Shown here: piece after piece, positions 1 through 64,000 of the stretch
Position numbering within the stretch: position 1 is the first letter of the stretch
Layout of the letters: the number at the start of each line of letters is the position of its first letter
Assembly: GCA_009840355.1 (NCBI GenBank)
Contig: VXNZ01000026.1
Location: forward strand, 36,921-100,920
Reading direction: 5' to 3'
Length of the DNA: 64,000 nucleotides
DNA from: Chloroflexota bacterium
Lineage (GTDB): Bacteria > Chloroflexota > Dehalococcoidia > Lucifugimonadales > JADFKI01
The notes under the pieces: generated by a model
Databases searched by the model: none
The model's input: the letters and a program-made list of their open reading frames with translations, nothing else
What the model was told of the DNA's origin: nothing
Program-made: the position numbers and the translations under genes

Positions 1-110
1 ACTCCCCTCGGCGGGGGTGGTCCACCTTCTTTTACAACCCCTCCGCCCCCCGCCCCGCCGGCGGGGCGCTGTGGTCCCCCCCGCGCCCCCCCCCCGGTGC
101 TAGGCAGATG
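1..110. other. Low-complexity GC-rich segment with palindromes
   Basis: Runs of C and G dominate. A perfect 16-bp palindrome lies at 52-67 (GCCCCGCC followed by its complement), and a smaller inverted repeat GGTGG/CCACC sits at 16-26. No coding frame is convincing. It could be a repeat edge, a strong hairpin or a poorly resolved assembly end; the sequence alone cannot separate these. Confidence 0.5.
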
Positions 111-260
111 CCGATACCGTGTCTGACCATAGTTGCCCCCTCCTCTTCTACTGCGACTTGTAACCGATGCGGGCAAGCGTAGGCGAGGTTTAATGTTTTG
201 CATATCCGACAAACGAACCATTCATGTACTATTTTTAGGCGGGCAACGTACTATGCCTAG

Positions 261-301
261 ATAGTCCGAATGCACTATGTGGCATAGTCCATTCGGACTA
301 T
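261..301. repeat. Near-perfect 41-nt hairpin
   Basis: Arms ATAGTCCGAATG (261-272) and CATTCGGACTAT (290-301) are perfect complements. Inside them ACTATG (274-279) and CATAGT (283-288) pair around a TGG loop, so one stem of 12 + 6 bp is broken only by a C/C mismatch. No T-tract follows on either strand, so a simple intrinsic terminator is unlikely. An operator or a structured RNA is possible. The rest of 302-683 shows nothing I can support as a gene. Confidence 0.6.
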
Positions 302-683
302 TGGGAGGGCTGGTCTGACGGTGGGTTTGGAAGTCCCTTATCAGCTCCTCCTAGCCTTCGCCGCAAAGTGATGGTCATGTTGTTGTTGTGGTGGCGAGGC
401 AGAGAATGCCGTAGAACCCCCAAAGGTGTCGAGAAGGACTCAGATTTGAGCCCTGCGCGGCTTTACCAGCGCTTTCCGGAGGGCGAATGACTCTTGCTAG
501 GTTGGCGGCAGCTGATACCCAGGTGTTGGTATGCGGGAGGTGAGAGCAGAGGGCGATGTAGGAGATGACATAGAGATGACGGGCAGTTGCGAGAACGCGA
601 ATTCTGAGGCCGGTTGACAAACTCAGTGCCGACCGGACATGGTGGGTCCTTCTATTCGCGTATCTTGTTGCGGTGCGATACAC

Positions 684-1337
684 CTACGGGCGGAACAGCG
701 CCACCTGCCCGCGCCGGCGCACTCCCAATTTTTGCAAGATATGGCTCACATGGTTGCGCGCCGTATTCTCGGTGATAAGTAGCCGACTCGCGATTTCCTT
801 GTTTGTACACCCTTCCACAATCAGGGCAAACACTTCATTCTCCCGTTCAGACAATAACTCGGATACTCCATCAGGCTGTTCATCTTGTCCAGAGGCATCC
901 TGGTCATTAACCATGTCTTTCAGTCTATCAAGCACCCTCTGCGTCACTGCGGGGTGGAGAAGCGATTCTCCTTTTGCAACTATCCGCACCGCCAGAAGAA
1001 GTGCACGGACATCGGTATTCTTCAGTAGGTAGCCTGACGCTCCTGCCACAATCGACGCCACAATAGTGTCCTCGTCGATCTGAGAAGTCAGAATGACCAC
1101 CTTTACCTCGGGAAGACGGTTGCGAATGTGGCGGCAGGCGTGGATGCCGTCCATTCCGACCATTCGTATGCCCATCATGACGACATCCAGGTGAAGCCTT
1201 TCCACATTCTCCAGTGCTGACTCGGCGTTGCTGTACTCACCGATAACTGCTATGTCTTTTTCAGATTCTGCGACAGCCCTCAGCCCGATTCTCACCAGTT
1301 CGTGGTCGTCAACTACCAAAAGTCTGATACACTTCAA
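684..1337 (-). CDS. NarL/FixJ-type response regulator with altered receiver
   Basis: The receiver domain covers about residues 1-120 and a LuxR-type helix-turn-helix the last 60 (from LSERENEVF through NTARNHVSHILQKLGV). I chose the TTG at 1337 because it follows AAGGGAG at a usable distance and gives 217 aa, the family length; the longer frame only adds non-conserved residues. Acidic pair D10-D11, T84 and K106 are present, but the phosphoacceptor position reads Gly (G56 in MMGIRM), and the usual following Pro is Val. The protein therefore probably binds DNA but may not be switched by phosphorylation. No histidine kinase lies nearby, so it looks like an orphan regulator. Confidence 0.85.
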   Translation of the reverse strand: MKCIRLLVVDDHELVRIGLRAVAESEKDIAVIGEYSNAESALENVERLHLDVVMMGIRMVGMDGIHACRHIRNRLPEVKVVILTSQIDEDTIVASIVAGASGYLLKNTDVRALLLAVRIVAKGESLLHPAVTQRVLDRLKDMVNDQDASGQDEQPDGVSELLSERENEVFALIVEGCTNKEIASRLLITENTARNHVSHILQKLGVRRRGQVALFRP

Positions 1338-1555
1338 TACCCACTTGCTCCCTTCACCGGAAGTTAAAAGCCCACGATTATACACCACCACTCGTATTAG
1401 AGAAATATGAAATGTTTCTTCTGTGCATATGTAAAGCGAACTTGGTATAACAAGCACAAGAGGTATTGTGCAATATATTGAGGCAGAATTACCGTCGTGT
1501 CTCTCTTGCGTAACGATCGACTAGACTCAACACTAACAGCAACGGGTAGGTTCTT

Positions 1556-4500
1556 GTGAATCATATTGACTCTCGCATTGTTACTGTGCCTATTGGCGAA
1601 AGCAGCCTTGCCGCACTGGACGAAGGCGTGGCGCGCGCGAAGGGCGACGCTCCGTTTGGGCGGGTCGTTGTCATCACAGACCATGTGGATGTCGGCAGCG
1701 CCGTTCGTCATCACTTAGGGACGTCGAACCTGCTCAATGTTTCCGTCCAGACCGGACGAATGTTTGCATCTGAACTCGCTGCGCCTATGTTCCGGAACAA
1801 GTTCAAGCAGGACGGCAGGAAGTATCGCCCGCTCTCTCCCCTGCGAGAACACCTAGCAGTTCGACAGGTGTCGGAAGAAGTGATGGAGCAGCACGACTTC
1901 CGTCTGTCCGGTCACAGCCGGATGATAAGGTCGCTCGCGGATGCCTTCCGTCGGATGCAAGAGCGTCCGCAAGACGATGGGGAGCCGGATGCCGGCCAGG
2001 ATATGACGCGGACCGGCGAAGGGCTATTGAAGAAATTCTTGGGACTAGTGCACGATTGGGATTGCTACACGCCGGCGGAACTGCCCCATATGGCTGCCGA
2101 AGCCCTTGAACGGCACTTGCCGCCGGAAAGTACGGTTCCGCATGTCATTTACTACTTGCCTAGGCGACTGTCTGAGGGCGACCTGCGACTGGTGCAGGCT
2201 TTGAGCGAGCGGGACAGGTGCGAATTAATCCTAGGCGTCAACGGCGACGAACAGGCAGACCAGCCGGTTCAAGAGCTTCTCGCCCGTTTGAATGAACCTA
2301 TCAATGGCGATGCCACTATCGAAGGCGATACTGCCCACGCTAATCCCCTTCAGCGGATTGCCGATGACGGCTGCATGTCCATAATCGCCGTGCCCGATCC
2401 GGCGGAGGAGGTTCGCATGGTAATCAGAGCCATTTCCGTCGAAAAAGCGCCATTTCACCGTACTGCCATAATATATCGGCAGGATAACCCGTATGCGACT
2501 CTACTGCGGCAAGAACTGGATGCGGCAGAAATACCATATTCGGGCACAGAACGCCGCAGTCTGGCGAGCACTCCATCAGGGCTGTTGCTGCTGGGCATCA
2601 TCGATCTCGCGTTAGGCGTAATCCACGAGGGCGCTATCGACCGCGAACGACTCATCGAGCTGATGACTTCGACGCCGATGAAATATCCGTCGAATAACGG
2701 AAACTATAAACGACCGTTCCATCCAGTGCCCGCATCGCAGTGGGCAGCGCTGGCTCGCGAAGCCCGTGCGGATGGCGGGCGGAAGCAATGGCACCGCCGC
2801 TTTCAGGCTTACCTAGATAATGAGAAGAGTCTTGCGATGGAGGCTGAGAGTAGGCGTCCTCGTCTGGAAAGAATGGAAAGGGAGATTTCCGAACTTCTTC
2901 GCTTCTTAGACGAGCTTGATGGTGCGCTTGAAGCGCTTGCAGGCGAATCTTGGCAGACTACGGTGAAGGGACTGCGGCGCTTGCTAGACCATTACCGTAT
3001 GGACACGGATGCTGAGTCTCAGGATGACCGACGGCGAATCGAAGAATTACTGGATAGCATGCAGTCGCTGGATGAGTTGGGGTATGAATTGAACCCACAA
3101 CTGCTGCGGGAAGTGCTTCACAACGGCCTTCAGAGTCCGGTATCGAACCGTGGCAGACCAGTGGGCGCGGGCGTGTACCTAGGTCCTCCGGCAGGCGTGG
3201 TTGGCACCGACTACGACACGGTGTATGTGCTTGGCATGGTGGAGAGGCAATTCCCGCCGCGTCCGGGAACGAACCCCTGGGTCGGCGGTAACCTGTCTGC
3301 GACCCAGCATGAGATGGCGCTGGAACGGTACGACTTCCTGGGTGGGATAGCCTCCGCGCAGAAGGCGGTTCTGTCATGGCCCGCCGCGACTGCGGAGCGC
3401 ACATCGGCATATCCTTCACGCTGGCTTATCGAAGCCGCGAATCTGCTTCATGCCGGCGCCGAAAGCGATGAACGGATTACCTATGAGAATCTCACCGAGA
3501 ACTCAGCCAACAAGCGATGGCTCACGGTCATTCCTTCACGAGAAGCAGGGCTGCGCGAACTCCCTGCATCTAAACCTAAAATGGAACCTGCCGACCGAGC
3601 CGACTACAACCTAATGCATCTGGTAACGCTCGCTGACACGGATGACGCGGACTTGAAGGCGCAGCAACTGGAGTCGCATCCTGCCATGGCGAAGGATACC
3701 CGCATGCGCCATGCGCTCAAGGCGCGAGCGGCTCGCTTCGGCGACAAACTGACCGAGTGGGACGGGCGAGTCGGGGCAGATAGCAGCCGCATCGCGGGTA
3801 TTGGCAGCACAGAATATCCGCTCTCGCCAAGTGCGCTCGAAGATTGGGCAACCTGTCCCTATAGGTTCTTCCTTGGACGGATACTACGGTTATCGTCGCC
3901 GAGGGACACGGAAGATGGGGAAATATCCAATCTTGATAGGGGCGGTCTAGTGCATAGAGTCCTAGAGCGATTCGTCAATGAGCGCGGCAGCACAGAAGAG
4001 AAACTCTTGGAATTGGCGCATGAGGAATTCGATTCGGCGGAGGAACGCGGGATAACCGGGCATCACCTGCTCTGGGAAATCGAAAAGCGGCGTATCCTTG
4101 ATGCGCTGAAGGCATTCTACGGGAAAGATGTTCAATGGCTTGGTGGCGCGACAACCGAATCCGCTGCCGAGCTTAACTTTGGAAGCGAATCCGATATCGG
4201 AAATGTGGTTGTCTCGGTCGAAGGTCTTGGCGATGTCAGTTTCAGGGGCAAGATAGACCGCGTGGATGTCTTGGACGGCGAGGTGAGGGTGCGCGACTTC
4301 AAGACCGGCAAGCCGGATTCATATCGGGGCAGGAATCCGAAAAGGACTGTCGCCAATGGATGCGCTATGCAGCTGCCCGTCTATCTTGAGGCGGCGCGTT
4401 CGATGCATCCTGACAAGCCGATAGCAGCGTCATACTGTTTCCCGCTGGCTGACAAGAACACCCATGACGTCGCGCCCTACACCGAGCAAAATAAGGAAGA

Positions 4501-4741
4501 ATTTCTGAACACCCTTGCCTTAATCGTCGGGGCGGCGCGCGACGGAATCTTCCCCGCTACGCCTGAGCAGGCAAGCGGCGAATGGGGCGGCAATTGCGGA
4601 TACTGCGACTTCAAGAGCCTGTGTCCTGCCCGTAAGCGCTTGTTCTGGGAGCGCAAGGGTGGGAACGACGCCGCCTTGCAGCCGATTGAAAGGCTGCAAA
4701 ATCCCGAAGCAGTAGTCGAACCGGAAGAGGAAAATGCCTGA
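1556..4741 (+). CDS. addB: AddB-like helicase/nuclease subunit (PD-(D/E)XK, Fe-S)
   Basis: This 1061-aa protein is probably the B subunit of an AddAB-type double-strand-break resection enzyme. The C-terminal part has the nuclease core (GKIDRVDV, then D914 and K916 in RDFKTGK). Four cysteines C767, C1014, C1017 and C1023 follow the AddB iron-sulfur spacing (C, long gap, CxxCx5C). The N-terminal part is a diverged helicase-like region without a Walker A motif, so any motor function would rest on the partner. It starts with GTG after GGGTAGG. It overlaps the downstream addA-like gene by 8 bp, which implies translational coupling. Family assignment rests on the Fe-S nuclease signature and on the neighbour. 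Confidence 0.85.
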   Translation: MNHIDSRIVTVPIGESSLAALDEGVARAKGDAPFGRVVVITDHVDVGSAVRHHLGTSNLLNVSVQTGRMFASELAAPMFRNKFKQDGRKYRPLSPLREHLAVRQVSEEVMEQHDFRLSGHSRMIRSLADAFRRMQERPQDDGEPDAGQDMTRTGEGLLKKFLGLVHDWDCYTPAELPHMAAEALERHLPPESTVPHVIYYLPRRLSEGDLRLVQALSERDRCELILGVNGDEQADQPVQELLARLNEPINGDATIEGDTAHANPLQRIADDGCMSIIAVPDPAEEVRMVIRAISVEKAPFHRTAIIYRQDNPYATLLRQELDAAEIPYSGTERRSLASTPSGLLLLGIIDLALGVIHEGAIDRERLIELMTSTPMKYPSNNGNYKRPFHPVPASQWAALAREARADGGRKQWHRRFQAYLDNEKSLAMEAESRRPRLERMEREISELLRFLDELDGALEALAGESWQTTVKGLRRLLDHYRMDTDAESQDDRRRIEELLDSMQSLDELGYELNPQLLREVLHNGLQSPVSNRGRPVGAGVYLGPPAGVVGTDYDTVYVLGMVERQFPPRPGTNPWVGGNLSATQHEMALERYDFLGGIASAQKAVLSWPAATAERTSAYPSRWLIEAANLLHAGAESDERITYENLTENSANKRWLTVIPSREAGLRELPASKPKMEPADRADYNLMHLVTLADTDDADLKAQQLESHPAMAKDTRMRHALKARAARFGDKLTEWDGRVGADSSRIAGIGSTEYPLSPSALEDWATCPYRFFLGRILRLSSPRDTEDGEISNLDRGGLVHRVLERFVNERGSTEEKLLELAHEEFDSAEERGITGHHLLWEIEKRRILDALKAFYGKDVQWLGGATTESAAELNFGSESDIGNVVVSVEGLGDVSFRGKIDRVDVLDGEVRVRDFKTGKPDSYRGRNPKRTVANGCAMQLPVYLEAARSMHPDKPIAASYCFPLADKNTHDVAPYTEQNKEEFLNTLALIVGAARDGIFPATPEQASGEWGGNCGYCDFKSLCPARKRLFWERKGGNDAALQPIERLQNPEAVVEPEEENA

Positions 4742-7700
4742 TAACGACACGAACACGCTCAATCGCATTGTGAACGACCTCGACGCCAATCTGATGATAG
4801 AGGCAGGGGCTGGAACGGGGAAGACATACGCCCTCGTGAGTCGCGTGGTTGCGTTGGTCAAATCCGGTGTGCGGATGCAGGAAATCGTGGCAATCACTTT
4901 CACGGTTGCAGCGGCAGCCGAACTGTCCGAACGCATACGCTCAAGGCTGGAGCAGCTGGCGGACAAGGACCATCCTGACAACACCAGCGACATCCTTGCA
5001 GAAGACCTGGACGAAGACTCGCGCGAACGCATTAAGCTGGCAATCGAGGAACTTGACCAAGCCACTATTCAGACAATCCACGGCTTTGCATCGCAGCTGC
5101 TCAGGGAACATCCTCTGGACGCAGGGCTGCCGCCGGGATGGATAGCGCTAGATGAAGTAGAAGCTTCGCGCCTGTTCGCAGAGCACTGGGACAAGTGGCT
5201 GGACGACACGCTGGCAGAGAATACATCGGTCGAACCGGAAGTTATCTGCGCGCTACGCTACCTGCTGAATAGCGAGGTAGGCGCTGCCAAATGGCGGGCT
5301 GTCGCGGATGCACTCAAGGACAACTGCGCGCGCCTAGCCGATAAGTCCGTCTTCGAGAAATTAGACCTGCCCGAGCTTGCACACGACACGCTGCGGAAAC
5401 TCAAAGAACTGGCGGCAGAGTGCAAAAATCCTTCTGACAAACTTTACGGGCAGCTGCAAGGCGCTATCGCCACCGTTGAATCAGTCCTTGCAGTGGCTGA
5501 TGATGTCCCGGCTGCGGCGGAAGTTCTGCGGAACGGCGAGCGAGTTGACTATTACAGAAATGTTGGAAGCGGAGCCAATTGGCAAATATCAACCGCAGAG
5601 GTGCGTGCCGAGTTCCGCGCGATTGGGCAGAAATTCACGGCGACAGTCTATGCTGCGCTTCTACTGCCGTTTCTGCACAATTTGCGGCAATTTGCCTTGG
5701 ACTACGAGCAAGAGCGTAAATCCGGAGGCGTGGCGACATTTGAAGACTTGCTCGCATGGTCGCGCGACCTACTGCGCGGGGATAAATCCGTGCGGGAGCA
5801 TCTTCAGAGTCGCTATACGCGGATATTGATAGACGAATTTCAGGACACTGACCCGCTGCAGGTGGAGATCGCATACTATCTAGCCGCCGACCCGAACGCG
5901 GAATTGGACAGGCATGCTTGGTACGAACTCCCGCTGTCTCCCGGAAGGCTGTTCGTCGTGGGAGACCCCAAGCAGTCCATCTACCGCTTTCGAGGCGCGG
6001 ACCTCGGCGTGGCGGAGTTGGTAGAGAGGGGTGGGCAGCTGCAAAAGCTCACGATTACAAAGAACCGCCGCTCTCAAAAAGCCATAATTGATTGGGTGAA
6101 CGCTGTGTTCGGCGCTAATAGCCTAATGACTGAAAATGCTGGCATACAGGCTGAATACATCGACCTAGAGCGTCACGACGATATTCAGCAGGAAGAAATC
6201 GGCGCTGCTGTGCGGCTGTTCGGCGAGCAAAAAGAGCTGAATGCCGATACTGTTCGACGGTTGCAGGCGCGCCATGTCGCCGGGCTGATAGTCAGATATG
6301 CCACCGGCGGGGAATCCGGTCTGGATGTGTACGACAAGAAGCTCAAGAGCGTTCGCAAGGCGAAGCTCGGCGACATCTGCATACTGGTACGGTCTCGAAC
6401 TGGTATCGAAATTCTGACGCAAACGCTGGAAGATTCGCGCATACCATACCGATTAGAGGGCGGTTCCTTACTCTTCGACACTCAGGAAGTACGCGATATG
6501 CTCAACTGCCTAAAAGCCATAGACGATCCGTACGATGAGGTGGCGGTTGTGGCAAGTCTTCGCTCGGCCGCCTTCGCCTGCTCCGATGTAGAACTGCTGG
6601 ATTGGCGAGAGTCCGGCTGCGGATGGAACTATACAAGGCAGATTCCCGACGATAAGCGTCTTGATTCGCCAGTCAGGAAGGCTTTCGATTGCTTGCGTAG
6701 TTACCATGAACGAAGGCTGACTGATGGCGTGTCCAAACTCATGGCGGACTTCGTTCGGGATAGGCGCTTGGACGAGCTAGACTTGGCGGAAAGGCGTCCT
6801 CGTGAGTCTTGGCGTCGGCGTCATTTCTTGTTGGAGCAGGCGCGGACTATGGAATACAGCCATGCCGTGAACCCGCATAGCCCGCCGCTGACGCTGAATA
6901 AGTTTTTGGATTGGGTGAAAATGCAGCAGAATGAGAACGCCAGAATTTCTGATTTGGTAGTCCCTGATCCTGACGACGACGCCGTGCGAATAATGACCAT
7001 GCATGCCTCCAAGGGATTGGAATTTCCCATCGTCATTCTGCTCGGGCTTAACCAAAGCTCTAACAGTGGTTCGTCTGCCGTTCTGTTTGACAATGAGAGT
7101 AGTGGGGCGGAGGTCAGGTTTCACAAAGAAATCGAGACCCCGGGCTATGCAGCTTTAAGCGATTCCGAAAAGGAACACGAGGACGCCGAAGCCGCGCGAC
7201 TAGCGTATGTCGCCGCTACTCGCGCACGAGATCATCTGCTGGTTAGCATGTATCACACCAATAGAGAAAGTAGCAGCGTCATTGGTAAGGTGGCAGAATT
7301 CAGTTCTGCCCTTCAAGGTCAAGGCCACTGCACTGAAGAACCTGAAGATCCCGTAGGCATTGCGATGCTGCCCACGCCTTCAACGGATGCCGTCGAACTT
7401 ACCGATTACGATGCTGAGCAGTGGGGAGCAGACCGCGAAAACGCTAATCGGCAGAGGATACAGCCCCGCGCGGTTACACCATCTTGGATAGCCCGAATTG
7501 CCGTAACCGACGATGCTACACTGCCCGTAGAGGTCGAAGACAAGGACCCTGAGCCTAGCAGCGAGCAGCCCAGCATAAGGGGGCGTGGTGGCACAGCATT
7601 CGGCAGTGCGCTGCACGCGGTGCTTCAGGAGATCGTCGATATAGTCTCGACTCGGACCCCACTGCCTGAAGGCGTGTCGATTGATAATCTGCTTGATGAA

Positions 7701-8180
7701 TTGGACGGCGAGATTATTCGATCGACTGAAGAACATGCCGAGTCGAACGGCGTAGCGCAAAGCATAGGCGAGATTGCACGGTTGGCTCGTATGGCGTTGC
7801 GCAACCCTGCATTGCAAGCCGCATTGGAATCGCCGCGAATGTGGGCGGAAGTCCCTGTCGCGGCGGAAATCGATTCTCTTGCCGGTCCAGTAGTGATAGA
7901 AGGTATCATCGACCTGCTTTATCAGAGCGCGGATGGCGAGTTCGTGATAGTGGACTACAAGTCGGACTACATCGCTGACGATGTCGCTTTGAAAGCCAAG
8001 ATGAAAAGCTATCGGTGGCAGGGAGCCGCATACGCAGCGGCAGTCCAAAAGGCAAGCGGGCAGAGCATTAAGGATGTCCAGCTTCTTTTCGTCAGAAGGG
8101 ACGAAGCTCAGTCCATCAAAGACCTAGACGGACTGATAGCACGGCTGCCAGAACTGTTAACCGTTCCAAAGAATGTGTGA
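4734..8180 (+). CDS. addA: AddA-like UvrD/RecB helicase-nuclease
   Basis: This 1148-aa superfamily 1A helicase is fused to a RecB-type nuclease. Visible motifs: Walker A GAGTGKT (residues 25-31), Walker B/motif II LIDEFQDTDP, motif III VVGDPKQSIYRFRGAD, motif V TMHASKGLEFP, and motif VI YVAATRARD. The nuclease core near the C-terminus has D1074 and K1076 in IVDYKSDY. With the AddB-like partner it should unwind and resect DNA ends to load RecA. Both subunits keep nuclease residues, as in AddAB rather than RecBCD. The following 8181-8414 interval shows no gene. Confidence 0.92.
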   Translation: MPDNDTNTLNRIVNDLDANLMIEAGAGTGKTYALVSRVVALVKSGVRMQEIVAITFTVAAAAELSERIRSRLEQLADKDHPDNTSDILAEDLDEDSRERIKLAIEELDQATIQTIHGFASQLLREHPLDAGLPPGWIALDEVEASRLFAEHWDKWLDDTLAENTSVEPEVICALRYLLNSEVGAAKWRAVADALKDNCARLADKSVFEKLDLPELAHDTLRKLKELAAECKNPSDKLYGQLQGAIATVESVLAVADDVPAAAEVLRNGERVDYYRNVGSGANWQISTAEVRAEFRAIGQKFTATVYAALLLPFLHNLRQFALDYEQERKSGGVATFEDLLAWSRDLLRGDKSVREHLQSRYTRILIDEFQDTDPLQVEIAYYLAADPNAELDRHAWYELPLSPGRLFVVGDPKQSIYRFRGADLGVAELVERGGQLQKLTITKNRRSQKAIIDWVNAVFGANSLMTENAGIQAEYIDLERHDDIQQEEIGAAVRLFGEQKELNADTVRRLQARHVAGLIVRYATGGESGLDVYDKKLKSVRKAKLGDICILVRSRTGIEILTQTLEDSRIPYRLEGGSLLFDTQEVRDMLNCLKAIDDPYDEVAVVASLRSAAFACSDVELLDWRESGCGWNYTRQIPDDKRLDSPVRKAFDCLRSYHERRLTDGVSKLMADFVRDRRLDELDLAERRPRESWRRRHFLLEQARTMEYSHAVNPHSPPLTLNKFLDWVKMQQNENARISDLVVPDPDDDAVRIMTMHASKGLEFPIVILLGLNQSSNSGSSAVLFDNESSGAEVRFHKEIETPGYAALSDSEKEHEDAEAARLAYVAATRARDHLLVSMYHTNRESSSVIGKVAEFSSALQGQGHCTEEPEDPVGIAMLPTPSTDAVELTDYDAEQWGADRENANRQRIQPRAVTPSWIARIAVTDDATLPVEVEDKDPEPSSEQPSIRGRGGTAFGSALHAVLQEIVDIVSTRTPLPEGVSIDNLLDELDGEIIRSTEEHAESNGVAQSIGEIARLARMALRNPALQAALESPRMWAEVPVAAEIDSLAGPVVIEGIIDLLYQSADGEFVIVDYKSDYIADDVALKAKMKSYRWQGAAYAAAVQKASGQSIKDVQLLFVRRDEAQSIKDLDGLIARLPELLTVPKNV

Positions 8181-8414
8181 TAGCGATATAGCGGGGACTC
8201 TGATGATAAAGTGTAAGCGAAGAATACACACCGTATCTAGGAATTCCCGCCGCTGCCAAGAGTACGTATAGCCTCCCTGAGGTCAGGAAATATCCCGACT
8301 CTCGTCCGTCAATCTGTCCCCATCGCGCCGGCCTGACAGCTTTGGCGTAAGGCGATAGGATTAGCCGTCTTGGCGCTAAACAACCGATACGATGACAGCG
8401 CCACCGCGCAATCG

Positions 8415-11156
8415 TTACCGGCGATCCAGCCTTGAAGGCATCGCGTCGTGCTGTATTCCTCTCACCTCCATGCCCTGTGTACCTGATGAGCCGCTGCTAA
8501 CTGTCAGGGTGAAGTCGCCCAGGGTCTGCGGTTCGTATGTCGTCATATCGATGTAATATACTTTGCCTCCCGTTGGCGTCCAGCTGACTTTGGAGTTAGT
8601 ATTGCCCCGCACGATGTCGTCATTCCCGGCGACAAAGACGCGACCCTCGTTTTCTTCATCCCATTCCCAAAGGAACAGCGCCGTGTCTTTGCTCGATTCC
8701 AGTGTAGCTGTCCAGGCTCCACTTCCTACGGCAGTCACCTCGAAGCCCGTGTATCGATAATATCGGGCGCCTGCCGCTAGCGGAATCCCCGTGATTTCCT
8801 CTATTCTTTCACGGCTCAATGAATAGACACACTCTTGTGTCCATGAACCCGACAATACGATGGGCAGACCGGAGGATGCCGGCACATCAATGAAGCAAGG
8901 ATCCGGCTCAGGCGTCGCCGTCGGCTCTGCAGTGGCAGTAGGCTCAGGAGTTACGCCCGGCGGCAATGGCGTCGCAGTCGGTGTGGGAGTCTGCGTCGGT
9001 GTGGGCGTCGGTTGAGAAGCGCCCAGTTCCAGCGCTGCCACCCTGCTTGTCAGCGCGTCTATGGCATTTTGCAGCGTCACGATGAGCGCTTCCAGAATTT
9101 TCACCCTGTTCTCTATTTCTGATCCATCTGGTGACTCCGGCGTAGGGCTGGGAGTGGGCGTAGAGGTGGCGGTTGGCTTCGGCGTAGGGCTGGGAGTAAG
9201 CGTCGGGGTAGCGGTTGGCTCCGGCGTAGAGCTAGGAGTGGATGTCGGGGTAGCGGTTGGCTCCGGCGTAGGGCTAGGAACGGGCGTAGCGGTGGAGGTT
9301 AGCGTGGGCGCGTCGGACGCCGGCAGGTGAGCGAAACCGTGTCCCCATATATTGTCGGCGCCTGCTGCGCCGCGTGGCGCGGCGTTGTCCTTTAGGTATT
9401 GCGCGGTCTGCTGCGGACTATACTGCGGGAAGCGCTGCCTTACGAGGGCTGCCAAGCCGGCGACATGGGGGGATGCCTGGCTCGTTCCGAAGAAGTAGCC
9501 GTTAAGATTGCGCTCTGTGCGATATGTTACCGATTGCCCGGCGTCCGCGCCCACAATGTCAGGCTTAGTTCTATCGTCGAGCGTTGGGCCTCGGCTGCTG
9601 AACGGCTCGATTATGGTGGTGTCGAATGGGTTGCTGATACTGCTGTTCCGTCCGGCAGCGCCTACTGCTAGCAGGCCGGGGTTCGAGCTTTCGGCGGGAT
9701 TGGTGATGCTATGGGCGGCTGTGTGGTGCTGCAACGCGCCCGACGCGCCCCAGGCCAGAACCTGAACCCAATTCGGCGCCTCGCCTGAGTGTTTGACCAC
9801 GGCAAGGCAGTACACGCCGTTGGGGATGTCGCCGTACCCGATTCTAATCCGTTCGAATGGGACGTCGCTCGCTCTCCCCGACTGCGCTGTAACGCTCTGG
9901 GCGACAGCATCATCGGGCAGTATGAATGTGTTGCCTGACAAGGCAACTAGATAGAGGTCCAGATCGGTGTCTGCGCCGCCCCAGGAGCCTTCCCATCGGA
10001 GCTGCGCGGTGAAGCCTTCAAGAGGATCCAGTTCGATGCGAACGCCGTTGCATTCGTCCTTCGTCGTTGCGCTGAAATCGTGAACATTGTCGGTGTCGGT
10101 GTCGGAGTAATTGCCGAACCAATTTGCCCTAGCCTGGTTTCCTGCGGCGTTGACCCAGATGATGCCGCCCCTCACGGCGGCATCAACGGTTTTCAGGGGG
10201 CTGTTGCTGTATGGCGTTGTGCCGTCACCCGGCCCATGGAATGAAAAGCCAAGCGACATGTTGACGACGTCGACGCCCTCGGACTCCATCCACTCTACGG
10301 TTTCGAGCAGGTCTCCAAAAGACCAAACATTCGCTATGTAGTAGTCGGCTTCGGGCGCGATGTCGAACGCGGCTTCGGTTACCGCCGTGCCGTGCAGCTT
10401 TGTAGATTCAGTTCTTTCCGTGGGTATGCAGTCCGTGAGGCTTGAAGTGAATACGCCGACAGCGGTATAACATCTTGCTTCCACGGTCGAGGGCAGTTCC
10501 GTTCCCATAAGTTCTGCGAAGCCTTTGAAGCCCGCGTCGATTATGCCAATCTTGACACCGCTGCCCTTGATGCCGCCGGCGTGCCACGCGGGGACTCCAT
10601 GTGCTTCCACGCCCTCGCTGACAACTGCGCCTTGTGCGGGCTGGGGAGGAATGATGGTTCGGACGCTTATGACGCCTTCTTGTTGGGACGCATCAGGCAG
10701 CAGCGACACAGGAATGTACGCCTCGATGTAGTCTGTGCCGATGTTGCGCGGAGATGCGCCGTTCTCTTCAAGCCAGTCCCATAAGTCTTGGGCGTAGCCT
10801 TCAGTGATGTAGAGAGTAACGGCGACGGATTGCTCGTCGTGGATGGGCGCGCTCGCAGCGGCGACTTGCGCGCTGAACTGGCCTGACTGCACCTGCTCGA
10901 TGATGCGGTTGAGGTCGGAGTCCATGTTGGGGTATTGGGGCGGCTTAATCTTACCCTCACTGATGGTGGCATTCTCCACGCCTTGCCCATCTACCGGCTC
11001 TGTGGCAGCTTGGGGAGTGGGAGTGCCTCCGGTCTGCGCGAGTACCGTGGGCGCGTTACCACCGGCGGAGAGCGCCAGCCAAAGAAGCCCGACAGCCGCG
11101 ATTGTCAGGCTGATCGCCGCCAACTGCTTGACTCGCCCTTGAAGGTGATTGTTCAT
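8415..11156 (-). CDS. Secreted subtilisin-like (S8) serine protease
   Basis: This 913-aa exported protease has a signal peptide (about residues 1-41, ending VLAQ) and a prodomain-like segment to about 190. The S8 catalytic domain carries D207 (IGIIDAG), H255 (LHGTAV), oxyanion-hole N340 (NAAGN) and S559 (GTSQASPHVAG). A Thr/Pro-rich linker built of TPEPTATPT units follows, interrupted by a short heptad-like segment (EIENRVKILEALIVTLQ). A C-terminal beta domain resembles PPC-type domains. Start is ATG at 11156 with GGAGGA 9 bp upstream. The linker suggests a surface-attached or secreted enzyme whose domains are held apart. No sorting or anchor motif is visible at the C-terminus. Confidence 0.9.
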   Translation of the reverse strand: MNNHLQGRVKQLAAISLTIAAVGLLWLALSAGGNAPTVLAQTGGTPTPQAATEPVDGQGVENATISEGKIKPPQYPNMDSDLNRIIEQVQSGQFSAQVAAASAPIHDEQSVAVTLYITEGYAQDLWDWLEENGASPRNIGTDYIEAYIPVSLLPDASQQEGVISVRTIIPPQPAQGAVVSEGVEAHGVPAWHAGGIKGSGVKIGIIDAGFKGFAELMGTELPSTVEARCYTAVGVFTSSLTDCIPTERTESTKLHGTAVTEAAFDIAPEADYYIANVWSFGDLLETVEWMESEGVDVVNMSLGFSFHGPGDGTTPYSNSPLKTVDAAVRGGIIWVNAAGNQARANWFGNYSDTDTDNVHDFSATTKDECNGVRIELDPLEGFTAQLRWEGSWGGADTDLDLYLVALSGNTFILPDDAVAQSVTAQSGRASDVPFERIRIGYGDIPNGVYCLAVVKHSGEAPNWVQVLAWGASGALQHHTAAHSITNPAESSNPGLLAVGAAGRNSSISNPFDTTIIEPFSSRGPTLDDRTKPDIVGADAGQSVTYRTERNLNGYFFGTSQASPHVAGLAALVRQRFPQYSPQQTAQYLKDNAAPRGAAGADNIWGHGFAHLPASDAPTLTSTATPVPSPTPEPTATPTSTPSSTPEPTATPTLTPSPTPKPTATSTPTPSPTPESPDGSEIENRVKILEALIVTLQNAIDALTSRVAALELGASQPTPTPTQTPTPTATPLPPGVTPEPTATAEPTATPEPDPCFIDVPASSGLPIVLSGSWTQECVYSLSRERIEEITGIPLAAGARYYRYTGFEVTAVGSGAWTATLESSKDTALFLWEWDEENEGRVFVAGNDDIVRGNTNSKVSWTPTGGKVYYIDMTTYEPQTLGDFTLTVSSGSSGTQGMEVRGIQHDAMPSRLDRR
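9139..9306 (-). repeat. 42-bp tandem repeats coding the Thr/Pro linker
   Basis: Units start at 9139, 9181, 9223 and 9265, each beginning GGCGTAG on the + strand. The first three are near identical and the fourth is degenerate at its end. Each unit codes 14 residues of the TPxPTATPT linker in the subtilase, so copy number probably varies in frame and changes linker length. Confidence 0.8.
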
Positions 11157-11742
11157 GGTAGAAATCCTCCATAGTGGATAATTCTCGGCCGCGCGAAATA
11201 GAGCGGAATCCGAGCTGCCGGCAATTCCACTTGAAAAGGCAATTGATGTGGTGGATGAAGAGGAAGAAGGGGAGGATTACGGATTTGTGCAACACCTATA
11301 TTCGGGAACGGGGGTAATGGTTGTCGCCGCCCACAGCAGGCTGTAAATCTTGCTGCTTTTGCTCCCGGTGTCGAACGCGGTTGGCATTGCTTTCTGCTAC
11401 CAACGGTTCACATTATCGGACTGAACAACCTTGCCGGGAACCGGCTTAGTGAATACTTCCAACTCCCTTAACTGGTGCGGCGGAGCTCTGCCTTCCTTCC
11501 GGATAGACGGCGAATAGAACCGGCGCAATTGTACCCGATTGAGTCTATCATCGATAGCGTTTTCTCTTGGATGGCATAGCATGAGAGTATGCATATACTA
11601 CGAGGAAAGGGTAGTAAAGGTGGGAATGCAATATCGAATGGAAGAGGAAGCGCATCGAGCGGAAGGAGGGTTGGCGTGTAGCTGCTGCGTCTGAGCGGTT
11701 ACGTGTGCTCCCTTATCGAAGACGCTCAGGTCTGTTGCCGAG
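11157..11742. other. Intergenic region, no supported gene
   Basis: This is about 590 bp between the subtilase start and the DUF805 gene stop, both on the minus strand. Short frames here have no recognisable family, no good ribosome site and atypical codon use. The ribosome site of the subtilase (GGAGGA) lies just upstream of 11156. I see no dispersed repeat or clear terminator. Confidence 0.5.
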
Positions 11743-12192
11743 TCATAGCGCTTCAGAAATGCCTTCGATGCCGTACTTATTCTCTCCACTATTGCCGGGC
11801 AGCGCCATGAAAACCAAGAGCAGGATGTTGTAAAGCAAGAGTATGACATAGACGAGCCAAAACAGCGTGTCGAATCCGGGCGGCGCCAGAAGGCTCACCG
11901 GCTCATAGACGAGTGAGGCGACAAAGCCCAGCGACCACCATGCGCTTCGCCCGGTGTCGTGCAGTCTGCGCACGACTACTGCCAGAGAGGGTGTGAATAC
12001 GGCAAGGACGAATGCATAAGCCAAGATGTAGGGCGCATAAGGAATGAAAGATAGAAATATGGCAGGGATTCCGACGAAAAACGCGACAATCAGAAGTGCC
12101 AGAACATACCACCAGAACTCCGAGCGGCTTGCTCGCCCCTCAAAGACTGCGTACTGCTCCATTACCCGTACAAAGTTCTGAAACAAAGCCAA
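11743..12192 (-). CDS. DUF805 family membrane protein
   Basis: This 149-aa inner-membrane protein has family signatures FEGRASRSEFWW near residue 18, VRRLHDTGRSAWW near 75 and a C-terminal PGNSGENKYG. Four hydrophobic segments are visible. TTG at 12192 is preferred over the internal ATG at 12162 because DUF805 proteins need about ten residues before the GRxSRxEFW motif, though the ribosome site is weak. The last residues EGISEAL match the last residues of the protein encoded at 12816-13118 (EGVSEAL). Function of the family is unknown. It is separated from the upstream membrane-protein operon by a terminator. Confidence 0.82.
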   Translation of the reverse strand: MALFQNFVRVMEQYAVFEGRASRSEFWWYVLALLIVAFFVGIPAIFLSFIPYAPYILAYAFVLAVFTPSLAVVVRRLHDTGRSAWWSLGFVASLVYEPVSLLAPPGFDTLFWLVYVILLLYNILLLVFMALPGNSGENKYGIEGISEAL

Positions 12193-12285
12193 AATTAGCT
12201 AACCTGATGAAAATGCCGACTTGCGCCAATCTTGATGAAGGAATGATTAAAGCATACATCAGGGTTCCCAAAAAAGACAGAGTGC

Positions 12286-12320
12286 AAAAAGCCCCCGCGC
12301 GCTGATTAGCGTTGGCGGGG
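12286..12320 (-). terminator. Rho-independent terminator
   Basis: On the minus strand a GC-rich stem (CCCCGC paired with GCGGGG, with an inner CGCT/AGCG stem around a GATT-type loop) is followed by CTTTTTG. It lies just after the stop of the last gene of the 12347-13118 operon, so it should end that transcript before the DUF805 gene. Confidence 0.7.
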
Positions 12321-12346
12321 ACATTCTTCTTTTAGCGGGAAGCCTG

Positions 12347-12442
12347 TCAGGAGTTGGCGCGTAGATAGAGCGCAACCATCAGGCAGAGCGTTGAGGTCAG
12401 CCCAAAGAATATACTCCCCACTTCCAAGAACGCAATCCACAT
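12347..12442 (-). CDS. 31-aa single-pass membrane microprotein
   Basis: Starting at ATG 12442, just after GGGAGGAAGG, the frame gives MWIAFLEVGSIFFGLTSTLC followed by a hydrophobic tail ending LYLRANS. Almost the whole protein is one transmembrane helix. The frame is open further upstream but that part is polar and unlike a signal. Position as third gene of a small-membrane-protein operon ending at a terminator supports it. No family is recognised. Confidence 0.5.
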   Translation of the reverse strand: MWIAFLEVGSIFFGLTSTLCLMVALYLRANS

Positions 12443-12519
12443 CCCATTCACCTTCCTCCCCTCCTCATTGTTCGCGTTCGATGTTGTATTCTTTCCAGTG
12501 CGATTGCAAGCAGGTTCTT

Positions 12520-12816
12520 CTAGTTCCGTCCCCTCTGCCACAGCCATATCATAGTCAGGCAGATAGCCAATGCCAGCGCTAATATGCGCGATGACAATTC
12601 TGCGCCGAAAACCGCGATTGACGAAATCTGCCGTTCAAAAAAACTGGGCATAGGAATCGCGGCGTTCAGAAGAATCAAGAGAGCGCCTACCACAACCAAG
12701 CCTAGAGAAATCACCATGCCCGCCTGTATCAGGAATAGGAAGTCCCCGATGCGAGCGAAAGAGAATCTAACCCAGCGTTTGATTTTTTCATGTGTCGTAT
12801 GCCTTATGAGCGGCAT
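12520..12816 (-). CDS. Small membrane protein, unknown family
   Basis: This 98-aa protein has two long hydrophobic segments (about residues 28-50 and 72-92) and a basic N-terminus (RHTTHEKIKRWVRF), suggesting a two-helix inner-membrane protein. Its ATG overlaps the stop of the upstream gene as TGATG, so the two are translationally coupled. A GTG directly before the ATG is an alternative start. No domain is recognised. Confidence 0.6.
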   Translation of the reverse strand: MPLIRHTTHEKIKRWVRFSFARIGDFLFLIQAGMVISLGLVVVGALLILLNAAIPMPSFFERQISSIAVFGAELSSRILALALAICLTMIWLWQRGRN

Positions 12817-13118
12817 CACAGCGCTTCGGACACGCCTTCAATTGCGCCGGCGACGAACTGGTAAGCTATGAACAGCAAGTATAAGACCAGCAGAACAGTT
12901 CCCAGCCATGCTTTGAAGTTAGTGGGGTTTGCCTTCATGGACTCCATTAGCGTGAATGTTCCAATGCCGAAAATCATTATGGATATGAGCGTGATGTCAA
13001 TATCAAAAGAGCCTGTCGCCAGTCCAAACACTATATCGATGATTATCCCAACTGCTATTAGATAGAACAGTATCTTGCAGACTAAAATGCCCCAATGGGA
13101 TTGTTTTGATTCAGACAT
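12816..13118 (-). CDS. Small membrane protein, first gene of operon
   Basis: This 100-aa protein has three hydrophobic stretches (about 13-35, 42-60 and 70-95). ATG 13118 is chosen because AGGAGGT lies 7 bp upstream; the frame extends 9 residues further without support. The C-terminus EGVSEAL echoes that of the DUF805 protein downstream (EGISEAL), possibly a shared ancestry of the ends or chance. No family is recognised. A promoter candidate precedes it at 13154-13183. Confidence 0.65.
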   Translation of the reverse strand: MSESKQSHWGILVCKILFYLIAVGIIIDIVFGLATGSFDIDITLISIMIFGIGTFTLMESMKANPTNFKAWLGTVLLVLYLLFIAYQFVAGAIEGVSEAL

Positions 13119-13153
13119 GCCAAACACCTCCTGCCGGATTCTCAAGTGCCATT

Positions 13154-13183
13154 AGATTATCCAAACAGGAGGTGTGCTGACAA
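13154..13183 (-). promoter_or_regulatory. Candidate sigma70-type promoter
   Basis: On the minus strand TTGTCA (13183-13178) and TAATCT (13159-13154) are separated by 18 bp, placing the start of transcription about 30 bp before the ATG at 13118. Confidence 0.4.
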
Positions 13184-13213
13184 TAGTTGTACTAGGTAGC
13201 CTGTTGAACCATG

Positions 13214-13891
13214 CTAACGCAAGTCTTCGTTGACTTCCTCTACCATGTCGAGCCAGCGTTCAGCTGTATCTTGTTGAGAGTGGTACGAAAGGCCTTGGCT
13301 AACCGCTCTCCGTAACTCAGAACGCCAAACTGCCTTGACTTGCCGGGAATGGCTGCTTAGGAAAGTAAGCGCCGACGCTATCGACCCAATTGAGTTTCCG
13401 TTGACGCCATTTTCAATAGCGTCCACAAGGTCTTCAAGGTTACGGCCTACATCCTTCTTTATTCGCCGGAATAGCGAAGAAGACACTTGACCTTCAATGT
13501 AACCTCTGACCAGCCTCTGGAATCCATCCGACCTGACCACCGCGTTGGCAATTTGCGTATAGCCAAACCGGGCGGGACGTCCTACCGGAATGGCTTCCAC
13601 GAGAACATCCACGCCGTAGCGCTCAATAGCATCCTCCACATCGTCATCGCCGAGTATGCCGTCCCAGTCCTTGAAGTCATGATTGCTGATAGCATAGCCC
13701 CAGTCGCCTTGGTATTTCACAATGGCGTCCATAACGACGGCATACCCGAATGTCTCGATGAGCCACTCCCAGTAGTCGCCAAACTCCCTTTCCAACTCTC
13801 TTGCGGGATTGAAAACTGCCGCATTAACCTCCGATGTGTCTTCGTTTTTTGAATCGTATATTTTCCTCTTTGCGGCTTGCCGTTGAAACAC
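13214..13891 (-). CDS. Hypothetical protein, unknown family
   Basis: This 225-aa soluble, acidic, mainly helical protein has no recognisable motif. The start is a puzzle: the GTG at 13891 sits directly after AAGGGAG with no spacing, while the frame is closed by TAG a few codons upstream, leaving only an ATT in between. The true start may be a rare codon or further inside. It has no obvious operon partner, and GC is lower here than in the neighbours, which may mean recent arrival. Confidence 0.55.
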   Translation of the reverse strand: MFQRQAAKRKIYDSKNEDTSEVNAAVFNPARELEREFGDYWEWLIETFGYAVVMDAIVKYQGDWGYAISNHDFKDWDGILGDDDVEDAIERYGVDVLVEAIPVGRPARFGYTQIANAVVRSDGFQRLVRGYIEGQVSSSLFRRIKKDVGRNLEDLVDAIENGVNGNSIGSIASALTFLSSHSRQVKAVWRSELRRAVSQGLSYHSQQDTAERWLDMVEEVNEDLR

Positions 13892-14032
13892 CTCCCTTTC
13901 AGCAATGCCGAACTAATGAACTAATACTGATGTATGGATGGTGGAACATACATTCCCATCTGTCAACCCTTTATTTCCGGCAATTTTCTACTGTTCCGCT
14001 AATTCCCCGCCCATCCGTGTTAAACTGCCATC

Positions 14033-15076
14033 ATGAAATTCGCATTATTCACCCATGTGCCCTGGCCCGAAGGTGAATCTCCGGCGCGTCTGTTCGCCGA
14101 GTGCGTGGAGCAGGCGGTGTTCGGCGAGCGGCTCGGCTTTCACAGCTTCTGGATTGCCGAGCACCACTTCTCTCGTTACAGCCTTGGCTCGTCGTCGCTG
14201 GTGCTGGCAGCGGCGATAGCGTCTCGCACGGAGCGCGTACGGCTCGGCACGGGCGTGCTCATTCCCACGCTGCACAACCCGATACGCCTCGCAGAAGACA
14301 CCGCGACACTCGACTGCGTGAGCGGAGGGCGGCTCGATGTGGGCTTCGGGCGCGGCACTTTCGGCTACGAATACGGCGGCTTTGGAGTGGACGAAGACGA
14401 AGCGCATGCGCGCTTCCGCGAGAGCGTGCGCATTGTGCAAGGCTTGTGGACGACGCAGGAGTTCTCGCACGAGGGCGAGTTCTACACGATGAACAAGCTT
14501 AACCTCGTGCCGCCGCCGCTGCAGTCGCCGCACCCGCCGATATACATCGCCGCGTCGTACACGCAGCAGACGCTAGAGTTTCTGGTGCGCAACGGGTACA
14601 AGCTTTGCATCGCCGTCGTGCAGGATACGCAGCAGTCGCTCGCGCTGTGCCAACGCTACCTGTCGATGCGCGCCGAAGAGGGCATGGAAGCCACGCTCGA
14701 CGATGTGCCGTTCTTCCGCTACTTCTATGTCGCGGAGACGGAAGAGCAGGCGCGCGCGGACACGGCATCGCACATCAACTGGATATTGGACATCATGCAG
14801 TGGCGGCGCATATTCAGCGAAAGCAGCGAAGTGCCGTACCGCATAGCGGACTGGCGCCGCGAGCGCGAAGAACTGCCGCTGAGCTTCGATTACATCAGCG
14901 ACAACCGCGCCTTCATCGGCACGCCGGAGCAGTGCGCCGCGAAGATTGCGGAACTGCAAGCGCAGGGCGTCGAGTACTTCGGCTGCAACTTCGCTATGGG
15001 CGGCATACCGCACGACAAGGTGATGCGTTCGATGCGGCTGTTCGCGGATGAGGTGATGCCGCGGTTCGCGGATTGA
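14033..15076 (+). CDS. LLM-class flavin-dependent oxidoreductase
   Basis: This 347-aa luciferase-like monooxygenase has the family N-terminus (MKFALFTHVPWPE), an AEHHF motif near residue 43, HNPIRLAEDTATLD near 80, a GRLDVGFGRG loop near 100 and a C-terminal GTPEQCAAKI. Such enzymes use reduced FMN or F420 to oxidise small organic substrates; the substrate here cannot be told. It is a close paralogue of the protein at 54737-55777. No ribosome site is visible; a TAAACT box ends 6 bp before the ATG, compatible with a leaderless message. Confidence 0.9.
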   Translation: MKFALFTHVPWPEGESPARLFAECVEQAVFGERLGFHSFWIAEHHFSRYSLGSSSLVLAAAIASRTERVRLGTGVLIPTLHNPIRLAEDTATLDCVSGGRLDVGFGRGTFGYEYGGFGVDEDEAHARFRESVRIVQGLWTTQEFSHEGEFYTMNKLNLVPPPLQSPHPPIYIAASYTQQTLEFLVRNGYKLCIAVVQDTQQSLALCQRYLSMRAEEGMEATLDDVPFFRYFYVAETEEQARADTASHINWILDIMQWRRIFSESSEVPYRIADWRREREELPLSFDYISDNRAFIGTPEQCAAKIAELQAQGVEYFGCNFAMGGIPHDKVMRSMRLFADEVMPRFAD

Positions 15077-15130
15077 CGGGCGGATACATAACATCACTAC
15101 CTGTTGGCGACTGTTCTGCGAACAACTGTG

Positions 15131-15160
15131 TTGCAAATTTAGAAACTAATGTGTTATATT
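15131..15160 (+). promoter_or_regulatory. Promoter placing a leaderless start on the nuclease gene
   Basis: TTGCAA (15131-15136) and TATATT (15155-15160) are 18 bp apart. Transcription would begin about 6-7 bp after the -10 box, at or next to the ATG at 15167. No ribosome site is present, so a leaderless transcript is the simplest reading. Confidence 0.5.
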
Positions 15161-15166
15161 GCGTGC

Positions 15167-16867
15167 ATGGGAAAAGCACAGACGACATACCAAGTACGCG
15201 CGAAGGTGTCTAAGTCCGGTCATATCTTACTCAATGAGCGGCTGGATGAGGCGCGCTTTGAGTATAACGCCACGCTTGAAGACAGGCGCAGAGCGTACAA
15301 ACTGCTTGGTTTGTCCATAAAGAAGCAAAGCGCAGGAGTTGTGAAAAACCGCGAACCTCTTAATCGTACATTATCCGAACTTCACCGTCTGGAGCACGAG
15401 CTTACTAAACTTGAAGCCGCCGATGCGGACAAACGCAAGATTGAAGAGGCTAGGCGCGCGGTAAGTAGATGGTGGCGGGACTGGCGCGACGACCGCATGA
15501 AGGAACGATGGCCGAGCGTAGCAGAAATAGAAAGTGATGATGGAAATCATTACTACGGAAAACGCTCGGACACACGACGGCTTATCAACTCAGGGCGCAT
15601 CCTGACCGAGACGCGCAATGGCAAGACACTGCTGCCTCGTCGGGCACGCGTGGGCATCATAGAGCGCGCCGACTTCGCTTACGACGGCTTCTTCCAGCGT
15701 CTCACGCGCGGATCTACTCCGGGCTTTCCGCGCTTCAAGGGCAAGGACCGTTTTCGCACAATCTCTACGAACAGCGGTGCGGAGAATTACTTGTCGTACA
15801 ATCCTCAATCGCGCAAAGGCATGGTTCGCATCAAGGGATTCCCTACGCTGCGTTTCATGTCCAAGCGCGAGTTGTCATTGGACGAACAGGGCAAGGTAGT
15901 ACAGCCGTCGCAGATAAGTATTACGCGTAAGCGCACAGGCGTGTACCTCTCGCTTACATACCCCGTCGATGTAGAGCCACAGCGTGAAGGCATGCCACAC
16001 GCGCCCATAGGCATAGACAGGGGCATCCATGCGCTTATGGCGTTTTCGGACGGTCGTCTGTCTATCCCAGGGTTGAATGAAAACGCCAAAGCGCGGCGCA
16101 AACGCAAGCGTAAGGCGCAGCGCAAAGTAAACCGTGCCGGCGTCGCCAAAGACGGCAAGGGCGGCAAGCAAGTTACATGCGGAAAGGAAGTAAGACGCAA
16201 GCGTAATCGCGGCAACGGAGAATACATCCACTTCACCAATGGCAGGCGAAAGGCAGTCGAGGCTTTGGGGCGCGTTAGTGAACGTGACACGCTGGGTCAT
16301 CGTCAACGCTTGCACCGCTACACATCGGAAATTGTCAAATCATCGGACTTCATAGCTGTCGAAAATTTGAACATCGCCAACATGACAAAATCGGCGGCTG
16401 GAGATGCGGACAATCCCGGCAAGGGCGTGTCGGCAAAGAGCGGGCTAAACCGCTCGATACTTGAACAGGGCTGGGGATACATCGCACAGATGCTGGAGTA
16501 CAAGGCTGGGAGAGCCGGTATTCCCTTTGTGAAAGTCGAACCTGCCTATACATCGCAGACTTGCGCTGTCTGTGGCGTCATAGACGCTGCGAGTCGACGC
16601 AAGCGCAGATTCGACTGCGTAGCCTGCGACTATGAGAACGACGCCGACATTAACGGCGCGATAAATGTCTTGTCCCGTGCGCTCGTTGAGCGATACGGCA
16701 GGGGTGAAGCGCAGCCGCTCATCGAGAGGCTAATCCCCTGGGAGAGCGGCAAGAATGCCCTGCGGGGTAATGATGACTCTGCTAGACTCAAGTCGAAGAC
16801 AGAAGGGCTCCCAGAATGCCGACGTCACGCGAAGGGATTGCCACGCGGTCAGTTGCGGTTGCTCTAG
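15167..16867 (+). CDS. TnpB/Cas12-like RuvC nuclease next to a CRISPR mini-array
   Basis: This 566-aa OrfB/TnpB-related protein has a helical, charged N-terminal part and an OrfB-type segment PGFPRFKGKDRFRTIS. A split RuvC domain has D284 (IGIDRG), E399 (AVENLNI) and D494 (NDADINGA) all intact. A zinc ribbon uses C466, C469, C484 and C487. A very basic stretch lies between RuvC-I and RuvC-II. It is longer than typical TnpB (about 400 aa) and near the size of small type V-U effectors. No TnpA, transposon ends, cas1 or cas2 are seen. Its stop lies 18 bp before a regular repeat array, so an RNA-guided DNA nuclease is inferred. Start ATG 15167 is favoured over 15149 because of the promoter. A plain IS605-type TnpB remains the alternative. 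Confidence 0.85.
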   Translation: MGKAQTTYQVRAKVSKSGHILLNERLDEARFEYNATLEDRRRAYKLLGLSIKKQSAGVVKNREPLNRTLSELHRLEHELTKLEAADADKRKIEEARRAVSRWWRDWRDDRMKERWPSVAEIESDDGNHYYGKRSDTRRLINSGRILTETRNGKTLLPRRARVGIIERADFAYDGFFQRLTRGSTPGFPRFKGKDRFRTISTNSGAENYLSYNPQSRKGMVRIKGFPTLRFMSKRELSLDEQGKVVQPSQISITRKRTGVYLSLTYPVDVEPQREGMPHAPIGIDRGIHALMAFSDGRLSIPGLNENAKARRKRKRKAQRKVNRAGVAKDGKGGKQVTCGKEVRRKRNRGNGEYIHFTNGRRKAVEALGRVSERDTLGHRQRLHRYTSEIVKSSDFIAVENLNIANMTKSAAGDADNPGKGVSAKSGLNRSILEQGWGYIAQMLEYKAGRAGIPFVKVEPAYTSQTCAVCGVIDAASRRKRRFDCVACDYENDADINGAINVLSRALVERYGRGEAQPLIERLIPWESGKNALRGNDDSARLKSKTEGLPECRRHAKGLPRGQLRLL

Positions 16868-16885
16868 CTCCGTATTTCCGCTAGG

Positions 16886-17035
16886 GGCAACCCCACGCGG
16901 GCGCGGATGCTTCCTGCTTCCAGTCGTACTCCATTTCCGTCGTGTAGGCAACCCCACGCGGGCGCGGATGCTTCTCCTTGAGCGAATCACCCCAATCCCC
17001 ATGACACGGCAAACCCACGCGGGCGCGGGTGCTTC
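16886..17035 (+). CRISPR. Short CRISPR array, 28-bp repeats and 33-bp spacers
   Basis: Repeats lie at 16886-16913, 16947-16974 and 17008-17035, an exact 61-bp period. The first two are identical and the third differs at two positions. The core is CCACGCGGGCGCGG, partly self-complementary (CC.CGC against GCG.GG). Spacers at 16914-16946, 16975-17007 and 17036-17068 are each 33 bp and unrelated to one another. Decay towards the right, ending in a degenerate fourth repeat, suggests that the leader side is the nuclease-gene side. Repeat and period resemble type I-E arrays (29 + 32), yet the only nuclease beside it is the TnpB/Cas12-like one. Confidence 0.8.
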
Positions 17036-17068
17036 GTATATGGGGAGAGAGGGAAGCCCCTAATTGCA

Positions 17069-17096
17069 GGTTGACCTACGCGGTCGCGAACTGCGT
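17069..17096 (+). repeat. Degenerate terminal CRISPR repeat
   Basis: It starts exactly 61 bp after the third repeat and keeps 15 of 28 positions of the consensus, mainly the ACGCGG and CGCG core. This is what a decayed trailer-end repeat looks like, and it makes the preceding 33 bp a real third spacer. Confidence 0.55.
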
Positions 17097-17123
17097 GGGA
17101 ACTCGTTTGAATGGAGCGCACTT

Positions 17124-18233
17124 ATGAACACAGTAGGCATAGCAATCATCGGCTCCACCGGCATCATCGGCAGGGTGCATATCGATGCTATGCGCGGGCT
17201 GGATACCTGCCGGCTGGTCGGCATACACGCGCGGCGGCAGGGACCGCTGCGGCAGCAGGCGGATGAGCTTGGCACGCGGCTGTATCCCACGCTGGACGAT
17301 GTGCTGGCGGATGACGAGGTTGATGCCATTGTCATCGCAACGCCGCATCCGTCGCATATGGACATCACCACTCGAGCCGCAGCCGCCGGTAAGCATGTGC
17401 TTGCCGAAAAGCCGCTCGGCGTTACGCCGTCCGAGGCTGAGGCGCAGATTGCCGCATGCCGCGACGCCGGCGTGAAACTGGGCGTGCTTTTCAACAACCG
17501 CTTTCGTCCCGAAGCGATGAAAGTGCGCCAGCTCATCGACGACGGCGCTATAGGCGAGATTTATCGATCCGAGATGTCGTCCGCGATGCTCCGCACGCAG
17601 GACTATTACGATCGACTAGATTGGCGGGGCAGGTGGGACGCAGAAGGCGGCGGCGCGCTGCTGAACCAGGGCATTCACGGCATCGACATGTACCAGTGGC
17701 TCGCGGGAATGCCGCAGACGGTCTTCGGCAAGGTGTCCACGCTGAAGCACAACATTGAAGTCGAAGACTACGCCACCGCGCTGCTCGGCTATGCGGGCGG
17801 TGGGCACGGCGTCATACACTGCAACACCGCGCAAGCGCCCAATCAGCAGCGGATCGCATTGTGGGGCGAACGCGGCGCGATATTTATGGACGACTGGCGA
17901 ATCACGCTGCGCACGCTGGATACGCCGTTGCAGCAGTTCATAGACACGGACAAGACGATAGCCTTCGTCAGCCCGTCGGACACGGAGGCGGCATTCGATT
18001 TCGAGCCGGTGTCGGGCGGCACGCACAGACCGGCAATCGACGACTTCGCGTGCGCCATCATCGAAGGCCGCGATCCTGCCGTAACCGGCGAAGACGCTCT
18101 GCGATCGCAAGAACTCGTCGCCGCGATAACCATGTCCGGCTGCCGCAACGAACAGGTCCACCTGCCCATTAACCGCGCCGAGTACGACACGCTGCTCGCG
18201 GAATTGCGGCGGACGGGCAGGCTGCCTAGTTAG
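17124..18233 (+). CDS. Gfo/Idh/MocA family oxidoreductase
   Basis: This 369-aa NAD(P)-dependent dehydrogenase has a Rossmann loop variant GSTGIIGRVH near residue 9, the EKPLG motif near residue 97 and a C-terminal alpha/beta substrate domain. Members oxidise or epimerise sugars, inositols and related polyols; the substrate here is unknown. ATG 17124 follows TGGAG at 7 bp, and an upstream in-frame start would run through the end of the CRISPR array. A methyltransferase gene follows 4 bp after the stop, probably in one operon. Confidence 0.88.
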   Translation: MNTVGIAIIGSTGIIGRVHIDAMRGLDTCRLVGIHARRQGPLRQQADELGTRLYPTLDDVLADDEVDAIVIATPHPSHMDITTRAAAAGKHVLAEKPLGVTPSEAEAQIAACRDAGVKLGVLFNNRFRPEAMKVRQLIDDGAIGEIYRSEMSSAMLRTQDYYDRLDWRGRWDAEGGGALLNQGIHGIDMYQWLAGMPQTVFGKVSTLKHNIEVEDYATALLGYAGGGHGVIHCNTAQAPNQQRIALWGERGAIFMDDWRITLRTLDTPLQQFIDTDKTIAFVSPSDTEAAFDFEPVSGGTHRPAIDDFACAIIEGRDPAVTGEDALRSQELVAAITMSGCRNEQVHLPINRAEYDTLLAELRRTGRLPS

Positions 18234-18237
18234 CAGC

Positions 18238-19080
18238 ATGAGTTTAGAGGACATACTCGCCCGCGATTCGCCGCCCGAACCGTGGGGCGAAGGCGACAAT
18301 ATCCCGTGGAACGATGTCGGTTTCAGCCGGCGCATGCTCCGCGAACATCTTACGCAGTCGCACGACTTGGCGAGCCGCCGCAGCGAGAAGATTGACGCGC
18401 CTGTGGACTGGATTCACCGTGAATTACTGCACGGCAAGCCGACTGCTGCGCTGGACTTGGGCTGCGGACCGGGGCTGTACGCCAGCAGGCTCGCGCAGCA
18501 GGGGCATCATTGCGTGGGCATTGATTTCTCGCCGGCTTCGATAGAGTACGCGAGAGCGCAAGCCGCAGAAGAGCGCCTGCCGGTGGACTACATTCAGGCA
18601 GACATTCGCGCCGCTGATTACGGCACGGGCTTCGGCATTGCGATGCTCATCTTCGGCGAGTTCAATGTATTCAAGCCGACGGACGCCGCGCACATCTTGC
18701 GAAAAGCGTACGCGTCGCTGAGCGCGGGTGGCATGCTGCTGCTCGAAGCGCACACTTACGACGCCATCCGGCAGTTCGGCTCGCGGCGAGCGTCGTGGTA
18801 CGCGGCGGAAAGTGGGCTGTTCTCGGATTCGCCGCACATCTGCTTGCAAGAAAATTTCTGGGATGCAAATATCGCCGCCGTCACACGGCGATACTTCATC
18901 GTCGATGCGGTGACCGGCGAAGTTACACGCTGCGCGCAGAGCCTTAAGGCATACACGGCAGACGAGTATCGCGCCGCATTGCAGGCGGCAGGCTTCCACG
19001 AAGTGCGCTTTTACCCATCCCTGCATGGCGAAAAAGACCCGTCGCAACCCGACCTGTTCGCAATTACGGCGCGCAAGTAA
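18238..19080 (+). CDS. Class I SAM-dependent methyltransferase
   Basis: This 280-aa protein has motif I LDLGCGPGLYASRLA near residue 76, an acidic GIDFSP strand end and a PVDYIQADIR motif. The fold is a standard Rossmann methyltransferase and the acceptor is unknown. It sits directly behind the Gfo/Idh gene. Its TAA abuts a family A inverted repeat that separates it from the convergent genes downstream. Confidence 0.85.
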   Translation: MSLEDILARDSPPEPWGEGDNIPWNDVGFSRRMLREHLTQSHDLASRRSEKIDAPVDWIHRELLHGKPTAALDLGCGPGLYASRLAQQGHHCVGIDFSPASIEYARAQAAEERLPVDYIQADIRAADYGTGFGIAMLIFGEFNVFKPTDAAHILRKAYASLSAGGMLLLEAHTYDAIRQFGSRRASWYAAESGLFSDSPHICLQENFWDANIAAVTRRYFIVDAVTGEVTRCAQSLKAYTADEYRAALQAAGFHEVRFYPSLHGEKDPSQPDLFAITARK

Positions 19081-19137
19081 ACAGGATAGACAGGATGCTC
19101 CGGATAAGTCTCAACTATCCCATCCTATCTATCCTGT
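19081..19137. repeat. Family A inverted repeat, possible bidirectional terminator
   Basis: Arms 19081-19097 (ACAGGATAGACAGGATG) and 19121-19137 are complementary over 17 bp with one mismatch. It lies between convergent genes ending at 19080 and 19156, and the left arm begins right after the upstream stop codon. This is the clearest hairpin of the dispersed family A. Confidence 0.75.
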
Positions 19138-19155
19138 CGATCTATGTAAGGTCGC

Positions 19156-19476
19156 TTACGACTGCATCTTGCCGGGCGTCAGCAGCTCCATGAATTCTAT
19201 GTACGTGCCCTCGATGTAGGGCTGGAATGCTGCGCCCGCCCGCATCGCTTCAGACGGCATTTCGTTGCCGTCGCGGTACGGAGACTGGAAGGCAGCAGTC
19301 TCCCACTCGAGGACGACTACATCCTTATCGCCGGGGCATGTGCCGGAGTTGTAGGCGACCCTAAACGCCTCGCGATGGCCCTCGTCGTGGAAAATTTGCA
19401 CTTGCTTTTGCACGAGGGTCGCCACGCGGCGCGCCTCTCCTGGCTTGGTTATAAAGGTTCTTCTTACCAGGTACAT
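19156..19476 (-). CDS. 106-aa protein, tandem paralogue 1
   Basis: The protein begins MYLVRRTFITKPGEARRVA and carries EFRVAY-like and VVVLEWET strands, compatible with a small ferredoxin-like (dimeric alpha/beta barrel) fold. No named family can be assigned. ATG 19476 is chosen because AGAGGA lies 6-8 bp upstream. It differs from its neighbour at 19572-19892 at 27 of 106 positions with no gap, so the pair arose by tandem duplication. Confidence 0.75.
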   Translation of the reverse strand: MYLVRRTFITKPGEARRVATLVQKQVQIFHDEGHREAFRVAYNSGTCPGDKDVVVLEWETAAFQSPYRDGNEMPSEAMRAGAAFQPYIEGTYIEFMELLTPGKMQS

Positions 19477-19571
19477 CCGGTTTCCTCTGTGTAATCTGAT
19501 TCGAATTGATTTGAGGAGCATGGCGCAAACCAGCGGTGGATGGAAAAATATGCGCCAATGGGGGCTGATGC

Positions 19572-19892
19572 CTACTCCTGCATCTTGCCGGGGGTCATCA
19601 GTTCCCAGAACTCTATGTAGGTCTCTTCGATGTAAGGGCGATAGGCGGCGCCCGCTTCATAGGCGGCAGGCGGGATGTTGTTGCCATCGCGCGCCGGGGA
19701 CTGGAATGCGTCGGTCTCCCACTCCAGGACGACGATGTTCTGCTCGCCGGGGCACGTGCGGTCGTTGTACGCGACCCGAAATTCCTCGCGGTGGCCCGCG
19801 TCGTGGTAAATCTGCACCTGGTTGTGCACCAAAGTCGCCACACGGCGTGCCTCGCCGGGCTTGGTCTTGTATGTTCGCCTGACTAGATACAT
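19572..19892 (-). CDS. 106-aa protein, tandem paralogue 2
   Basis: Paralogue of the preceding gene, same length, about 75% identical by eye count. ATG 19892 follows AAGGAG. Differences concentrate in the middle (residues 44-53) and in residues 72-88; the N-terminal MYLVRRT and C-terminal TPGKMQ ends are kept. Both are transcribed in the same direction with about 95 bp between them, each with its own good ribosome site. Confidence 0.75.
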   Translation of the reverse strand: MYLVRRTYKTKPGEARRVATLVHNQVQIYHDAGHREEFRVAYNDRTCPGEQNIVVLEWETDAFQSPARDGNNIPPAAYEAGAAYRPYIEETYIEFWELMTPGKMQE

Positions 19893-19968
19893 TCGATTTC
19901 TCCTTGTTGTAATGTGGTCATCCAAATGTGGTCATTCTACTTTGATATGGACATGGTTTCTGCTCACT

Positions 19969-20000
19969 CCATCCTAGCCTTACCCTTGATGGGGGAATGG
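19969..20000. repeat. Family B intergenic repeat
   Basis: A CCATCCTAGCCTTACCC / GGGGGAATGG element. It matches the other family B copies at 20699, 27861, 30805, 33454 and 47673 in order of blocks: CCATCCTAxCCTT, C-run, spacer, G-run, AAGG or AATGG. Confidence 0.55.
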
Positions 20001-20010
20001 ACAAAGTGAC

Positions 20011-20517
20011 TTAATTTGCTTCAGTCGGACGGGCAGGGACGAGTTGCAGGAACTGCGCCTGCACAGCTTCTGCGCTGACGGTCGTTTGCAGTTCGCCGCT
20101 CTTGTCAATGCCGAAGTTGTCGGGTGTGTGCAGCGCGTCCGTTAGAGTTTCGACGATGGTCGCCATCTCTGAGTCGGACTTGTTCTTGGCGAGTGATGCT
20201 GCCTTTGCGTCGGGTCCGCTTGCCAGCAGCGCCGGTATCGCCTCGGCGAGCAGCTCGCGCTCAACGACGGCGCGCTGGATGTCCGCGAGCGCGTCCATAT
20301 GGCGGCCAAGGTAGCAGCCGCCGAATGTCAGAACCTCGAATTTCTCGCCCGCAAGCTCGGTGTCATACTGACGGCGCGGCTCAAGATGGCGCTCCGCGAG
20401 GTACTGGCGGACATCTTCGTCTTCCGGGTGCGGTTCTTCCTGCTTGAAGAATATCAGCACCGTGTGCATATTCCAGTCTTTCGGCTCAATCCTGATAATC
20501 ATGTCCGTATCATACAC
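20011..20517 (-). CDS. Hypothetical protein, unknown family
   Basis: This 168-aa soluble protein has an N-terminal strand-rich part (MIIRIEPKDWNMHTVLIFFK) and helical remainder. No catalytic motif or transmembrane segment is visible. The start at 20517 follows AAAGGTG closely; an internal ATG at 20502 has no ribosome site. Nothing in the context suggests a role. Confidence 0.6.
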   Translation of the reverse strand: MYDTDMIIRIEPKDWNMHTVLIFFKQEEPHPEDEDVRQYLAERHLEPRRQYDTELAGEKFEVLTFGGCYLGRHMDALADIQRAVVERELLAEAIPALLASGPDAKAASLAKNKSDSEMATIVETLTDALHTPDNFGIDKSGELQTTVSAEAVQAQFLQLVPARPTEAN

Positions 20518-20542
20518 CTTTCCGCTTAATCCTGTCCCAAAT

Positions 20543-20700
20543 CTTCATAAGTCGAGACGATTTCATAAATCCCTGATGTCGTCATTCCGAACGCAGTGAG
20601 GAATCTGAAATCGTTGCATGCAAACCTGTTTCCGACTTTGGATTTCTCGCTTCGCTCGAAATGACAGGTATAAATTGCATTTGGGAAATGGTCTTATAAG
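20543..20700 (+). repeat. Family C MITE-like element
   Basis: This 158-bp element has degenerate terminal inverted repeats (CTTCATAAG... against ...CTTATAAG). Its interior is GTCATTCCGAACGCAGTGAG ... ATTTCTCGCTTCGC ... AATGAC. A second copy lies in the opposite orientation at about 35252-35410 with homology across the whole length. No coding capacity. Confidence 0.75.
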
Positions 20701-20731
20701 TCCCTTCCCTCAGCGGGAAGATTAGGAATGG
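20699..20731. repeat. Family B intergenic repeat
   Basis: CCCTTCCCTCAGCGGGAAG followed by ATTAGGAATGG, directly abutting the end of the family C element. Confidence 0.5.
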
Positions 20732-20779
20732 AGGCAAGGAACCGCCAATCACCGACAGGACTGTATATGCCAGCCCGCA

Positions 20780-21073
20780 TCAGAGATTTTCATCAAGCCA
20801 CTTGTTCACCTCATCCGCCGCGCGCGGCTCAAAGCCCTTGGCGAGGAACGGAAACGGCAGTTCAAGCCGAAGCTCGCTGTCCGACACGGCGAGCGTGCCA
20901 CGAAAGCTGACCAACCCGCCCGCTCTGAACGCGAACTCCAGCGTATCACCCTGCCAGCGGTGCGACGCATCCGACACCGAGTCACCGAACTGCGCGAGCA
21001 TCTCCACGAGCTTTTCGTCCACCCAAACCTTCGCCTGCTGCTTGTTGCGATTGTGCTGTCTAGTGATTTGCAT
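20780..21073 (-). CDS. Polyhydroxyalkanoic acid system-like small protein
   Basis: This 97-aa protein has WQGDTLEFAF near the middle, followed by a hydrophobic strand pair and a C-terminal helix VNKWLDENL. The pattern resembles the PHA_gran_rgn family of small polyhydroxyalkanoate-system proteins. No PHA synthase or phasin gene is nearby, so the role is open. ATG 21073 follows GAAAGGC. The 21074-21416 gap upstream holds only a family A copy. Confidence 0.55.
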   Translation of the reverse strand: MQITRQHNRNKQQAKVWVDEKLVEMLAQFGDSVSDASHRWQGDTLEFAFRAGGLVSFRGTLAVSDSELRLELPFPFLAKGFEPRAADEVNKWLDENL

Positions 21074-21258
21074 ATTGCCTTTCGGTAGCATTAAGAATTG
21101 ACGGAATGGGGCTTAAAGTCCCGCCGATGATGTTGTGTCCAAGAAAGGATGGCATGCTATCAGGACCTTGGATTGCGTCGATGATGGTGATGGACATATT
21201 GTAAGTTCCAATTGCCCGCCTGAATGCAATGGTAGCACAATGACGGTGCGTAAGGGCT

Positions 21259-21290
21259 AACATAGATGGACATGATGGGCAGGATGAGAT
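21259..21290. repeat. Family A intergenic repeat
   Basis: ACATAGATGGACATGATGGG followed by CAGGATGAG, in the 21074-21416 intergenic region. The rest of this gap shows no gene. Confidence 0.5.
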
Positions 21291-21428
21291 AATCTCGCTT
21301 GCTTGCCCATGTCAAGTCGAGCATAGCGAGAATTCTGAAATTGCTGCGCGCCTATTTGATTGCGGCACATGGGATAGAATGTTTAGGGACATATCGACTG
21401 AATACAACCGCGTGAGGTGCACTTGATT

Positions 21429-23408
21429 ATGACTGATGAGAAGAACATAGCCCCGTATGGCTCTTGGGGATCGCCCATTACCACGGAGCTGATTGTGGCG
21501 GATAGCATTGGCATTGGCGATGTTGCGCTGCATGGCGACGATATATATTGGACGGAACTGCGGCCCGCAGACAACGCGCGCAATGTCGTTGTGCGGCGCA
21601 CTCCGGACGGCACGGTCAGCGATGTTACACCGACCGGATTTAGCGCGCGCACCCGCGTCCACGAATACGGCGGCGCCTCCTTCTGCGTCGCGGATTCGGA
21701 CGGCGGCAACAGCGCCGTATATTTCAGCAATTTCGCGGACCAACGTCTGTACAGGCAGACCATTGCCGCAGACGGCGCTATCGGAGAGCCGCAGCCCGTT
21801 ACGCCTGAGATTGATATGCGATACACCGACGGTGATGCGTGCGAACAGCACGGCATCATTGTCTGCGTGCGCGAAGACCACTCGTCTGCGTGGCGCGAGG
21901 CGGTCAACACCGTCGTCGCCATCGACTTGGCGCGCGGCGGCAGCCGCGTCCTCGTGTCCGGCGCGTCATTCTATTCGACACCGCGCGTCAGTCCGGACGG
22001 CTCCACGCTCGCGTGGTTGTCGTGGAATCACCCGAACATGCCTTGGGACGGCTGCGAGCTGTGGGTCGCCGCAATACAAGACGACGGAACTCTTGGCGAA
22101 CATCGGCTAATCGCGGGCGGCGTGGACGAGTCTATCTTCCAGCCGTCTTGGTCGCCGGGCGGCGTGCTGCACTTTGTATCCGACCGCAACGGCTGGTGGA
22201 ACATCTACCGCTGCGACGCTAATTTCGAAAACGCAGTGCCGATGTGCGAGGCGGACGCGATAGGCAAAGAGTTCGGCAGACCGGCGTGGGTGTTCGGGCT
22301 TAGCACATACGGCTTCGCGTCCGAAGAGCGCATTATCTGCACATACACGCAGGCGGGCGAATGGTACATCGGAGACATCGACACGGCAAACGGCACACTG
22401 ACGACCGTGCCCACGCCATACAGCGATGTCGGAACGCTGCATGTGTCCGCAAAACAGGTCGCGTTCACCGCAGGCTCGCCTACGATGCCCATGACGATGA
22501 TGCGCCACGACCTTACGGACAGCAGCACCGCGCGCCTTCGCAGCAGCAGCGATGCGACACCGGGCACGGGCTACTTGTCGGAAGCGCAGGCGATCGAGTT
22601 CCCAACGACTAATGGACTGACGGCGCATGCCTTCTACTACCCGCCGGCGAACGAAGACTACGCCGCGCCTGAAGACGAAAAGCCTCCGCTCATAGTCATA
22701 AGCCACGGCGGACCTACCAGCGCGGCGGATTCGTCGCTCGACCTCCGCAAGCAGTTCTGGACGAGTCGCGGATTCGCTGTGCTGGATGTGAACTACGGCG
22801 GCAGCACCGGCTTCGGCACGGAGTACAGGCGGCGACTGAACGATAGTTGGGGCATCGTCGATGTGGACGACTGCATCAACGGAGCGAACTATCTCGTGCA
22901 GCAAGGGCTTGCGGACGCCGAGCGGCTCATCGTGCGCGGTGGCAGCGCGGGCGGGTTCACCACGCTGCTCGCGCTCACCACGCGCGACACATTCAGCGCC
23001 GGCGCGAGCCACTACGGAGTCAGCGACATCGAAGCGCTGGTGCGCGACACCCACAAGTTCGAATCGCGCTATATGGACTCGCTGGTCGGGCGCTACCCGC
23101 AGCAGGTCGAACGATACCACGAACGCTCGCCCATCAACCACACCGACGGACTGTCCGCGCCGATGATTGTGCTGCAAGGGCTGGAAGACGAGATCGTGCC
23201 TCCCAACCAGGCGGAGATGATGGTGGACGCGCTGCGGGACAAGGGGCTGCCCGTCGCGTACCTGACATTCGAAGGCGAGCAGCACGGCTTCCGCCAAGCG
23301 AAGAACATCCGCCGCGCACTGGAAGCGGAACTGTACTTCTATTCGCGCGTCTTCAACTTCGAGCTAGCAGATGACATCGAACCCGTGCAAATCGACAACA
23401 TGCCGTAG
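21429..23408 (+). CDS. S9-family (prolyl oligopeptidase-type) peptidase
   Basis: This 659-aa serine peptidase has an N-terminal beta-propeller (about 1-390, with many SPDG/SPGG blade motifs) and a C-terminal alpha/beta-hydrolase domain. The triad is S506 (GGSAGG), D587 (LEDEIVPP) and H619 (EQHGF). It should cleave short peptides in the cytoplasm; no signal peptide is present. ATG 21429 is preferred, though a TTG at 21423 is better spaced from GAGG and a GTG lies at 21417. It is followed by a family A repeat and a rhomboid gene. Confidence 0.92.
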   Translation: MTDEKNIAPYGSWGSPITTELIVADSIGIGDVALHGDDIYWTELRPADNARNVVVRRTPDGTVSDVTPTGFSARTRVHEYGGASFCVADSDGGNSAVYFSNFADQRLYRQTIAADGAIGEPQPVTPEIDMRYTDGDACEQHGIIVCVREDHSSAWREAVNTVVAIDLARGGSRVLVSGASFYSTPRVSPDGSTLAWLSWNHPNMPWDGCELWVAAIQDDGTLGEHRLIAGGVDESIFQPSWSPGGVLHFVSDRNGWWNIYRCDANFENAVPMCEADAIGKEFGRPAWVFGLSTYGFASEERIICTYTQAGEWYIGDIDTANGTLTTVPTPYSDVGTLHVSAKQVAFTAGSPTMPMTMMRHDLTDSSTARLRSSSDATPGTGYLSEAQAIEFPTTNGLTAHAFYYPPANEDYAAPEDEKPPLIVISHGGPTSAADSSLDLRKQFWTSRGFAVLDVNYGGSTGFGTEYRRRLNDSWGIVDVDDCINGANYLVQQGLADAERLIVRGGSAGGFTTLLALTTRDTFSAGASHYGVSDIEALVRDTHKFESRYMDSLVGRYPQQVERYHERSPINHTDGLSAPMIVLQGLEDEIVPPNQAEMMVDALRDKGLPVAYLTFEGEQHGFRQAKNIRRALEAELYFYSRVFNFELADDIEPVQIDNMP

Positions 23409-23419
23409 TTTGCGGCGTA

Positions 23420-23444
23420 TCTAACAGGACGGATAGGGTGGGGG
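23420..23444. repeat. Family A intergenic repeat
   Basis: TCTAACAGGACGGATAGGG starts 12 bp after the stop of the S9 peptidase gene. Confidence 0.5.
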
Positions 23445-23474
23445 CGATGTACTCATGAGGTCGGAGGACGGCGG

Positions 23475-24104
23475 ATGACGCAGGTGAAGAACAGCTTTGT
23501 CGCGCTGCTGCTGCTGCTAGTGTTCGTGGTGGTCATCTGGGGCGTGTTCTTGGTGAATTGGTGGTTGCTTGACGGCGAGCTGAACCGTCAAGGGATACGA
23601 CCCATCGCGCTGCCGTACGAATTTGTGTCGGTGCTGCGCGAAATCGGCAATATTAGCTTCAGCCCATCGTATATCTGGCGTGTCATTCAGAGCATACTGA
23701 TGTCGCCGTTGCTGCATGCCGGATTCGGGCATATTTGGTCGAACACGCTGGCGCTGCTGATATTGGGCGGCTTGGTGGCGCTACGCGGTGTCAAATCGCT
23801 TATCGGTGTGTCGATATTCGTGGTGCTGCTTGGCGGAACGTTGGTGTGGCTGTTCGGGCGTCCGGCGGTGCACATCGGCGCGAGTGGGCTTGTTTTCGGA
23901 TACTTCGGTTATCTGGTCGCGCTCGGCTGGTTCAGGCGCAGCATCGTAACTGTCGGCGTCGCTGCGCTAGTGCTGTTCGTGTACGGCGTCAGCATATTCC
24001 TCGGCGCGCTCCCGCAAGGCGGCTTCATATCGTGGGAAGGGCACCTGTTCGGGCTGATAGCAGGCGTGCTAGCGGCAATGTTGAGCCGTAGAACTCCCGA
24101 ATAA
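23475..24104 (+). CDS. Rhomboid-family intramembrane serine protease
   Basis: This 209-aa membrane protein has about six hydrophobic segments. Rhomboid signatures are H81 and H86 in HAGFGHIWSN, catalytic S137 in GASG and catalytic H190 in WEGHLFG. It should cleave transmembrane substrates in the membrane. The ATG follows GGAGGACGG. A degenerate copy of its last coding part is found downstream at 24265-24305. Confidence 0.9.
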   Translation: MTQVKNSFVALLLLLVFVVVIWGVFLVNWWLLDGELNRQGIRPIALPYEFVSVLREIGNISFSPSYIWRVIQSILMSPLLHAGFGHIWSNTLALLILGGLVALRGVKSLIGVSIFVVLLGGTLVWLFGRPAVHIGASGLVFGYFGYLVALGWFRRSIVTVGVAALVLFVYGVSIFLGALPQGGFISWEGHLFGLIAGVLAAMLSRRTPE

Positions 24105-24114
24105 GCGCGGCGAT

Positions 24115-24234
24115 TCAGCGCAAAAGGGCAAGCCATATATTCAGCGTATCGAGCGCCTCAAACAGCGTGCCGATGCGCGGATTGCCATCATCGGAGAGCG
24201 CGCTGTAAAAGTATTGACGTTCCGCAGAGCAAGA
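24115..24234 (-). pseudogene. Remnant of an addiction-module antidote (HigA-like) gene
   Basis: Read on the minus strand from 24234 to the TGA at 24115-24117, the frame gives SALSDDGNPRIGTLFEAL and ends LALLR. This matches the C-terminal half of addiction-module antidote proteins (LYRALSxxGNPxLxTLLKVLxALGL). The frame is closed by a TAG upstream and the N-terminal half is missing, so this is a truncated relic. No cognate toxin is seen. Confidence 0.6.
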
Positions 24235-24264
24235 CTACCAATGTGTTTCTGCGAATAGGGTGTA

Positions 24265-24305
24265 TCAAGCGCGGCTTCGTATCGTGGTAGGGGCATCTGT
24301 TCGGG
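24265..24305 (+). pseudogene. Relic of a second rhomboid 3' end
   Basis: This stretch is about 80% identical by eye to 24014-24053, the part of the rhomboid gene that codes GGFISWEGHLFG. Here the corresponding frame is broken by an in-frame TAG after the Trp codon. It is a short remnant of a duplicated rhomboid gene. Confidence 0.55.
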
Positions 24306-24320
24306 ACGCGCCGGACTGCA

Positions 24321-24611
24321 CTAGGCGTGAGGCTGAACGGCAACCGCTAACACCGACAGATCAACTTCGATGACTGCCCAAATGCCGTCAGCGTAGAATT
24401 CGTCCGACATGTGCGCTTCTATGGGCAGCATTTCAGGAATAGGCTGGCTGTCCATGAGCAAAGTCTCGATGTGTCCGAGAATGGCTTCCTGCGCCATCGC
24501 CATCGCCTCTTCCATCGTAACGCCTGCAGAAAAGCAACCCGGCAGATCCGGCACTGTTACCCCGTAGTCGCTGTCAGGGTCCTTGTGAATTACGATAGGG
24601 TAGAGTGTCAT
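24321..24611 (-). CDS. hicB: HicB-type antitoxin
   Basis: This 96-aa protein has the HicB fold signature: YPIVIHKDPDSDYGVTVPDLPGCFSAG followed by MEEAMAMAQEAI. It should neutralise the HicA RNase and may bind its own promoter. ATG 24611 overlaps the hicA stop by 4 bp (ATGA) and has GGAGA upstream. The gene order hicA-hicB is the usual one. Relics of another toxin-antitoxin locus lie just downstream. Confidence 0.88.
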   Translation of the reverse strand: MTLYPIVIHKDPDSDYGVTVPDLPGCFSAGVTMEEAMAMAQEAILGHIETLLMDSQPIPEMLPIEAHMSDEFYADGIWAVIEVDLSVLAVAVQPHA

Positions 24612-24802
24612 CGTGTTCTCCAATCCCAGTCTGCCTGTCTGAATATGCTACGTAGCGTGCCGATAGGAATGTCCCTTCGGGGATGCTGCACTGAGACGAC
24701 TCCCGGCTTTTGGGGATGCGTGAAATGGTGGTGGCTGCCACTCATGTTTCTCAGGCTCCAACCATCACGCCTGAGTCGCCGTATGACCTCCCTGCTTTCC
24801 AT
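24608..24802 (-). CDS. hicA: HicA-type mRNA interferase toxin
   Basis: This 64-aa double-stranded-RNA-binding-fold toxin has GSHHHFTHP containing the catalytic His, then VVSVQHPRRDIPIGTLRSIFRQ. HicA cleaves mRNA and is held by HicB. Its ATG follows directly after the TAG of the upstream zinc-ribbon gene and overlaps hicB downstream, so three genes form one tight operon. Confidence 0.9.
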   Translation of the reverse strand: MESREVIRRLRRDGWSLRNMSGSHHHFTHPQKPGVVSVQHPRRDIPIGTLRSIFRQADWDWRTR

Positions 24803-25006
24803 CTAATACGCGTACACGTAGAAGGTGTGGCCTTCGGGGCAGGTGATGCGGTCTTGTAGGTCTTCGTGCCAGCAGGCTTCGGGGTCGATTTCCAGATAGG
24901 GCATCTCGGTCACGATGAACGCGGCGTCATCGTAGGGCAGCACGATCGCCGTCGGCCCGCCGCACACCGGACAGGATATTATCTGAAAACCCATTTCTAG
25001 CATCAT
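24803..25006 (-). CDS. Small zinc-ribbon protein upstream of hicAB
   Basis: This 67-aa protein has CPVCGG near residue 12 and CPEGH near residue 56, a two-knuckle metal site. No further motif is visible. The start is ATG 25006 with GAGAGGC upstream. The gene ends immediately before hicA, which suggests co-transcription, but a part in the toxin-antitoxin system is not established. Downstream of lysS there is a direct duplication of GCGATATGGATGTT. Confidence 0.65.
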   Translation of the reverse strand: MMLEMGFQIISCPVCGGPTAIVLPYDDAAFIVTEMPYLEIDPEACWHEDLQDRITCPEGHTFYVYAY

Positions 25007-25062
25007 CTTGCGTTGCCTCTCACTGCGATATGGATGTTGGGCGATATGGATGTTTGCTTATC

Positions 25063-26541
25063 TCAGCGCATCTGCGGGAATAGCACAACTTCGCGGATGG
25101 TCTTGTGCCCGGAGAACAGCATGGCGAGCCGGTCTATGCCGATGCCAAGCCCGCCCGTCGGCGGCATGCCGTGTTCGATCGCTATCAGGAAATCTTCGTC
25201 TAGCCTGTCCGTCTCCTCACCGGCAAACTGCGCGCGTAAAGCCTCTTGTTCCTCGAAGCGGCGGCGCTGGTCAACCGGGTCGTTCAGCTCGGTGAAGGCG
25301 TTGCATATCTCCATGCCGGCGACAAAGCCTTCGAAGCGCTCCACAAGGCGCGGGTCGTCCGCCTTCTTCTTGGCGAGCGGCGACATTTCCACCGGATAGT
25401 CCACGAGGAAACAAGGCTGGCGCAGCGTTTCTTCCACGCGCGAAGATATGAGCTTGTCCATCAAGCCGGGCCAGCTCAGCTGCTGGCTAACATCAATACC
25501 GATGTCCGCCATCGCCGTCTTCATAGATTCTATGTCCGGATGATCCAGGAAGTCTATGCCGCTGTGCTCGCGTATCTGCTCAAGCAAACTGAGGCGAGGC
25601 CATGGCGGCGTGAAGTCAATAGTCTCACCGTCATATTCCACGACCGGCGTGCCGAGCACATCCATCGCCGCGCCGTACACCATCTGCTCGACCATCTCCA
25701 TCACATCGTTGTAATCGGCGAACGCTTCGTAGCTTTCCATCGAAGTGAACTCCGGGTTGTGCGTCATGTCCAACCCTTCGTTGCGGAATATCTTGCCCAC
25801 TTCAAAGACGCGCTCTAAGCCGCCCACGATGAGTCGCTTCAGGTGCAGCTCAGTGGCGATACGCAGGTACAGGTCTCTGCCAAGCATGTTGTGGTGAGTG
25901 ATGAACGGGTGCGCCATACCGCCGGCGGCGATTGGCACAAGCGTTGGCGTTTCGACTTCGATGTATCCGCGCCCTTCCATGAAGCGGCGCACCGCGCTGA
26001 CTATGCGGCTGCGCATAACGGCGACCCGCCGCGCTTCCGGATTCGCTATCAGGTCTAGGTATCGCTGGCGAAATCGGATTTCCACATCCTGCAATCCGTG
26101 CCACTTTTCCGGCAGCGGCCGCAGTGACTTGCACAGCAGTGTGAAGTCCTGCGCCTCAACGGTAACCTGCCCAGTGCGCGTGCGGAACAAGGGGCCCTGC
26201 ACACCAAGCCAGTCGCCGATATCTAGGTCGTCCAGCGTTTCGTAGGCGCCGGGCAGCGCGTTGCGGCGGAACATCACCTGTATGCGCCCATCGCCGTCAA
26301 GCAAATCGGCGAACGACGCCCTGCCCATGCCGCGAAACGCGACGATGCGTCCCGCCACGGATACCGGCTCGGTGCGCGCGTTTTCCGGCTGCGATGCCTC
26401 AGCCTGCGCGAACAGTGCCTCAGCCTGCGCGCTGGTGTGCGTCCTATCGTAGTTGTGCGGGTATGGATCGACGCCGCGCTGCCGTATGCGCTCCAGCTTG
26501 TCGAGCCGCACCTGAAATAGTTCGTTTTCCGACTGCGTCAT
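25063..26541 (-). CDS. lysS: Lysyl-tRNA synthetase, class II
   Basis: This 492-aa enzyme charges tRNA-Lys. It has an N-terminal OB-fold anticodon domain (about 50-150), class II motif 2 (FRNEGLDMTHNPEFTSMESY) and motif 3 (GLGIGIDRLAM). Length and domain order are standard. The start is the ATG at 26541. It is transcribed away from rsmD. Confidence 0.96.
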   Translation of the reverse strand: MTQSENELFQVRLDKLERIRQRGVDPYPHNYDRTHTSAQAEALFAQAEASQPENARTEPVSVAGRIVAFRGMGRASFADLLDGDGRIQVMFRRNALPGAYETLDDLDIGDWLGVQGPLFRTRTGQVTVEAQDFTLLCKSLRPLPEKWHGLQDVEIRFRQRYLDLIANPEARRVAVMRSRIVSAVRRFMEGRGYIEVETPTLVPIAAGGMAHPFITHHNMLGRDLYLRIATELHLKRLIVGGLERVFEVGKIFRNEGLDMTHNPEFTSMESYEAFADYNDVMEMVEQMVYGAAMDVLGTPVVEYDGETIDFTPPWPRLSLLEQIREHSGIDFLDHPDIESMKTAMADIGIDVSQQLSWPGLMDKLISSRVEETLRQPCFLVDYPVEMSPLAKKKADDPRLVERFEGFVAGMEICNAFTELNDPVDQRRRFEEQEALRAQFAGEETDRLDEDFLIAIEHGMPPTGGLGIGIDRLAMLFSGHKTIREVVLFPQMR

Positions 26542-26584
26542 TGCTTACCGCCCGTTGAATGTCTCAAACATTCTATCAGAATAC

Positions 26585-26645
26585 CTAACAGGATAGACAG
26601 GATGGACAAGACACATCTGATACTCAATATCCCGTCCATTCTGCC
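26585..26645. repeat. Family A repeat in a divergent promoter region
   Basis: CTAACAGGATAGACAGGATG with a partly complementary ATCCCGTCCATTCTG about 20 bp further on. It lies between the starts of lysS (-) and rsmD (+), so this copy cannot be a terminator for either gene. Confidence 0.6.
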
Positions 26646-26772
26646 ATGGGTTTGGCAAAAACATAAACAGTTTCCCGAAAAATGACTGAAAAAGTCCTTT
26701 ATTGGCTAAATCGGAGCGTGCTAGTGTTGACGCACGGATTGAGAAGCAGCTAGTCAGAGCGCACAGCGCGCA

Positions 26773-27351
26773 ATGAGGTACACGGTCTTGACCCTGCGGA
26801 TTACAGGCGGCGAACACCGCGGTCGCAGGTTCAGGCTGCCGAGAGGGGCAGACTTCAGGCCGACCGCCGACAGGGTAAAGAGCGCGATATTCTCGATTCT
26901 GGGAACGGATGCGGTGCAGGGCGCACGGGCGCTCGACCTGTACGCCGGCAGCGGAGCGCTTGGTCTTGATGCATTGAGCAGAGGCGCGGCAAGCGTGGAC
27001 TTCGTGGAAACGAATGCGCGGCGCTGCGGACACATCAGGGAGGCGCTGGCAACGCTGGGCTTGACCGAGCGCGGGGCGGTGCATCAGGGCAGAGCGGAGC
27101 GCATCGTGGAATCTTTGTCAGGCGGGTATGGGCTGGTCTTCGCGGACCCGCCGTACGCGCAGGACGACTGGGACAGGCTGATGGCTGCGCTGAACCGCTC
27201 CGGAATGTTGGACGACGGCGGCATTGTGGTCGCCGAGCACCGGCACAATCTGGCGATGGCGGACGAATACGGCAGGCTGTCGCTGCTGACGCGGCGGCGA
27301 TACGGCGATACTGCAATATCCATTTATGGAATTGGAGGGTTCAATGCGTAG
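26773..27351 (+). CDS. rsmD: 16S rRNA (guanine966-N2)-methyltransferase
   Basis: This 192-aa methyltransferase has the RsmD N-terminus (ITGGEHRGRRF), the SAM-binding LDLYAGSGALGLDALSRGA and the catalytic ADPPY. It modifies G966 of 16S rRNA during 30S assembly. It overlaps coaD by 8 bp, an arrangement common across bacteria. Confidence 0.92.
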   Translation: MRYTVLTLRITGGEHRGRRFRLPRGADFRPTADRVKSAIFSILGTDAVQGARALDLYAGSGALGLDALSRGAASVDFVETNARRCGHIREALATLGLTERGAVHQGRAERIVESLSGGYGLVFADPPYAQDDWDRLMAALNRSGMLDDGGIVVAEHRHNLAMADEYGRLSLLTRRRYGDTAISIYGIGGFNA

Positions 27352-27829
27352 GGCGATATACCCTGGCAGTTTCGACCCGGCGCACAACGGGCATGTTGAC
27401 ATAGCGACTAGGGCGTCTCAGTTGTTCGATGAGCTAATAATTGCCGTGTACGACGCGCCGCCCACGAAGACGCTGATGTTCACGACCGAAGAGCGAGTGA
27501 AACTATTCAAGCAGTCCATACCGCACTTGGACAATGTGCGCGTGGTGCCGTTCACCGGACTTGCGCCCGCGGTGGCGCGCAGCGTGGACGCCGGCTTCAT
27601 CATCAGAGGGCTGCGCGCGGGCGTGGACTTCGAGATGGAGTTCGAGATGGCGCTGATGTGGCGCAACGTCGACCCCGGCATCGATGTCGTATGCCTTATG
27701 ACCGCGCTGGAAAACCAGTTCGTCCATTCGAGCCGTATCAAGGAGGTGGCGCAGCTCGGCGGCAGGATAGAAAACCTGATTCCGCCACCCGTGCTGGCAG
27801 CGCTGAACGAGAAGTTGGGAAGAACATAG
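27344..27829 (+). CDS. coaD: Pantetheine-phosphate adenylyltransferase
   Basis: This 161-aa protein catalyses the penultimate step of coenzyme A synthesis. It has the nucleotidyltransferase motif YPGSFDPAHNGH at the N-terminus and HSSRIKEVA near residue 128. ATG 27344 follows GGAGGG by 5 bp inside the end of rsmD; this start gives the standard family length. Confidence 0.96.
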   Translation: MRRAIYPGSFDPAHNGHVDIATRASQLFDELIIAVYDAPPTKTLMFTTEERVKLFKQSIPHLDNVRVVPFTGLAPAVARSVDAGFIIRGLRAGVDFEMEFEMALMWRNVDPGIDVVCLMTALENQFVHSSRIKEVAQLGGRIENLIPPPVLAALNEKLGRT

Positions 27830-27860
27830 ATTGCACTGCCGGGCGGAATTTCTTGTCTCC

Positions 27861-27907
27861 TTACTTACCATTTTCCCATCAAGGCGGGCCATCAAGGGGG
27901 AAGGGAC
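27861..27907. repeat. Family B intergenic repeat
   Basis: TTACCATTTTCCCATCAAGG followed by CGGGCCATCAAGGGGGAAGGG. Between coaD and the coiled-coil gene. Confidence 0.45.
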
Positions 27908-27999
27908 AATTACAGAGCAATTCACGGCGATTCACGGATTGATATAGACACGGACGGATAGACAACCTAAAGGCTCAAGAACTCGTAGAGGAGGATAAA

Positions 28000-28641
28000 T
28001 TGCAGACACCACAGATTGCAGACCAGCTCAGGGCGATGGCGAATTCGGGTACGCGTGTGCCAGGTTTCCGCGGCAAGGTGATGGTTGACGCCGACAGCCT
28101 GTTGAATATGAGCAACCAGCTCGGCAATATCGATATGAGCGATGATGTGCGCGAGGCGGGCGAAGTCATCCGCATGAAGGAAAGCATCCTCAATCAGGCG
28201 TATCTGGAGGCGAAGCGCATTCGCACCAGCGCCGAGGAAGAGTCGCACAAGCTCACCGATCAGGCGGAAGCCGAGTACCACTCGAAGGTCGGCGAGTCGT
28301 CGGTGCTAAAACGCGCCGAGGAACTCTCGCAGGAGATGCAGGAGCAGGCTGGCTACGAGTCGCAGCAAGTCTTGCAGGAAGCGCAGCGCAAGGCGTACCG
28401 CATCATCAGCGAGGCGGAAAACGTGTCGCTGGCACGTCGAGACGGCGCCGATAGCTACGCCCGTGAAGTGCTGTTCAACCTAGAAGAGCAGCTCGCTGAC
28501 ATTTTAAGCCAAGTGCGGCGCGGCATCGACGCGCTAAACCTTGAAGTAGAGGCAAGCAAGCGCCAGCAGCAGCAAAACGGCGCCCACTCCAATGGCGCTC
28601 ACGCCAACGGCGTCCAGTCGAACGGCGTAGCCGTAGCCTAG
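28000..28641 (+). CDS. Coiled-coil protein, DivIVA/ATPase-b-like
   Basis: This 213-aa, highly charged helical protein has a long coiled coil (about residues 55-185, rich in EAE, EEL and QEA patterns). Its C-terminal tail is built of repeated NGAHSNG/NGVQSNG units. It starts with TTG after GAGGAGG. No enzyme motif is visible. A structural or cell-division scaffold role is a guess from the coiled coil. A convergent hairpin follows the gene. Confidence 0.65.
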   Translation: MQTPQIADQLRAMANSGTRVPGFRGKVMVDADSLLNMSNQLGNIDMSDDVREAGEVIRMKESILNQAYLEAKRIRTSAEEESHKLTDQAEAEYHSKVGESSVLKRAEELSQEMQEQAGYESQQVLQEAQRKAYRIISEAENVSLARRDGADSYAREVLFNLEEQLADILSQVRRGIDALNLEVEASKRQQQQNGAHSNGAHANGVQSNGVAVA

Positions 28642-28671
28642 CCACCATCTAATGCTAGACGCTGACAAGCA

Positions 28672-28717
28672 AAACGGACAGGGCAGAAGGGCATTAGCCC
28701 CGAAACCCTGTCCGTTT
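28672..28717. terminator. Bidirectional hairpin terminator
   Basis: Perfect 12-bp arms AAACGGACAGGG (28672-28683) and CCCTGTCCGTTT (28706-28717), with A-rich left and T-rich right flanks. It lies between convergent genes ending at 28641 and 28800. Confidence 0.7.
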
Positions 28718-28799
28718 CACTTTACATCGATGCACACGATGGATGGAATGGGACAAGCGGTTCCTCAGTCCTGCATCCAACGCCTACGCCGGCCACTAC

Positions 28800-29588
28800 C
28801 TATGCTGGCTTATACGCCTTGATGTTCGCGCTGTGCACGCGAGATGCCCACTCTTCTTCGCCCTTCCATGGCTTGGAATCCATGATGTCGATGTCCGACA
28901 GGCCCGCGCTCGACATCCTGCCCATATAGACATCCTGCGGCTCGGCGCCGGACAGGCACTGCACCCAATTCTCTGCGTCTGCGGTAGCGTGAGCGGGAAG
29001 AGGCGCGGTCAGCACCATGTCCGATATGAACATCCTTCCGCCCGGCTTCAGGATGCGGTATGCCTCGCGGAATACCGCGTCTTTGTCCGGCGCGAGGTTG
29101 ATGACACAGTTGGATATAATCACATCCACAGAGTCGTCTTCGAGCGGCGTGCTTTCCATCTCCGCAAGGTGGAACTCCACATTGTCCAGCCCGAGCGTCT
29201 GCGCGTTCTTACGGGCGAGGTTGATCATATCGGGGGTCATGTCGATGCCGACAACCCTGCCCGACTCGCCGACTGCCTTCGCCGCGATGAAGCAGTCTAT
29301 GCCACCGCCGCTGCCAAAGTCCACGACAGTCTCGCCGGCGTCCAGGTCGCCGATAGCGGTTGGGTTGCCGCAACCCGCAGACGCCAACAGCGCTTCGCCC
29401 GGCAGCCCTTCCAGCTGGTCGATCTCGTAAAGCTGGTTCTTAGTGGTGAGTTCATTGCCGCAGCAACTGTCATCGCAGCAATCCTCATTCGTGGTGTCCG
29501 TTGTGATGTCCGCATTCTGCGCCAACCTGCCATAGCGTTCGCGCACCAGTTCCTTCACATCCGAGTCTGTGTAGCTATTTGTAGCCAT
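28800..29588 (-). CDS. arsM: Arsenite S-adenosylmethionine methyltransferase
   Basis: This 262-aa ArsM-type enzyme would methylate As(III) with SAM. The SAM motif is VVDFGSGGGIDCF, and the three conserved arsenic-binding cysteines are C73 (AGCGNP), C161 (SNCVINLAPDK) and C211 (WVQCLSGA). The N-terminus carries a CCDDSCC cluster (C37, C38, C42, C43), a possible extra thiolate site. ATG 29588 follows AGGAGGT by 6 bp. A perfect palindrome upstream (29660-29676) may be the operator of a metalloid repressor; no arsR or arsenite pump is in the window. Confidence 0.9.
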   Translation of the reverse strand: MATNSYTDSDVKELVRERYGRLAQNADITTDTTNEDCCDDSCCGNELTTKNQLYEIDQLEGLPGEALLASAGCGNPTAIGDLDAGETVVDFGSGGGIDCFIAAKAVGESGRVVGIDMTPDMINLARKNAQTLGLDNVEFHLAEMESTPLEDDSVDVIISNCVINLAPDKDAVFREAYRILKPGGRMFISDMVLTAPLPAHATADAENWVQCLSGAEPQDVYMGRMSSAGLSDIDIMDSKPWKGEEEWASRVHSANIKAYKPA

Positions 29589-29659
29589 GTCCGTACCTCC
29601 TTTGGCGAGAAATGTTCTGCGAAGTGAATACAAGAGCCTGCCAGTCATAATAGCATGAT

Positions 29660-29676
29660 TTATCTAACATAGATAA
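29660..29676 (-). promoter_or_regulatory. Palindromic operator candidate upstream of arsM
   Basis: TTATCTA-ACA-TAGATAA is a perfect 7-bp dyad about 72 bp before the arsM start. A TATTAT box lies on the gene-proximal side on the minus strand, so a bound repressor would cover the -35 region. Confidence 0.5.
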
Positions 29677-29722
29677 GCATGATAGCAGGATGCAAGTTCC
29701 GCTATGGTGCGCCGTCCAGCGC

Positions 29723-30688
29723 CTAGACCGCATCCCTGCCACCTATTACGAAAATAGTGTCTCCCGGGGTTAGAGCGATTTGCCTGCCGGGCGCGGCTAC
29801 CATCTCGCCGTCTGCTTGGCGCAAACCTAGCACTTCGACATTCGATCGGCGTACTACTTCCTCGATGGCAGTGCCGGACAGCGCGGACGACCCGTCTATG
29901 GTAATCTCGGCGAAGCGCAGGTTTTCGTTGTGCGTGCCTCGCAGCATTGAGTCGGCAAAGTCGGCAGCGAGCGGGCGGACAGCGGATATGGCGATGCGCC
30001 GTCCGCCGATTTCCAACGGTGAAATTACCTTGTCTGCGCCGGCGCGCCGGAGTTTATTCTCGTTCGCGATGTCGCTCGTTCTCGCAACCACCTGCAACTT
30101 ATCATTCAGCCCGCGCGCCGACAGCGTGATGTACACATTGTCACTGTCGTTGCCGGTTACCGCGACAAGTCCACGCGCGTGCCCAATACCCGCCGCGTGC
30201 AGCACATCGTCCTCCGTCGCGTTGCCCTGAATGTAGGCGTAGCCTAGTTGCTGTGCCTCCGCGATGCTGCTCTCGTCAGCGTCCACCACGATGAAGTCCA
30301 CGCCCTCCGCTGCGAACGCGCGCGCGACCTCTTTGCCAACGCGACCGAATCCGCATAGCAGGTAGTGCCGTCTCATACTTGCCAGTGTCCTTCCCATTCT
30401 GCGCCTCCGCACGAACACCGCGAAGATTTCTTCCTCTACGATATGGCTCATCAACGCGGTCAAAAAGTACAGCATCGCCGCCACGCCGCCGACAATCAGG
30501 AAGATGTTGAAGATGCGCCCCGCAGTGGACAGCGGGTATATCTCGTTATAGCCGACCGTGGTGAATGTGATGATGGTCATATACAGCGCGTCAAGCCAAG
30601 TCCAGCCTTCCAGCAGCACATAGCCCACCGTGCCTGTGAACAGCAAGATGAGCAAGATGCCTACACTCACGCCAAAGCGTCTGAACAT
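29723..30688 (-). CDS. Two-TM potassium channel with RCK/TrkA domains
   Basis: This 321-aa protein has transmembrane helix 1 (about 8-27), a pore loop with selectivity filter TTVGYNE (43-49) and helix 2 (about 58-80). A TrkA-N/RCK NAD-binding domain follows (LLCGFGRVGKEVA), then a TrkA-C domain at the C-terminus (LRQADGEMV to DTIFVIGG). It should be a gated K+ channel of the bacterial Kch/MthK kind. Confidence 0.92.
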   Translation of the reverse strand: MFRRFGVSVGILLILLFTGTVGYVLLEGWTWLDALYMTIITFTTVGYNEIYPLSTAGRIFNIFLIVGGVAAMLYFLTALMSHIVEEEIFAVFVRRRRMGRTLASMRRHYLLCGFGRVGKEVARAFAAEGVDFIVVDADESSIAEAQQLGYAYIQGNATEDDVLHAAGIGHARGLVAVTGNDSDNVYITLSARGLNDKLQVVARTSDIANENKLRRAGADKVISPLEIGGRRIAISAVRPLAADFADSMLRGTHNENLRFAEITIDGSSALSGTAIEEVVRRSNVEVLGLRQADGEMVAAPGRQIALTPGDTIFVIGGRDAV

Positions 30689-30765
30689 TGTCGTCGATGC
30701 CCCTCACGAATGCCCGTGCTGTGGATGGATGGTCTCACACCGCTAACATGATACTACATGGGGCG

Positions 30766-30838
30766 TTTAACAGGATGGGTAGGATGGTAGGATGGGAATA
30801 GACTTACTTCCCCATGCGGGGGAAGGTTAGGATGGGGC
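30766..30838. repeat. Adjacent family A and family B repeats
   Basis: Family A (TTTAACAGGATGGGTAGGAT, 30766-30802) runs directly into family B (TTCCCCATGCGGGGGAAGG then TTAGGATGGGG, 30805-30838). The same A-then-B order recurs at 33428-33489. Confidence 0.6.
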
Positions 30839-30842
30839 AAGC

Positions 30843-32903
30843 ATGAGCAGATTGGCGTTGATGTTGGCGGGCGCAATGGTTGCGCTATTGTTGACGGCGT
30901 GCGAGCGCGGACCTGCGGAAGTCGCCGCGACACCGACGCCTGCGACTGGTATTGCCGTCGGTGCCACATCAACTGCGACTATCGCCGTGCCGACCGCCCT
31001 GCCCACGCCTTTGCCACCCGCCACTTCCATTCCTCCACTTGCAATATCGCCCACGCCTGCCGCACCATCGCCATCGCCGCTCGTATCGCCTACGCCGCCT
31101 GAACCACCGGTGCGCGATCTATTCGCGTTGGCGCAGCGATACCGCATGGTCGATGCTGACGGCGCGCCGCTGACTCGTACGCTGCCGCCCGACCCGAATT
31201 GCTGCGAGGTTGGGCATACGAGAGAGTTCTTCGTCACCGACCTGATAGATCGGCGTTTCTACACGGTCGAGGCGCGGCTGCTCGCGATTAGCGAGAATGC
31301 GTACTGGTACGCCGATGTTGAGACCGAGCTGACAGAGCAGCAGCTGGAGCGCACCGCTGCCGTGTTCGAGCAAGACATTCGCCCGCCTATCGTGGACGCT
31401 ATCGGCGATATTTGGAAGCCCGGCGTGGACGGCGATCCGCATCTCGTCGTGCTGCACACGCCGCTCCGTGCTGCGGCAGGCTACTTCTCGTCAAGCGACT
31501 CGTACCCGCGCTCAACGCATCCGCGCAGCAACCAATCTGAAATGATTGTGATGGACGGCTCGTGGCTGCTTCCGGGTGTCGAGCCGTACTTCAGCGTGTT
31601 GGCGCACGAATTTCAGCATGCGGCGCACTGGAACTTGGACCTGGGAGAAGATGTGTGGATAAACGAAGGCTTTTCCGAGGTGGCGACGCAGACTGCGGGA
31701 TTTCAGGCGAGCTTTGTGGACATATTCATGGCGCGCCCGGAGGCGCAGTTGAACTACTGGCCCGACGAGCCGCGAGACACGTTGCCGCACTATGGCGGCG
31801 CGACCCTGTTCATCGAATACCTGATGGTGCATTACGGCGGCGCAGCGAAACTAGGCGAACTTGCGCGTGAACCGCTTGACGGTGTGAACGGCGTGGAACG
31901 CTATCTGTCTCAGTACGGGCCAAACTTCGCGGATGTTTTCGCGGATTGGACGGTGGCGAATTACCTAGACGGCAGGCTGGACGGCATGGCGCTTGGCGAT
32001 GATGCCAAATCGCTGGCAAAGTATCGTTACCCGGACCGGAGCGTGCAGCTAGGCGGCGCGCGTCGTGTCAGCGGCGACTATGATATATCGACCACGCAGC
32101 CGCAACTCACCGCGCGATACTTCGAACTGCGCCTTACATCCGGCGACGCGCAGGTTGATTTCAGCGGCGATGCGACTGTTGCGCAAGTGGCGGCAAAGTG
32201 TCGCAGCGGGCGATATTGCTGGTGGGGCAACAACGGCGACTCTATCGACTCCACATTGACTCGCGAACTCGACTTGTCCGGAGTGGACGCAGCGACGCTG
32301 GAGTTCTGGATGTGGCACGACATCGAAGAAGACTGGGACTACGCATACGCGAGCGTGTCCACCGACGGCGGCGATACTTGGACGACCTTAGACGGCGAAC
32401 ACACCACACGCCACGATCCGCTGGGCGCAAACTACGGCGCAGGCATCACCGGCATTAGCGGCAAAGGCGGTAGCGGTGATAGTGCCAATACCAGCGAAAG
32501 CGCTGAATGGGTGCAAGAGCGCATGGACTTGTCCAGATACGCGGGCATGGACAGCATGCTGCTGCGCTTCGAGTACATTACTGACGAAGGCGTGAACCTA
32601 GGCGGCATACTGCTAGACGACATCGTCATTCCGGAGATTGGCTTCACCGACGATGTGGAATCAGACGGCGATTGGCAAGCGCACGGCTTCCGGCGTATCG
32701 ACAACTCCTTGCCGCAAACCTTCGCGCTGCAAATCATCGAATTCGCCACAGACGGCAGCGTTTCCGTGCGCCACGCGCGCCGCAATAGTTTCACTATCGA
32801 AGGCTTCGGGAGCCTCTTAAACTACGCCGTCCTAGTAGTAGCCCCCACCACCCATCAAACCTACCAGCCCGCGTCATACTCCCTGCGCGTAACGGCGAAG
32901 TAG
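30843..32903 (+). CDS. Lipoprotein zinc metalloprotease (M6-like)
   Basis: This 686-aa exported lipoprotein has lipobox LLTAC (C20) and a Thr/Pro-rich spacer to about residue 90. The peptidase domain has HEFQH (255-259) and E275 in WINEGFSE, a gluzincin-style zinc site. The C-terminal beta domains resemble those of immune-inhibitor-A-like M6 proteases (LEFWMWHDIEEDWDYAYASVSTDGG). It would degrade proteins at the cell surface. The start follows a family B copy that replaces any normal ribosome site. Confidence 0.85.
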   Translation: MSRLALMLAGAMVALLLTACERGPAEVAATPTPATGIAVGATSTATIAVPTALPTPLPPATSIPPLAISPTPAAPSPSPLVSPTPPEPPVRDLFALAQRYRMVDADGAPLTRTLPPDPNCCEVGHTREFFVTDLIDRRFYTVEARLLAISENAYWYADVETELTEQQLERTAAVFEQDIRPPIVDAIGDIWKPGVDGDPHLVVLHTPLRAAAGYFSSSDSYPRSTHPRSNQSEMIVMDGSWLLPGVEPYFSVLAHEFQHAAHWNLDLGEDVWINEGFSEVATQTAGFQASFVDIFMARPEAQLNYWPDEPRDTLPHYGGATLFIEYLMVHYGGAAKLGELAREPLDGVNGVERYLSQYGPNFADVFADWTVANYLDGRLDGMALGDDAKSLAKYRYPDRSVQLGGARRVSGDYDISTTQPQLTARYFELRLTSGDAQVDFSGDATVAQVAAKCRSGRYCWWGNNGDSIDSTLTRELDLSGVDAATLEFWMWHDIEEDWDYAYASVSTDGGDTWTTLDGEHTTRHDPLGANYGAGITGISGKGGSGDSANTSESAEWVQERMDLSRYAGMDSMLLRFEYITDEGVNLGGILLDDIVIPEIGFTDDVESDGDWQAHGFRRIDNSLPQTFALQIIEFATDGSVSVRHARRNSFTIEGFGSLLNYAVLVVAPTTHQTYQPASYSLRVTAK

Positions 32904-32911
32904 CCCCATAC

Positions 32912-32938
32912 TACCCCATTCTGTCCATCGATGTTAAT
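32912..32938. repeat. Family A intergenic repeat
   Basis: CTACCCCATTCTGTCCATCG followed by ATGTTAA, 8 bp after the metalloprotease stop, in reverse orientation to the copy at 30766. Confidence 0.5.
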
Positions 32939-33027
32939 TGCCCCTGTTGTGCATTCGCGCGTTGCGTTGTAACCTAACGGCAGGCGCCACCGGCATCCTG
33001 CCCGCGCGAATGAAGGGGAGCACACAC

Positions 33028-33429
33028 ATGTCCACCGTCAGCATCGACCACATTGCCATGCCCACCGCTAACGCCGAGCGCATCATCGCGTTCTACAAGC
33101 GATTGGGCTTTCACATCAATGACGAAGCCGAATGGCGCGCCGGCGAGGCGAATATCTTCTCCATACAAGTCGGCGATTCCAAGATAAATGTGCATCCGGA
33201 AGGCTACACAGCCGCACTGCGCGGTCCGACGGCCGTACCCGGCAGTGCGGACATTTGCTTCGTCTGGAACGGCACGGAAGCCGAATGCGAGCGGATGCTG
33301 CAAGATGCCGGCGTTGAAATCATCGCCGGTCCCGGTCCGCGGCGAGGCGCGCTCCGCCACAAAAACGCCGTGAGCCTTTACGCCCGCGACCCCGACGACA
33401 ACCTGCTGGAATGGATGATTTACGAATAA
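33028..33429 (+). CDS. VOC/glyoxalase-fold protein
   Basis: This 133-aa protein has two beta-alpha-beta-beta-beta modules: IDHIAMPTANAERIIAFYKRLGF at the start and DPDDNLLEWMIYE at the end. The final Glu and the first His fit a VOC metal site (H8, E-terminal). The substrate is unknown. ATG 33028 follows AAGGGGAG by 8 bp; an upstream in-frame start has no such site. Confidence 0.82.
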   Translation: MSTVSIDHIAMPTANAERIIAFYKRLGFHINDEAEWRAGEANIFSIQVGDSKINVHPEGYTAALRGPTAVPGSADICFVWNGTEAECERMLQDAGVEIIAGPGPRRGALRHKNAVSLYARDPDDNLLEWMIYE

Positions 33430-33489
33430 TCTAACAGGATGGGGAGGATGCGAGCTCCTTCCCCCAACGGGTGAAGGTTAGGATGGGGG
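33428..33489. repeat. Family A then family B repeat
   Basis: The copy starts at the TAA of the VOC gene: TAATCTAACAGGATGGGG (A) followed by CTTCCCCCAACGGGTGAAGG and TTAGGATGGGG (B). Confidence 0.6.
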
Positions 33490-33495
33490 CAAAGA

Positions 33496-33532
33496 ACTGA
33501 CAAACCGACTGATTGACTAACCAACTAACTGA
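33496..33532 (+). repeat. Family E 8-bp-period tract (ACTGANNN)
   Basis: Units ACTGA, ACCGA, ATTGA, ACCAA and ACTGA start at 33496, 33504, 33512, 33520 and 33528, exactly 8 bp apart. The tract ends about 24 bp before the SDR start codon. Confidence 0.7.
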
Positions 33533-33555
33533 CATACCCTAACGGAGGCAACATC

Positions 33556-34314
33556 ATGGGACGACTAGACGGCAAGGTTGCGCTCATTAGCGGCGGCGCG
33601 CGTGGTCAGGGCGCTGCGGAGGCGATGCTCTTCGCCAAAGAAGGCGCGAAGGTGGTCATCGGAGACCTGCTCGATGACGAGGGCAGGCAGGTCGAAGCGC
33701 AGATAGCCGAACTCGGCGGCGATGCGACTTATGTCCGGCTCGATGTTACCAGCGCGGACGAATGGGACGCAGCCGTGCAGACCGCGCTCGAACGCTACGG
33801 CAGGCTCGACATTCTAGTGAACAACGCGGGTATTCTCGGCAGGCGCACCGGCATTGAAGACACGACATCGGAGCAGTGGGACGCGATTTTGGATGTCAAC
33901 GCGAAGGGCGTATTCCTCGGCACGAAGGCGGCGATACCCGCGCTGCAAGAAGCCGGCGGCGGTTCCATCGTGAACATTTCGTCCATCGCCGGTATCATCG
34001 GCAGCAGAAACGGCATTCCGGCGTATCAGGCGAGCAAAGGTGCCGTGCGGCTCCTCACCAAATCCACCGCGCTGCAGCACGCCGCGGACAACATCCGCTG
34101 CAACTCCGTGCATCCCGGCATGATAGTAACTGCCATGACCGAAGAAACGCTTGCCATCCCCGAAATGCGCGAGTTCTACGACCAGAACATCCCGCTAGGC
34201 AGGCTAGGCACTGTGGACGACATCGCCAACGGTGTGCTATTCCTAGCATCCGACGATTCATCCTTCGTAACCGGCAGCGAACTCGTCATAGACGGCGGCC
34301 TGGTCGCCCAATAA
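33556..34314 (+). CDS. SDR-family NAD(P)-dependent oxidoreductase
   Basis: This 252-aa classical short-chain dehydrogenase has the cofactor loop GGARGQG near residue 12, NNAG near 89, the catalytic Ser in NISS and YQASK (Tyr/Lys). An Asp (GDLLDD) after the second strand favours NAD. GGAGG stands 8 bp before the ATG. The substrate is unknown. Confidence 0.9.
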   Translation: MGRLDGKVALISGGARGQGAAEAMLFAKEGAKVVIGDLLDDEGRQVEAQIAELGGDATYVRLDVTSADEWDAAVQTALERYGRLDILVNNAGILGRRTGIEDTTSEQWDAILDVNAKGVFLGTKAAIPALQEAGGGSIVNISSIAGIIGSRNGIPAYQASKGAVRLLTKSTALQHAADNIRCNSVHPGMIVTAMTEETLAIPEMREFYDQNIPLGRLGTVDDIANGVLFLASDDSSFVTGSELVIDGGLVAQ

Positions 34315-34322
34315 CTAGGACG

Positions 34323-34450
34323 TGTTGACATTTCTAAAATTCGGCTCGTCATTCCTGCGGAAGCAGGAATCCAGTGGCTTAACGATTCGATACTGCGCCA
34401 ATTTACGGTTCTGGATTCCCATTTTCACGGGAATGACGCAAATGTCAACA
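34323..34450 (+). repeat. Family D MITE-like element with perfect terminal inverted repeats
   Basis: This 128-bp element is bounded by TGTTGACATTT (34323-34333) and AAATGTCAACA (34440-34450), an 11-bp perfect inverted repeat. Inside are two hairpins, GTCATTCCTGCGGAAGCAGG and ATTCCCATTTTCACGGGAAT. No coding capacity and no obvious target duplication. It begins 8 bp after the SDR stop. Confidence 0.8.
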
Positions 34451-34471
34451 GAACCTAAAAGCGCGCAGCAA

Positions 34472-34540
34472 CTTAACAGGATGGGCAGGATAATCAGGAT
34501 AAGGCTCATATCCGTCCATCCTGTACGTCCATGTCCTATT
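34472..34540. repeat. Family A inverted repeat between convergent genes
   Basis: CTTAACAGGATGGGCAGGAT on one side and ATCCGTCCATCCTGT on the other form an imperfect hairpin between the SDR (+) and the Lon-N gene (-). It may terminate both transcripts. Confidence 0.6.
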
Positions 34541-35192
34541 GCCGGCTGAACTTCGCGCGCAGTTCGATGGCTACTCGTTCGCGGAGTTGGTCAATGTCGC
34601 GACGCAGCACTTCGGCTTCGGCTTCGAGCCGCGACACCGTGCTCGGCTTTTCCAGCAACTGCTGCTTCTCCGACAAATCGATTAGCAGCGTCTCCGCGAT
34701 AAAATACGACAGCGCCGCAGGATCGCGCGAAGTGCGAACTTCGCTCGTCCAGCCACCTTGCAGCCCGGTTATCAGGCTCAGGTATTCGTTCAACTGCCGC
34801 AGGATGGATTCGGACTCCGGGCGCGCCTCTTCTGAATCGACATCCGGCAATATGGAAACATCCGCGGTGATGTACGGACGATGCCGCGTGATGGTGTTTA
34901 TCTTGAAACGTCGCTCGCCTGTAACCGCGATTAGAAAGCGGTCGCCGCGCATCTCGTTCACCTGCGTGATGTGCGCCACCGTGCCGATGGGATGCGGTAT
35001 CGCGGGCTGCCCGACTTCATCGCCGGACTTGATAAGCACAATGCCGAAGCGCTCGTCCGAGTCGAGGCAGTCTTGCAGCAGGCGCTTGTACCGCTCCTCG
35101 AAAATCTGCAACGGTAAAGATGCGCCCGGAAACAGCACAGTGTTCAGCGGGAACAGTGGCAGGGTGCGGCGGTCTGGCAATTCAGGTGACAT
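34536..35192 (-). CDS. Lon N-terminal (LON substrate-binding) domain protein
   Basis: This 218-aa protein has the LON domain only: LPLFPLNTVLFPGASLPLQIFE at the start, GTVAHITQV and GERRFKI in the middle, and a C-terminal coiled coil. There is no AAA+ or protease part, so it is a stand-alone substrate-binding protein of the kind often found apart from lon. Its role is unproven. Confidence 0.85.
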   Translation of the reverse strand: MSPELPDRRTLPLFPLNTVLFPGASLPLQIFEERYKRLLQDCLDSDERFGIVLIKSGDEVGQPAIPHPIGTVAHITQVNEMRGDRFLIAVTGERRFKINTITRHRPYITADVSILPDVDSEEARPESESILRQLNEYLSLITGLQGGWTSEVRTSRDPAALSYFIAETLLIDLSEKQQLLEKPSTVSRLEAEAEVLRRDIDQLRERVAIELRAKFSRQ

Positions 35193-35251
35193 AGCGTAGA
35201 GTATAAACCCAATAGCCCTGTTTTGTCATTTCTGCTAACAAGAAAGGCGCG

Positions 35252-35410
35252 TTCACAATTACAATTTATCTTTGTCATTTTCAGCGAAGCGAGAAATCTA
35301 AAGTCGGAAACAGGATTGCTTGCAAACGCTCCCTACCTTCGCAGGGACATGCTTCAGATTCCTCACTGCGTTCGGAATGACAACATTATGGATTTGTGAA
35401 ATCGTATCAA
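35252..35410 (-). repeat. Family C MITE-like element, second copy
   Basis: In reverse orientation it matches the copy at 20543-20700 at the GTCATTCCGAACGCAGTGAG and ATTTCTCGCTTCGC blocks and at both flanks. The copies differ in the central spacer. Most of the 35193-35512 gap is this element. Confidence 0.7.
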
Positions 35411-35512
35411 CGGAAGGACTGATTTTAGTGGCGATTGACGACACGGCGTCAAAGCTCTAGTCTAGGTTGAATACCGAATATCAAACAGGCGGCAGGCTGA
35501 AAGGAGCTTAAA

Positions 35513-36385
35513 ATGGCTACCAGCGTACAAACCACTTACGAAGTTCAGATCGAAGACGTGGAATATCTGCGGCACGGCGATAAGCCATTCCTCGCGCGCG
35601 TCTTCAAGCCACAGGGCAGCGGTCCCTTCCCCGTGATGGTCGAACTGCACGGCGGCGCTTGGGTGAACGGCGACCGCGAGAACGGCAATGTCCCTAACGA
35701 AGCCCTCGCAAGGCGCGGTGTCGTCGTGGTCGCACTGGACTTTCGCGTGCCGCCGGAGGCATCGTACCCTGCATCGCTTGCGGACATTCACTACGGCGTC
35801 CGCTGGGCGAAGACGCATGCCGCCGATTGGAACGGCATCTCGGATAAGGTCGGCGCGATGGGCACATCGTCAGGCGCGCATCAGGCTATGCTGCTCGGCA
35901 TGCGCCCGAACGACGCCCGATACGCGGCGCTGTCGCTCTCCAACGGCGCGACCAATGCTGACGGCACGCTCGGTTGCGTCATAATGGTCTCGCCGGTCAT
36001 CGATCCGCTCGGACGTTATCACTACGCGCAGGGGCTGCGCGACGATGTCAAGCCGCCCGCGTCCATCGGCGCGAACACCGTGAAGATGCACGATATGTAC
36101 TGGGTTACCGAAGAGGCGATGGCGGAAGGCGCACCGGCGCGCATTCTCGCGGCGGGCGAGCGCACCGAACTGCCGCCAACTCTGTGTGTCGCAAGGGCAT
36201 ACGAAGCATCACATCCGCGCCCGGACCTCGACGAATTCATCGCGCAATACCGCAACGCCGGCGGGAATATCGATGTAACAATCTTTGAAGAAGAAGGCAC
36301 CGGCGTCCTAAGCGATCTCGACTCCGATGTTGCGCAGACCGCGCTCGAGCAGATGACCGCGTTCATCCACGAACACCTAGCGTAG
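35513..36385 (+). CDS. Alpha/beta hydrolase, HSL/esterase type
   Basis: This 290-aa protein has the oxyanion motif HGGAWVNGD near residue 45 and nucleophile elbow GTSSGAH near residue 117; the family is carboxylesterases of the hormone-sensitive-lipase kind. An AAGGAG site stands before the ATG. The sulfatase gene follows on the same strand after a family A repeat. Confidence 0.83.
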   Translation: MATSVQTTYEVQIEDVEYLRHGDKPFLARVFKPQGSGPFPVMVELHGGAWVNGDRENGNVPNEALARRGVVVVALDFRVPPEASYPASLADIHYGVRWAKTHAADWNGISDKVGAMGTSSGAHQAMLLGMRPNDARYAALSLSNGATNADGTLGCVIMVSPVIDPLGRYHYAQGLRDDVKPPASIGANTVKMHDMYWVTEEAMAEGAPARILAAGERTELPPTLCVARAYEASHPRPDLDEFIAQYRNAGGNIDVTIFEEEGTGVLSDLDSDVAQTALEQMTAFIHEHLA

Positions 36386-36397
36386 TCCGGCAGGGAA

Positions 36398-36420
36398 TTA
36401 ACATCGATGGGCAGGACATT
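36398..36420. repeat. Family A intergenic repeat
   Basis: TTAACATCGATGGGCAGGAC between the hydrolase stop and the ribosome site of the sulfatase. Confidence 0.5.
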
Positions 36421-36462
36421 AAGAATAGCGGCCACCACGCCCATCGTTTAGGAGGAAACACC

Positions 36463-38070
36463 TTGAGACCGAACATCGTCTTCGCGTTTGCGGATGACTG
36501 GGGCAGGTATGCCAGCGCGTACCGCAACCAGCCCGGCGAGAGCACCATCCACGAGCTTATCGAGACGCCGAACTTCGATAGGATGGCGGACGAAGGCGCG
36601 CTATTCCTGAACGCGCATGTGCCCGCGCCGAGCTGCACGCCCTGCCGCAGCTCGATTCTGTCCGGCAGGTACTTCTGGCAAACGGGGCTTGGCGCGATTC
36701 TCGCCGGCGCGCGCTGGGACGAATCCATTCCGACATACCCACTGTTGCTCGAAGAAGCCGGCTATCATATTGGTTACACATACAAGGTCTGGTCGCCCGG
36801 ACTTGCGGTCAACGCGCCATACGGCGGCGCGCGCACGATGTACGAATCCGCCGGCAAGCGATTCAATAGCTTCTCCGAGGAAGTGACCGGAAGACCGAAA
36901 GGGCAGTCGATAGACGATGCGAAGCGGGAACTTTTCGATGAGACGCGGAGCAACTTCGACAGCTTCCTCGCCGCGCGGGACGACGGCAGCCCGTTCTGCT
37001 ACTGGTGGGGTCCGACCAACACGCACCGCACTTGGCAGCAAGGCTCCGGAAAGGAACTGTGGGGACTAGACCCGGACAATTTGAAAGGGCGCATGCCTGA
37101 CTTCCTGCCCGATGTGCACGAAGTCCGTGAAGATTTCAACGACTATCTGGGCGAATGCATGGCATTCGATACAGGACTCGGCGTCATCATCGAGCGGCTT
37201 GAAGAAATCGGTGAGCTGGACAACACGCTGATTGTCGTCAGTGGCGATCACGGCATACCCGGATTCCCGCGCGCGAAGTGCAATCTGTACAACATAGGCA
37301 CGGAAGTCGCGATGGCAGTACGCTGGCATGGACATGTCGAGCCGGGACGCACCATCAGCGACTTCGTGAACCTGATGGACCTCGCGCCCACCTTCATGGA
37401 AGCGGCTGGCGTCGATGCACCTGAAGGCATGATAGCAAATAGCCTAGTGCCACTACTGGAATCCGTAGAGAGCGGGCGCATCGAAGAGGGCAGGGATTTC
37501 GTCGTAACCGGACGCGAGCGGCACATGCTCGCCAGAGAGGGCGACCTGCCGTATCCGCAGCGCGCGATTCGCACCGACGACTTCTTGTACATCCACAACT
37601 TTGAGCCGGACCGCTGGCCTGCAGGCGATCCCGCCGGCTTGGACGACGACAGCACAGAGCCGCCGTCCAAGGACGACATCCTGAACAATTACCTGGCAGT
37701 GTACGGCGATCTGGACTTAGGACCGACGAAAGTCTGGATGATATACAACCGGGCACGCGCGGATGTTAAGCCGCTGTTTCAGTTGGGCTTTGGCAAGCGC
37801 CCGCGCGAGGAGTTGTATGACCTGCGCGACGACCCGGACTACATGCGCAACGTAGCATACGACTCGGACTACGAGCAAATCCGCGCAGACCTGCACGCCC
37901 GTCTGCTGGCAGTGCTGCAAGAGCAAGACGACCCGCGCATAACCGAATCGCCGCCGCGATTCGAGCAACCGCCCTATGCCGGTCCCATCCCCGAAGCTTG
38001 GCAAACCGAAAACCGCCGGCACCTAGCCGCCACCGACCCACGAACCTTCGCGCTAGTGTACGGGCGGTGA
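36463..38070 (+). CDS. Formylglycine-type sulfatase
   Basis: This 535-aa type I sulfatase has metal-binding DD (residues 11-12) and the CxPxR signature C58-T-P-C-R62, whose Cys must be oxidised to formylglycine for activity. A GDHG motif lies near residue 259. It starts with TTG after AGGAGG. No signal peptide, so it is probably cytoplasmic. It would hydrolyse sulfate esters; the substrate is unknown. No formylglycine-generating enzyme is in the window. Confidence 0.92.
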   Translation: MRPNIVFAFADDWGRYASAYRNQPGESTIHELIETPNFDRMADEGALFLNAHVPAPSCTPCRSSILSGRYFWQTGLGAILAGARWDESIPTYPLLLEEAGYHIGYTYKVWSPGLAVNAPYGGARTMYESAGKRFNSFSEEVTGRPKGQSIDDAKRELFDETRSNFDSFLAARDDGSPFCYWWGPTNTHRTWQQGSGKELWGLDPDNLKGRMPDFLPDVHEVREDFNDYLGECMAFDTGLGVIIERLEEIGELDNTLIVVSGDHGIPGFPRAKCNLYNIGTEVAMAVRWHGHVEPGRTISDFVNLMDLAPTFMEAAGVDAPEGMIANSLVPLLESVESGRIEEGRDFVVTGRERHMLAREGDLPYPQRAIRTDDFLYIHNFEPDRWPAGDPAGLDDDSTEPPSKDDILNNYLAVYGDLDLGPTKVWMIYNRARADVKPLFQLGFGKRPREELYDLRDDPDYMRNVAYDSDYEQIRADLHARLLAVLQEQDDPRITESPPRFEQPPYAGPIPEAWQTENRRHLAATDPRTFALVYGR

Positions 38071-38209
38071 TTGGGGACGCTGTGTCGAGTCGTTAGCGGG
38101 CGTCTCTGATAAAGGGAATTATCCTGAGCATCCGTGTTAATCCCACCGTGCGCATTACAGAAAGTTTCTTGACTTATCCTTCGTGAGATGGCTTTAGGGT
38201 ATAGACGAC

Positions 38210-38980
38210 ATGCACATAGCCTTCATAGCCTTGAGTTTTCTTATTCAGGCTTCTCTTGCCGTACATGCGTATAGGACGGGGAGGGAACGCTGGATGTATC
38301 TGATTATCCTCGTCCCTGTCGTTGGGAGCTTGATTTATGTATTGGTGGAAGTCCTGCCGGAAATGCGATACAGCCCAACGGGTCGCAGGGCGTCATCACA
38401 ATTAGCAGGAATGATCGCGCCGTCTGACAATATGACGAAACTTAGGGAGCGCCTCGCCCTTCTGGACAGCGTGGAGAACAGGCAGTTGTTGGCGCGGGAG
38501 TGCGTAAACGTCGGAGAGTACAAGGAAGCTATCGAACTCTACACCGGCTGCTTGAAAGGCATCTACAAGGACGACCCTCAGTTGATGCTTGAGTTGGCTA
38601 ATGCGAATTATCTCGATGAACGATACTCTGACGCCAAGAATACTTTCGTCAGGCTGCGCGAGGTTCACCCTGAGTTCAGACATGCGGAGGGACACCTGTT
38701 GTTTGCGCGCACTCTGGAAATTATGGGTGAAGAGGGGAACGCTCTGAGGGAATACAAGGAAGTAGCGAATTACTATCCCGGTGAGGAGGCAAACTGTCGA
38801 TACGCCCTGTTGCTGAAGAAAATGGGATGCATGCAGGATGCCAACGAAGTGTTCAACAAAATAGTACTCAGGTCCCGAATGAGAGGTCGCAAGAACAAGA
38901 GCGGAGACAGGCAGTGGATAAGGACGGCTCAGGAGAATATAGAGACGAACGCCACTTCAGGCGATGGCGAAGCCGGCTAG
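38210..38980 (+). CDS. TPR protein with N-terminal membrane segments
   Basis: This 256-aa protein has two N-terminal hydrophobic helices (about 1-20 and 28-50) in an arrangement like the PLDc_N/cardiolipin synthase N-terminal region. Four to five TPR-like helical repeats follow (YKEAIELYTGCL, YSDAKNTFVRLREVHP, EGNALREYKEV), with a basic tail. It resembles membrane-anchored scaffold proteins. A TTTAGGGTATAGAC stretch lies just before the ATG and no ribosome site is seen. Confidence 0.72.
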   Translation: MHIAFIALSFLIQASLAVHAYRTGRERWMYLIILVPVVGSLIYVLVEVLPEMRYSPTGRRASSQLAGMIAPSDNMTKLRERLALLDSVENRQLLARECVNVGEYKEAIELYTGCLKGIYKDDPQLMLELANANYLDERYSDAKNTFVRLREVHPEFRHAEGHLLFARTLEIMGEEGNALREYKEVANYYPGEEANCRYALLLKKMGCMQDANEVFNKIVLRSRMRGRKNKSGDRQWIRTAQENIETNATSGDGEAG

Positions 38981-39090
38981 TCGCATTACTATTAGAAGCC
39001 GGGTGAAACTCAGTAGAAATCTTTGGTCAAAGTCTTCAGATCATCTATCAAGGATCGGGAGGTAGGCATTGGAGGCGGACGATTTACGGG

Positions 39091-39756
39091 TTGAAAAGTC
39101 CATCCGTTATGCAGGTGCGGCGGGTAATAGAGCGGCTGGCACGGGACGGATCTATAGTAGCGCGCTCCGATGGAACGCGGCATAACATCTTCCCAGTAGC
39201 AGTAAGCCTAGCGGAGGGTGAATCTCTGCGAAAGTGGGTATGTCGCGAGGGCGCGGTTCATACGATCGAAATCGGTCTTGGCTATGGAGTCTCCGCACTG
39301 CATGTCTGTGAAGGCTTGATTATGAACGGCAATCCGGGCGCTCGACATGTTGTGCTCGATCCCAACCAACTCCGGAGATTTTCGGATTGTGGGCTGCAAG
39401 TCCTGGAGGATGCTGGCGTCAGGCAGTTTGTGGAGCATTACGCTGAGCTCTCAGAGATTGCACTACCCCAGTTTCTCAAGGAAGGGCGGAGTTTCGATCT
39501 GGGATTTGTTGATGGCAACCACCGTTTTGACGGAGTCTTCCTTGATCTGTTCTATCTTGGACGACTTGTTCGCAAGGGTGGCATTTTGATCTTAGACGAC
39601 TACAATTTGCCGGGTGTCAGACGGGCCGTGTCTTTCTTCGTGAGCAACCTTGACTGGAAGATAGAGGATACCATAGACGACTACGCGATAGTCCTACGTA
39701 CGGCACGACAGGCGGACGAACGAGACTTCCGATATTTTGTTGAGTTTGGCGGTTAA
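39091..39756 (+). CDS. Class I SAM-dependent methyltransferase (type 24-like)
   Basis: This 221-aa protein has the motif IEIGLGYGVSALHV, the acidic VVLDPNQ strand, LGFVDGNHRFDGVFLDLF and LILDDYNLPGV, typical of Methyltransf_24 proteins that often accompany glycan or natural-product genes. It starts at TTG 39091 or the ATG at 39109; neither has an ideal ribosome site. The acceptor is unknown. Confidence 0.75.
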   Translation: MKSPSVMQVRRVIERLARDGSIVARSDGTRHNIFPVAVSLAEGESLRKWVCREGAVHTIEIGLGYGVSALHVCEGLIMNGNPGARHVVLDPNQLRRFSDCGLQVLEDAGVRQFVEHYAELSEIALPQFLKEGRSFDLGFVDGNHRFDGVFLDLFYLGRLVRKGGILILDDYNLPGVRRAVSFFVSNLDWKIEDTIDDYAIVLRTARQADERDFRYFVEFGG

Positions 39757-39791
39757 CCGGCGGCTGACCGGCGATTATCGCCCGCAATCAG

Positions 39792-40208
39792 TCAAGGGTT
39801 GCCTTCTTGCTCTGCCCATGGATTGTACGATCCTACATGCCAGAGTTGCCCTTCCGGGTCGCGAACGGAGAATAGGCTGCCGCCGTATGATTGCTCTTGC
39901 AGCTCGTAGATAATGTTTGCGCCGGCGGATTGCGCGCGATCGTATGCGCTATCGATGTCGCTTACTACGATATATGCGTTCTGCGTCAGTGTGCCGGTTG
40001 TGGTGGGTGCTGAGAGTGCGTCATTCGCGCTTTCACGGTGCGAGCCGAGCATTATCATACCGCCGCCAAGCGTAAGTTCCGCATGCGCCACGCCGCCTTT
40101 GCCATCAGGCACGACGAGTTTGCGCTCGAAGCCGAGCACGTCGCAGAGCCAGTTGATGGCTGCGAAGGTATCTCGATAGCGCATGCCGGGGATGACGGTG
40201 GATTTCAT
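39792..40208 (-). CDS. VOC/PhnB-like glyoxalase-fold protein
   Basis: This 138-aa protein has the PhnB-like N-terminus (PGMRYRDTFAAINWLCDVLGF), GGGMIMLG in the middle and a C-terminal DPEGQLWHVGSYNPW. It probably binds or modifies a small molecule; no substrate can be named. It is unrelated to the VOC protein at 33028 except by fold. Confidence 0.82.
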   Translation of the reverse strand: MKSTVIPGMRYRDTFAAINWLCDVLGFERKLVVPDGKGGVAHAELTLGGGMIMLGSHRESANDALSAPTTTGTLTQNAYIVVSDIDSAYDRAQSAGANIIYELQEQSYGGSLFSVRDPEGQLWHVGSYNPWAEQEGNP

Positions 40209-40254
40209 AACGGCAATCCTTAAGCTGTAATCACGGGTAGTCCTAGAAAAGCAG

Positions 40255-40327
40255 AGCGCAGTAAGTGTCGTCCTGTTTCGGGCAATCAGGGAATTATGCC
40301 CGTCTCAATATTTGCACTTACTGCGCT
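40255..40327. other. Nested intergenic hairpin
   Basis: Perfect 13-bp arms AGCGCAGTAAGTG (40255-40267) and CACTTACTGCGCT (40315-40327) enclose a 47-nt loop. A second stem CGGGCA/TGCCCG forms inside the loop. It lies between the NHL gene (stop side) and the VOC gene (start side), both on the minus strand. It could be a structured RNA, a cis-regulatory leader or a terminator without a clear T-tract. Confidence 0.6.
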
Positions 40328-40363
40328 ATGTTTGCGGTGCAATTGGCGCTGCGGCTTGGGCGG

Positions 40364-41398
40364 CTACAGGTTGAACTGCGCTTCCATGTAGCCGCTGAGC
40401 TTACTGTATATTTGGATGCGCCCACGCTGTGTGTCGGTTACCATCAGGCGCGACTTCGCTTCGTCAAAGGCGATGCCGGTGGGCATTGCGAAGCGCCACT
40501 CCGGCTCGAGCGTATAGACGCGGCGGCGCGCCTTTATCACGTCGATGTTGGCGTCCACCTGCTCCTGATGCCACTTGGCGAGTTGCTGCGCGTCTCCGAG
40601 CAGGCTCGCGACGAAGCTGCCGTCCGCGGCGTAAACCTGCACACGGTCGTTGCCCCAGTCGCACACATACACATCGCCGTCCGGATCGACGGCGACATCG
40701 CTCGGGCGGTTGAGCTGTCCTCTACCCTTGCCGTAGCTGCCGAAGGAGGAGATGTAACCGCCGTCGGAGTCGAACTTCTGCACGCGATGGTTCTTGTGGT
40801 CAGCGACATACACGTTGTCGTCGGCGTCGCAGGTGATGCCCCACGGCGAGTTCAATTCGCCATCGCCGTCGCCGAAGCTGCCGAACTGCGAGATATACTC
40901 GCCATCCTTCGTGAACTTCTGCACGCGGTGATTCAAGCTGTCCACGACATAGGCATCTTCGCTGGAGTCAAGCGCGATGCCGGACGGCTTGTTCAGCTCA
41001 CCGTCGCCGCTGCCCTCCGAGCTCCAGACCCGCAGCAGTTCGCCGTCCTTGTTGAAGACGGATACGCGGTTCATCCACTCGTCGGTGATGTACAGGTTTT
41101 CCCCGGAGTCCTTGGCAATTCCGCTCGGCCAGATTAGCTCGCCATCGCCATCGCCGTACTTGCTGAAACGACCGAGAAACTCTTCGTCGCCCGCTGTCTC
41201 CGGCACGGTGAAGCGGTTCACCTGCGCGGCGGTAGCTGCCTGATTCCACGGCACATCCAGGATTTGTTCATACTGGCGGCTCAGCACATAGACCGTATCA
41301 CCCTCTCCGGCGACGACGCCGATTGGCTGCGGCATATACAGCCCGCCGACTGCGTGGCTGAAGTCGTATGTGCGCCCTTTCGCTACTGTTGTTAGCAT
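40364..41398 (-). CDS. NHL-repeat beta-propeller protein
   Basis: This 344-aa protein has about six NHL blades: repeated GDGDGELxxPSGIAxDxxxxxYVxDxxNHRVQKF units at about 90-270. No signal peptide. NHL propellers bind proteins, RNA or carry lyase activity; no catalytic residues stand out. AGGAGTT precedes the ATG. It follows DUF1501 and DUF1800 genes on the same strand. Confidence 0.87.
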   Translation of the reverse strand: MLTTVAKGRTYDFSHAVGGLYMPQPIGVVAGEGDTVYVLSRQYEQILDVPWNQAATAAQVNRFTVPETAGDEEFLGRFSKYGDGDGELIWPSGIAKDSGENLYITDEWMNRVSVFNKDGELLRVWSSEGSGDGELNKPSGIALDSSEDAYVVDSLNHRVQKFTKDGEYISQFGSFGDGDGELNSPWGITCDADDNVYVADHKNHRVQKFDSDGGYISSFGSYGKGRGQLNRPSDVAVDPDGDVYVCDWGNDRVQVYAADGSFVASLLGDAQQLAKWHQEQVDANIDVIKARRRVYTLEPEWRFAMPTGIAFDEAKSRLMVTDTQRGRIQIYSKLSGYMEAQFNL

Positions 41399-41409
41399 AT
41401 TTCTAACTC

Positions 41410-41571
41410 CTAGTCTGTCAGCGTATCAGTCTTTCAATTATTCAGTGGGTCGGCAGGTCGAACGAATGCGTTTTGCATACAAGATCATCCGCGGTGAGCG
41501 AGTCGAACCGGCATCTAGCGAAACACTGCCAACCACGGACTGACACACTGACCTACTGAACAACTGACAAA
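41410..41571. repeat. Family E inverted pair of 8-bp-period tracts
   Basis: On the + strand TCAGTNNN-like units begin at 41418, 41426, 41434, 41442 and 41450, exactly 8 bp apart. A facing tract of ACTGA units begins at 41539, 41547, 41555 and 41563, again 8 bp apart. The pair fills the gap between the DUF1501 stop and the NHL start and could fold into an imperfect hairpin in the minus-strand transcript. Confidence 0.7.
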
Positions 41572-42705
41572 CTAATTGGCGATGAAGTCGAGCTTCTCGA
41601 AGCTGCCGCCTACGATTTCGGTGGAGTCCATCTTCATCCAGTCTTCGACGAGAGTGGAATAGACGCTGCGGAAATCGACATTGGGCACTACATCGCCCTG
41701 TTCGAGGTCTTCGGCGCGGAGCGAAGGATACTCGCCGTACTGTCCGCCTTTCACATTGTCACCGATGACCATGACCGCGCCTGCCGCGCCGTGGTCGGTG
41801 CCGGAGCCGTTGTCGTGCGTGCGCCGTCCAAACTCGGAGAACAGCATCATTACCACATTGTCGGATGCGCCGTGCGCGCGCAAGTCGTCGAAGAAGTCGT
41901 TGATGGCGGTGGACAGGTCGTCCCACAGACCGGCGAGCATATTGGGCTGACCGGCGTGCGAGTCGAAGCTGCCATGGTCGCAGTAGAACACGCGCGAGCC
42001 TAGTCCTGCCATGTGCACCTGTGCGATGCCCTTGAGTTTCTTGGCGAGCGTGGTGTCCGCGTACTCGATGTCGGACGAGTAGCGTTCCGGCGCGATCTTT
42101 AGTATGTCCGCGCCCTGCAGCGCGTCAAGCCCGGTCTGTCCGAGGAACTCCATCACGGGACCTCTGCCGACTGCCTGCCCGTAGAGGCGCGAGAACCTGT
42201 TGAGAATCTTCTGCCGCTGCTCTTCGGCGCTGATGCCGGGCATCAAGCCGTAGTTGTTCAGGTCTTCGACGCAGGCGACAGGCACGCCGGGCACCGCCAT
42301 GGCGCGGAACATGCTCGGCCCAAAGCTGACGCCGGTTACAACATTCTCTTTGTTCGGGTCTATGTTGCGGATTACCTTCCCGAGCCAGCCCTCTGTGCCC
42401 ACATCGTCCGGCTCGCAGGTGTGCCAGATGTCCATCGAGCGGAAGTGAGAGCGCGGCGAGTTTTCGTAGCCGACGCCGTGCACGATGGCGACATTGCCCT
42501 GATTGTAGAGGTCGCGGATCGCGCCCATCTGCGGGTGCAGCCCAACTTCGTCGTCGAGATGCAGCACCTGTTCCTGCGGGATGCCGACAGTGGGGCGATT
42601 GTCATAGTAAGTCTCGTTGTTATACGGAATCACCGTGTTCAAGTAGTCGTTCCCGCCCGAAAGCTGCACGACAACCACGACCGGGTCTTTCTGCGCTGTG
42701 GTCAT
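41572..42705 (-). CDS. DUF1501 family protein
   Basis: This 377-aa protein shows VVVVQLSGGNDYLNTVIPY at the start, LHPQMGAIRDLY and SHFRSMDIW near the N-terminal third, and a GHAGQ-like GSFDSHAGQPNMLAGL and FSEFGRRTHDNGSGTDHGAAG near the C-terminus, hallmarks of DUF1501 (alkaline-phosphatase-like fold). The usual Tat signal is missing. GGAGCAACAG stands before the ATG. It is paired with DUF1800, as is typical; function is unknown. Confidence 0.9.
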   Translation of the reverse strand: MTTAQKDPVVVVVQLSGGNDYLNTVIPYNNETYYDNRPTVGIPQEQVLHLDDEVGLHPQMGAIRDLYNQGNVAIVHGVGYENSPRSHFRSMDIWHTCEPDDVGTEGWLGKVIRNIDPNKENVVTGVSFGPSMFRAMAVPGVPVACVEDLNNYGLMPGISAEEQRQKILNRFSRLYGQAVGRGPVMEFLGQTGLDALQGADILKIAPERYSSDIEYADTTLAKKLKGIAQVHMAGLGSRVFYCDHGSFDSHAGQPNMLAGLWDDLSTAINDFFDDLRAHGASDNVVMMLFSEFGRRTHDNGSGTDHGAAGAVMVIGDNVKGGQYGEYPSLRAEDLEQGDVVPNVDFRSVYSTLVEDWMKMDSTEIVGGSFEKLDFIAN

Positions 42706-42775
42706 TTCTGTTGCTCCTATAATTTATGCAGTGTGTTTCAGGTTCTTCTGCGCGCGAGATGTTGCGCTCTGACGC

Positions 42776-44182
42776 CTACGCGTATTGGTAGTCTCGGAGG
42801 GAGACGATTAGCTGCAGCATTTCGCTGACGCGCATAGTGGAGAAATCGACATCCGCTTGAGATGACCACTTCAGGTCGCCGTCGATGTTTGCGTGGTCGA
42901 TAAGTTCTTGTCGTGTCGCAGGTGCGAGGTCCAAGGGGCCCATCAGATCAACACAGGTGTCCACGAAGTCGGTGGAACCCATGTCGCCTGCGTCTTGCAG
43001 TCTGCCTACGATTGCTTGCACGCCGGGCAGCGATGTGTCCCCTACAAGGTCAGCGACGAAGTTGATGCGGCGCATTAGCGAGCCGCTGTTAATCCACTCT
43101 CTGCCCGTGTGCCAGCCCTCAACGCTCGGTGGATTCAGCACTTCCTGCCCCATGTAGCCCATCTGCCTGCCGAGATTGCCGATGCCGGGCGCGGGAAATT
43201 CGTGGCCGCCTACGAAGCGCAGCGTGTTGACCACGACTTCGACAGGGCTCTTGATGCGGGTGAAGCGCGCTTCCTTGAAGAAATCGGAGTTGAACAGCAC
43301 GCGAAGCACGGATGTGATGTCGCCGTTGGATTCGACGAATGTGTCCGCAAGCAGGTGAATGGCATCAGGATCGCCGGGCGCGACATTCTGCCACGCAGGA
43401 ACTTGTGCCTCGTCCGCCACGAAGAAGTTGTACAGGTGGCGGGCGATGAAGCGCGATGTGGCGGGCTGCGCCATTATGATGTCGATGATGTCTTCGCCGT
43501 TGAAGTTGCCTGTGTAGCCGAGGAAGGTCTTCTCACCCTCGTCGTGGTCGTCTTCGCGATACTCGAAGTCCCAATCGAAGCGACCCATTGGGAAGCGCGG
43601 CAGCTTGGGCGTAATCGTCCAGCCGGTGAACGCGCGCGAGCACTCAAACACATCCTGTTCGGTGTAGTTGCCCTGCCCCATGCTGAACAGCTCTAACAGT
43701 TCGCGTCCCCAATTCTCGTTGGGGGCGTCCGCGTGGTTCTCGTTGTTGTCCAACCAATAAATCATCGCAGGATTCTGCGCGACTTCCATGAGGATTTGCT
43801 TGAAGCTGCCCAAGCCTTTATCGCGCAGCATGTCAACCATGTCCAGGATTTCGTCCCAGTGGTCAACTTTTGACACGCCGGTGGCGAAAATACCGTGCCA
43901 GAAGACGGACATTTTTTCTTGCAACGGTGCCTTCGTATTGACCATATGGTAGAGCCAAGTGGCATGTCCGGTGCCCTGAATTGTGCCCGGCTTCCACGAC
44001 CACGGGTGATAGCGCAGCAGTTCGTACCTATCGACAGGCTCCTGCGCTTCGGGATGCAGCAACTCTTCGACAGTCGCTTCATAACCCTGCGCGACAAATC
44101 GCTCCAATTCGTCTCGCGTCGCCCCGAAACCCGCGCGCCGCATCAGGTGCGCCATCAGCGCAATATCGTCTCTGTTTGCCAT
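42776..44182 (-). CDS. DUF1800 family protein
   Basis: This 468-aa protein has the DUF1800 landmarks HLMRRAGFGATRDELE at the start, WHGIFATG, NENWGRELLELFSMGQGNYTEQDV and FLGYTGNFNGEDIIDIIM. The ATG at 44182 is 7 bp after AGGAGG and is preferred over the ATG at 44188, which is too close. DUF1800 and DUF1501 genes commonly form one operon; here they are 70 bp apart. Confidence 0.9.
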   Translation of the reverse strand: MANRDDIALMAHLMRRAGFGATRDELERFVAQGYEATVEELLHPEAQEPVDRYELLRYHPWSWKPGTIQGTGHATWLYHMVNTKAPLQEKMSVFWHGIFATGVSKVDHWDEILDMVDMLRDKGLGSFKQILMEVAQNPAMIYWLDNNENHADAPNENWGRELLELFSMGQGNYTEQDVFECSRAFTGWTITPKLPRFPMGRFDWDFEYREDDHDEGEKTFLGYTGNFNGEDIIDIIMAQPATSRFIARHLYNFFVADEAQVPAWQNVAPGDPDAIHLLADTFVESNGDITSVLRVLFNSDFFKEARFTRIKSPVEVVVNTLRFVGGHEFPAPGIGNLGRQMGYMGQEVLNPPSVEGWHTGREWINSGSLMRRINFVADLVGDTSLPGVQAIVGRLQDAGDMGSTDFVDTCVDLMGPLDLAPATRQELIDHANIDGDLKWSSQADVDFSTMRVSEMLQLIVSLRDYQYA

Positions 44183-44188
44183 CGTCAT

Positions 44189-44705
44189 TCCTCCTGCCTG
44201 TACCTGTAATGGTTGCGAATGAAATTATAGGATGTTTTGGCGCAAATCCGAGCAGCAGGCCGGCAATAATTTTGTCGCGTTGCCGCCCACGAATAGTCGA
44301 TAATACTGCCCGTGTAAGACACTCCCCCAAACGGCGTTACACGCAATACTTGCCAGTCTATTGCGTCAGTGTCAGTATATGAAGCGCGGCACAATGTGTC
44401 AAACCATGCCCGCTTGCGTAACGGCGGTCGTGGCGCAGTGTTTGCGCTCGCGCTTTATTCAATGCGCGCTTCGATCAAAATGACACGGAATGGGAAACGC
44501 GGCATTCAGCCCATATCCTACTAAAATCACCATTTACATACTTCTATCAGCCCCATTATAGGATGAGCAGTCCTTCGTGTATTTCGCCCCAAAGGGTCAT
44601 ATAATCCAGAAAGACAGTCACAACAATTAGAGTCAGCACTACAATATCAATAGCAAACAACGCAAACGGCAAGGGCAAGTATTACAAAATACAGAGGAAA
44701 GGGAT
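44189..44705. other. Divergent intergenic region
   Basis: About 520 bp between the DUF1800 gene (-) and an SDR gene (+). A TATAAT hexamer at 44600-44605 is a candidate -10 box for the SDR gene. No small gene, dispersed repeat or strong hairpin was found. Confidence 0.4.
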
Positions 44706-45458
44706 ATGGCTAATTCAGACGGGCGCTTGGCGGGCAAGGTCGCGGCGATAACCGGCGCGAGCAAGGGTATCGGACGCGCGCTGGCAGTCGGGTTCGCGGC
44801 GGAGGGCGCATCGGTGTGCTGTGCCGCGCGGACGGCATCGGACATCGAGGCGGTCGTGGGCGAGATTACGGACAGCGGCGGCAGCGCAATCGCGATACAA
44901 TCCGATGTGACGAGTCTCGACGATATGGAGCGGATGCACAAGGCGGCGGCGGACGCGTTCGGCGGCGTGGACATCGTTGTGGTGAACGCAGGCGGCAATA
45001 TCGGAGCAGGCTCAATCGAGGACAGCGAACCCGAAGAATGGACGTCAACGATAGACTTGAACCTAAAGGGCGCGTACTACACAGCCAAGACCGCGATTCC
45101 TTACCTCAAGGAGCGCGGCGGCGGAAAGATAATCACAATTGGGTCGGGCATAGGACACAACGGCAGGCCGAACACCTCGGCTTATGCGTGCGCAAAGGCA
45201 GGCTCATGGATGCTAACGCGCGTTCTCGCCCAGGAGCTTTGGGAGTATGGCATTAGCGTGAACGAACTGGTTCCGGGGCCTGTGCTGACGCCGGGGGCAA
45301 TCGCCTCATGGGAGCGCGAGGGACAAGGCGTGAACACAATCACCAGCGAGTGGGTTAAGGAAGCCGAAGACGTGCTGCCTCTCGCCATGTTCCTAGCAAC
45401 GCAGCCCGACAAGGGACCAACATCGCAGAGTTTCAGCCTGATGCGCAGGGATGCTTAG
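44706..45458 (+). CDS. SDR-family NAD(P)-dependent oxidoreductase
   Basis: This 250-aa classical SDR has TGASKGIG near residue 18, NAG near 95 and an active-site YACAK. An Arg (AART) after strand 2 favours NADPH. AGAGGAAAGG precedes the ATG. It is not closely similar to the SDR at 33556. The substrate is unknown. Confidence 0.9.
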   Translation: MANSDGRLAGKVAAITGASKGIGRALAVGFAAEGASVCCAARTASDIEAVVGEITDSGGSAIAIQSDVTSLDDMERMHKAAADAFGGVDIVVVNAGGNIGAGSIEDSEPEEWTSTIDLNLKGAYYTAKTAIPYLKERGGGKIITIGSGIGHNGRPNTSAYACAKAGSWMLTRVLAQELWEYGISVNELVPGPVLTPGAIASWEREGQGVNTITSEWVKEAEDVLPLAMFLATQPDKGPTSQSFSLMRRDA

Positions 45459-45584
45459 CGGATTTCGTCTGGTGGGTTCTTTGGTATATAAGCGCGATTG
45501 ATGGGCATAGTTCGTACTTGCAGTTCGAATAGTCCCTTCCCATCATGCCCATCAGGCGAGAACGGACTACCGAAGTCTTTTTCA

Positions 45585-45614
45585 TTGACTAACTCGCTGT
45601 GCAAGGCGCATAAT
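45585..45614 (+). promoter_or_regulatory. Sigma70-type promoter for the ABC binding protein
   Basis: TTGACT (45585-45590) and CATAAT (45609-45614) with 18-bp spacing. Predicted transcription start is about 45621, giving a leader of about 64 nt before the GTG. Confidence 0.5.
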
Positions 45615-45684
45615 TGGCACAATGAAGTGTGGAACGATGTTTCGTTCCTGCTCTGGATCTTTACTGATACTAAGGAGTATTGAT

Positions 45685-47538
45685 GTGAGGAATATCAGCA
45701 AGAAGAAGGCGTTTGCGTGGCTATTGCCGTTAGCGTCCGTCTTGGCAGTTGGAGCGCTGGCGTGCTCCAGCCCGGCGCCGGTGCAGACTACCGCGCCGGC
45801 AGCTCCGGCGCCTGCAGCAGCCGCGCCGGCACAGGTACCGGCACCAGTGCCGCAAGAAGTGCAGCAGCCGGCAGCGCCGGCTATGCCAGCGCCGGCGGCA
45901 CCCGCGGCACCTGCGATGGTGCAGGTTTTGCCCACCCCACAAGCGCCGCAGCTCGCGCCTGTGCCGCAGTCGCAGATTCGTCAGCCAGCAATGGCAATGT
46001 CGTCTGACGAAGCACAATACGGCGGCACACTGCGCATCGTCGCGGCAGGCAGCATACAGTCGTTCGACCCACTTTGGACGACGGCATCGGGCACGGGCAA
46101 CGTGTCCAACACCATTCTCGAAGGGCTTTTCGAGTACACCAGCGACTATGGCATCGGTCCGCTGATTGTCGAGAGCTGGGAGAGCAGCGATGACAACCTG
46201 TCCTGGACGTTTAAGATTCGCGAGGGAGTGAAGTTCCACGACGGCACGCCGCTCACGACCGAGCAGGTTCGAGGCACACTTAACAGGCAGAAGGACAGAG
46301 CGCCTATTCTGCGGCTGGTTCGCAACGAGTTCGGCGCGGGCGACGGCGACTTCGAGGATTTCTTCACCGTCGAGGACGACCTGCACTTTAGCCTGAACAT
46401 GCGCGAGGCGACCGGTCTGGCGATTGACGCCATTGGTCCGCAGGGCTTCGGTCCGCGCCTCGTAACCGCCGACTGGTATGACAACTACACTGCCAACGAA
46501 TCTGCCGAGGGCCCGCCCAACGGCACCGGCCCGTTCAAGTTTGAAGAATGGCTGCCCGGCGACCGCTGGAGCGCGGTCAGATACGAAGACTACAGCCCGC
46601 ACCCCGGTCCGGCGAACGGCACATCCGGAGGACATACCGCCTATGTCGATCGCATGATGTACATCGAAGTGCCGGACCAGACAACCCGCGTCGCCGCGCT
46701 GCAAACGCGCGAAGTGCATATAGTGCAGGAATTCCCGGCTGAGCTGCTATCGCGGCTGGAAGCAGACCCCGGAGTGGCGCTTTACGACAACCCGCCGTTC
46801 AGGCTGCTGGGACACTTCAACCACGTGCGTGGTCCGTTCGACAACAAGCTCGCGCGGCAGGCGATGGTCAAGGCTTACGACAATCAGAAGGCTCTGACAC
46901 TCGCAACCGGCGATCCGGCGTTTACGCGGCTCTGCCCGTCGCTGCTGCAGTGCGGCACGAAGTGGGAGACTACCTCCGGTTCTGACGGCTTCTACAATGC
47001 GATGAACCTCGACGAGGCGAAGGCTCTGCTCGAAGAGGCCGGCGTTACAGGCGCGCATGTGCGTCTGATGGACCCGGCGGACAGGCAGCCCGCGCACGCA
47101 GCCGCGCAGGTCAGTCGCGAAGTGCTTACCGCGCTCGGTTTCGATGTGGACTTCCAAGTGATGGACTGGGCGACGATGGTCGCGCAGCGCGCACGCCCGG
47201 ACGACTGGGAGTTCTTCCACACCTGGAGCGGAGTAACGGTCAGGTCTGGCCCCGTCGGACACCTGCTATTCTCCGAGCTGCAGTATGACGCGTGGTTCAA
47301 TAACTACCAGGACACGACCGGCAAGCAGCGCGAGATATACTCGCGGCTGGCGCGCGCGACGAGTGAAGAAGAGCAGATTGCGCTGAACGACGAGTTCCAC
47401 ATGCACTTCTACGAAGACGCCATCTTCCTGCAAGTCGGTGAGTTCTTCAGCCGCTGGGCGGCGAGCACGAAGGTTCATGGCATTGTCAACGGCGGCTCCG
47501 CGCAGCAGAAGCCGTTCGACAAGTGGTTGACCGAATAG
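45685..47538 (+). CDS. ABC transporter substrate-binding lipoprotein, family 5
   Basis: This 617-aa extracytoplasmic solute-binding protein has a signal with lipobox GALAC (C27), an Ala/Pro-rich linker to about residue 100, then the SBP_bac_5 domain (GGTLRIVAAGSIQSFDPLWT, WTFKIREGVKFHDGTPLT). It should capture oligopeptides or similar ligands for the permeases downstream. GTG 45685 is chosen because AAGGAG is 7 bp upstream and the signal starts there; the upstream in-frame ATG adds an unlikely extension. Confidence 0.92.
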   Translation: MRNISKKKAFAWLLPLASVLAVGALACSSPAPVQTTAPAAPAPAAAAPAQVPAPVPQEVQQPAAPAMPAPAAPAAPAMVQVLPTPQAPQLAPVPQSQIRQPAMAMSSDEAQYGGTLRIVAAGSIQSFDPLWTTASGTGNVSNTILEGLFEYTSDYGIGPLIVESWESSDDNLSWTFKIREGVKFHDGTPLTTEQVRGTLNRQKDRAPILRLVRNEFGAGDGDFEDFFTVEDDLHFSLNMREATGLAIDAIGPQGFGPRLVTADWYDNYTANESAEGPPNGTGPFKFEEWLPGDRWSAVRYEDYSPHPGPANGTSGGHTAYVDRMMYIEVPDQTTRVAALQTREVHIVQEFPAELLSRLEADPGVALYDNPPFRLLGHFNHVRGPFDNKLARQAMVKAYDNQKALTLATGDPAFTRLCPSLLQCGTKWETTSGSDGFYNAMNLDEAKALLEEAGVTGAHVRLMDPADRQPAHAAAQVSREVLTALGFDVDFQVMDWATMVAQRARPDDWEFFHTWSGVTVRSGPVGHLLFSELQYDAWFNNYQDTTGKQREIYSRLARATSEEEQIALNDEFHMHFYEDAIFLQVGEFFSRWAASTKVHGIVNGGSAQQKPFDKWLTE

Positions 47539-47563
47539 CACGATAATCGAGAATAATCTCGGC

Positions 47564-47588
47564 GGGGGCAGGTGCAAATCTGCCCTCG
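47564..47588 (+). terminator. Hairpin after the binding-protein gene
   Basis: An 8-bp stem GGGGGCAG/CTGCCCTC with one G-U pair, followed by a T-rich CGCTTTGCTTT. It may reduce read-through so that binding protein is made in excess of permeases. Confidence 0.5.
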
Positions 47589-47672
47589 CTTTGCTTTATA
47601 CTAGCATTGAGCATTGCAAGGGCTGGCAATGTCTGGGTACAGTTTTGATTCTTGGCATTCGCTTGGCGGCAT

Positions 47673-47720
47673 GCCCCATCTTAGTCTTCCCCCTCACGGG
47701 ACTCATGGGGAAGGGACAGT
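47673..47720. repeat. Family B intergenic repeat
   Basis: GCCCCATCTTAGTCTTCCCC, then CTCACGGG, then CATGGGGAAGGGAC. It lies just upstream of the first permease gene. Confidence 0.55.
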
Positions 47721-47747
47721 TTCTTAGGGATACGACAATGAAGGAGC

Positions 47748-48701
47748 GTGAGTAAGCGGATGTGGCGTTACACACTTATTCGCATCGCCTCGTCTATTCC
47801 CGTCATTCTGGTTGTCGGCGTAATTACCTTTTCCATCATTCACATCGCGCCGGGCGACCCTGCGGCGATTATAGGCGGCGACGAAGCCACCGTCGAAGAC
47901 CTGGAGCGCATTCGCCAAGAGCTTGGCACCGACCAGCCGATTCACATCCAATTCATTCGCTGGGTCGGGCGTTTGGCGCGCGGCGATTTGGGCACTTCCA
48001 TATTCTCCAGGCAGTCGATAACCACCCTGATGGCGCCGCGCTTGCAACCTACGCTTTCGCTAGGTGTGCAAGTCATCGTGTTGTCAACGCTGCTCGGCAT
48101 ATCAATCGGCGTCATATCGGCGTGGAAAGCGGGTGCGCCTATCGACAGGGCGTTCATGTTCTTCGCGGTGCTAGGCTTCTCCGCGCCCGGCTTCTGGCTC
48201 GCTTTCATCCTGATATGGGTGTTTGCGGTCAATTTCGGCTGGTTCCCCGCGCTGGGGTATAGACCCATCGGCGACGGCATATTGCCGCACTTGCACAGCA
48301 TGTTCCTGCCCGTCGCGGTGAACAGCATCCTGTCGTCCGCGTTCATATCGCGCATCACGCGCTCGGCAATGCTGGACGTGTTGCGCGAGGACTATGTGCG
48401 AACCGCGCGAGCCAAAGGACTGCGCGAACTCGTGGTGTACATGCGGCACGCGTTCCGGCCGGCGTCTATTCCCGTCGTTACGGTAATCGGCGCATCGCTG
48501 GCGAGCCTCGCCACCGGCTTTGTGGTAACCGAGTCCATATTCGCGATACCCGGTCTGGGCAGGATGCTGATTGAGGCGATAATAAGGCGGGACTTCCCAA
48601 TCATTCAGGCGATGATGATGGTTGTGGCAACCGGATATGTGCTGGTCAACCTGTTCATCGACATCATCTACGCCTACCTAGACCCTAGGATACGGTACTA
48701 A
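47748..48701 (+). CDS. ABC transporter permease, DppB-like
   Basis: This 317-aa inner-membrane permease has about six helices and the binding-protein-dependent transport signature near the end (EDYVRTARAKGLRE). It starts with GTG after AAGGAG. With the DppC-like partner it forms the membrane channel. Its stop overlaps the next start (TAATG). Confidence 0.92.
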   Translation: MSKRMWRYTLIRIASSIPVILVVGVITFSIIHIAPGDPAAIIGGDEATVEDLERIRQELGTDQPIHIQFIRWVGRLARGDLGTSIFSRQSITTLMAPRLQPTLSLGVQVIVLSTLLGISIGVISAWKAGAPIDRAFMFFAVLGFSAPGFWLAFILIWVFAVNFGWFPALGYRPIGDGILPHLHSMFLPVAVNSILSSAFISRITRSAMLDVLREDYVRTARAKGLRELVVYMRHAFRPASIPVVTVIGASLASLATGFVVTESIFAIPGLGRMLIEAIIRRDFPIIQAMMMVVATGYVLVNLFIDIIYAYLDPRIRY

Positions 48702-49624
48702 TGGGCATGCGGAATCAGCCGGAACAGGCAGAGCAATTGGCAATCAGGCTTGCGCCAAGCCCAGGCGCGCGCGTGCGTCGTGCGCTTGCCGCCAGTGTGC
48801 TCATAATGCGCGGCAATCCGAATGTGATTATCGGCGTGGTGATACTCGCCACTATCTTGCTGATGACGGCGTTCTCGCCCATCATTGTGCGCTCCGACTA
48901 CACGCAGACAACTACCGACCTGCGACTGCCTCCGTCATCGGAGCATTGGTTTGGCACAGACGCATTCGGACGCGATGTGTTCGATCGCGTGATTGCCGGC
49001 AGTCGAGTGTCGCTGTATGTCGGCTTTGCGGTAACGGTCGTATCGGTCGTTCTCGGACTGGTCATCGCGCTGTTCGCCGGATATTTCCGCTTCCTCGACC
49101 ACATCCTGATGCGCATCGTGGACGGCTTGCTGGCATTCCCCACGATATTGCTGGCGCTCGCGCTCATCGCGCTGCTGGGCGGCAGCGTGAACAATGTCAT
49201 CATCGCGCTGTCAGTAACCGGCACGGCGAGTAAGGTACGCCTGGTGCGCGGGCAGGTTTTGAGCCTACGCGAAGAGCAGTTCGTGGAGGCGGCGCGTGCG
49301 ATTGGCGCGCCGGTGTGGCGCATCTTGTTCCTACACATCGCGCCGAATACATTCGGTATCGTGATGGTGCAGGCGACATTTACCCTAGCAACCGCGATAC
49401 TAGCCGAGGCGAGCCTGAGTTTCCTAGGCGCAGGCGTGCCGGAATTCATCCCAACTTGGGGCAACATAGTGGCAACGGGCAAGGGCTATGTACAAGTCGC
49501 ATTCTGGATTTCGTTCTTCCCTGGCGTATTCCTAACCGCCACCGTGCTAGCCGTAGTCCTAATTGGCGATGCCCTCCGCGACTACCTAGACCCGCGCCTC
49601 AAGGGTCAATTCTTGTCGGAGTAG
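48701..49624 (+). CDS. ABC transporter permease, DppC-like
   Basis: This 307-aa permease has an N-terminal OppC-type helix (LIMRGNPNVIIGVVIL), the GTDAFGRDVFDRVIAG motif and the EAA-type loop EEQFVEAARAIGAP. It is coupled to the DppB-like gene by a 1-bp overlap. No ATP-binding DppD/DppF gene follows; instead the end overlaps convergent lipB by 26 bp, so the ATPases must be encoded elsewhere. Confidence 0.92.
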   Translation: MGMRNQPEQAEQLAIRLAPSPGARVRRALAASVLIMRGNPNVIIGVVILATILLMTAFSPIIVRSDYTQTTTDLRLPPSSEHWFGTDAFGRDVFDRVIAGSRVSLYVGFAVTVVSVVLGLVIALFAGYFRFLDHILMRIVDGLLAFPTILLALALIALLGGSVNNVIIALSVTGTASKVRLVRGQVLSLREEQFVEAARAIGAPVWRILFLHIAPNTFGIVMVQATFTLATAILAEASLSFLGAGVPEFIPTWGNIVATGKGYVQVAFWISFFPGVFLTATVLAVVLIGDALRDYLDPRLKGQFLSE

Positions 49625-50312
49625 GCGCGGCAGCGCTCTGGATGGCGTCTAGGCTACTCCACTCGATGGCAAGCCCAAACTTCCTGCCGAAGACTCGCGT
49701 CAACACCGGCAGCATGTCGGAGACCGTGAGACCGCGCCCCAATTCTTGCGCCACAGATGTGACCTGTGCGCCGGGCATGCCGCAGGGGACGATGTGGTCG
49801 AAGTATGACAGGTCGGGGCATACATTGAGCGCGAAGCCGTGCGTCGTGACGGAGCGGCTCACATGCACGCCGATGGCGGCTATCTTGGCGTCCTCGACCC
49901 AGACGCCGGTGGGCTTGCCTTCGCTGTGCGCCACAATGCCATACTCATTCAGAGAACTTATCAGAGTTCGCTCAAGCGTCTCTACATAGTCGCGCACGCC
50001 GCCGCCCCAGCGGCGCAGGTTGATGATGGGATAGCCGACGAGCTGGCCGGGACCGTGGTAAGTCGCTTCGCCGCCTCTGTCGGTGAAGTGGGTCTCGGCA
50101 TTGAGCCGCCTGAGAGTGTCAGAAGAGGCGAGGATGTCGGATTGCTTTCCTCTGCGTCCGAGCGTATAGACGTGTGGATGCTCCAGCAGCAGCAGAACAT
50201 CGGGCATCTTGCGAGCGGCTACTAGTGCGTGCGTGCGCCGCTGTAAATCGTAAGCGGCGAGGTAGTCCATCACGCCAAGCGAGACGACTAGGCAGGTGTT
50301 CGTGACGCTCAT
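49599..50312 (-). CDS. lipB: Octanoyl-[ACP]:protein N-octanoyltransferase
   Basis: This 237-aa enzyme transfers octanoate from ACP to the lipoyl domains of E2 and H proteins. Motifs: RGGEATYHGPGQLVGYP near residue 80, K143 in AKIAAIGVHVSR and C177 in IVPCGMPGAQVTS. It is 12 bp downstream of the E2 gene, which it would serve directly. Its 3' end overlaps the convergent permease gene by 26 bp. Confidence 0.95.
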   Translation of the reverse strand: MSVTNTCLVVSLGVMDYLAAYDLQRRTHALVAARKMPDVLLLLEHPHVYTLGRRGKQSDILASSDTLRRLNAETHFTDRGGEATYHGPGQLVGYPIINLRRWGGGVRDYVETLERTLISSLNEYGIVAHSEGKPTGVWVEDAKIAAIGVHVSRSVTTHGFALNVCPDLSYFDHIVPCGMPGAQVTSVAQELGRGLTVSDMLPVLTRVFGRKFGLAIEWSSLDAIQSAAAPTPTRIDP

Positions 50313-50324
50313 CGGTGGCAGCGC

Positions 50325-51686
50325 CTAGTAGATGCCCGTGTCATCGGTGATGGCTTCGAGTCGGCGCTTGACGGCGTTGGTGAACGTGGACGCCTCCGCG
50401 CCGTCCATTATGCGGTGGTCGAATGTCAGGCAGATGTTCATCATCGAGCGAATGGCTATGGCGTCGCCAATAACGACCGGTCGCTTGACGACCGCTTCGG
50501 TGGTGAGAATCGCCGCCTGCGGGTGGTTGATTATCGGCTGCGATGCGACTGAACCGAGCGCGCCGGTGTTGTTCAGCGTGAATGTGCCGGACTGCATATC
50601 TTCGATGGTCAGCTTGCCCTGCCGAGCGCGCGTCGTTAATTCGGATACGCGCGCAGCGATGCCCGCGACGCTGAGCGTATCTGCGTCTCGCAGCACTGGA
50701 ACAACCAGCCCGTCCGGCGTGGCGGCTGCTATGCCGATGTTAATGCGCCGCTTCAGGATTATCGCGTCATCGCCCCACGACGAGTTTAGCAGCGGGTTTT
50801 CGCGCAGGGATTCCGCGACCGCCTTGATAACAAAGTGCAAGTAAGTCAGGTTGACGCCTTCGCGCTGCATGAATTCGTCCTTCAGGGCATGTCGGCGGCG
50901 CACCAATCCGCTCACATCGACTTCCGTGATAGACCACGCAGACGGGATTTCGGACACGCTGCGCTTCATGTTTGCGGCAATCACGCGGCGCACGGGCGAC
51001 AGCGGCAGGCGCTCTTCGTCCGCACTTTCCTGCGGCGATGTTGCGGGAACGGGCGCCGCAGGCGTGGCTGGTGCTTGAACTGCGGCATCAGCCTGCGATT
51101 CGATGTACGCCAGTACATCCTTGCGGGTTACACGACCGTTTATGCCCGTGCCTTCGACTTGTTGCAAGTCAATGCCGTGCTCGTCAGCGAGCCGCTGCAC
51201 CGCAGGCGAGTATCTGCGACGGCGACTGCCTGCGCTCCTAAATTGCGGCGCAGGCCCATCGTCGGGCGCGGGGGCGACGACATTGCCGGACCCGGTGGGA
51301 CCTACGGGCGCGACATCCTTTAGCAGTACACCGATGCGGCTTGCTGAGTGTTGTTCATCGGATACGACGGTCGTAGTTTCGGACTGCGCGGCGTCTTCGG
51401 CGGCGGGTGTGGTGTCAGCGGTTAACACGGAATCAGAATCAGTATTCGCCGCGTCTGCGGTCTGTATGGACGCGATGGGCGCGCCCATGGGCAGTGTCTC
51501 ACCTTCCATAGCGAGGATTTCCGTGATGACGCCTGCGACCGGCGATGGCACTTCCATGCTGACCTTGTCCGTGAGCACTTCGACGAGCGGGTCGTATCTA
51601 TCCACGCTGTCGCCGACCTGCTTCAGCCACTGGACGATGGTGCCCTCGGTTACGGATTCGCCGACCTGCGGCAGTTCGATTATCAT
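50325..51686 (-). CDS. 2-oxoacid dehydrogenase E2 (dihydrolipoamide acyltransferase)
   Basis: This 453-aa protein has one lipoyl domain (about 1-75, lipoyl-lysine K41 in TDKVSMEVP), an Ala/Thr linker and an E3/E1-binding domain near 160-200 (YSPAVQRLADEHGIDLQQV). The catalytic acyltransferase domain has DHRIMDG near the C-terminus. With the E1 pair it forms the core of a branched-chain-type complex. lipB follows; no E3 (lpd) or lipA gene is in the window. Confidence 0.92.
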   Translation of the reverse strand: MIIELPQVGESVTEGTIVQWLKQVGDSVDRYDPLVEVLTDKVSMEVPSPVAGVITEILAMEGETLPMGAPIASIQTADAANTDSDSVLTADTTPAAEDAAQSETTTVVSDEQHSASRIGVLLKDVAPVGPTGSGNVVAPAPDDGPAPQFRSAGSRRRRYSPAVQRLADEHGIDLQQVEGTGINGRVTRKDVLAYIESQADAAVQAPATPAAPVPATSPQESADEERLPLSPVRRVIAANMKRSVSEIPSAWSITEVDVSGLVRRRHALKDEFMQREGVNLTYLHFVIKAVAESLRENPLLNSSWGDDAIILKRRINIGIAAATPDGLVVPVLRDADTLSVAGIAARVSELTTRARQGKLTIEDMQSGTFTLNNTGALGSVASQPIINHPQAAILTTEAVVKRPVVIGDAIAIRSMMNICLTFDHRIMDGAEASTFTNAVKRRLEAITDDTGIY

Positions 51687-51708
51687 TCATTGCACCTGTG
51701 GGGATTGG

Positions 51709-51813
51709 TCGGTTAGTCAGTATTTCAGTTTGTCAGTCGGTTACCTGACTGGGGATGGCTCGAAAGAAACCGATTGACCGACGGACGGATAGACTGACTT
51801 ACTGATGAACTAA
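51709..51813. repeat. Family E inverted pair of 8-bp-period tracts
   Basis: On the + strand TCGGT/TCAGT units begin at 51709, 51717, 51725 and 51733. Facing ACCGA/ACTGA-type units begin at 51769, 51777, 51785, 51793, 51801 and 51809. Both have a strict 8-bp step. The last unit overlaps the stop codon of the E1 beta gene. Same architecture as at 41410-41571. Confidence 0.75.
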
Positions 51814-52793
51814 TACGCCGCCAGACTGCGTATCGCGTCCGCGATTTTGGCGGAGTCCAGCATGTACAACGCTTCGAGTGGCGGGCTGAACGGCATCGCC
51901 GGTACTTCGGGACCCGCAAGCCGTCGCACCGGCGCGTCGAGATACTCGAAGGCGTCCTCCGCTATTGTGGCTGCGACTTCGCCGCCGATTCCGCCGACCT
52001 TGTTGTCCTCGTGCACGACCAGCGCCTTGCCCGTCTTCATCGCGGATTCGAGCACCGCGTCCGTGTCGAGCGGACGCAGCGTGCGCAGGTCAACGACCTC
52101 GGCATCGATGCCCTCGCCTTCGAGCGTCTGCGCCGCCTCGATGCAGTGATGCACCATCAAGCCGTATGTGAAGACCGACACATCGTCGCCTGCGCGTTTC
52201 ACATCCGCCTTGCCAATCGGCAGCGTGTACTCGCCGTCCGGCACTTCGCCGCGCACCAGCCGGTAAGTACGCTTGTGCTCGAGGAAAATCACCGGGTCGT
52301 CGTCTCGGATGGCGCTCTTTAGCAGCCCTTTGGCGTCGTATGGCGTGGCGGGTGTTATCACTTTCAAGCCCGGCGCGTGGCAGAAATACGCCTCCGCGGA
52401 CTGTGAATGATACAGCGCGCCGCGAACGCCGCCGCCTTCCGGAGCGCGCAGTACCAGCGGCACGCTCAGCTTGCCGCTGCTGCCGTATCGCGCGCGCGCC
52501 GCCTCGCCGACAATCTGGTTGAACACGGGCCAGATGAAGTCCGCGAACTGTATCTCGGCGATGGGGCGCATGCCGTGCATCGCCGCGCCAAGCGCCATGC
52601 CCGCGATGGAGGATTCGGCGATGGGCGTGTCTATCACGCGCTCCGCGCCGAACTGGTCAACGAAGCCGTCTGTCGCAAGGAACACGCCGCCTCTCACGCC
52701 GACATCTTCGCCAAGTACGAAGACGCGCTCATCGCGCAGCATCTCCTCGCGCATCGCCTCCCGCACCGCTTCCAGCACATTCATCTCTGCCAT
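51810..52793 (-). CDS. 2-oxoacid dehydrogenase E1 beta subunit
   Basis: This 327-aa transketolase-like pyrimidine-domain subunit shows FVLGEDVGVRGGVFLATDG, DTPIAESSIAGMALGAAMHG and ALYHSQSAEAYFCHAPGLKVITP, the last closest to branched-chain 2-oxoacid dehydrogenases. It is 40 bp behind the E1 alpha gene and 123 bp before E2. Confidence 0.93.
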   Translation of the reverse strand: MAEMNVLEAVREAMREEMLRDERVFVLGEDVGVRGGVFLATDGFVDQFGAERVIDTPIAESSIAGMALGAAMHGMRPIAEIQFADFIWPVFNQIVGEAARARYGSSGKLSVPLVLRAPEGGGVRGALYHSQSAEAYFCHAPGLKVITPATPYDAKGLLKSAIRDDDPVIFLEHKRTYRLVRGEVPDGEYTLPIGKADVKRAGDDVSVFTYGLMVHHCIEAAQTLEGEGIDAEVVDLRTLRPLDTDAVLESAMKTGKALVVHEDNKVGGIGGEVAATIAEDAFEYLDAPVRRLAGPEVPAMPFSPPLEALYMLDSAKIADAIRSLAAY

Positions 52794-52805
52794 GTAACTG
52801 CCTTG

Positions 52806-52837
52806 CTTATCCTATCCATCCTGTACATCAATGTTAG
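52806..52837. repeat. Family A repeat supplying a stop codon
   Basis: CTTATCCTATCCATCCTGTA followed by CATCAATGTTAG. The TTA at 52834-52836 is the reverse of the TAA that ends the E1 alpha gene. Confidence 0.6.
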
Positions 52838-53844
52838 TTTCCTGCCGCATACACATGCTCAAAGAAGTCGTCCGTAACAGGATAATCGGCGGCCTCTACT
52901 TCGTCGGTGACGGTATTGATTTGGGCGCGCGCTTCGGCTTGCAGGCGCTCGTCGGTCGCGTTGTCCAAGATGCCCAGCGATATCAGGCGGTCGGAGAATA
53001 GCTTGAGCGGGTCGCGCAGCCTTGCCTCTTCAATCTCGGCGCGGGGACGATAGCGCGTGTCATCGTCGTCGCTGGTGTGTGGCAAGTAGCGTTCGACCTG
53101 CGCCTCGATGAGCGTGGGGCCGTCGCCAATTCGCGCGCGCGCCGCCGCCTCGGACACCGCTTCGTGCACCGCGACAACATCGCAGCCGTCTATCGTGATG
53201 CCCGGCATGCCGTAGCCTTCCGCGCGGCTCGCCACGCTGTCCACTGCCATCTGCCAGCGCTGTGGAACGGATGTCGCGTACTTGTTGTTCTCGCACATGA
53301 ACACGACCGGCAGGCGGTGCACCGCCGCGAAGTTCATCGCCTCATGCGTGTCGCCGAAGCTGGACGCGCCGTCGCCGAAGTATGCGATGACAATCGCGTC
53401 CGAGCCTTTCATGCGACTGGCGAGCGCGGCGCCGACCGCCTGCGGTAGCTGCGTGGCGATGACATTCGACAGATTGATTAGCCCGATTTCCGGATACGCG
53501 CCGTGCGTGGGGAACTGCCGCGCGCCGCTCAACGGCTCGCCTGTCTTCGCCGTGAAGCCGAGCATAATCTCGCGCGGAGTCATGCCGAGCGACAGCATCA
53601 CGGCGAGGTCGCGGTAGTATATGTAGAATTGGTCCACGCCGCGCCGCAGAGCGTACACACTGCCGATTTGCGCCGCTTCGTGTCCCTGCGACGACGCCAC
53701 GATTGCCGCCTTGCCTTGTCGGTTGAGCATCCAAATGCGCTCGTCAAGCGTGCGCGACAGCACCATCTTGCCGTACATTTCCAGCAAAGTGGCGTCGTCA
53801 GGCGTTCCTGCATTCGCCGCGTACTGTGTGGGCGCGTCAGGCAT
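52834..53844 (-). CDS. 2-oxoacid dehydrogenase E1 alpha subunit, branched-chain type
   Basis: This 336-aa thiamine-diphosphate subunit has the TPP-binding YFGDGASSFGDTHEAMNFAA ... CENNKYATSVP. The segments ATQLPQAVGAALA and HTSDDDDTRYR point to branched-chain 2-oxoacid (2-oxoisovalerate) dehydrogenase rather than pyruvate dehydrogenase. It is the first gene of the E1a-E1b-E2-lipB cluster. Substrate assignment is by motif and remains likely rather than certain. Confidence 0.9.
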   Translation of the reverse strand: MPDAPTQYAANAGTPDDATLLEMYGKMVLSRTLDERIWMLNRQGKAAIVASSQGHEAAQIGSVYALRRGVDQFYIYYRDLAVMLSLGMTPREIMLGFTAKTGEPLSGARQFPTHGAYPEIGLINLSNVIATQLPQAVGAALASRMKGSDAIVIAYFGDGASSFGDTHEAMNFAAVHRLPVVFMCENNKYATSVPQRWQMAVDSVASRAEGYGMPGITIDGCDVVAVHEAVSEAAARARIGDGPTLIEAQVERYLPHTSDDDDTRYRPRAEIEEARLRDPLKLFSDRLISLGILDNATDERLQAEARAQINTVTDEVEAADYPVTDDFFEHVYAAGN

Positions 53845-54038
53845 ATTAGCTCTGCCTTTCTCGCAGTTTCAAGAGTGTCGTTTATCCTAATATGTGGGCT
53901 ATTGATTGTTAGCGCCAATTATAAGAGGCTTGGCTTAATGGCGTCAAAATCTGTGGGAAGAAAGGCGGCATCGACCCCATACGACCTTTCCCCAATGGGC
54001 AGGGCAGGGGCTTTTCAACACTGGATAAAATCGAACTA

Positions 54039-54491
54039 TCAACGATCGCGTAATTTGAGCGCAATAGCCGTAACAATCGTGGATGTGGCGAGGCTCAGGA
54101 AGCCACCGATGATGATGTCGATGAAGACCAGCGGCACGGGCCACATAGCTATCGCGACGAACGACGGCACGCTGTAAGTGGCATACGCGCCCAAGCCCAG
54201 AATGAAGCTGTTGACCATCGCCTTGTTCAGGCTACTCGCTTTCATTGCAGGTTCGATAGCGAGTCGCCAGTTCGCTATGCCTATCAGTATGAAGAACAGC
54301 AGGAGCGCCACGAATTCGATGCCGCCCCAAGTCTCCATTGGCTTGCCGAAGCTCCAGTCGTTGCCCAGCCCGCTTGCATCGCGCAGACTCTCGTACATCG
54401 TGGTAACGAACGGCAGCAAATGCCACACCAAGTCGATGACCGCATACGCCACAATAGCCGCGATGGCTCTATACACCTGTCCCAAGTTCAT
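54039..54491 (-). CDS. DUF2177 family membrane protein
   Basis: This 150-aa protein has four hydrophobic segments. The C-terminal half (LGAYATYSVPSFVAIAMWPV then FIDIIIGGFLS) matches the DUF2177 pattern. ATG 54491 is chosen because GGAAGGCG lies before it and the frame upstream codes polar, non-conserved residues. Function is unknown. Confidence 0.75.
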   Translation of the reverse strand: MNLGQVYRAIAAIVAYAVIDLVWHLLPFVTTMYESLRDASGLGNDWSFGKPMETWGGIEFVALLLFFILIGIANWRLAIEPAMKASSLNKAMVNSFILGLGAYATYSVPSFVAIAMWPVPLVFIDIIIGGFLSLATSTIVTAIALKLRDR

Positions 54492-54736
54492 CTTAATCGC
54501 CTTCCCGCCGCTACGGCTCCTAGAATACATTCGCATAGCCAGCCGACACGGGGAGAAGGTTATAATAATTACGGTGTCATGTAAATCTGTAGCTTTGTCC
54601 CCATCGCGCTGCATATTCAAGCGGGACTATTCAGGTAGCATCAATCAAAGGAGTCAGTTTCGTAATCAGCGCGGTGCAAGCGTATAATGAGGGTGCCGGA
54701 CTGACATACTTATTTCCAAGGAAAGGGGCAGCCTTC

Positions 54737-55777
54737 ATGAAGTTCGCTCTTATTACACACTTGCCTTGGCCTGAGGACACGGATGCGCGCAGCATTGTGG
54801 AGCAGACTTGCGAGGACATTGCGCTTGGCGAGGAGCTTGGGCTTCATAGCGCTTGGCTTGCTGAGCATCACTTTACGCGCTATGGCATTGGGTCGTCCGC
54901 GCTGGTGTTTGCAGCTGCGATTGCCGCTCGCACCAGCAAGATACGGCTTGGTACCGCCGTGCTCGTGCCACCGCTGCACAATCCGATTCGTCTCGCCGAA
55001 GACACAGCGACACTCGACCTCATCAGCAACGGGCGGCTTGATGTCGGCTTCGGGCGCGGCGCGTCTCCCAGCGAGTTCACTCCATACGGCGTCGATCACA
55101 GCGACACGCAGGCGAGCTTCCAAGAATCCGTCAACATGATTCGCGGCATGTGGACTACGCCGGAATATACTCACGAAGGGCAGTTCTATGATGTACATTC
55201 GGCGAACCTCGTGCCGCCGGTGGTACAGCAGCCGCATCCGCCAATCTACATCGCCGCCACGCGCACGCCCGCCACGCTGGAGTTCGCGGTGAAGAACGGC
55301 TTCCCCACGATGATAGGCTTGACTGTGGACAACGAATCCGCGCTGGAACTTTGCCACCGCTACGAGGCGATGTCCGCTGAGGCGGGGCACAACATCACGA
55401 CGGCGGACATCCCGTTCTTTCGATACTGCTATCTTGCGGAGAGCGAAGAGCGGGCGCGCGAGGATGCGTACAAGTCGCTCAATTGGGTCATCGACCTGCT
55501 GCAATGGCGCGGAACGCTCAACGGCGCAAGCGAGGCGAGTGGCAGCATCGAAGAATGGCGCAGAACACGCGGCGCGCCGTCGCTCACCTTCGACCATGTG
55601 GCGGAGCATCGATCCATCATCGGCACGCCGGAGCAGTGCATCGCCAAGATAAAAGCACTGCAGGCGCGCGGCGTCGAATACTTTGGCTGCAACTTCGCCT
55701 TCGGCGGCATGCCCCGCGACAAGGTGCATGCGGCGATGCGGCTGTTCGCGGACGAGGTGATGGGGGAGTTCAATTAG
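54737..55777 (+). CDS. LLM-class flavin-dependent oxidoreductase
   Basis: This 346-aa close paralogue of the protein at 14033 starts MKFALITHLPWPE and shares AEHHFTRY, HNPIRLAEDTATLD, GRLDVGFGRG and the C-terminal GVEYFGCNFAFGG. ATG 54737 follows AAGGAAAGGGG; a TATAAT at about 54680 may be its promoter. A third LLM gene follows on the same strand. Confidence 0.9.
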   Translation: MKFALITHLPWPEDTDARSIVEQTCEDIALGEELGLHSAWLAEHHFTRYGIGSSALVFAAAIAARTSKIRLGTAVLVPPLHNPIRLAEDTATLDLISNGRLDVGFGRGASPSEFTPYGVDHSDTQASFQESVNMIRGMWTTPEYTHEGQFYDVHSANLVPPVVQQPHPPIYIAATRTPATLEFAVKNGFPTMIGLTVDNESALELCHRYEAMSAEAGHNITTADIPFFRYCYLAESEERAREDAYKSLNWVIDLLQWRGTLNGASEASGSIEEWRRTRGAPSLTFDHVAEHRSIIGTPEQCIAKIKALQARGVEYFGCNFAFGGMPRDKVHAAMRLFADEVMGEFN

Positions 55778-55863
55778 CATCCGTGTTGCCACTCCCCTAC
55801 TCTGCGACTATAATTCGCCCCAAACCAGATTCATCAACAAGACCAACACGAAAGGACACCGCC

Positions 55864-57036
55864 ATGGCTCTGCCCGACCGAATGAAGTTCGGCATATTTC
55901 TTGGACCGTTCCACCGCGTTGGCGAGAACCCGACGCTCGCCATCGACCGCGACCTCGAACTGATTCAGTGGCTCGACTACCTGGGCTACGACGAGGCGTG
56001 GATTGGCGAGCACCACAGCTCCGGCTGGGAGATTATCTCCTCGCCCGAGATTTTCATGGCGGTCGCCGCCGACCGCACCAAGCATATCAAACTCGGCACG
56101 GGCGTCGTCAGCCTGCCGTATCATCACCCGTTCAATGTGGCGAACCGCATGGTGCAGATAGACCACATGAGCCACGGGCGCGTGATGTTCGGCGTGGGCC
56201 CGGGCGCGCTGCCGGGCGATGCCTATATGATGGGCATCGAACCGACCACGCAGCGTGAGAAGATGGACGAGGCGTTCGGCATCGTGCTGCGTCTGTTCAC
56301 CGAGACCGAGCCCATCACTTATAAGTCGGACTGGTTCGAGCTTAACGAGGCGATGCTGCAAATCCGCCCGTTCCAGCGGCCGCATATGCCAATCGCGGTG
56401 GCGTCCATACAGTCGCCGTCCGGTGTGGCGCTCGCCGGCAAGTATGGCGCTGCGGTGTTGACCATCACTGTGCCGCGCGACCCGACCGCCGGCGACCGCG
56501 GCAACCTAAGCGACCTGTGGACTATCGCGGAAGAGTCCGCCGCAGAACACGGCAAGACGGTTGACCGCAACGACTGGCGGCTGGTCGTGCCGGTGCATCT
56601 GGCAGAGACGCGGCAGCAGGCGCGCGATGAAGCGCGGATGGGCGCGGGCTACTTCCTCCGCGAGTACACCGAAGGCACGAACGGGCGCAAGTCAGATTTC
56701 GACGGGCCCATCGAAAAGGTCGTGGACCACATGGCGGATTCGGGCGCGTGGATTATCGGCACGCCGGACGACTGCATCGAGGCGCTTCACAGGCTGGACG
56801 ACCTCAGCGGCGGATTCGGCGGCTTTATGGTGCAGACGGTGGACTGGGCGCCGCGCGACCGCATGCTGCATAGCTACGAACTGCTCGCACGCTATGTGAT
56901 GCCGCACTTCCAGGGCAGCGCGCTGGCGACGAAGGCATCGCAGGACTGGGCGATAGAACACCAAGACGCGCTGGTGAGCGGCAGAGTCCGCGCCATCGAC
57001 CGCGCCAAGCAAGTCTATGCCGAGCGCAACAACTAG
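55864..57036 (+). CDS. LLM-class flavin-dependent oxidoreductase
   Basis: This 390-aa luciferase-like protein has KFGIFLGPFHRVGENPTLAI at the start, GEHHSSGWE near residue 58, GTGVVSLPYHHPFNVANRM and GVGPGALPGDAYMMG. It belongs to a different branch from the two MKFAL proteins. ATG 55864 follows AAAGGACACC; a TATAAT lies at about 55810. It heads a run of five co-oriented genes through rph. Confidence 0.9.
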   Translation: MALPDRMKFGIFLGPFHRVGENPTLAIDRDLELIQWLDYLGYDEAWIGEHHSSGWEIISSPEIFMAVAADRTKHIKLGTGVVSLPYHHPFNVANRMVQIDHMSHGRVMFGVGPGALPGDAYMMGIEPTTQREKMDEAFGIVLRLFTETEPITYKSDWFELNEAMLQIRPFQRPHMPIAVASIQSPSGVALAGKYGAAVLTITVPRDPTAGDRGNLSDLWTIAEESAAEHGKTVDRNDWRLVVPVHLAETRQQARDEARMGAGYFLREYTEGTNGRKSDFDGPIEKVVDHMADSGAWIIGTPDDCIEALHRLDDLSGGFGGFMVQTVDWAPRDRMLHSYELLARYVMPHFQGSALATKASQDWAIEHQDALVSGRVRAIDRAKQVYAERNN

Positions 57037-57041
57037 GGCGC

Positions 57042-57428
57042 GTGCCGACTTTGACTACATTGCCGATACTGATTAGCTTCGACATCGACGGCACGCTCGA
57101 AGTGGGCGAGCCGCAGGGCAGCATCACCATGGACTTCGTGCGCGCCGTCAGTCACAGGGGCTGCATCGTCGGCAGCTGTTCCGATCGTCCGATAAGCTTC
57201 CAAAAGCGGCTGTGGAGTCAACACGACATCGCCGTCGATTTCACCGCGCTGAAGCAGAATCTCGACGAAGTAAAGTCGCGCTTCGCCGCCGCCGCCTACA
57301 TCCACATCGGCGACACCGAAGTGGACGAATACTTCGCAATTCAGTCCGGCTTCCGCTTCATCGAAGTCGATACAATGGAATGGCGCGAGTGGAGCGCTCG
57401 GGTGCTTCAAATGGAATCGGATCGGTAA
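57042..57428 (+). CDS. HAD-like hydrolase-fold protein
   Basis: This 128-aa protein has motif I FDIDGTLEVG (D-x-D-x-T) and motif IV HIGDTEVDEYFA. The cap and most of the middle of a full HAD phosphatase are missing, so it is a minimal domain. It starts with GTG 5 bp after the LLM stop, with a weak ribosome site; TTG 57060 is an alternative. Activity is uncertain. Confidence 0.7.
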   Translation: MPTLTTLPILISFDIDGTLEVGEPQGSITMDFVRAVSHRGCIVGSCSDRPISFQKRLWSQHDIAVDFTALKQNLDEVKSRFAAAAYIHIGDTEVDEYFAIQSGFRFIEVDTMEWREWSARVLQMESDR

Positions 57429-57444
57429 GAAAAGAGAATATGTC

Positions 57445-57831
57445 ATGGGGACATTTCAAGTTGAGATAGGAGTCGGAGACCCACAAGGACTGCGCTACGA
57501 ATATGTCAACGCGCTTGTCGATTCCGGCTCCACTTACAACATACTGCCTGCGTCTATGCTTCGCCGTTTGGGTATCGAAGTTCTGGGTAGCGGCACTTTT
57601 AAGCTCGCGGACGGCAGGCGGATAGAGCGTAACATGGGGGAGACTCGGGTCCGGCTTAACGGCGAAAATTATACGGCTCCCGTCATATTCGGCGAAGAAG
57701 GCGTTCAGCCGCTCCTGGGAGCAGTCACACTGGAGATATTTCGCTTGGCAATTGACCCAGTGGATATGCGGCTCATTCCAGTAGACGGCTTGATGATGTC
57801 CGCCCAACCTAACACTTTGACCGATAAGTGA
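57445..57831 (+). CDS. Retropepsin-like aspartic protease
   Basis: This 128-aa clan AA protein has the catalytic [13 protein letters not shown] near residue 23 and a later LLGAVTLE, the pattern of single-domain bacterial retropepsin-like proteases that act as dimers. The stop overlaps a GTG of the RNase PH gene. Substrate unknown. Confidence 0.75.
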
Positions 57832-58562
57832 ATAACGCTATGACAAGACTCGACGGCCGCGCCAACGACGAACTGCGGTGCACTACGATTACATGCGGCG
57901 CGCAGGCGTTCGCAGAGGGCAGCGTGCTGATTGAGACGGGGCTGACGCGCGTCCTGTGCGCGGTGAGCGTGGAGGAGAAAGTTCCGCGATTTTTGCGTGG
58001 CTCCGGGCAGGGCTGGGTTACGGCGGAGTATGCGATGCTGCCACGCGCTACACTGACTCGCACTCCACGAGAGCGCACTCCGCGCGGACGCACGCAGGAG
58101 ATTCAGCGGCTGATTGGGCGCTCGCTTCGAGCCGCCGTTGACTTAGAACGGCTGGGAGAGCGCACCTTTACGGTGGACTGCGATGTGCTGCAGGCAGACG
58201 CCGGCACGCGCACGGCAGCTATCACCGGCGGCTATGTCGCGCTGTATCTGGCGTTAGACGCGCTTGTTCAGGAAAACCAGCTGCCTGATTTGCCGATACT
58301 ATCTCCGGTCGCAGCAACGAGCGTGGGCATCATCGACGGTGCGGCTTGTCTCGACTTGTGCTACGAAGAAGATTCGTCGGCGGATGCGGATTTCAACATC
58401 GTGATGACCGGCGCAGGCGAGTTCGTTGAGGTGCAGGGGACGGCGGAGGGCATGCCGTATTCTAGGGACGCTCTTGACGAAGTGCTATCCGTTGCCGAAC
58501 AGGGGATTGGTGAGTTGATGGCGATACAGAGGACGGCGATTGCGGCGGCAGTTGGGGCGTAG
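57828..58562 (+). CDS. rph: Ribonuclease PH
   Basis: This phosphorolytic 3'-exoribonuclease trims tRNA 3' ends. Motifs: [47 protein letters not shown] and [20 protein letters not shown]. Either the GTG at 57828, in a GTGA overlap with the upstream gene, or the ATG at 57840 is the start; the latter gives 240 aa. No strong ribosome site is seen for either, so coupling is plausible. Confidence 0.94.
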
Positions 58563-58850
58563 GCGGTGAACCCATACGAAGGTAAAGTTTTTTCTTGCCC
58601 GCACCCTAATGCTAACATTCCCCCCAGAGCGGAAAGGGGAGGGATTCTACGCAGTCCTTTGGCATAGTCCTTTGGCATCTCTGTCCGACACTATGGCAAA
58701 TAATTGGACAATTGGACAAACGCATCCGTCTAGTCTCATCATCTTCGTTGTGAAGAGAAACGAGAAAATCCGCGCATGCCACAGTCCGGCATCAAGGGAT
58801 GCTTGGACTATGGTCGGCGCGGATACCTAGGCATGCGCTGCCCTGCGCGG
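58563..58850. other. Intergenic region with two short tandem duplications
   Basis: AGTCCTTTGGCAT is repeated directly at 58653-58665 and 58666-58678. AATTGGAC is repeated at 58702-58709 and 58710-58717. No gene is supported. The region separates rph (+) from a convergent TPR gene (-). Confidence 0.55.
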
Positions 58851-59717
58851 CTAATAATCCTCGTCTTCTAAGATTTCGTCGTCGTCATCGTCGCTGGAGT
58901 TGATGATGCGGTGGATGACTGGCGCGAACGCTTCGTCATCGCCCGGCTCAGTGTCGTCGTCGGACCAGTCTTTGATCATACGGCGCCCCAGTGAACCGAC
59001 TTCCGAGGCGTCTTCGTCGTATGCCAGCATGCTGCCAGGCATATAGACGCGGTAGTTCGAGCCGGCGCGCGACGGGAACGACACGATGCCCGCCTGCGAC
59101 GGGTGCTTGAAAGTCTCTCGAATCATGATGGTCAGTTCGCTTGTGCCTGCGCTTGTGACTGCTGCCTCGTACTGGTTGCCGCCGCGCACTAGACGCAGCA
59201 AGCGCGCGGCGAGCCTCGGCTCCACGCTGCCGACATATTCGCCGGCGGCGTTCAGCACTCTTGCCCGCCCGTTTTCTATCTCCAAGCTGACGCGGTGTCC
59301 CGGGGCGAGTTTCAGCAGATTGTTGGACGGCGCGAGCCTGACAAGTGACGTCGTAGTCGCCTTGCCGCTCTCTTCGATGAACACCTTTGGTGCTGCTTCT
59401 ACGCTGTCCCGAGATTGAGGCAATACATCCTGGTCGCCTAGCCTCATCAACCGGTCGAGGTTCTTGCGGGCGATGCTGTTGTGCGGCGATATTTCCAGCG
59501 CGCGCTGAAATGCCTCGCGTGCCTCGCGGTTGCGCCCGAGTTCGCTGAGCGCCTTGCCCAGCCGGTTTTGCGCCTCAAGGTCTTTGGGAAAGTCCCTGAG
59601 GATGGCGCTGTTCATCTTGGCGGCATCGTCCCAGTTGCTGTGCATCGCCAGCGCGACAGCCTTCTTCGCGCGGTCGCGCCGCACTTTTTCCTTGTTCTTT
59701 TCAGCCAGTGTTTGCAT
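58851..59717 (-). CDS. TPR-domain protein with acidic tail
   Basis: This 288-aa protein has a basic N-terminal helix, two TPR-like units (about 30-95: DAAKMNSAILRDFPKD, REAREAFQRALEISPHNS), a central beta-rich domain (about 125-240) and a very acidic C-terminus ending DDDDDEILEDEDY. No enzyme motif. Possibly a protein-protein or nucleic-acid-mimic binding factor. Confidence 0.7.
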   Translation of the reverse strand: MQTLAEKNKEKVRRDRAKKAVALAMHSNWDDAAKMNSAILRDFPKDLEAQNRLGKALSELGRNREAREAFQRALEISPHNSIARKNLDRLMRLGDQDVLPQSRDSVEAAPKVFIEESGKATTTSLVRLAPSNNLLKLAPGHRVSLEIENGRARVLNAAGEYVGSVEPRLAARLLRLVRGGNQYEAAVTSAGTSELTIMIRETFKHPSQAGIVSFPSRAGSNYRVYMPGSMLAYDEDASEVGSLGRRMIKDWSDDDTEPGDDEAFAPVIHRIINSSDDDDDEILEDEDY

Positions 59718-59849
59718 TTTCGCTTAGTCCTCTGTTCAGTCAAAGTCTTTTGCGTTTAAGGTAATTAGATGCACTATTGTAAATGAGTTAAAGGCTTTTT
59801 CCACCTATTTTTTTCGTAATAATGCGGCGGGCTTCGCGACGGTGATTCG

Positions 59850-61469
59850 TCACGTTTTCCTTCGCCATCTCAGAAGGAAAAGCCGCCACAGCGCCTCAAT
59901 GATTATTCCCATCGATAGCTTGGACTTGCCGTGAGCGCGGTCGTAGAATGTTATGGGATGCTCGACGACGCGGTAGTTTCCGTGCTGACAGGCATACGCC
60001 ACTTCCGCCTGAAATCCAAACCCTTTGCAGCGGAACTCATCGAAGTCTAGCGCGTTCAAGGCGTCCGCTCTGAACGCCTTGAAGCCCGTCGTGGCGTCCT
60101 TGACCTTCAGGCCGACGACGGCTCGGATGCCGTAATTCGCGAGCGAACTGAGTAAGTGCCTGCGAAAGCGCCAATCCTTGTCAACGCCGCCACCTTGCGT
60201 GTAGCGCGAGCCGACCACCACATCCGATTGCCGCAGCGTCTTGAGGAAGTCCGGTATGTACTCCGGCGCGTGCGACAGGTCGGCGTCCATCTGCAACACG
60301 TAGCCCGCGCCTTGCTCTATCGCGTGCCGAAAACCGACTTTGTATGCCGTACCCAGCCCGTCTTTCGACTGCCGCTCGATAAGGTCGATGCGATTGTCGT
60401 ACTGTTCGTTCAGCCTTCGCGCTACTTCGGCTGTGCCATCGGGCGAATTGTCGTCCACGACGACCAGCCGCAAGTCTGGCACGCGAAGTGCGAATAGGCG
60501 TTCCGCAAGTAGCGGCAGATTTTCCGCTTCGTTGAATGTCGGCACGACGATAGCCGGGTAGCCGCGCGGTGCGTCATCGTCCGGCGCAATGCGAATTGTT
60601 GACGCCGCCGTTGCTAATTCCGCCAGGCCACCATCGTGCGAATCTGCGCCATCATCGCCGCTAATGTTCGTTGTTGTCGATGCTGATGCTGACAGGGCAG
60701 CTTCAGCATCAGCATCAGACGAATAAGCATATTCCTGCGAGTACTTACCGCGTAGGCTGTTCCAGCGCACGGCAAGCACATCTCGCAGCATGTTGAGTCC
60801 GGCGGACGCGGGGTTGAGCCTGCTGTCGGCGTCGTGCCGCCACTCTATCGGGATTTCCAGCACGCGCATGCCTAGACGCCGCGCGAGGAATAGCAACTCG
60901 ACATCGAAGCCCCAGCCTTTGACGTGCTGCAACGGGAACAGTGTTTCTGCCGCCGCCGCGCTGAAGCATTTGAACCCGCACTGCGTATCGTCGATGCCGC
61001 GCACCGCGATGACCTGCACCATCTTGTTGTACGTGCGCCCCAGCATGTGCCGAAACAGCGATTCCCCGTAGCGGTTCGCGCCCGCAATCTGCCGAGAGCC
61101 GATGACGATGTCGTATCCGGATTCCATGTGTTGCAAAAAGTCGGCAAGGTGGCTTATCGGCATGGCGAGGTCTGCGTCGCACATGAAGCGGTATTCGCCG
61201 CTCGCCGTGAGCATGCCCTGCCGCACAGCCGCGCCTTTGCCGCCGTGTTCGATGCGTTTCAGCCTGAAGTCTTCTTGCTCAGCAGACCAATGTTCCACGA
61301 CTTCGGCGGTCGAGTCGTCACTACCGTCGTCAACGGTGATGACCTCCGCTGTGTACGCCTGCTGTTGGAGATACTGCGAAACGGCGTCCAGCGTGGCGAC
61401 TATCCGCCCCGCCTCGTTGTAGGCAGGAATGATTACCGAAAGGTGGGGGTGAGGCATGAAGTCGTTCAA
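59850..61469 (-). CDS. Fused GT2 glycosyltransferase: ALG5-like plus DPM1-like
   Basis: This 539-aa protein has two glycosyltransferase-2 domains. The first (about 5-245) resembles dolichyl-phosphate glucosyltransferases: VIIPAYNEAGRIVATLDAV, EHGGKGAAVRQGML and CDADLAMP. The second (about 300-539) resembles polyprenyl-phosphate mannose synthases: VVPTFNEAENLPLL, VVDDNSPDGTAEV, QMDADLSH and GSRYTQGGG. A low-complexity Ser/Ala/Asp linker joins them and its DNA holds a perfect hairpin. It would charge a polyprenyl carrier with sugar, perhaps with two different sugars. Confidence 0.87.
   Translation of the reverse strand: MNDFMPHPHLSVIIPAYNEAGRIVATLDAVSQYLQQQAYTAEVITVDDGSDDSTAEVVEHWSAEQEDFRLKRIEHGGKGAAVRQGMLTASGEYRFMCDADLAMPISHLADFLQHMESGYDIVIGSRQIAGANRYGESLFRHMLGRTYNKMVQVIAVRGIDDTQCGFKCFSAAAAETLFPLQHVKGWGFDVELLFLARRLGMRVLEIPIEWRHDADSRLNPASAGLNMLRDVLAVRWNSLRGKYSQEYAYSSDADAEAALSASASTTTNISGDDGADSHDGGLAELATAASTIRIAPDDDAPRGYPAIVVPTFNEAENLPLLAERLFALRVPDLRLVVVDDNSPDGTAEVARRLNEQYDNRIDLIERQSKDGLGTAYKVGFRHAIEQGAGYVLQMDADLSHAPEYIPDFLKTLRQSDVVVGSRYTQGGGVDKDWRFRRHLLSSLANYGIRAVVGLKVKDATTGFKAFRADALNALDFDEFRCKGFGFQAEVAYACQHGNYRVVEHPITFYDRAHGKSKLSMGIIIEALWRLFLLRWRRKT
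60679..60716. repeat. Perfect 14-bp inverted repeat in a linker-coding stretch
   Basis: GATGCTGATGCTGA (60679-60692) and TCAGCATCAGCATC (60703-60716) with a 10-nt loop, inside the linker between the two glycosyltransferase domains. It codes a Ser/Asp/Ala-rich sequence. Confidence 0.6.
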
Positions 61470-61525
61470 CTGTCGGCAGTCAACTATCGAAAACGGCGGT
61501 GTTGCGGTGGTAATCTGTGCGGCAT

Positions 61526-62770
61526 CTATTCTCGCGGCAGGTCCAAATGGAAGGCGTCGTGCAGCGCGCAGGCGGCTTCGGCAACCTGCGATTCGGATAT
61601 TAGGCAGGTGATGCGAATCTCGGATGTCGTAATCGCGTCTATGTTGATGCCCTTGCCCGCGAGAGCGCGGAACATCTGTGATGCATAGCCCGGCGCGTCC
61701 TGCATACCGGAGCCGACGATGCTCAGCTTGGCGAGTGTGTCGTCGCTGATGGTGCCTCTGCTGCCGAGTTCACGGATGACAGGTTCGACAACATCGAGTG
61801 CGCGGTCGAGGTCGGTGCGCGTAACGGTGAATGTCATATCGGTTGTGCCATCAACGCTCGCGTTCTGCACGATGACATCCACGCTGATGTCGGCTTCGGC
61901 GAGCGGCTCGAACAGGCTCGCCGCGATGCCGGGCCTGTCGATGACGCCGAGCACCGTTATCTTCGCCACATTCGTGTCCGTCGCGATTCCCCTCACGCGA
62001 TTCCGTATTTCGCCCACATTGCTGTTCATCTCGCTGTCTCCGTGGATGTCCCCGTGAATAAGCGTGCCCGCCGCGTCCGTGAAACTGGATGCCACGAGTA
62101 TCGGCACATTGTAGTGCATTCCCATTTCGATAGAGCGCGGATTCATCTTCGCGCCGTAGCTTGCAAGCTCGAGCATTTCCTCGAAGCCCACTTCGTCCAA
62201 CTTTCTCGCGGTCGGCACTAGACGCGGGTCCGCCGTGTAGATGCCGTCCACATCGGTATAGACCTCGCAGCGATCCGCTTCGACGCCCGCAGCGATTGCC
62301 ACTGCTGTCGTGTCAGAGCCGCCGCGACCGAGCGTGGTGATGTCCAAGTCTTCGGTGATGCCCTGAAAGCCCGCGACAATGACGATGTTGCCTGCATCCA
62401 CTTCTCCGATAATGCGCTCCGGCGACACGCCCGCGATGCGCGCCCTGCCGTAGCTGGAATCGGTGCGAATACCCGCTTGTGCACCGCTAAGGCTGACGGA
62501 CGCGTAGCCCATCGAGCGCAGCGCCATCGCCATCAGTGTGCAGGACACTAGTTCGCCGGTGGAGAGCAGCACGTCCATTTCGCGCGCGTCCGGTCGGTTC
62601 GAGATTTCGTTCGCCAAGTCGATGAGATCGTCAGTGGTGTCGCCCATAGCGGACACGACGGCGATGACGCTGTTGCCCGCGTCCCTGCTGCGCGCGATGC
62701 GCCCGGCGACATTGCGAATCTTGTCGGCGTCCGCAAGCGAGCTTCCGCCGTATTTTTGTACGATTAGCAT
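61526..62770 (-). CDS. lysC: Aspartate kinase
   Basis: This 414-aa enzyme phosphorylates aspartate, the first step to lysine, threonine and methionine. It has KYGGSSLAD at the start, VVSAMGDTTDDLIDLA, RGGSDTTAVAIA, a TDVDGIYTADPR motif and two C-terminal ACT domains for feedback control. No other pathway gene is adjacent. A short family E tract stands right before the start codon. Confidence 0.96.
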   Translation of the reverse strand: MLIVQKYGGSSLADADKIRNVAGRIARSRDAGNSVIAVVSAMGDTTDDLIDLANEISNRPDAREMDVLLSTGELVSCTLMAMALRSMGYASVSLSGAQAGIRTDSSYGRARIAGVSPERIIGEVDAGNIVIVAGFQGITEDLDITTLGRGGSDTTAVAIAAGVEADRCEVYTDVDGIYTADPRLVPTARKLDEVGFEEMLELASYGAKMNPRSIEMGMHYNVPILVASSFTDAAGTLIHGDIHGDSEMNSNVGEIRNRVRGIATDTNVAKITVLGVIDRPGIAASLFEPLAEADISVDVIVQNASVDGTTDMTFTVTRTDLDRALDVVEPVIRELGSRGTISDDTLAKLSIVGSGMQDAPGYASQMFRALAGKGINIDAITTSEIRITCLISESQVAEAACALHDAFHLDLPRE

Positions 62771-62779
62771 GGTGGTGTG

Positions 62780-62799
62780 TCAGTCTTTCAGTCATCAGT
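62780..62799 (+). repeat. Family E short tract
   Basis: TCAGT units at 62780, 62788 (8 bp apart) and 62795 (7 bp apart). In the minus-strand transcript these are ACTGA units 10-30 nt upstream of the lysC start. The stop codon of the upstream gene lies inside the tract. Confidence 0.5.
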
Positions 62800-63514
62800 T
62801 CTTCGACATTTCGGTCGAGTTCAGAAGAGCGTATTCCTTCTGCCACACTGCGTCATTATTTTTGGTGAATTTCACGTAGTTGTACTCGTCCAATACTTTC
62901 GCAAGAGAGTTGCCGCAAGATACCAATGAACTTATAGCATCTTCACGACTATGACCTTCATTCTCCACTACCTGTCTAATGGCGAATTCAGCGAGTCTTT
63001 GCATTCGTGGCAGGAAACGGTAAGCGTAGCCCTTCCCTTTTGTATCACTCCCGAGTCCATATCCACCTCTGATAGCATCATCCCACATAATAAAAAGTGA
63101 AGGATTGATTGCGTGCAGGATTTTTGATGCTGCGGTCGAAGAAAATGTTGTCTTCTTCTGATTCCGTTTCATAGGAGTGTATTGGCATTCCGCGATGGTA
63201 TCAAAGGACTCGGCTATCAATTGGCGGTGATCCATGAAATTGTCCAATACGGTCAAATCTTCCAACTCCAACAGATTCGGTAGTACTTGACTTATAGTAC
63301 GCTGGAGGACTTCCGCATTTATCTGGTCCCACCTAAAGTTGCTGAACGCTTTGAATTGAGCAAGGAAATTTCTAAGGCTATCAATCATTGGCTGATCAAT
63401 TGCTTGCACATTCCACTTTGCAAAGAAACCAGCATAACTTTCGTCATAGGCTGTTTCAACTCTATGATATTCTTCGTACCCTAGGCGTATAGCTTCATAC
63501 AACATATACACCAA
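62795..63514 (-). CDS. Hypothetical protein, unknown family
   Basis: This 239-aa soluble, helix-rich protein has a central NPSLFIMWDDAIRGGYGLG and an N-terminal EEYHRVETAYDESYAGFF. No catalytic motif is clear. GC is lower than in the neighbours, and a family A repeat lies just upstream, so it may be acquired. Its stop lies within a family E tract. Confidence 0.65.
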   Translation of the reverse strand: MVYMLYEAIRLGYEEYHRVETAYDESYAGFFAKWNVQAIDQPMIDSLRNFLAQFKAFSNFRWDQINAEVLQRTISQVLPNLLELEDLTVLDNFMDHRQLIAESFDTIAECQYTPMKRNQKKTTFSSTAASKILHAINPSLFIMWDDAIRGGYGLGSDTKGKGYAYRFLPRMQRLAEFAIRQVVENEGHSREDAISSLVSCGNSLAKVLDEYNYVKFTKNNDAVWQKEYALLNSTEMSKN

Positions 63515-63541
63515 CCATCCTTCGCCAAACTATAATCCCAA

Positions 63542-63570
63542 TTATACCCATCCCGTCCATCGATGTTAGC
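63542..63570. repeat. Family A repeat supplying a stop codon
   Basis: TACCCATCCCGTCCATCGAT followed by GTTAG. The TTA at 63566-63568 is the reverse of the TAA ending the Uma2 gene. Confidence 0.6.
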
Positions 63571-64000
63571 CCCTCGCCAACTTCCCCTGAAATACATCGT
63601 CCAAGTCGATGGTCAGATTCCCCAGCGTCTCAGATACGAGGGCCTGGCCAGTGCCGTACTCGCCTGCGTCTTCGAGTTTGCCATCGCGCAGCAGTAGAAC
63701 TGCGAGTTTGCGCTCCCGCGGATCGACAAGCCACATCTCTTTGACGCCGTGCCGTTCGTATAGTTCGCGCTTTCGCGTTCTGTCAAGCCTTGATGTGGAC
63801 GGCGACAGAATTTCCACCACCAAGTCCGGGGCGCCCCGAACATTCGCCGCCGTGATTATGTCAGCGCGATCTGCTGCGATAAATAGCAGGTTAGGCTGCG
63901 CTACATCATGGTCCGTAAAGATAACATCAAACGGCGCGCAGTAGAGTCGTTCCAAGCCAGATTGGCGCACAGATTGCAACAGATGTATCAAGTTCATCAG
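63566..64000 (-). CDS. Uma2 family restriction-endonuclease-fold protein (partial)
   Basis: The C-terminal part of an Uma2 (DUF820) protein: APDLVVEILSPSTSRLDRTRK and YERHGVKEMWLVDPRERKL, with the E of VEILSPST as a putative PD-(D/E)XK residue. The frame runs off the window edge. The apparent ATG at 63997 is probably internal, because the conserved N-terminal ELIDGE part is missing. Confidence 0.85.
   Translation of the reverse strand: MMNLIHLLQSVRQSGLERLYCAPFDVIFTDHDVAQPNLLFIAADRADIITAANVRGAPDLVVEILSPSTSRLDRTRKRELYERHGVKEMWLVDPRERKLAVLLLRDGKLEDAGEYGTGQALVSETLGNLTIDLDDVFQGKLARG

What the first reader, a model, noticed from the sequence alone, without database searches (positions are those of the whole stretch)
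15131..17096. Minimal type V-U-like unit: RuvC nuclease with an abutting CRISPR mini-array
A 566-aa TnpB/Cas12-like protein with intact D284/E399/D494 and a zinc ribbon is followed after 18 bp by three 28-bp repeats with 33-bp spacers on a strict 61-bp period. There is no cas1, cas2 or TnpA. The protein is longer than usual TnpB and near the size of the smallest type V-U effectors. Array decay points away from the nuclease gene, as if that side holds the leader. This could be a fresh or unusual step from TnpB to a CRISPR effector.
Basis: partly seen in the sequence, partly recalled or inferred. Interest (0 to 1): 0.93.

Follow-up and report, generated by a model that had tools for sequence, protein, structure and literature searches.

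The report
TnpB nuclease carrying its own mini-CRISPR
A bacterium from a group of uncultured Chloroflexi carries a transposon-type RNA-guided DNA-cutting enzyme joined to a tiny CRISPR array, and two distant relatives in the same genus do the same, so this looks like CRISPR immunity caught while evolving from a jumping gene.

Summary
In detail: a 572-codon TnpB/Cas12-like ORF with intact catalytic residues is followed after 18 bp by three 28-bp repeats on a strict 61-bp period, plus a decayed fourth. It is not part of a type I-E locus here (no Cas1 or Cas6e hit; repeat found only here) nor an ordinary IS605 copy (no Y1 TnpA; single copy). Two divergent same-genus relatives (33-38% identity) also carry 28/33-bp arrays, 1 and 16 bp after the stop; other relatives end in a single, array-less guide-RNA end. 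A congener has the site empty. Most likely the array is a multiplied 3' part of the TnpB guide RNA: gene 3' end as tracr-like scaffold, repeat plus spacer as crRNA-like guides. A second TnpB clade, in enterobacterial phage-plasmids, does the same; there 3 of 5 searched spacers match other phage-plasmids, each after AA and starting with G, and two near-identical elements share no spacer. The window protein has about 80 extra residues in the REC region. The kind is known (about 50 TnpB-to-CRISPR events reported). The window's spacers have no target found, its scaffold-repeat pairing is not significant alone, and function is unproven.

The parts
15149..16867 (+). TnpB/Cas12-like RNA-guided nuclease gene (572 aa; alternative start 15167 = 566 aa); RuvC D290, E405, D500 intact; stretches 57-75, 96-158 (REC region) and 337-362 that most relatives lack
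16696..16717 (+). candidate omegaRNA stem-1 hairpin CGGC(AGGGGTGAAGCGCA)GCCG; loop bases GAAGCG (16706-16711) can pair with the repeat 3' end TGCTTC; not significant on its own (97 of 300 shuffles as good)
16886..16913 (+). repeat 1 (28 bp)
16914..16946 (+). spacer 1 (33 bp), no target found
16947..16974 (+). repeat 2, identical to repeat 1
16975..17007 (+). spacer 2 (33 bp), no target found
17008..17035 (+). repeat 3, 26 of 28
17036..17068 (+). spacer 3 (33 bp), no target found
17069..17096 (+). decayed terminal repeat 4 in register (15 of 28); its 3' end lacks the GCTTC that repeats 1-3 share
15078..17123 (+). approximate extent of the block carrying gene and array, absent from the same site in congener G003 (31 bp there); exact ends unresolved

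Best explanation
It is a TnpB on the way to a miniature type V effector. The 3' end of the gene encodes the scaffold of the guide RNA; the piece next to the guide (short hairpin plus the strand that closes the pseudoknot) has been multiplied into a 28/33-bp array, giving one nuclease several guides. Repeat 1 can act in cis as an ordinary omegaRNA end; repeats 2 and 3 must work in trans, so the guide RNA is in effect split into a tracr-like and a crRNA-like part. With an intact RuvC site and an enlarged REC region it would cut DNA matching the spacers. Shown: gene, array, recurrence in relatives, empty site. Inferred: transcription, splitting, cutting, immunity.
For: Arrays of the same 28/33 geometry lie 1 bp (G004, L038) and 16 bp (G001, L042) after the stop codon of divergent same-genus relatives, beside other genes and with other repeats. 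Repeat 3' ends change together with a hairpin loop in the 3' part of each gene: GAATCA/TGATTC (L042), GAATCG/CGATTC (array-less L043), GAAGCCT/AGGCTTC (G004), GAAGCG/TGCTTC (window); each of these four scaffolds pairs best with its own end. This matches the ISDra2 omegaRNA, whose pseudoknot joins bases -6 to -2 to bases about 100 nt upstream and which is described as a natural sgRNA of crRNA-like and tracrRNA-like parts (PMC10097598, passages). Gene and array sit in a block missing from congener G003. The extra residues lie between WED strands 1 and 2, where the REC domain sits and Cas12 REC2 insertions occur. In the phage-plasmid clade a member with a single guide (L211) has it 159 nt from stem 1, where repeat 1 lies in array bearers (162-165 nt); L209 and L210 share no spacer, and 3 of 5 searched spacers match phage-plasmid DNA.
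Against: None of the window's three spacers has a target in the collections searched. The loop-repeat pairing in the window itself is no better than chance (97 of 300 shuffles as good), and in the three phage-plasmid-type scaffolds of the swap test none pairs best with its own end alone (one tie). The folded 3' end is only mildly stable (z -1.35), and the window's single repeat-spacer units do not fold better than shuffles. In G004 spacers 1 and 2 are near-copies (30 of 33), which points to duplication there. No Cas1 was found in this genome, so new spacers could hardly be added today. No RNA data.
Confidence: 0.66

Rival explanations
1. Orphan type I-E mini-array: a host CRISPR array lost its cas genes and a TnpB landed beside it, or the two hitch-hiked together; no functional link.
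For: Geometry 28+33 and the repeat resemble type I-E (16 of 28 identical to the G004 I-E repeat, 122 of 20,000 shuffles as good, though shuffles do not keep the hairpin; 17 of 28 to the G001 one). I-E loci exist in congeners G004 and G001, and G002 has a Cas6e hit.
Against: Three divergent TnpBs of one genus each have a different array within 18 bp of the stop; in G004 and G001 the true I-E repeats differ from the TnpB repeats of the same genome (18 of 28 and 14 of 28 identical); no Cas1 or Cas6e and no second copy of the repeat here; repeat ends follow the scaffold loop in four loci.
Confidence: 0.12
2. Tandem duplication of the omegaRNA end without any adaptation: 61-bp units were copied and the 'spacers' drifted, so this is a decaying transposon end and not immunity.
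For: G004 spacers 1 and 2 are 30 of 33 identical; no targets for window spacers; the last repeat is the most decayed in the window, and the last one departs from the others in L042, L038 and L209.
Against: Window spacers are no more alike than shuffles (10-11 of 33) while the three repeats are 93-100% identical; L042 spacers 1-3 likewise (9-14 of 33): drift that spares only the 28-bp part needs selection on the repeats. Phage-plasmid arrays have spacers with outside origins.
Confidence: 0.17
3. RNA-guided regulator rather than nuclease (like the nuclease-dead TnpB-derived repressors, recalled as TldR): the guides bind and silence host or phage genes.
For: Clade mates L042, L043 (L051) and L044 (L052) lack the first (N/N/K) and third (T/S/S) RuvC residues, so guided binding without cutting may be kept nearby.
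Against: All three residues are intact in the window protein and in G004. No spacer match elsewhere in this genome at E up to 1.
Confidence: 0.07

Closest known systems
TnpB of IS200/IS605 elements with omegaRNA (ISDra2 TnpB)
   Same: Fold (best structural matches 8exa Z 20.8, 8h1j Z 19.3), RuvC triad, zinc ribbon, candidate guide-RNA scaffold in the gene's 3' end
   Different: No Y1 TnpA found, single copy, about 80 more residues in the REC region, several guides in an array instead of one
Type V-N (V-U4) Cas12n, C2c9
   Same: Small TnpB-like effector; a review says its tracrRNA lies inside the Cas12n mRNA and that it may be an intermediate between TnpB and Cas12 (PMC11641405, passages); RdCas12n (9j09; named) is the best PDB sequence match (E 6e-25)
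   Different: A tree of the C-terminal region puts the RdCas12n fragment outside the window's mostly Chloroflexota clade; repeat sequences were not compared
TranC, transposon-CRISPR intermediates (LaTranC)
   Same: Idea of a split guide RNA and a TnpB-like effector with an array (recalled; the paper was not found); LaTranC structure 9jfq Z 15.2
   Different: Sequence match weak (E 1.6e-6); the model is nearer to TnpB structures than to LaTranC
Virus-borne CRISPR mini-arrays in inter-virus conflict
   Same: One or two spacers on a mobile element aimed at related elements (PMC11656645, passages), as in the phage-plasmid loci found here
   Different: Those use repeats identical to the host's; here the array belongs to a neighbouring TnpB with its own repeat

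Membership tests
TnpB-derived type V (V-U-like) CRISPR system | single RuvC effector with intact catalytic residues | tested here: met
   D290, E405, D500
TnpB-derived type V (V-U-like) CRISPR system | CRISPR array next to the effector, found in relatives too | tested here: met
   3 repeats + 1 decayed; arrays in L042 and L038, not in L043, L044, L039, L041
TnpB-derived type V (V-U-like) CRISPR system | spacers matching mobile elements | tested here: not met
   0 of 3 window spacers: IMG/VR by exact 20-nt seeds, phages, plasmids and 8 family genomes by blastn; met in the separate phage-plasmid clade, 3 of 5. Lack of targets is common and does not exclude membership
TnpB-derived type V (V-U-like) CRISPR system | crRNA produced and interference | not testable with these tools
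   needs RNA and activity assays
Type I-E CRISPR-Cas | cas genes with the array or in the genome | tested here: not met
   no Cas1 (9 of 14 control genomes ring) and no Cas6e (2 of 14 controls ring) in G000; the same searches ring in G001 and G004
Type I-E CRISPR-Cas | 28/33-bp geometry and I-E repeat | tested here: inconclusive
   geometry met; repeat 16 and 17 of 28 identical to the G004 and G001 I-E repeats
IS200/IS605 transposon | TnpA (Y1) in cis or in the genome, multiple copies | tested here: not met
IS200/IS605 transposon | recognisable element ends | tested here: inconclusive
   no inverted repeats flanking the unit; present versus empty site in G003, exact ends unresolved
Cas12n (V-N) | groups with Cas12n in a tree | tested here: inconclusive
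   RdCas12n fragment (152 aa) falls outside the window's clade; one fragment, quick method
Cas12n (V-N) | 5'-AAN PAM and tracrRNA in the gene | not testable with these tools
   no targets for window spacers

The most novel reading that the evidence does not exclude
TnpB guide-RNA ends have, in at least two separate clades, become look-alikes of type I-E repeats and are extended in trans by type I-E spacer-acquisition machinery. Clues: the 28/33 = 61-bp geometry in both clades; repeats 14-19 of 28 identical to I-E repeats; AA before and G as first base at all three matched protospacers (the AAG of E. coli I-E, recalled); true I-E loci of 61-bp period in both other array-bearing congeners, G004 and G001. 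New type V systems would then be born by borrowing another type's adaptation module, with the guide-RNA hairpin as bait.
Probability: 0.35. Interest if true: 0.92.

Novelty: new variant of a known kind. Interest (0 to 1): 0.74.

Why it matters
How a single-guide transposon nuclease becomes a CRISPR effector with an array is an open question. Here one genus holds array-less mobile TnpBs, a seemingly nuclease-dead one with an array, and intact ones with an array, and a second clade shows single-guide and array forms of nearly the same element with traceable targets. That makes the birth of a CRISPR array, and who writes its spacers, open to direct test.

Tried and rejected
Collection scans with the window protein alone found no relatives in GTDB contigs or IMG/VR; the 7-row alignment did, capped at 80 loci each. 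A 23-nt piece of the repeat with up to 3 mismatches in 393 class genomes hit 7 genomes: G000 and six with a single 3-mismatch hit each, which I did not follow up. L042 spacers 1 and 2 were tried in IMG/VR by 18-nt seeds; spacer 2 hit one contig over 18 nt but does not extend: chance; the other L042 spacers and those of L038 were not searched. Rfam found nothing at 14800-17400. A 20-nt match between repeat 2 and the coding part of the G004 tnpB (E 0.08) was taken as chance. HMM names (Cas12u4, Cas12f, Csx1 in PADLOC; C2c8 in NCBIfam, below cut-off) match other TnpBs as well, array-less ones included in PADLOC, and decide nothing. Array presence is only weakly clustered on the tree (6 changes, 61 of 500 shuffles as low; starred branches force at least 4). 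In L042 the ancestral guide end, by homology with L043, lies about one 61-bp unit upstream of repeat 1, but the 28-mers there are not alike, so I draw nothing from it. The AlphaFold model is middling (pLDDT 73.6; 117-158 below 50). The TranC and Cas12n papers did not come up in the library and Altae-Tran 2023 and Tordoff 2025 are not held, so I cannot say that this family is absent from print; literature searches were made, in CC-licensed PMC only.

Full report
WHAT IS THERE. The window holds a complete ORF at 15149-16867 (+), 572 aa (566 aa from a second ATG at 15167), named RNA-guided TnpB by NCBIfam (197.7 bits against a cut-off of 100) and hit by the Pfam Cas12f1-like TNB and OrfB_IS605 models. 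The RuvC residues D290, E405 and D500 and the zinc-ribbon cysteines are intact. Eighteen bases after the stop begin three 28-bp repeats at 16886, 16947 and 17008, spacing 61, identical 28/28 and 26/28; a fourth, decayed copy sits in register at 17069 (15/28, a level that 186 of 63,723 other 28-mers reach). The spacers are no more alike than shuffles (10-11 of 33). The genome (97.4% complete MAG, 57 contigs) has this repeat nowhere else at up to 3 mismatches, no Cas1, Cas6e or Y1 transposase hit, and no second match to this protein.

RELATIVES. Three of the eight have a match to the protein. In G004 (33% identity) the gene is followed after 1 bp by three 28-bp repeats, period 61; its first two spacers are 30 of 33 identical. 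In G001 one homologue (L042, 38%) is followed after 16 bp by five repeats, 28/33, with unlike spacers; repeat 4 has one extra base. Four other G001 homologues that I compared (L043, L044, L039, L041) have no array; L039 and L041 are two copies (85% identical) of one element with matching inverted ends. So array bearers and ordinary mobile TnpBs live side by side in one genus. The tree of 146 TnpBs puts the window, L042, L051 (= L043) and L052 (= L044) together (support 91) inside a mostly Chloroflexota clade of 15 rows (99), which also holds a Tepidiformaceae TnpB (L050) followed by 36-bp repeats on a 66-bp period.

IS 61 BP SPECIAL? Of 179 TnpB ORFs, clustered at 90% to 150 with 2 dropped for short flanks, 148 downstream flanks were scanned: 7 have a 61-bp period, every other period at most one locus; none of 144 upstream flanks has it. 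Four of the seven are in the set because they seeded the search or were fetched for their array (window, L042, L067 = G004, L209). The other three (L165, L188, L190) were not picked for it and form one clade with L209.

GUIDE-RNA ANATOMY. In ISDra2 the omegaRNA pseudoknot joins bases -6 to -2, next to the guide, to bases -102 to -106, and the authors call the omegaRNA a natural sgRNA made of a crRNA-like and a tracrRNA-like part (PMC10097598, passages seen). The same layout can be drawn here: a GC hairpin in the gene's 3' part whose loop pairs with the last bases of the repeat. Loop/end pairs: L042 GAATCA/TGATTC, L043 GAATCG/CGATTC, G004 GAAGCCT/AGGCTTC, window GAAGCG/TGCTTC. Against dinucleotide shuffles these scores are reached 18, 17, 1 and 97 times of 300; the window alone is thus not significant. 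In a swap test each of these four scaffolds scores best with its own end; of three phage-plasmid-type scaffolds none does (L188 ties; L199 and L198 score better with a foreign end), and their own shuffle counts are L188 10, L198 32, L199 176 of 300. My reading is that repeat 1 completes an ordinary omegaRNA in cis and later repeats are crRNA-like units that must use the same scaffold in trans.

INSERTION SITE. In congener G003 the luciferase-like monooxygenase and the Gfo/Idh gene are 31 bp apart; here 2,046 bp with gene and array lie between. In G002 the same gap holds a 689-aa N6-methylase-like gene. So gene and array came in, or were lost, at a spot that takes other cargo, including a likely restriction-modification gene.

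PROTEIN. The AlphaFold model (21-row alignment, pLDDT 73.6) matches ISDra2 TnpB best (8exa Z 20.8, 327 residues, 3.1 A), then ISFba1 TnpB, Fanzor2, Cas12p and Cas12f; LaTranC 15.2; RdCas12n 11.9 on a partly resolved chain. By sequence the best PDB chain is RdCas12n (E 6e-25), ahead of ISDra2 TnpB (2e-13); the order is the same for G004 (2e-26, 1e-11), and for array-less L039 (2e-33, 2e-31) by less, but reversed for an array-less actinobacterial TnpB, L064 (6e-38, 3e-40). A C-terminal tree does not nest the window with Cas12n. Compared with 20 relatives the window protein has its own stretches at 57-75 and 96-158, between WED strands 1 and 2, where the REC domain sits, and at 337-362. The TnpB structure paper argues that Cas12 enzymes gained a REC2 insertion or dimerised so as to read longer guides (PMC10097598, passages). 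The window protein fits the first route; the insert is modelled with low confidence.

A PARALLEL CASE WITH TARGETS. L165, L188, L190 and L199 from IMG/VR and Salmonella plasmids CP067338 (L209) and CP054718 (L210) carry a different TnpB clade (support 99) with 61-bp arrays; the Klebsiella plasmid NZ_CP033624 (L211) has the same kind of gene with a single guide. The plasmid records carry phage or partition genes. L209 and L210 have 98.5% identical proteins, near-identical scaffold and last repeat, but share no spacer. Of five spacers searched in the plasmid collection three have a target: L199 spacer 1 in a protelomerase gene (34 of 34 nt; two records); L209 spacer 1 in CP054718 itself (33 of 33, an unannotated stretch) and in tail tape-measure genes of three more records (94%); L209 spacer 2 in a Citrobacter tape-measure gene (94%, E 0.002). 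L210's two have none beyond the element itself. The L199 region had no match in the phage and E. coli collections. All three protospacers have AA just before a first base G, which is the AAG of E. coli type I-E (recalled). By eye all nine spacers of this clade start with G; those of the window (C, T, G) and L042 do not, so this mark of I-E acquisition is missing in the Chloroflexota arrays. These spacers show that a TnpB-borne 61-bp array can hold real guides against other elements.

WHERE SPACERS COME FROM. G004 has a true I-E locus (Cas1, Cas6e-type, Cse2; 99 exact copies of the repeat in 13 kb, 61-bp period). G001 has one too: a Cas1 and a Cas6e hit beside a 61-bp array (contig C97), a second Cas6e hit on C5, and two other CRISPR systems with periods near 73 and 66. 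G002 has a Cas6e hit; G000 has none. The I-E repeats are 16-17 (window), 18-19 (G004) and 14 (L042) of 28 identical to the TnpB repeats; the phage-plasmid array repeats reach 19 with the G004 one. Mononucleotide shuffles rarely do as well, but they do not keep the hairpin, so part of the likeness may be plain stem-loop shape. Hence acquisition by I-E Cas1-Cas2 is a lead, stronger for G001 and G004 than for the window's own genome, and not a result.

COMPARED WITH WHAT IS KNOWN. The 2025 CRISPR classification says that about 50 independent associations of TnpB with arrays or adaptation modules have been inferred and that many more remain to be found (PMC12669027, passages). So the kind is known; Cas12n and TranC are the closest named examples. 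What stands out here is the series inside one genus, the fixed 28/33 geometry in two clades, and the phage-plasmid arrays with targets; whether these are already in print I could not settle. Verdict: real, not an artefact, a new variant of a known kind; function unproven.

Noticed in passing
L042, L043 (=L051), L044 (=L052): Clade mates of the window protein lack the first and third RuvC residues (N/N/K and T/S/S): likely nuclease-dead TnpBs, one of them with a five-repeat array.
   Followed up: partly
window 15077-17124; L231; L220: The gap between the monooxygenase and Gfo/Idh genes is empty in G003, holds the TnpB array unit here and an N6-methylase-like gene in G002: a cargo or defence hot spot.
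   Followed up: partly
L209, L210, L199: Enterobacterial phage-plasmids carry TnpB with mini-arrays of 1-2 spacers, three of which match other phage-plasmids; spacers differ between near-identical elements.
   Followed up: partly
L211 3151-3480: Single-guide TnpB sits between the terminase genes; by eye its guide resembles the start of terL, which suggests homing into phages that lack it.
   Followed up: no
L050 4351-4551: A Tepidiformaceae TnpB is followed by 36-bp repeats with 30-bp spacers (66-bp period), another TnpB-CRISPR pairing in the same clade.
   Followed up: no
L039 and L041: Two copies (85% identical) of a 1.4-kb TnpB element with inverted ends GAGACGATTTCA/TGAAATCGTCTC, no array.
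   Followed up: partly
L230 (G004:C1:520000-533000); L248 (G001:C97:1-14000): Type I-E loci of 61-bp period in the same two genomes that carry TnpB mini-arrays of equal period.
   Followed up: partly
window 9135-9300: Four copies of a 42-bp tandem repeat inside the ORF 8415-11156 (-), coding for a P/T-rich stretch.
   Followed up: no

Follow-up and report, generated by a model that had tools for sequence, protein, structure and literature searches.

Roughly 50 independent transitions from TnpB to Cas12 are inferred in one source (PMC12669027), which also cites Benz et al. 2024 for the acquisition of spacers in trans by type IV-A3. Among the Cas12 effectors, Cas12n (V-N/V-U4, with RdCas12n, PDB 9J09, and AcCas12n) is given a PAM of AAN and a tracrRNA inside its own mRNA in a review (PMC11641405). 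The locus described here lies in a 64,000-nt stretch of a Chloroflexota genome (the window) and shares with Cas12n the TnpB-like size, an array without its own cas1/cas2 and a scaffold within the nuclease gene; Cas12n is also its best solved relative by profile. However, the cited Cas12n case is from Actinomadura, and the Chloroflexota loci have several nuclease-dead relatives. Their repeats are I-E-like with a co-varying pseudoknot end, and the known Cas12n arrays may be I-E-like as well.

The closest fold is that of TnpB (ISDra2, IS200/IS605), whose scaffold likewise overlaps the 3' end of the gene. TnpB has one guide, whereas the window locus has several arrayed spacers and no annotated tnpA-like neighbour. 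Pseudoknots of the omegaRNA type are present in TnpB omegaRNAs and in Cas12f-type guide RNAs. With type I-E systems the locus has in common the 28+33 geometry, repeat core, orientation, leader end and bias at the first base of the spacer, but no Cascade, Cas3, Cas6e or Cas1 gene was found beside the window array, and the last 6 nt of its repeat are fitted to a type V scaffold. As in type IV-A3, an effector without cas1/cas2 would rely on the adaptation proteins of another system, although the effector here is Class 2 and TnpB-derived. These loci bear on the question of how a transposon nuclease without cas1/cas2 gains a spacer array. The window locus is interpreted, with a probability of about 0.6, as a stand-alone type V (Cas12n-like/V-U4, TnpB-derived) CRISPR locus into which spacers were inserted in trans by I-E Cas1-Cas2.

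Nuclease gene and array

The window nuclease carries a Cas12f1-like TNB domain (PF07282, E 4e-23) and an OrfB_IS605 domain (PF01385), with the RuvC D/E/D residues and both CxxC pairs (zinc-ribbon cysteines) intact. It is a RuvC-type TnpB/Cas12 nuclease within the 400-700 aa size range of Cas12n, and the retained D/E/D argues against a nuclease-dead (TldR/Cas12m-like) protein. The top PADLOC model is Cas12u4 (2.5e-46), but array-less TnpBs score similarly with this model, so Cas12n and TnpB are not separated by profile alone and it was rejected as a classifier. With a profile of seven members, the best solved relative is the RdCas12n-sgRNA complex (9j09, E 3e-53, nearly full length). A structure predicted from 43 sequences (pLDDT 80; a single-sequence prediction with pLDDT 38 was discarded) has its closest structural match in ISDra2 TnpB (Z 21.8, rmsd 3.0, 331 residues), with RdCas12n at Z 13.3 on a 257-residue chain. 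When genome contigs and viral contigs were scanned with single sequences, no close relatives were found, and Rfam gave no match.

The array begins 18 nt past the nuclease stop codon on the same strand, and its 28-nt repeats start at intervals of 61 and 61 nt, leaving 33-nt spacers (Table 1). At the distal end a fourth repeat copy keeps the register exactly; by identity alone it is not significant, as 47 of 63,972 28-mers in the window reach 16/28. Across the whole 3.28-Mb genome, the array is the sole site that matches the repeat core pattern without mismatch. Chance is not a sufficient explanation of the spacing: the three 28-mers follow one another at steps of exactly 61 nt, two have the same sequence, and homologous loci share the layout. 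The preliminary description of a 28+33 array of period 61 adjoining a TnpB/Cas12-like gene is therefore confirmed, with three repeats and a weak fourth, and so is its statement that no Cascade gene lies beside the array: the genes on either side encode a luciferase-like monooxygenase and an oxidoreductase of the Gfo/Idh/MocA type. Adaptation genes were not found at the locus. The neighbours of the nuclease comprise monooxygenase, oxidoreductase and methyltransferase genes, with no tnpA-like gene among the annotated flanking genes. In the related genome G395 the monooxygenase and Gfo/Idh/MocA genes are adjacent, without the insert. No protospacers were found in phage records, where a single match was at chance level (E 5), or in viral contigs searched with four degenerate patterns.

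Table 1. Positions of the nuclease, scaffold and array features in the window.
Feature	Position	Strand	Basis or remark
Insert of ~2 kb (nuclease + array)	15077-17123	+	flanking genes 32 nt apart in G395
TnpB/Cas12n-like RNA-guided nuclease gene, 566 aa, intact catalytic residues	15167-16867	+	profiles, fold
Predicted scaffold hairpin within 3' end of CDS, CAGGGG (16699-16704) / CCCCTG (16735-16740)	16699-16740	+	minimum-energy fold
Predicted pseudoknot strand GAAGCG in hairpin loop, complementary to repeat end TGCTTC	16706-16711	+	10/10 loci
Leader-end trinucleotide AGG, directly 5' of repeat 1	16883-16885	+	cf. I-E leaders of related genomes
CRISPR repeat 1, GGCAACCCCACGCGGGCGCGGATGCTTC	16886-16913	+	
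Spacer 1, 33 nt	16914-16946	+	
CRISPR repeat 2, same sequence as repeat 1	16947-16974	+	
Spacer 2, 33 nt	16975-17007	+	
CRISPR repeat 3, 2 changes (93%)	17008-17035	+	
Spacer 3, 33 nt as far as the degenerate copy	17036-17068	+	
Degenerate terminal repeat, in register, 15/28 identical	17069-17096	+	

Distribution in related genomes

Homologues were searched for in the genus, family and order of the window genome. A nuclease homologue with an array immediately 3' and co-directional is found in six genomes of the same order (G396, G393, G546, G528, G576 and G541). The six arrays have a period of 61 except for single odd units and are almost always 28+33, and their nucleases are divergent homologues, each with its own array. 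A further locus, L040 (4715-4865) of G092, from another family of the class (Tepidiformaceae), has a 36-nt repeat and a 30-nt spacer; no Cas1 was found in G092, and no plasmid match to its nuclease was found at E 1e-40. In the tree the proteins that have arrays are not monophyletic, and the deep branches are poorly resolved. Arrays may have had a single origin followed by losses, or may have been gained repeatedly.

Repeats near the leader are intact, whereas those at the distal end have degenerated, the polarity normally produced when new units enter next to the leader. In G396 (L041, 4875-4963) the first two spacers, which are neighbours, differ at 4/33 positions and their repeats at 5/28; this may reflect duplication of a unit with drift, or two related protospacers. 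The estimated contamination of G393 and G396 is 7% (tool's estimate), and G546 is a single contig with 99% completeness.

The RuvC acidic residues are lost in effectors of G393, G528 and G541, as in Cas12m (V-M) and TldR; these differ from the present loci in that the window protein keeps all catalytic residues and the relatives have I-E-like arrays. Some members of the effector family thus probably bind without cutting, judging from the lost RuvC residues. Loss of catalytic residues among the homologues was noted in L027, L028 and L029 (G393), L066 (G528), L071 (G541) and L067-L069. The nuclease-dead L028 and L029 each have a single repeat-like end sharing GGAYGATTC, as in one-guide regulators.

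Pairing of the repeat end with the nuclease gene

The last 6 nt of the window repeats (16908-16913, 16969-16974 and 17030-17035) are complementary to the hairpin loop strand of Table 1, and the minimum-energy fold of positions 16667-16913 joins the two. All ten loci compared have a segment, 24-48 nt 3' of the NAAxN codons in the terminal part of the gene, to which the final six nucleotides of the repeat are complementary; in most loci, inspection places this segment in the loop of a hairpin. The scaffold/repeat pairs of the window and the six array loci are GAAGCG/TGCTTC (window), GAAGCC/GGCTTC, GAATCA/TGATTC, GGAACG/TGTTCC, GGAGCA/TGCTCC, GAATCT/GGATTC and GGAACG/CGTTCC. The repeat end of G092 also fits a scaffold pseudoknot (GTTGAG/CTCAAC) despite the different array, and the single-repeat loci L028 and L029 have GAATCG/CGATTC and GAGTCA/TGATTC, although for L029 the scoring script chose an overlapping alternative.

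When repeats were re-paired with the scaffolds of other loci, equally good pairing was obtained in 6 of 200,000 permutations over the 10 loci, and in 214 of 200,000 over the 7 arrays only. Four other parts of the repeat gave no signal in this test, and most other regions fail it, with +100 to +150 after NAAxN weakly exceeding the permutations. A conventional tracr anti-repeat to the 5' half of the repeat is not above permutation overall, with good pairings in the window genome (G000), G541 and G546. The Cas12n arrangement, in which a scaffold encoded within the nuclease gene pairs with the repeat, would be supplied here by the pseudoknot.

As the repeat end co-varies, in a pseudoknot of the omegaRNA type, with the scaffold of the nuclease's own gene, the array appears to serve the nuclease and not to be a stray I-E array. 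At the level of sequence, there is strong evidence that array and nuclease are one system and that the repeat is read by the scaffold of the effector.

Similarity to I-E arrays

Aligned in register and without gaps, the repeats of the seven type V-linked loci (V repeats) are 59% identical to the I-E repeats of related genomes; at any other offset the identity is 20-39%, and none of 5000 shuffles was as good. A shared CCC...GGG palindrome accounts for part of this similarity. The V-to-I-E likeness is 0.46-0.76 over repeat positions 1-22 and 0.40 over positions 23-28, yet the latter reach 0.67 among the V repeats. On these alignments the V repeat is a composite, I-E-like at 1-22 and non-I-E at 23-28. 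Spacers of 33 nt predominate in both groups (24/26 V, 515/518 I-E), and few spacers begin with A (1/26 V, P 0.02; 5/515 I-E). Leaders end in AGR in register in 5/7 V (one base off in G576, no fit in G541) and 6/7 I-E cases, in contrast to spacer ends, where AGR occurs in 0/26 V and 8/518 I-E. Beyond the last 3 nt, the likeness of V and I-E leaders is uneven. V and I-E arrays have no spacers in common at a threshold of at least 22/33.

For the V repeats, the I-E repeat of the same genome is not the closest match, and direct copying of the host's I-E repeat was rejected as their source. The V repeat of G396, for example, matches the window repeat at 22/28 positions and the G396 I-E repeat at 18/28. 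In the preliminary description the array was suggested to be borrowed from, or fed by, a I-E system. The resemblance of geometry and repeat core on which this was based is real, as seen in repeat alignment, spacer length, first-base bias and leader end. Borrowing fits less well, since the V repeats resemble each other as much as or more than they resemble I-E repeats, and their last 6 nt differ and pair with the nuclease scaffold; that the array is fed by I-E machinery is plausible. The evidence that the repeat is read by I-E Cas1-Cas2 is moderate and indirect.

I-E adaptation genes

Neither Cas1 (PF01867, TIGR03638) nor Cas6e (PF08798) was found in the window genome, a draft of 3.28 Mb in 57 contigs that is 97% complete. 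The search for a I-E locus proposed with the preliminary description thus detected none in the window's own genome, but it did find I-E loci, with repeats resembling the V repeats, in 4 of 6 related array-bearing genomes. Any such genes may have been on a contig lost from the draft. As a writer is undetectable in this genome, the window array probably cannot grow; most likely it is now frozen, or its spacers were taken up earlier or elsewhere.

I-E-type Cas1 is found beside 28+33 arrays in G393, G396, G528 and G546, and none was found in G541 and G576. In G396 matches to Cas1, Cas3, Cse2, Cas7, Cas5 and Cas6e were confirmed in the I-E locus, and G546 carries both the V and the I-E system on its one contig. 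I-E Cas1 is thus present in 4/7 array genomes versus 20/250 genomes in the order (P 0.0009, ignoring relatedness), but both Cas1e and V arrays cluster in two families, so the co-occurrence is weaker than this P suggests.

Two side observations concern these cas loci. The Cse2 product of the G396 I-E locus (L096, 15381-16382) has a weak N-terminal VRR-NUC nuclease-like match, below Pfam's cut-off. L104, L105 and L106 (G541, G393 and G576) contain unusually long Cas1 ORFs of 588-884 aa, possibly fusions, which adjoin arrays with ~36-nt repeats and a period of 72-75.

Origin and function of the array

Under the favoured interpretation, of a type V locus supplied by I-E Cas1-Cas2, the transcript of the 3' end of the nuclease gene would provide the scaffold (tracrRNA/omegaRNA part), each repeat-spacer would yield one guide, and the nuclease would cut DNA matching the spacer. 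Going by the geometry, the shape recognised by I-E Cas1-Cas2 would be kept in the leader end and in the remaining ~22 nt of each repeat, and this complex would insert the 33-nt spacers in trans, as would be possible in the four related genomes that hold both systems. The suggested route is that the omegaRNA pseudoknot was kept at the 3' end of the repeat while the outline of a resident I-E repeat was adopted, so that an existing Cas1-Cas2 writes guides for the newcomer nuclease. G546 is a natural test case for this route. A broader proposal, to which we assign even odds, is that a TnpB-derived (Cas12n-like) lineage with cutting and nuclease-dead members turned into an adaptive immune or regulatory system through a two-code repeat, the 5' part serving I-E Cas1-Cas2 and the 3' hexamer the scaffold of the effector.

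Alternatively, the array may be native to the nuclease, derived by tandem duplication and drift of an omegaRNA end with its guide, with guide length dictating the 61 nt and convergence on a GC-rich hairpin producing the likeness to I-E. The single repeat-like ends of L028 and L029, which resemble a one-guide omegaRNA and carry the same GGAYGATTC, would suit such an origin, as would the near-identical spacers of G396 and the missing writer gene of the window genome. However, the other arrays combine unrelated spacers with identical repeats and degenerate distal copies, for which polar insertion is needed; spacer length is near-invariant, and the arrays agree with I-E in first-base bias and leader end. 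G092, moreover, has the same pseudoknot with unrelated 36-nt repeats and 30-nt spacers, so I-E geometry is not imposed by the scaffold. A native origin appears unlikely. Filling by another, non-I-E adaptation system with 28+33 units as its product, or by a writer present only for a time on a mobile element, would account for the absence of I-E Cas1 from 3/7 array genomes and agrees with the ~2-kb nuclease and array unit being an insertion. We consider it rather improbable, because among the cas1-linked arrays retrieved from these genomes only the I-E ones are 28+33, while the other CRISPR arrays fetched in the array genomes have periods of 64-75 and not 61. Least credible, and rejected, is an ordinary orphan I-E array that lies beside a TnpB gene by chance: geometry and core are as in I-E, but the arrangement recurs in seven divergent loci, and the 3' end of the repeat departs from I-E and co-varies with the scaffold of the neighbouring gene.

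Other features of the window

Adjacent large ORFs at 1556-8180 carry PDDEXK_1 and UvrD helicase domains and resemble AddB/AddA recombination genes. A 913-aa ORF contains a 42-bp tandem repeat (9135-9300) that encodes a Pro/Thr-rich linker. Two similar small genes lie in tandem on the minus strand (19156-19521 and 19572-19925), an evident duplication.
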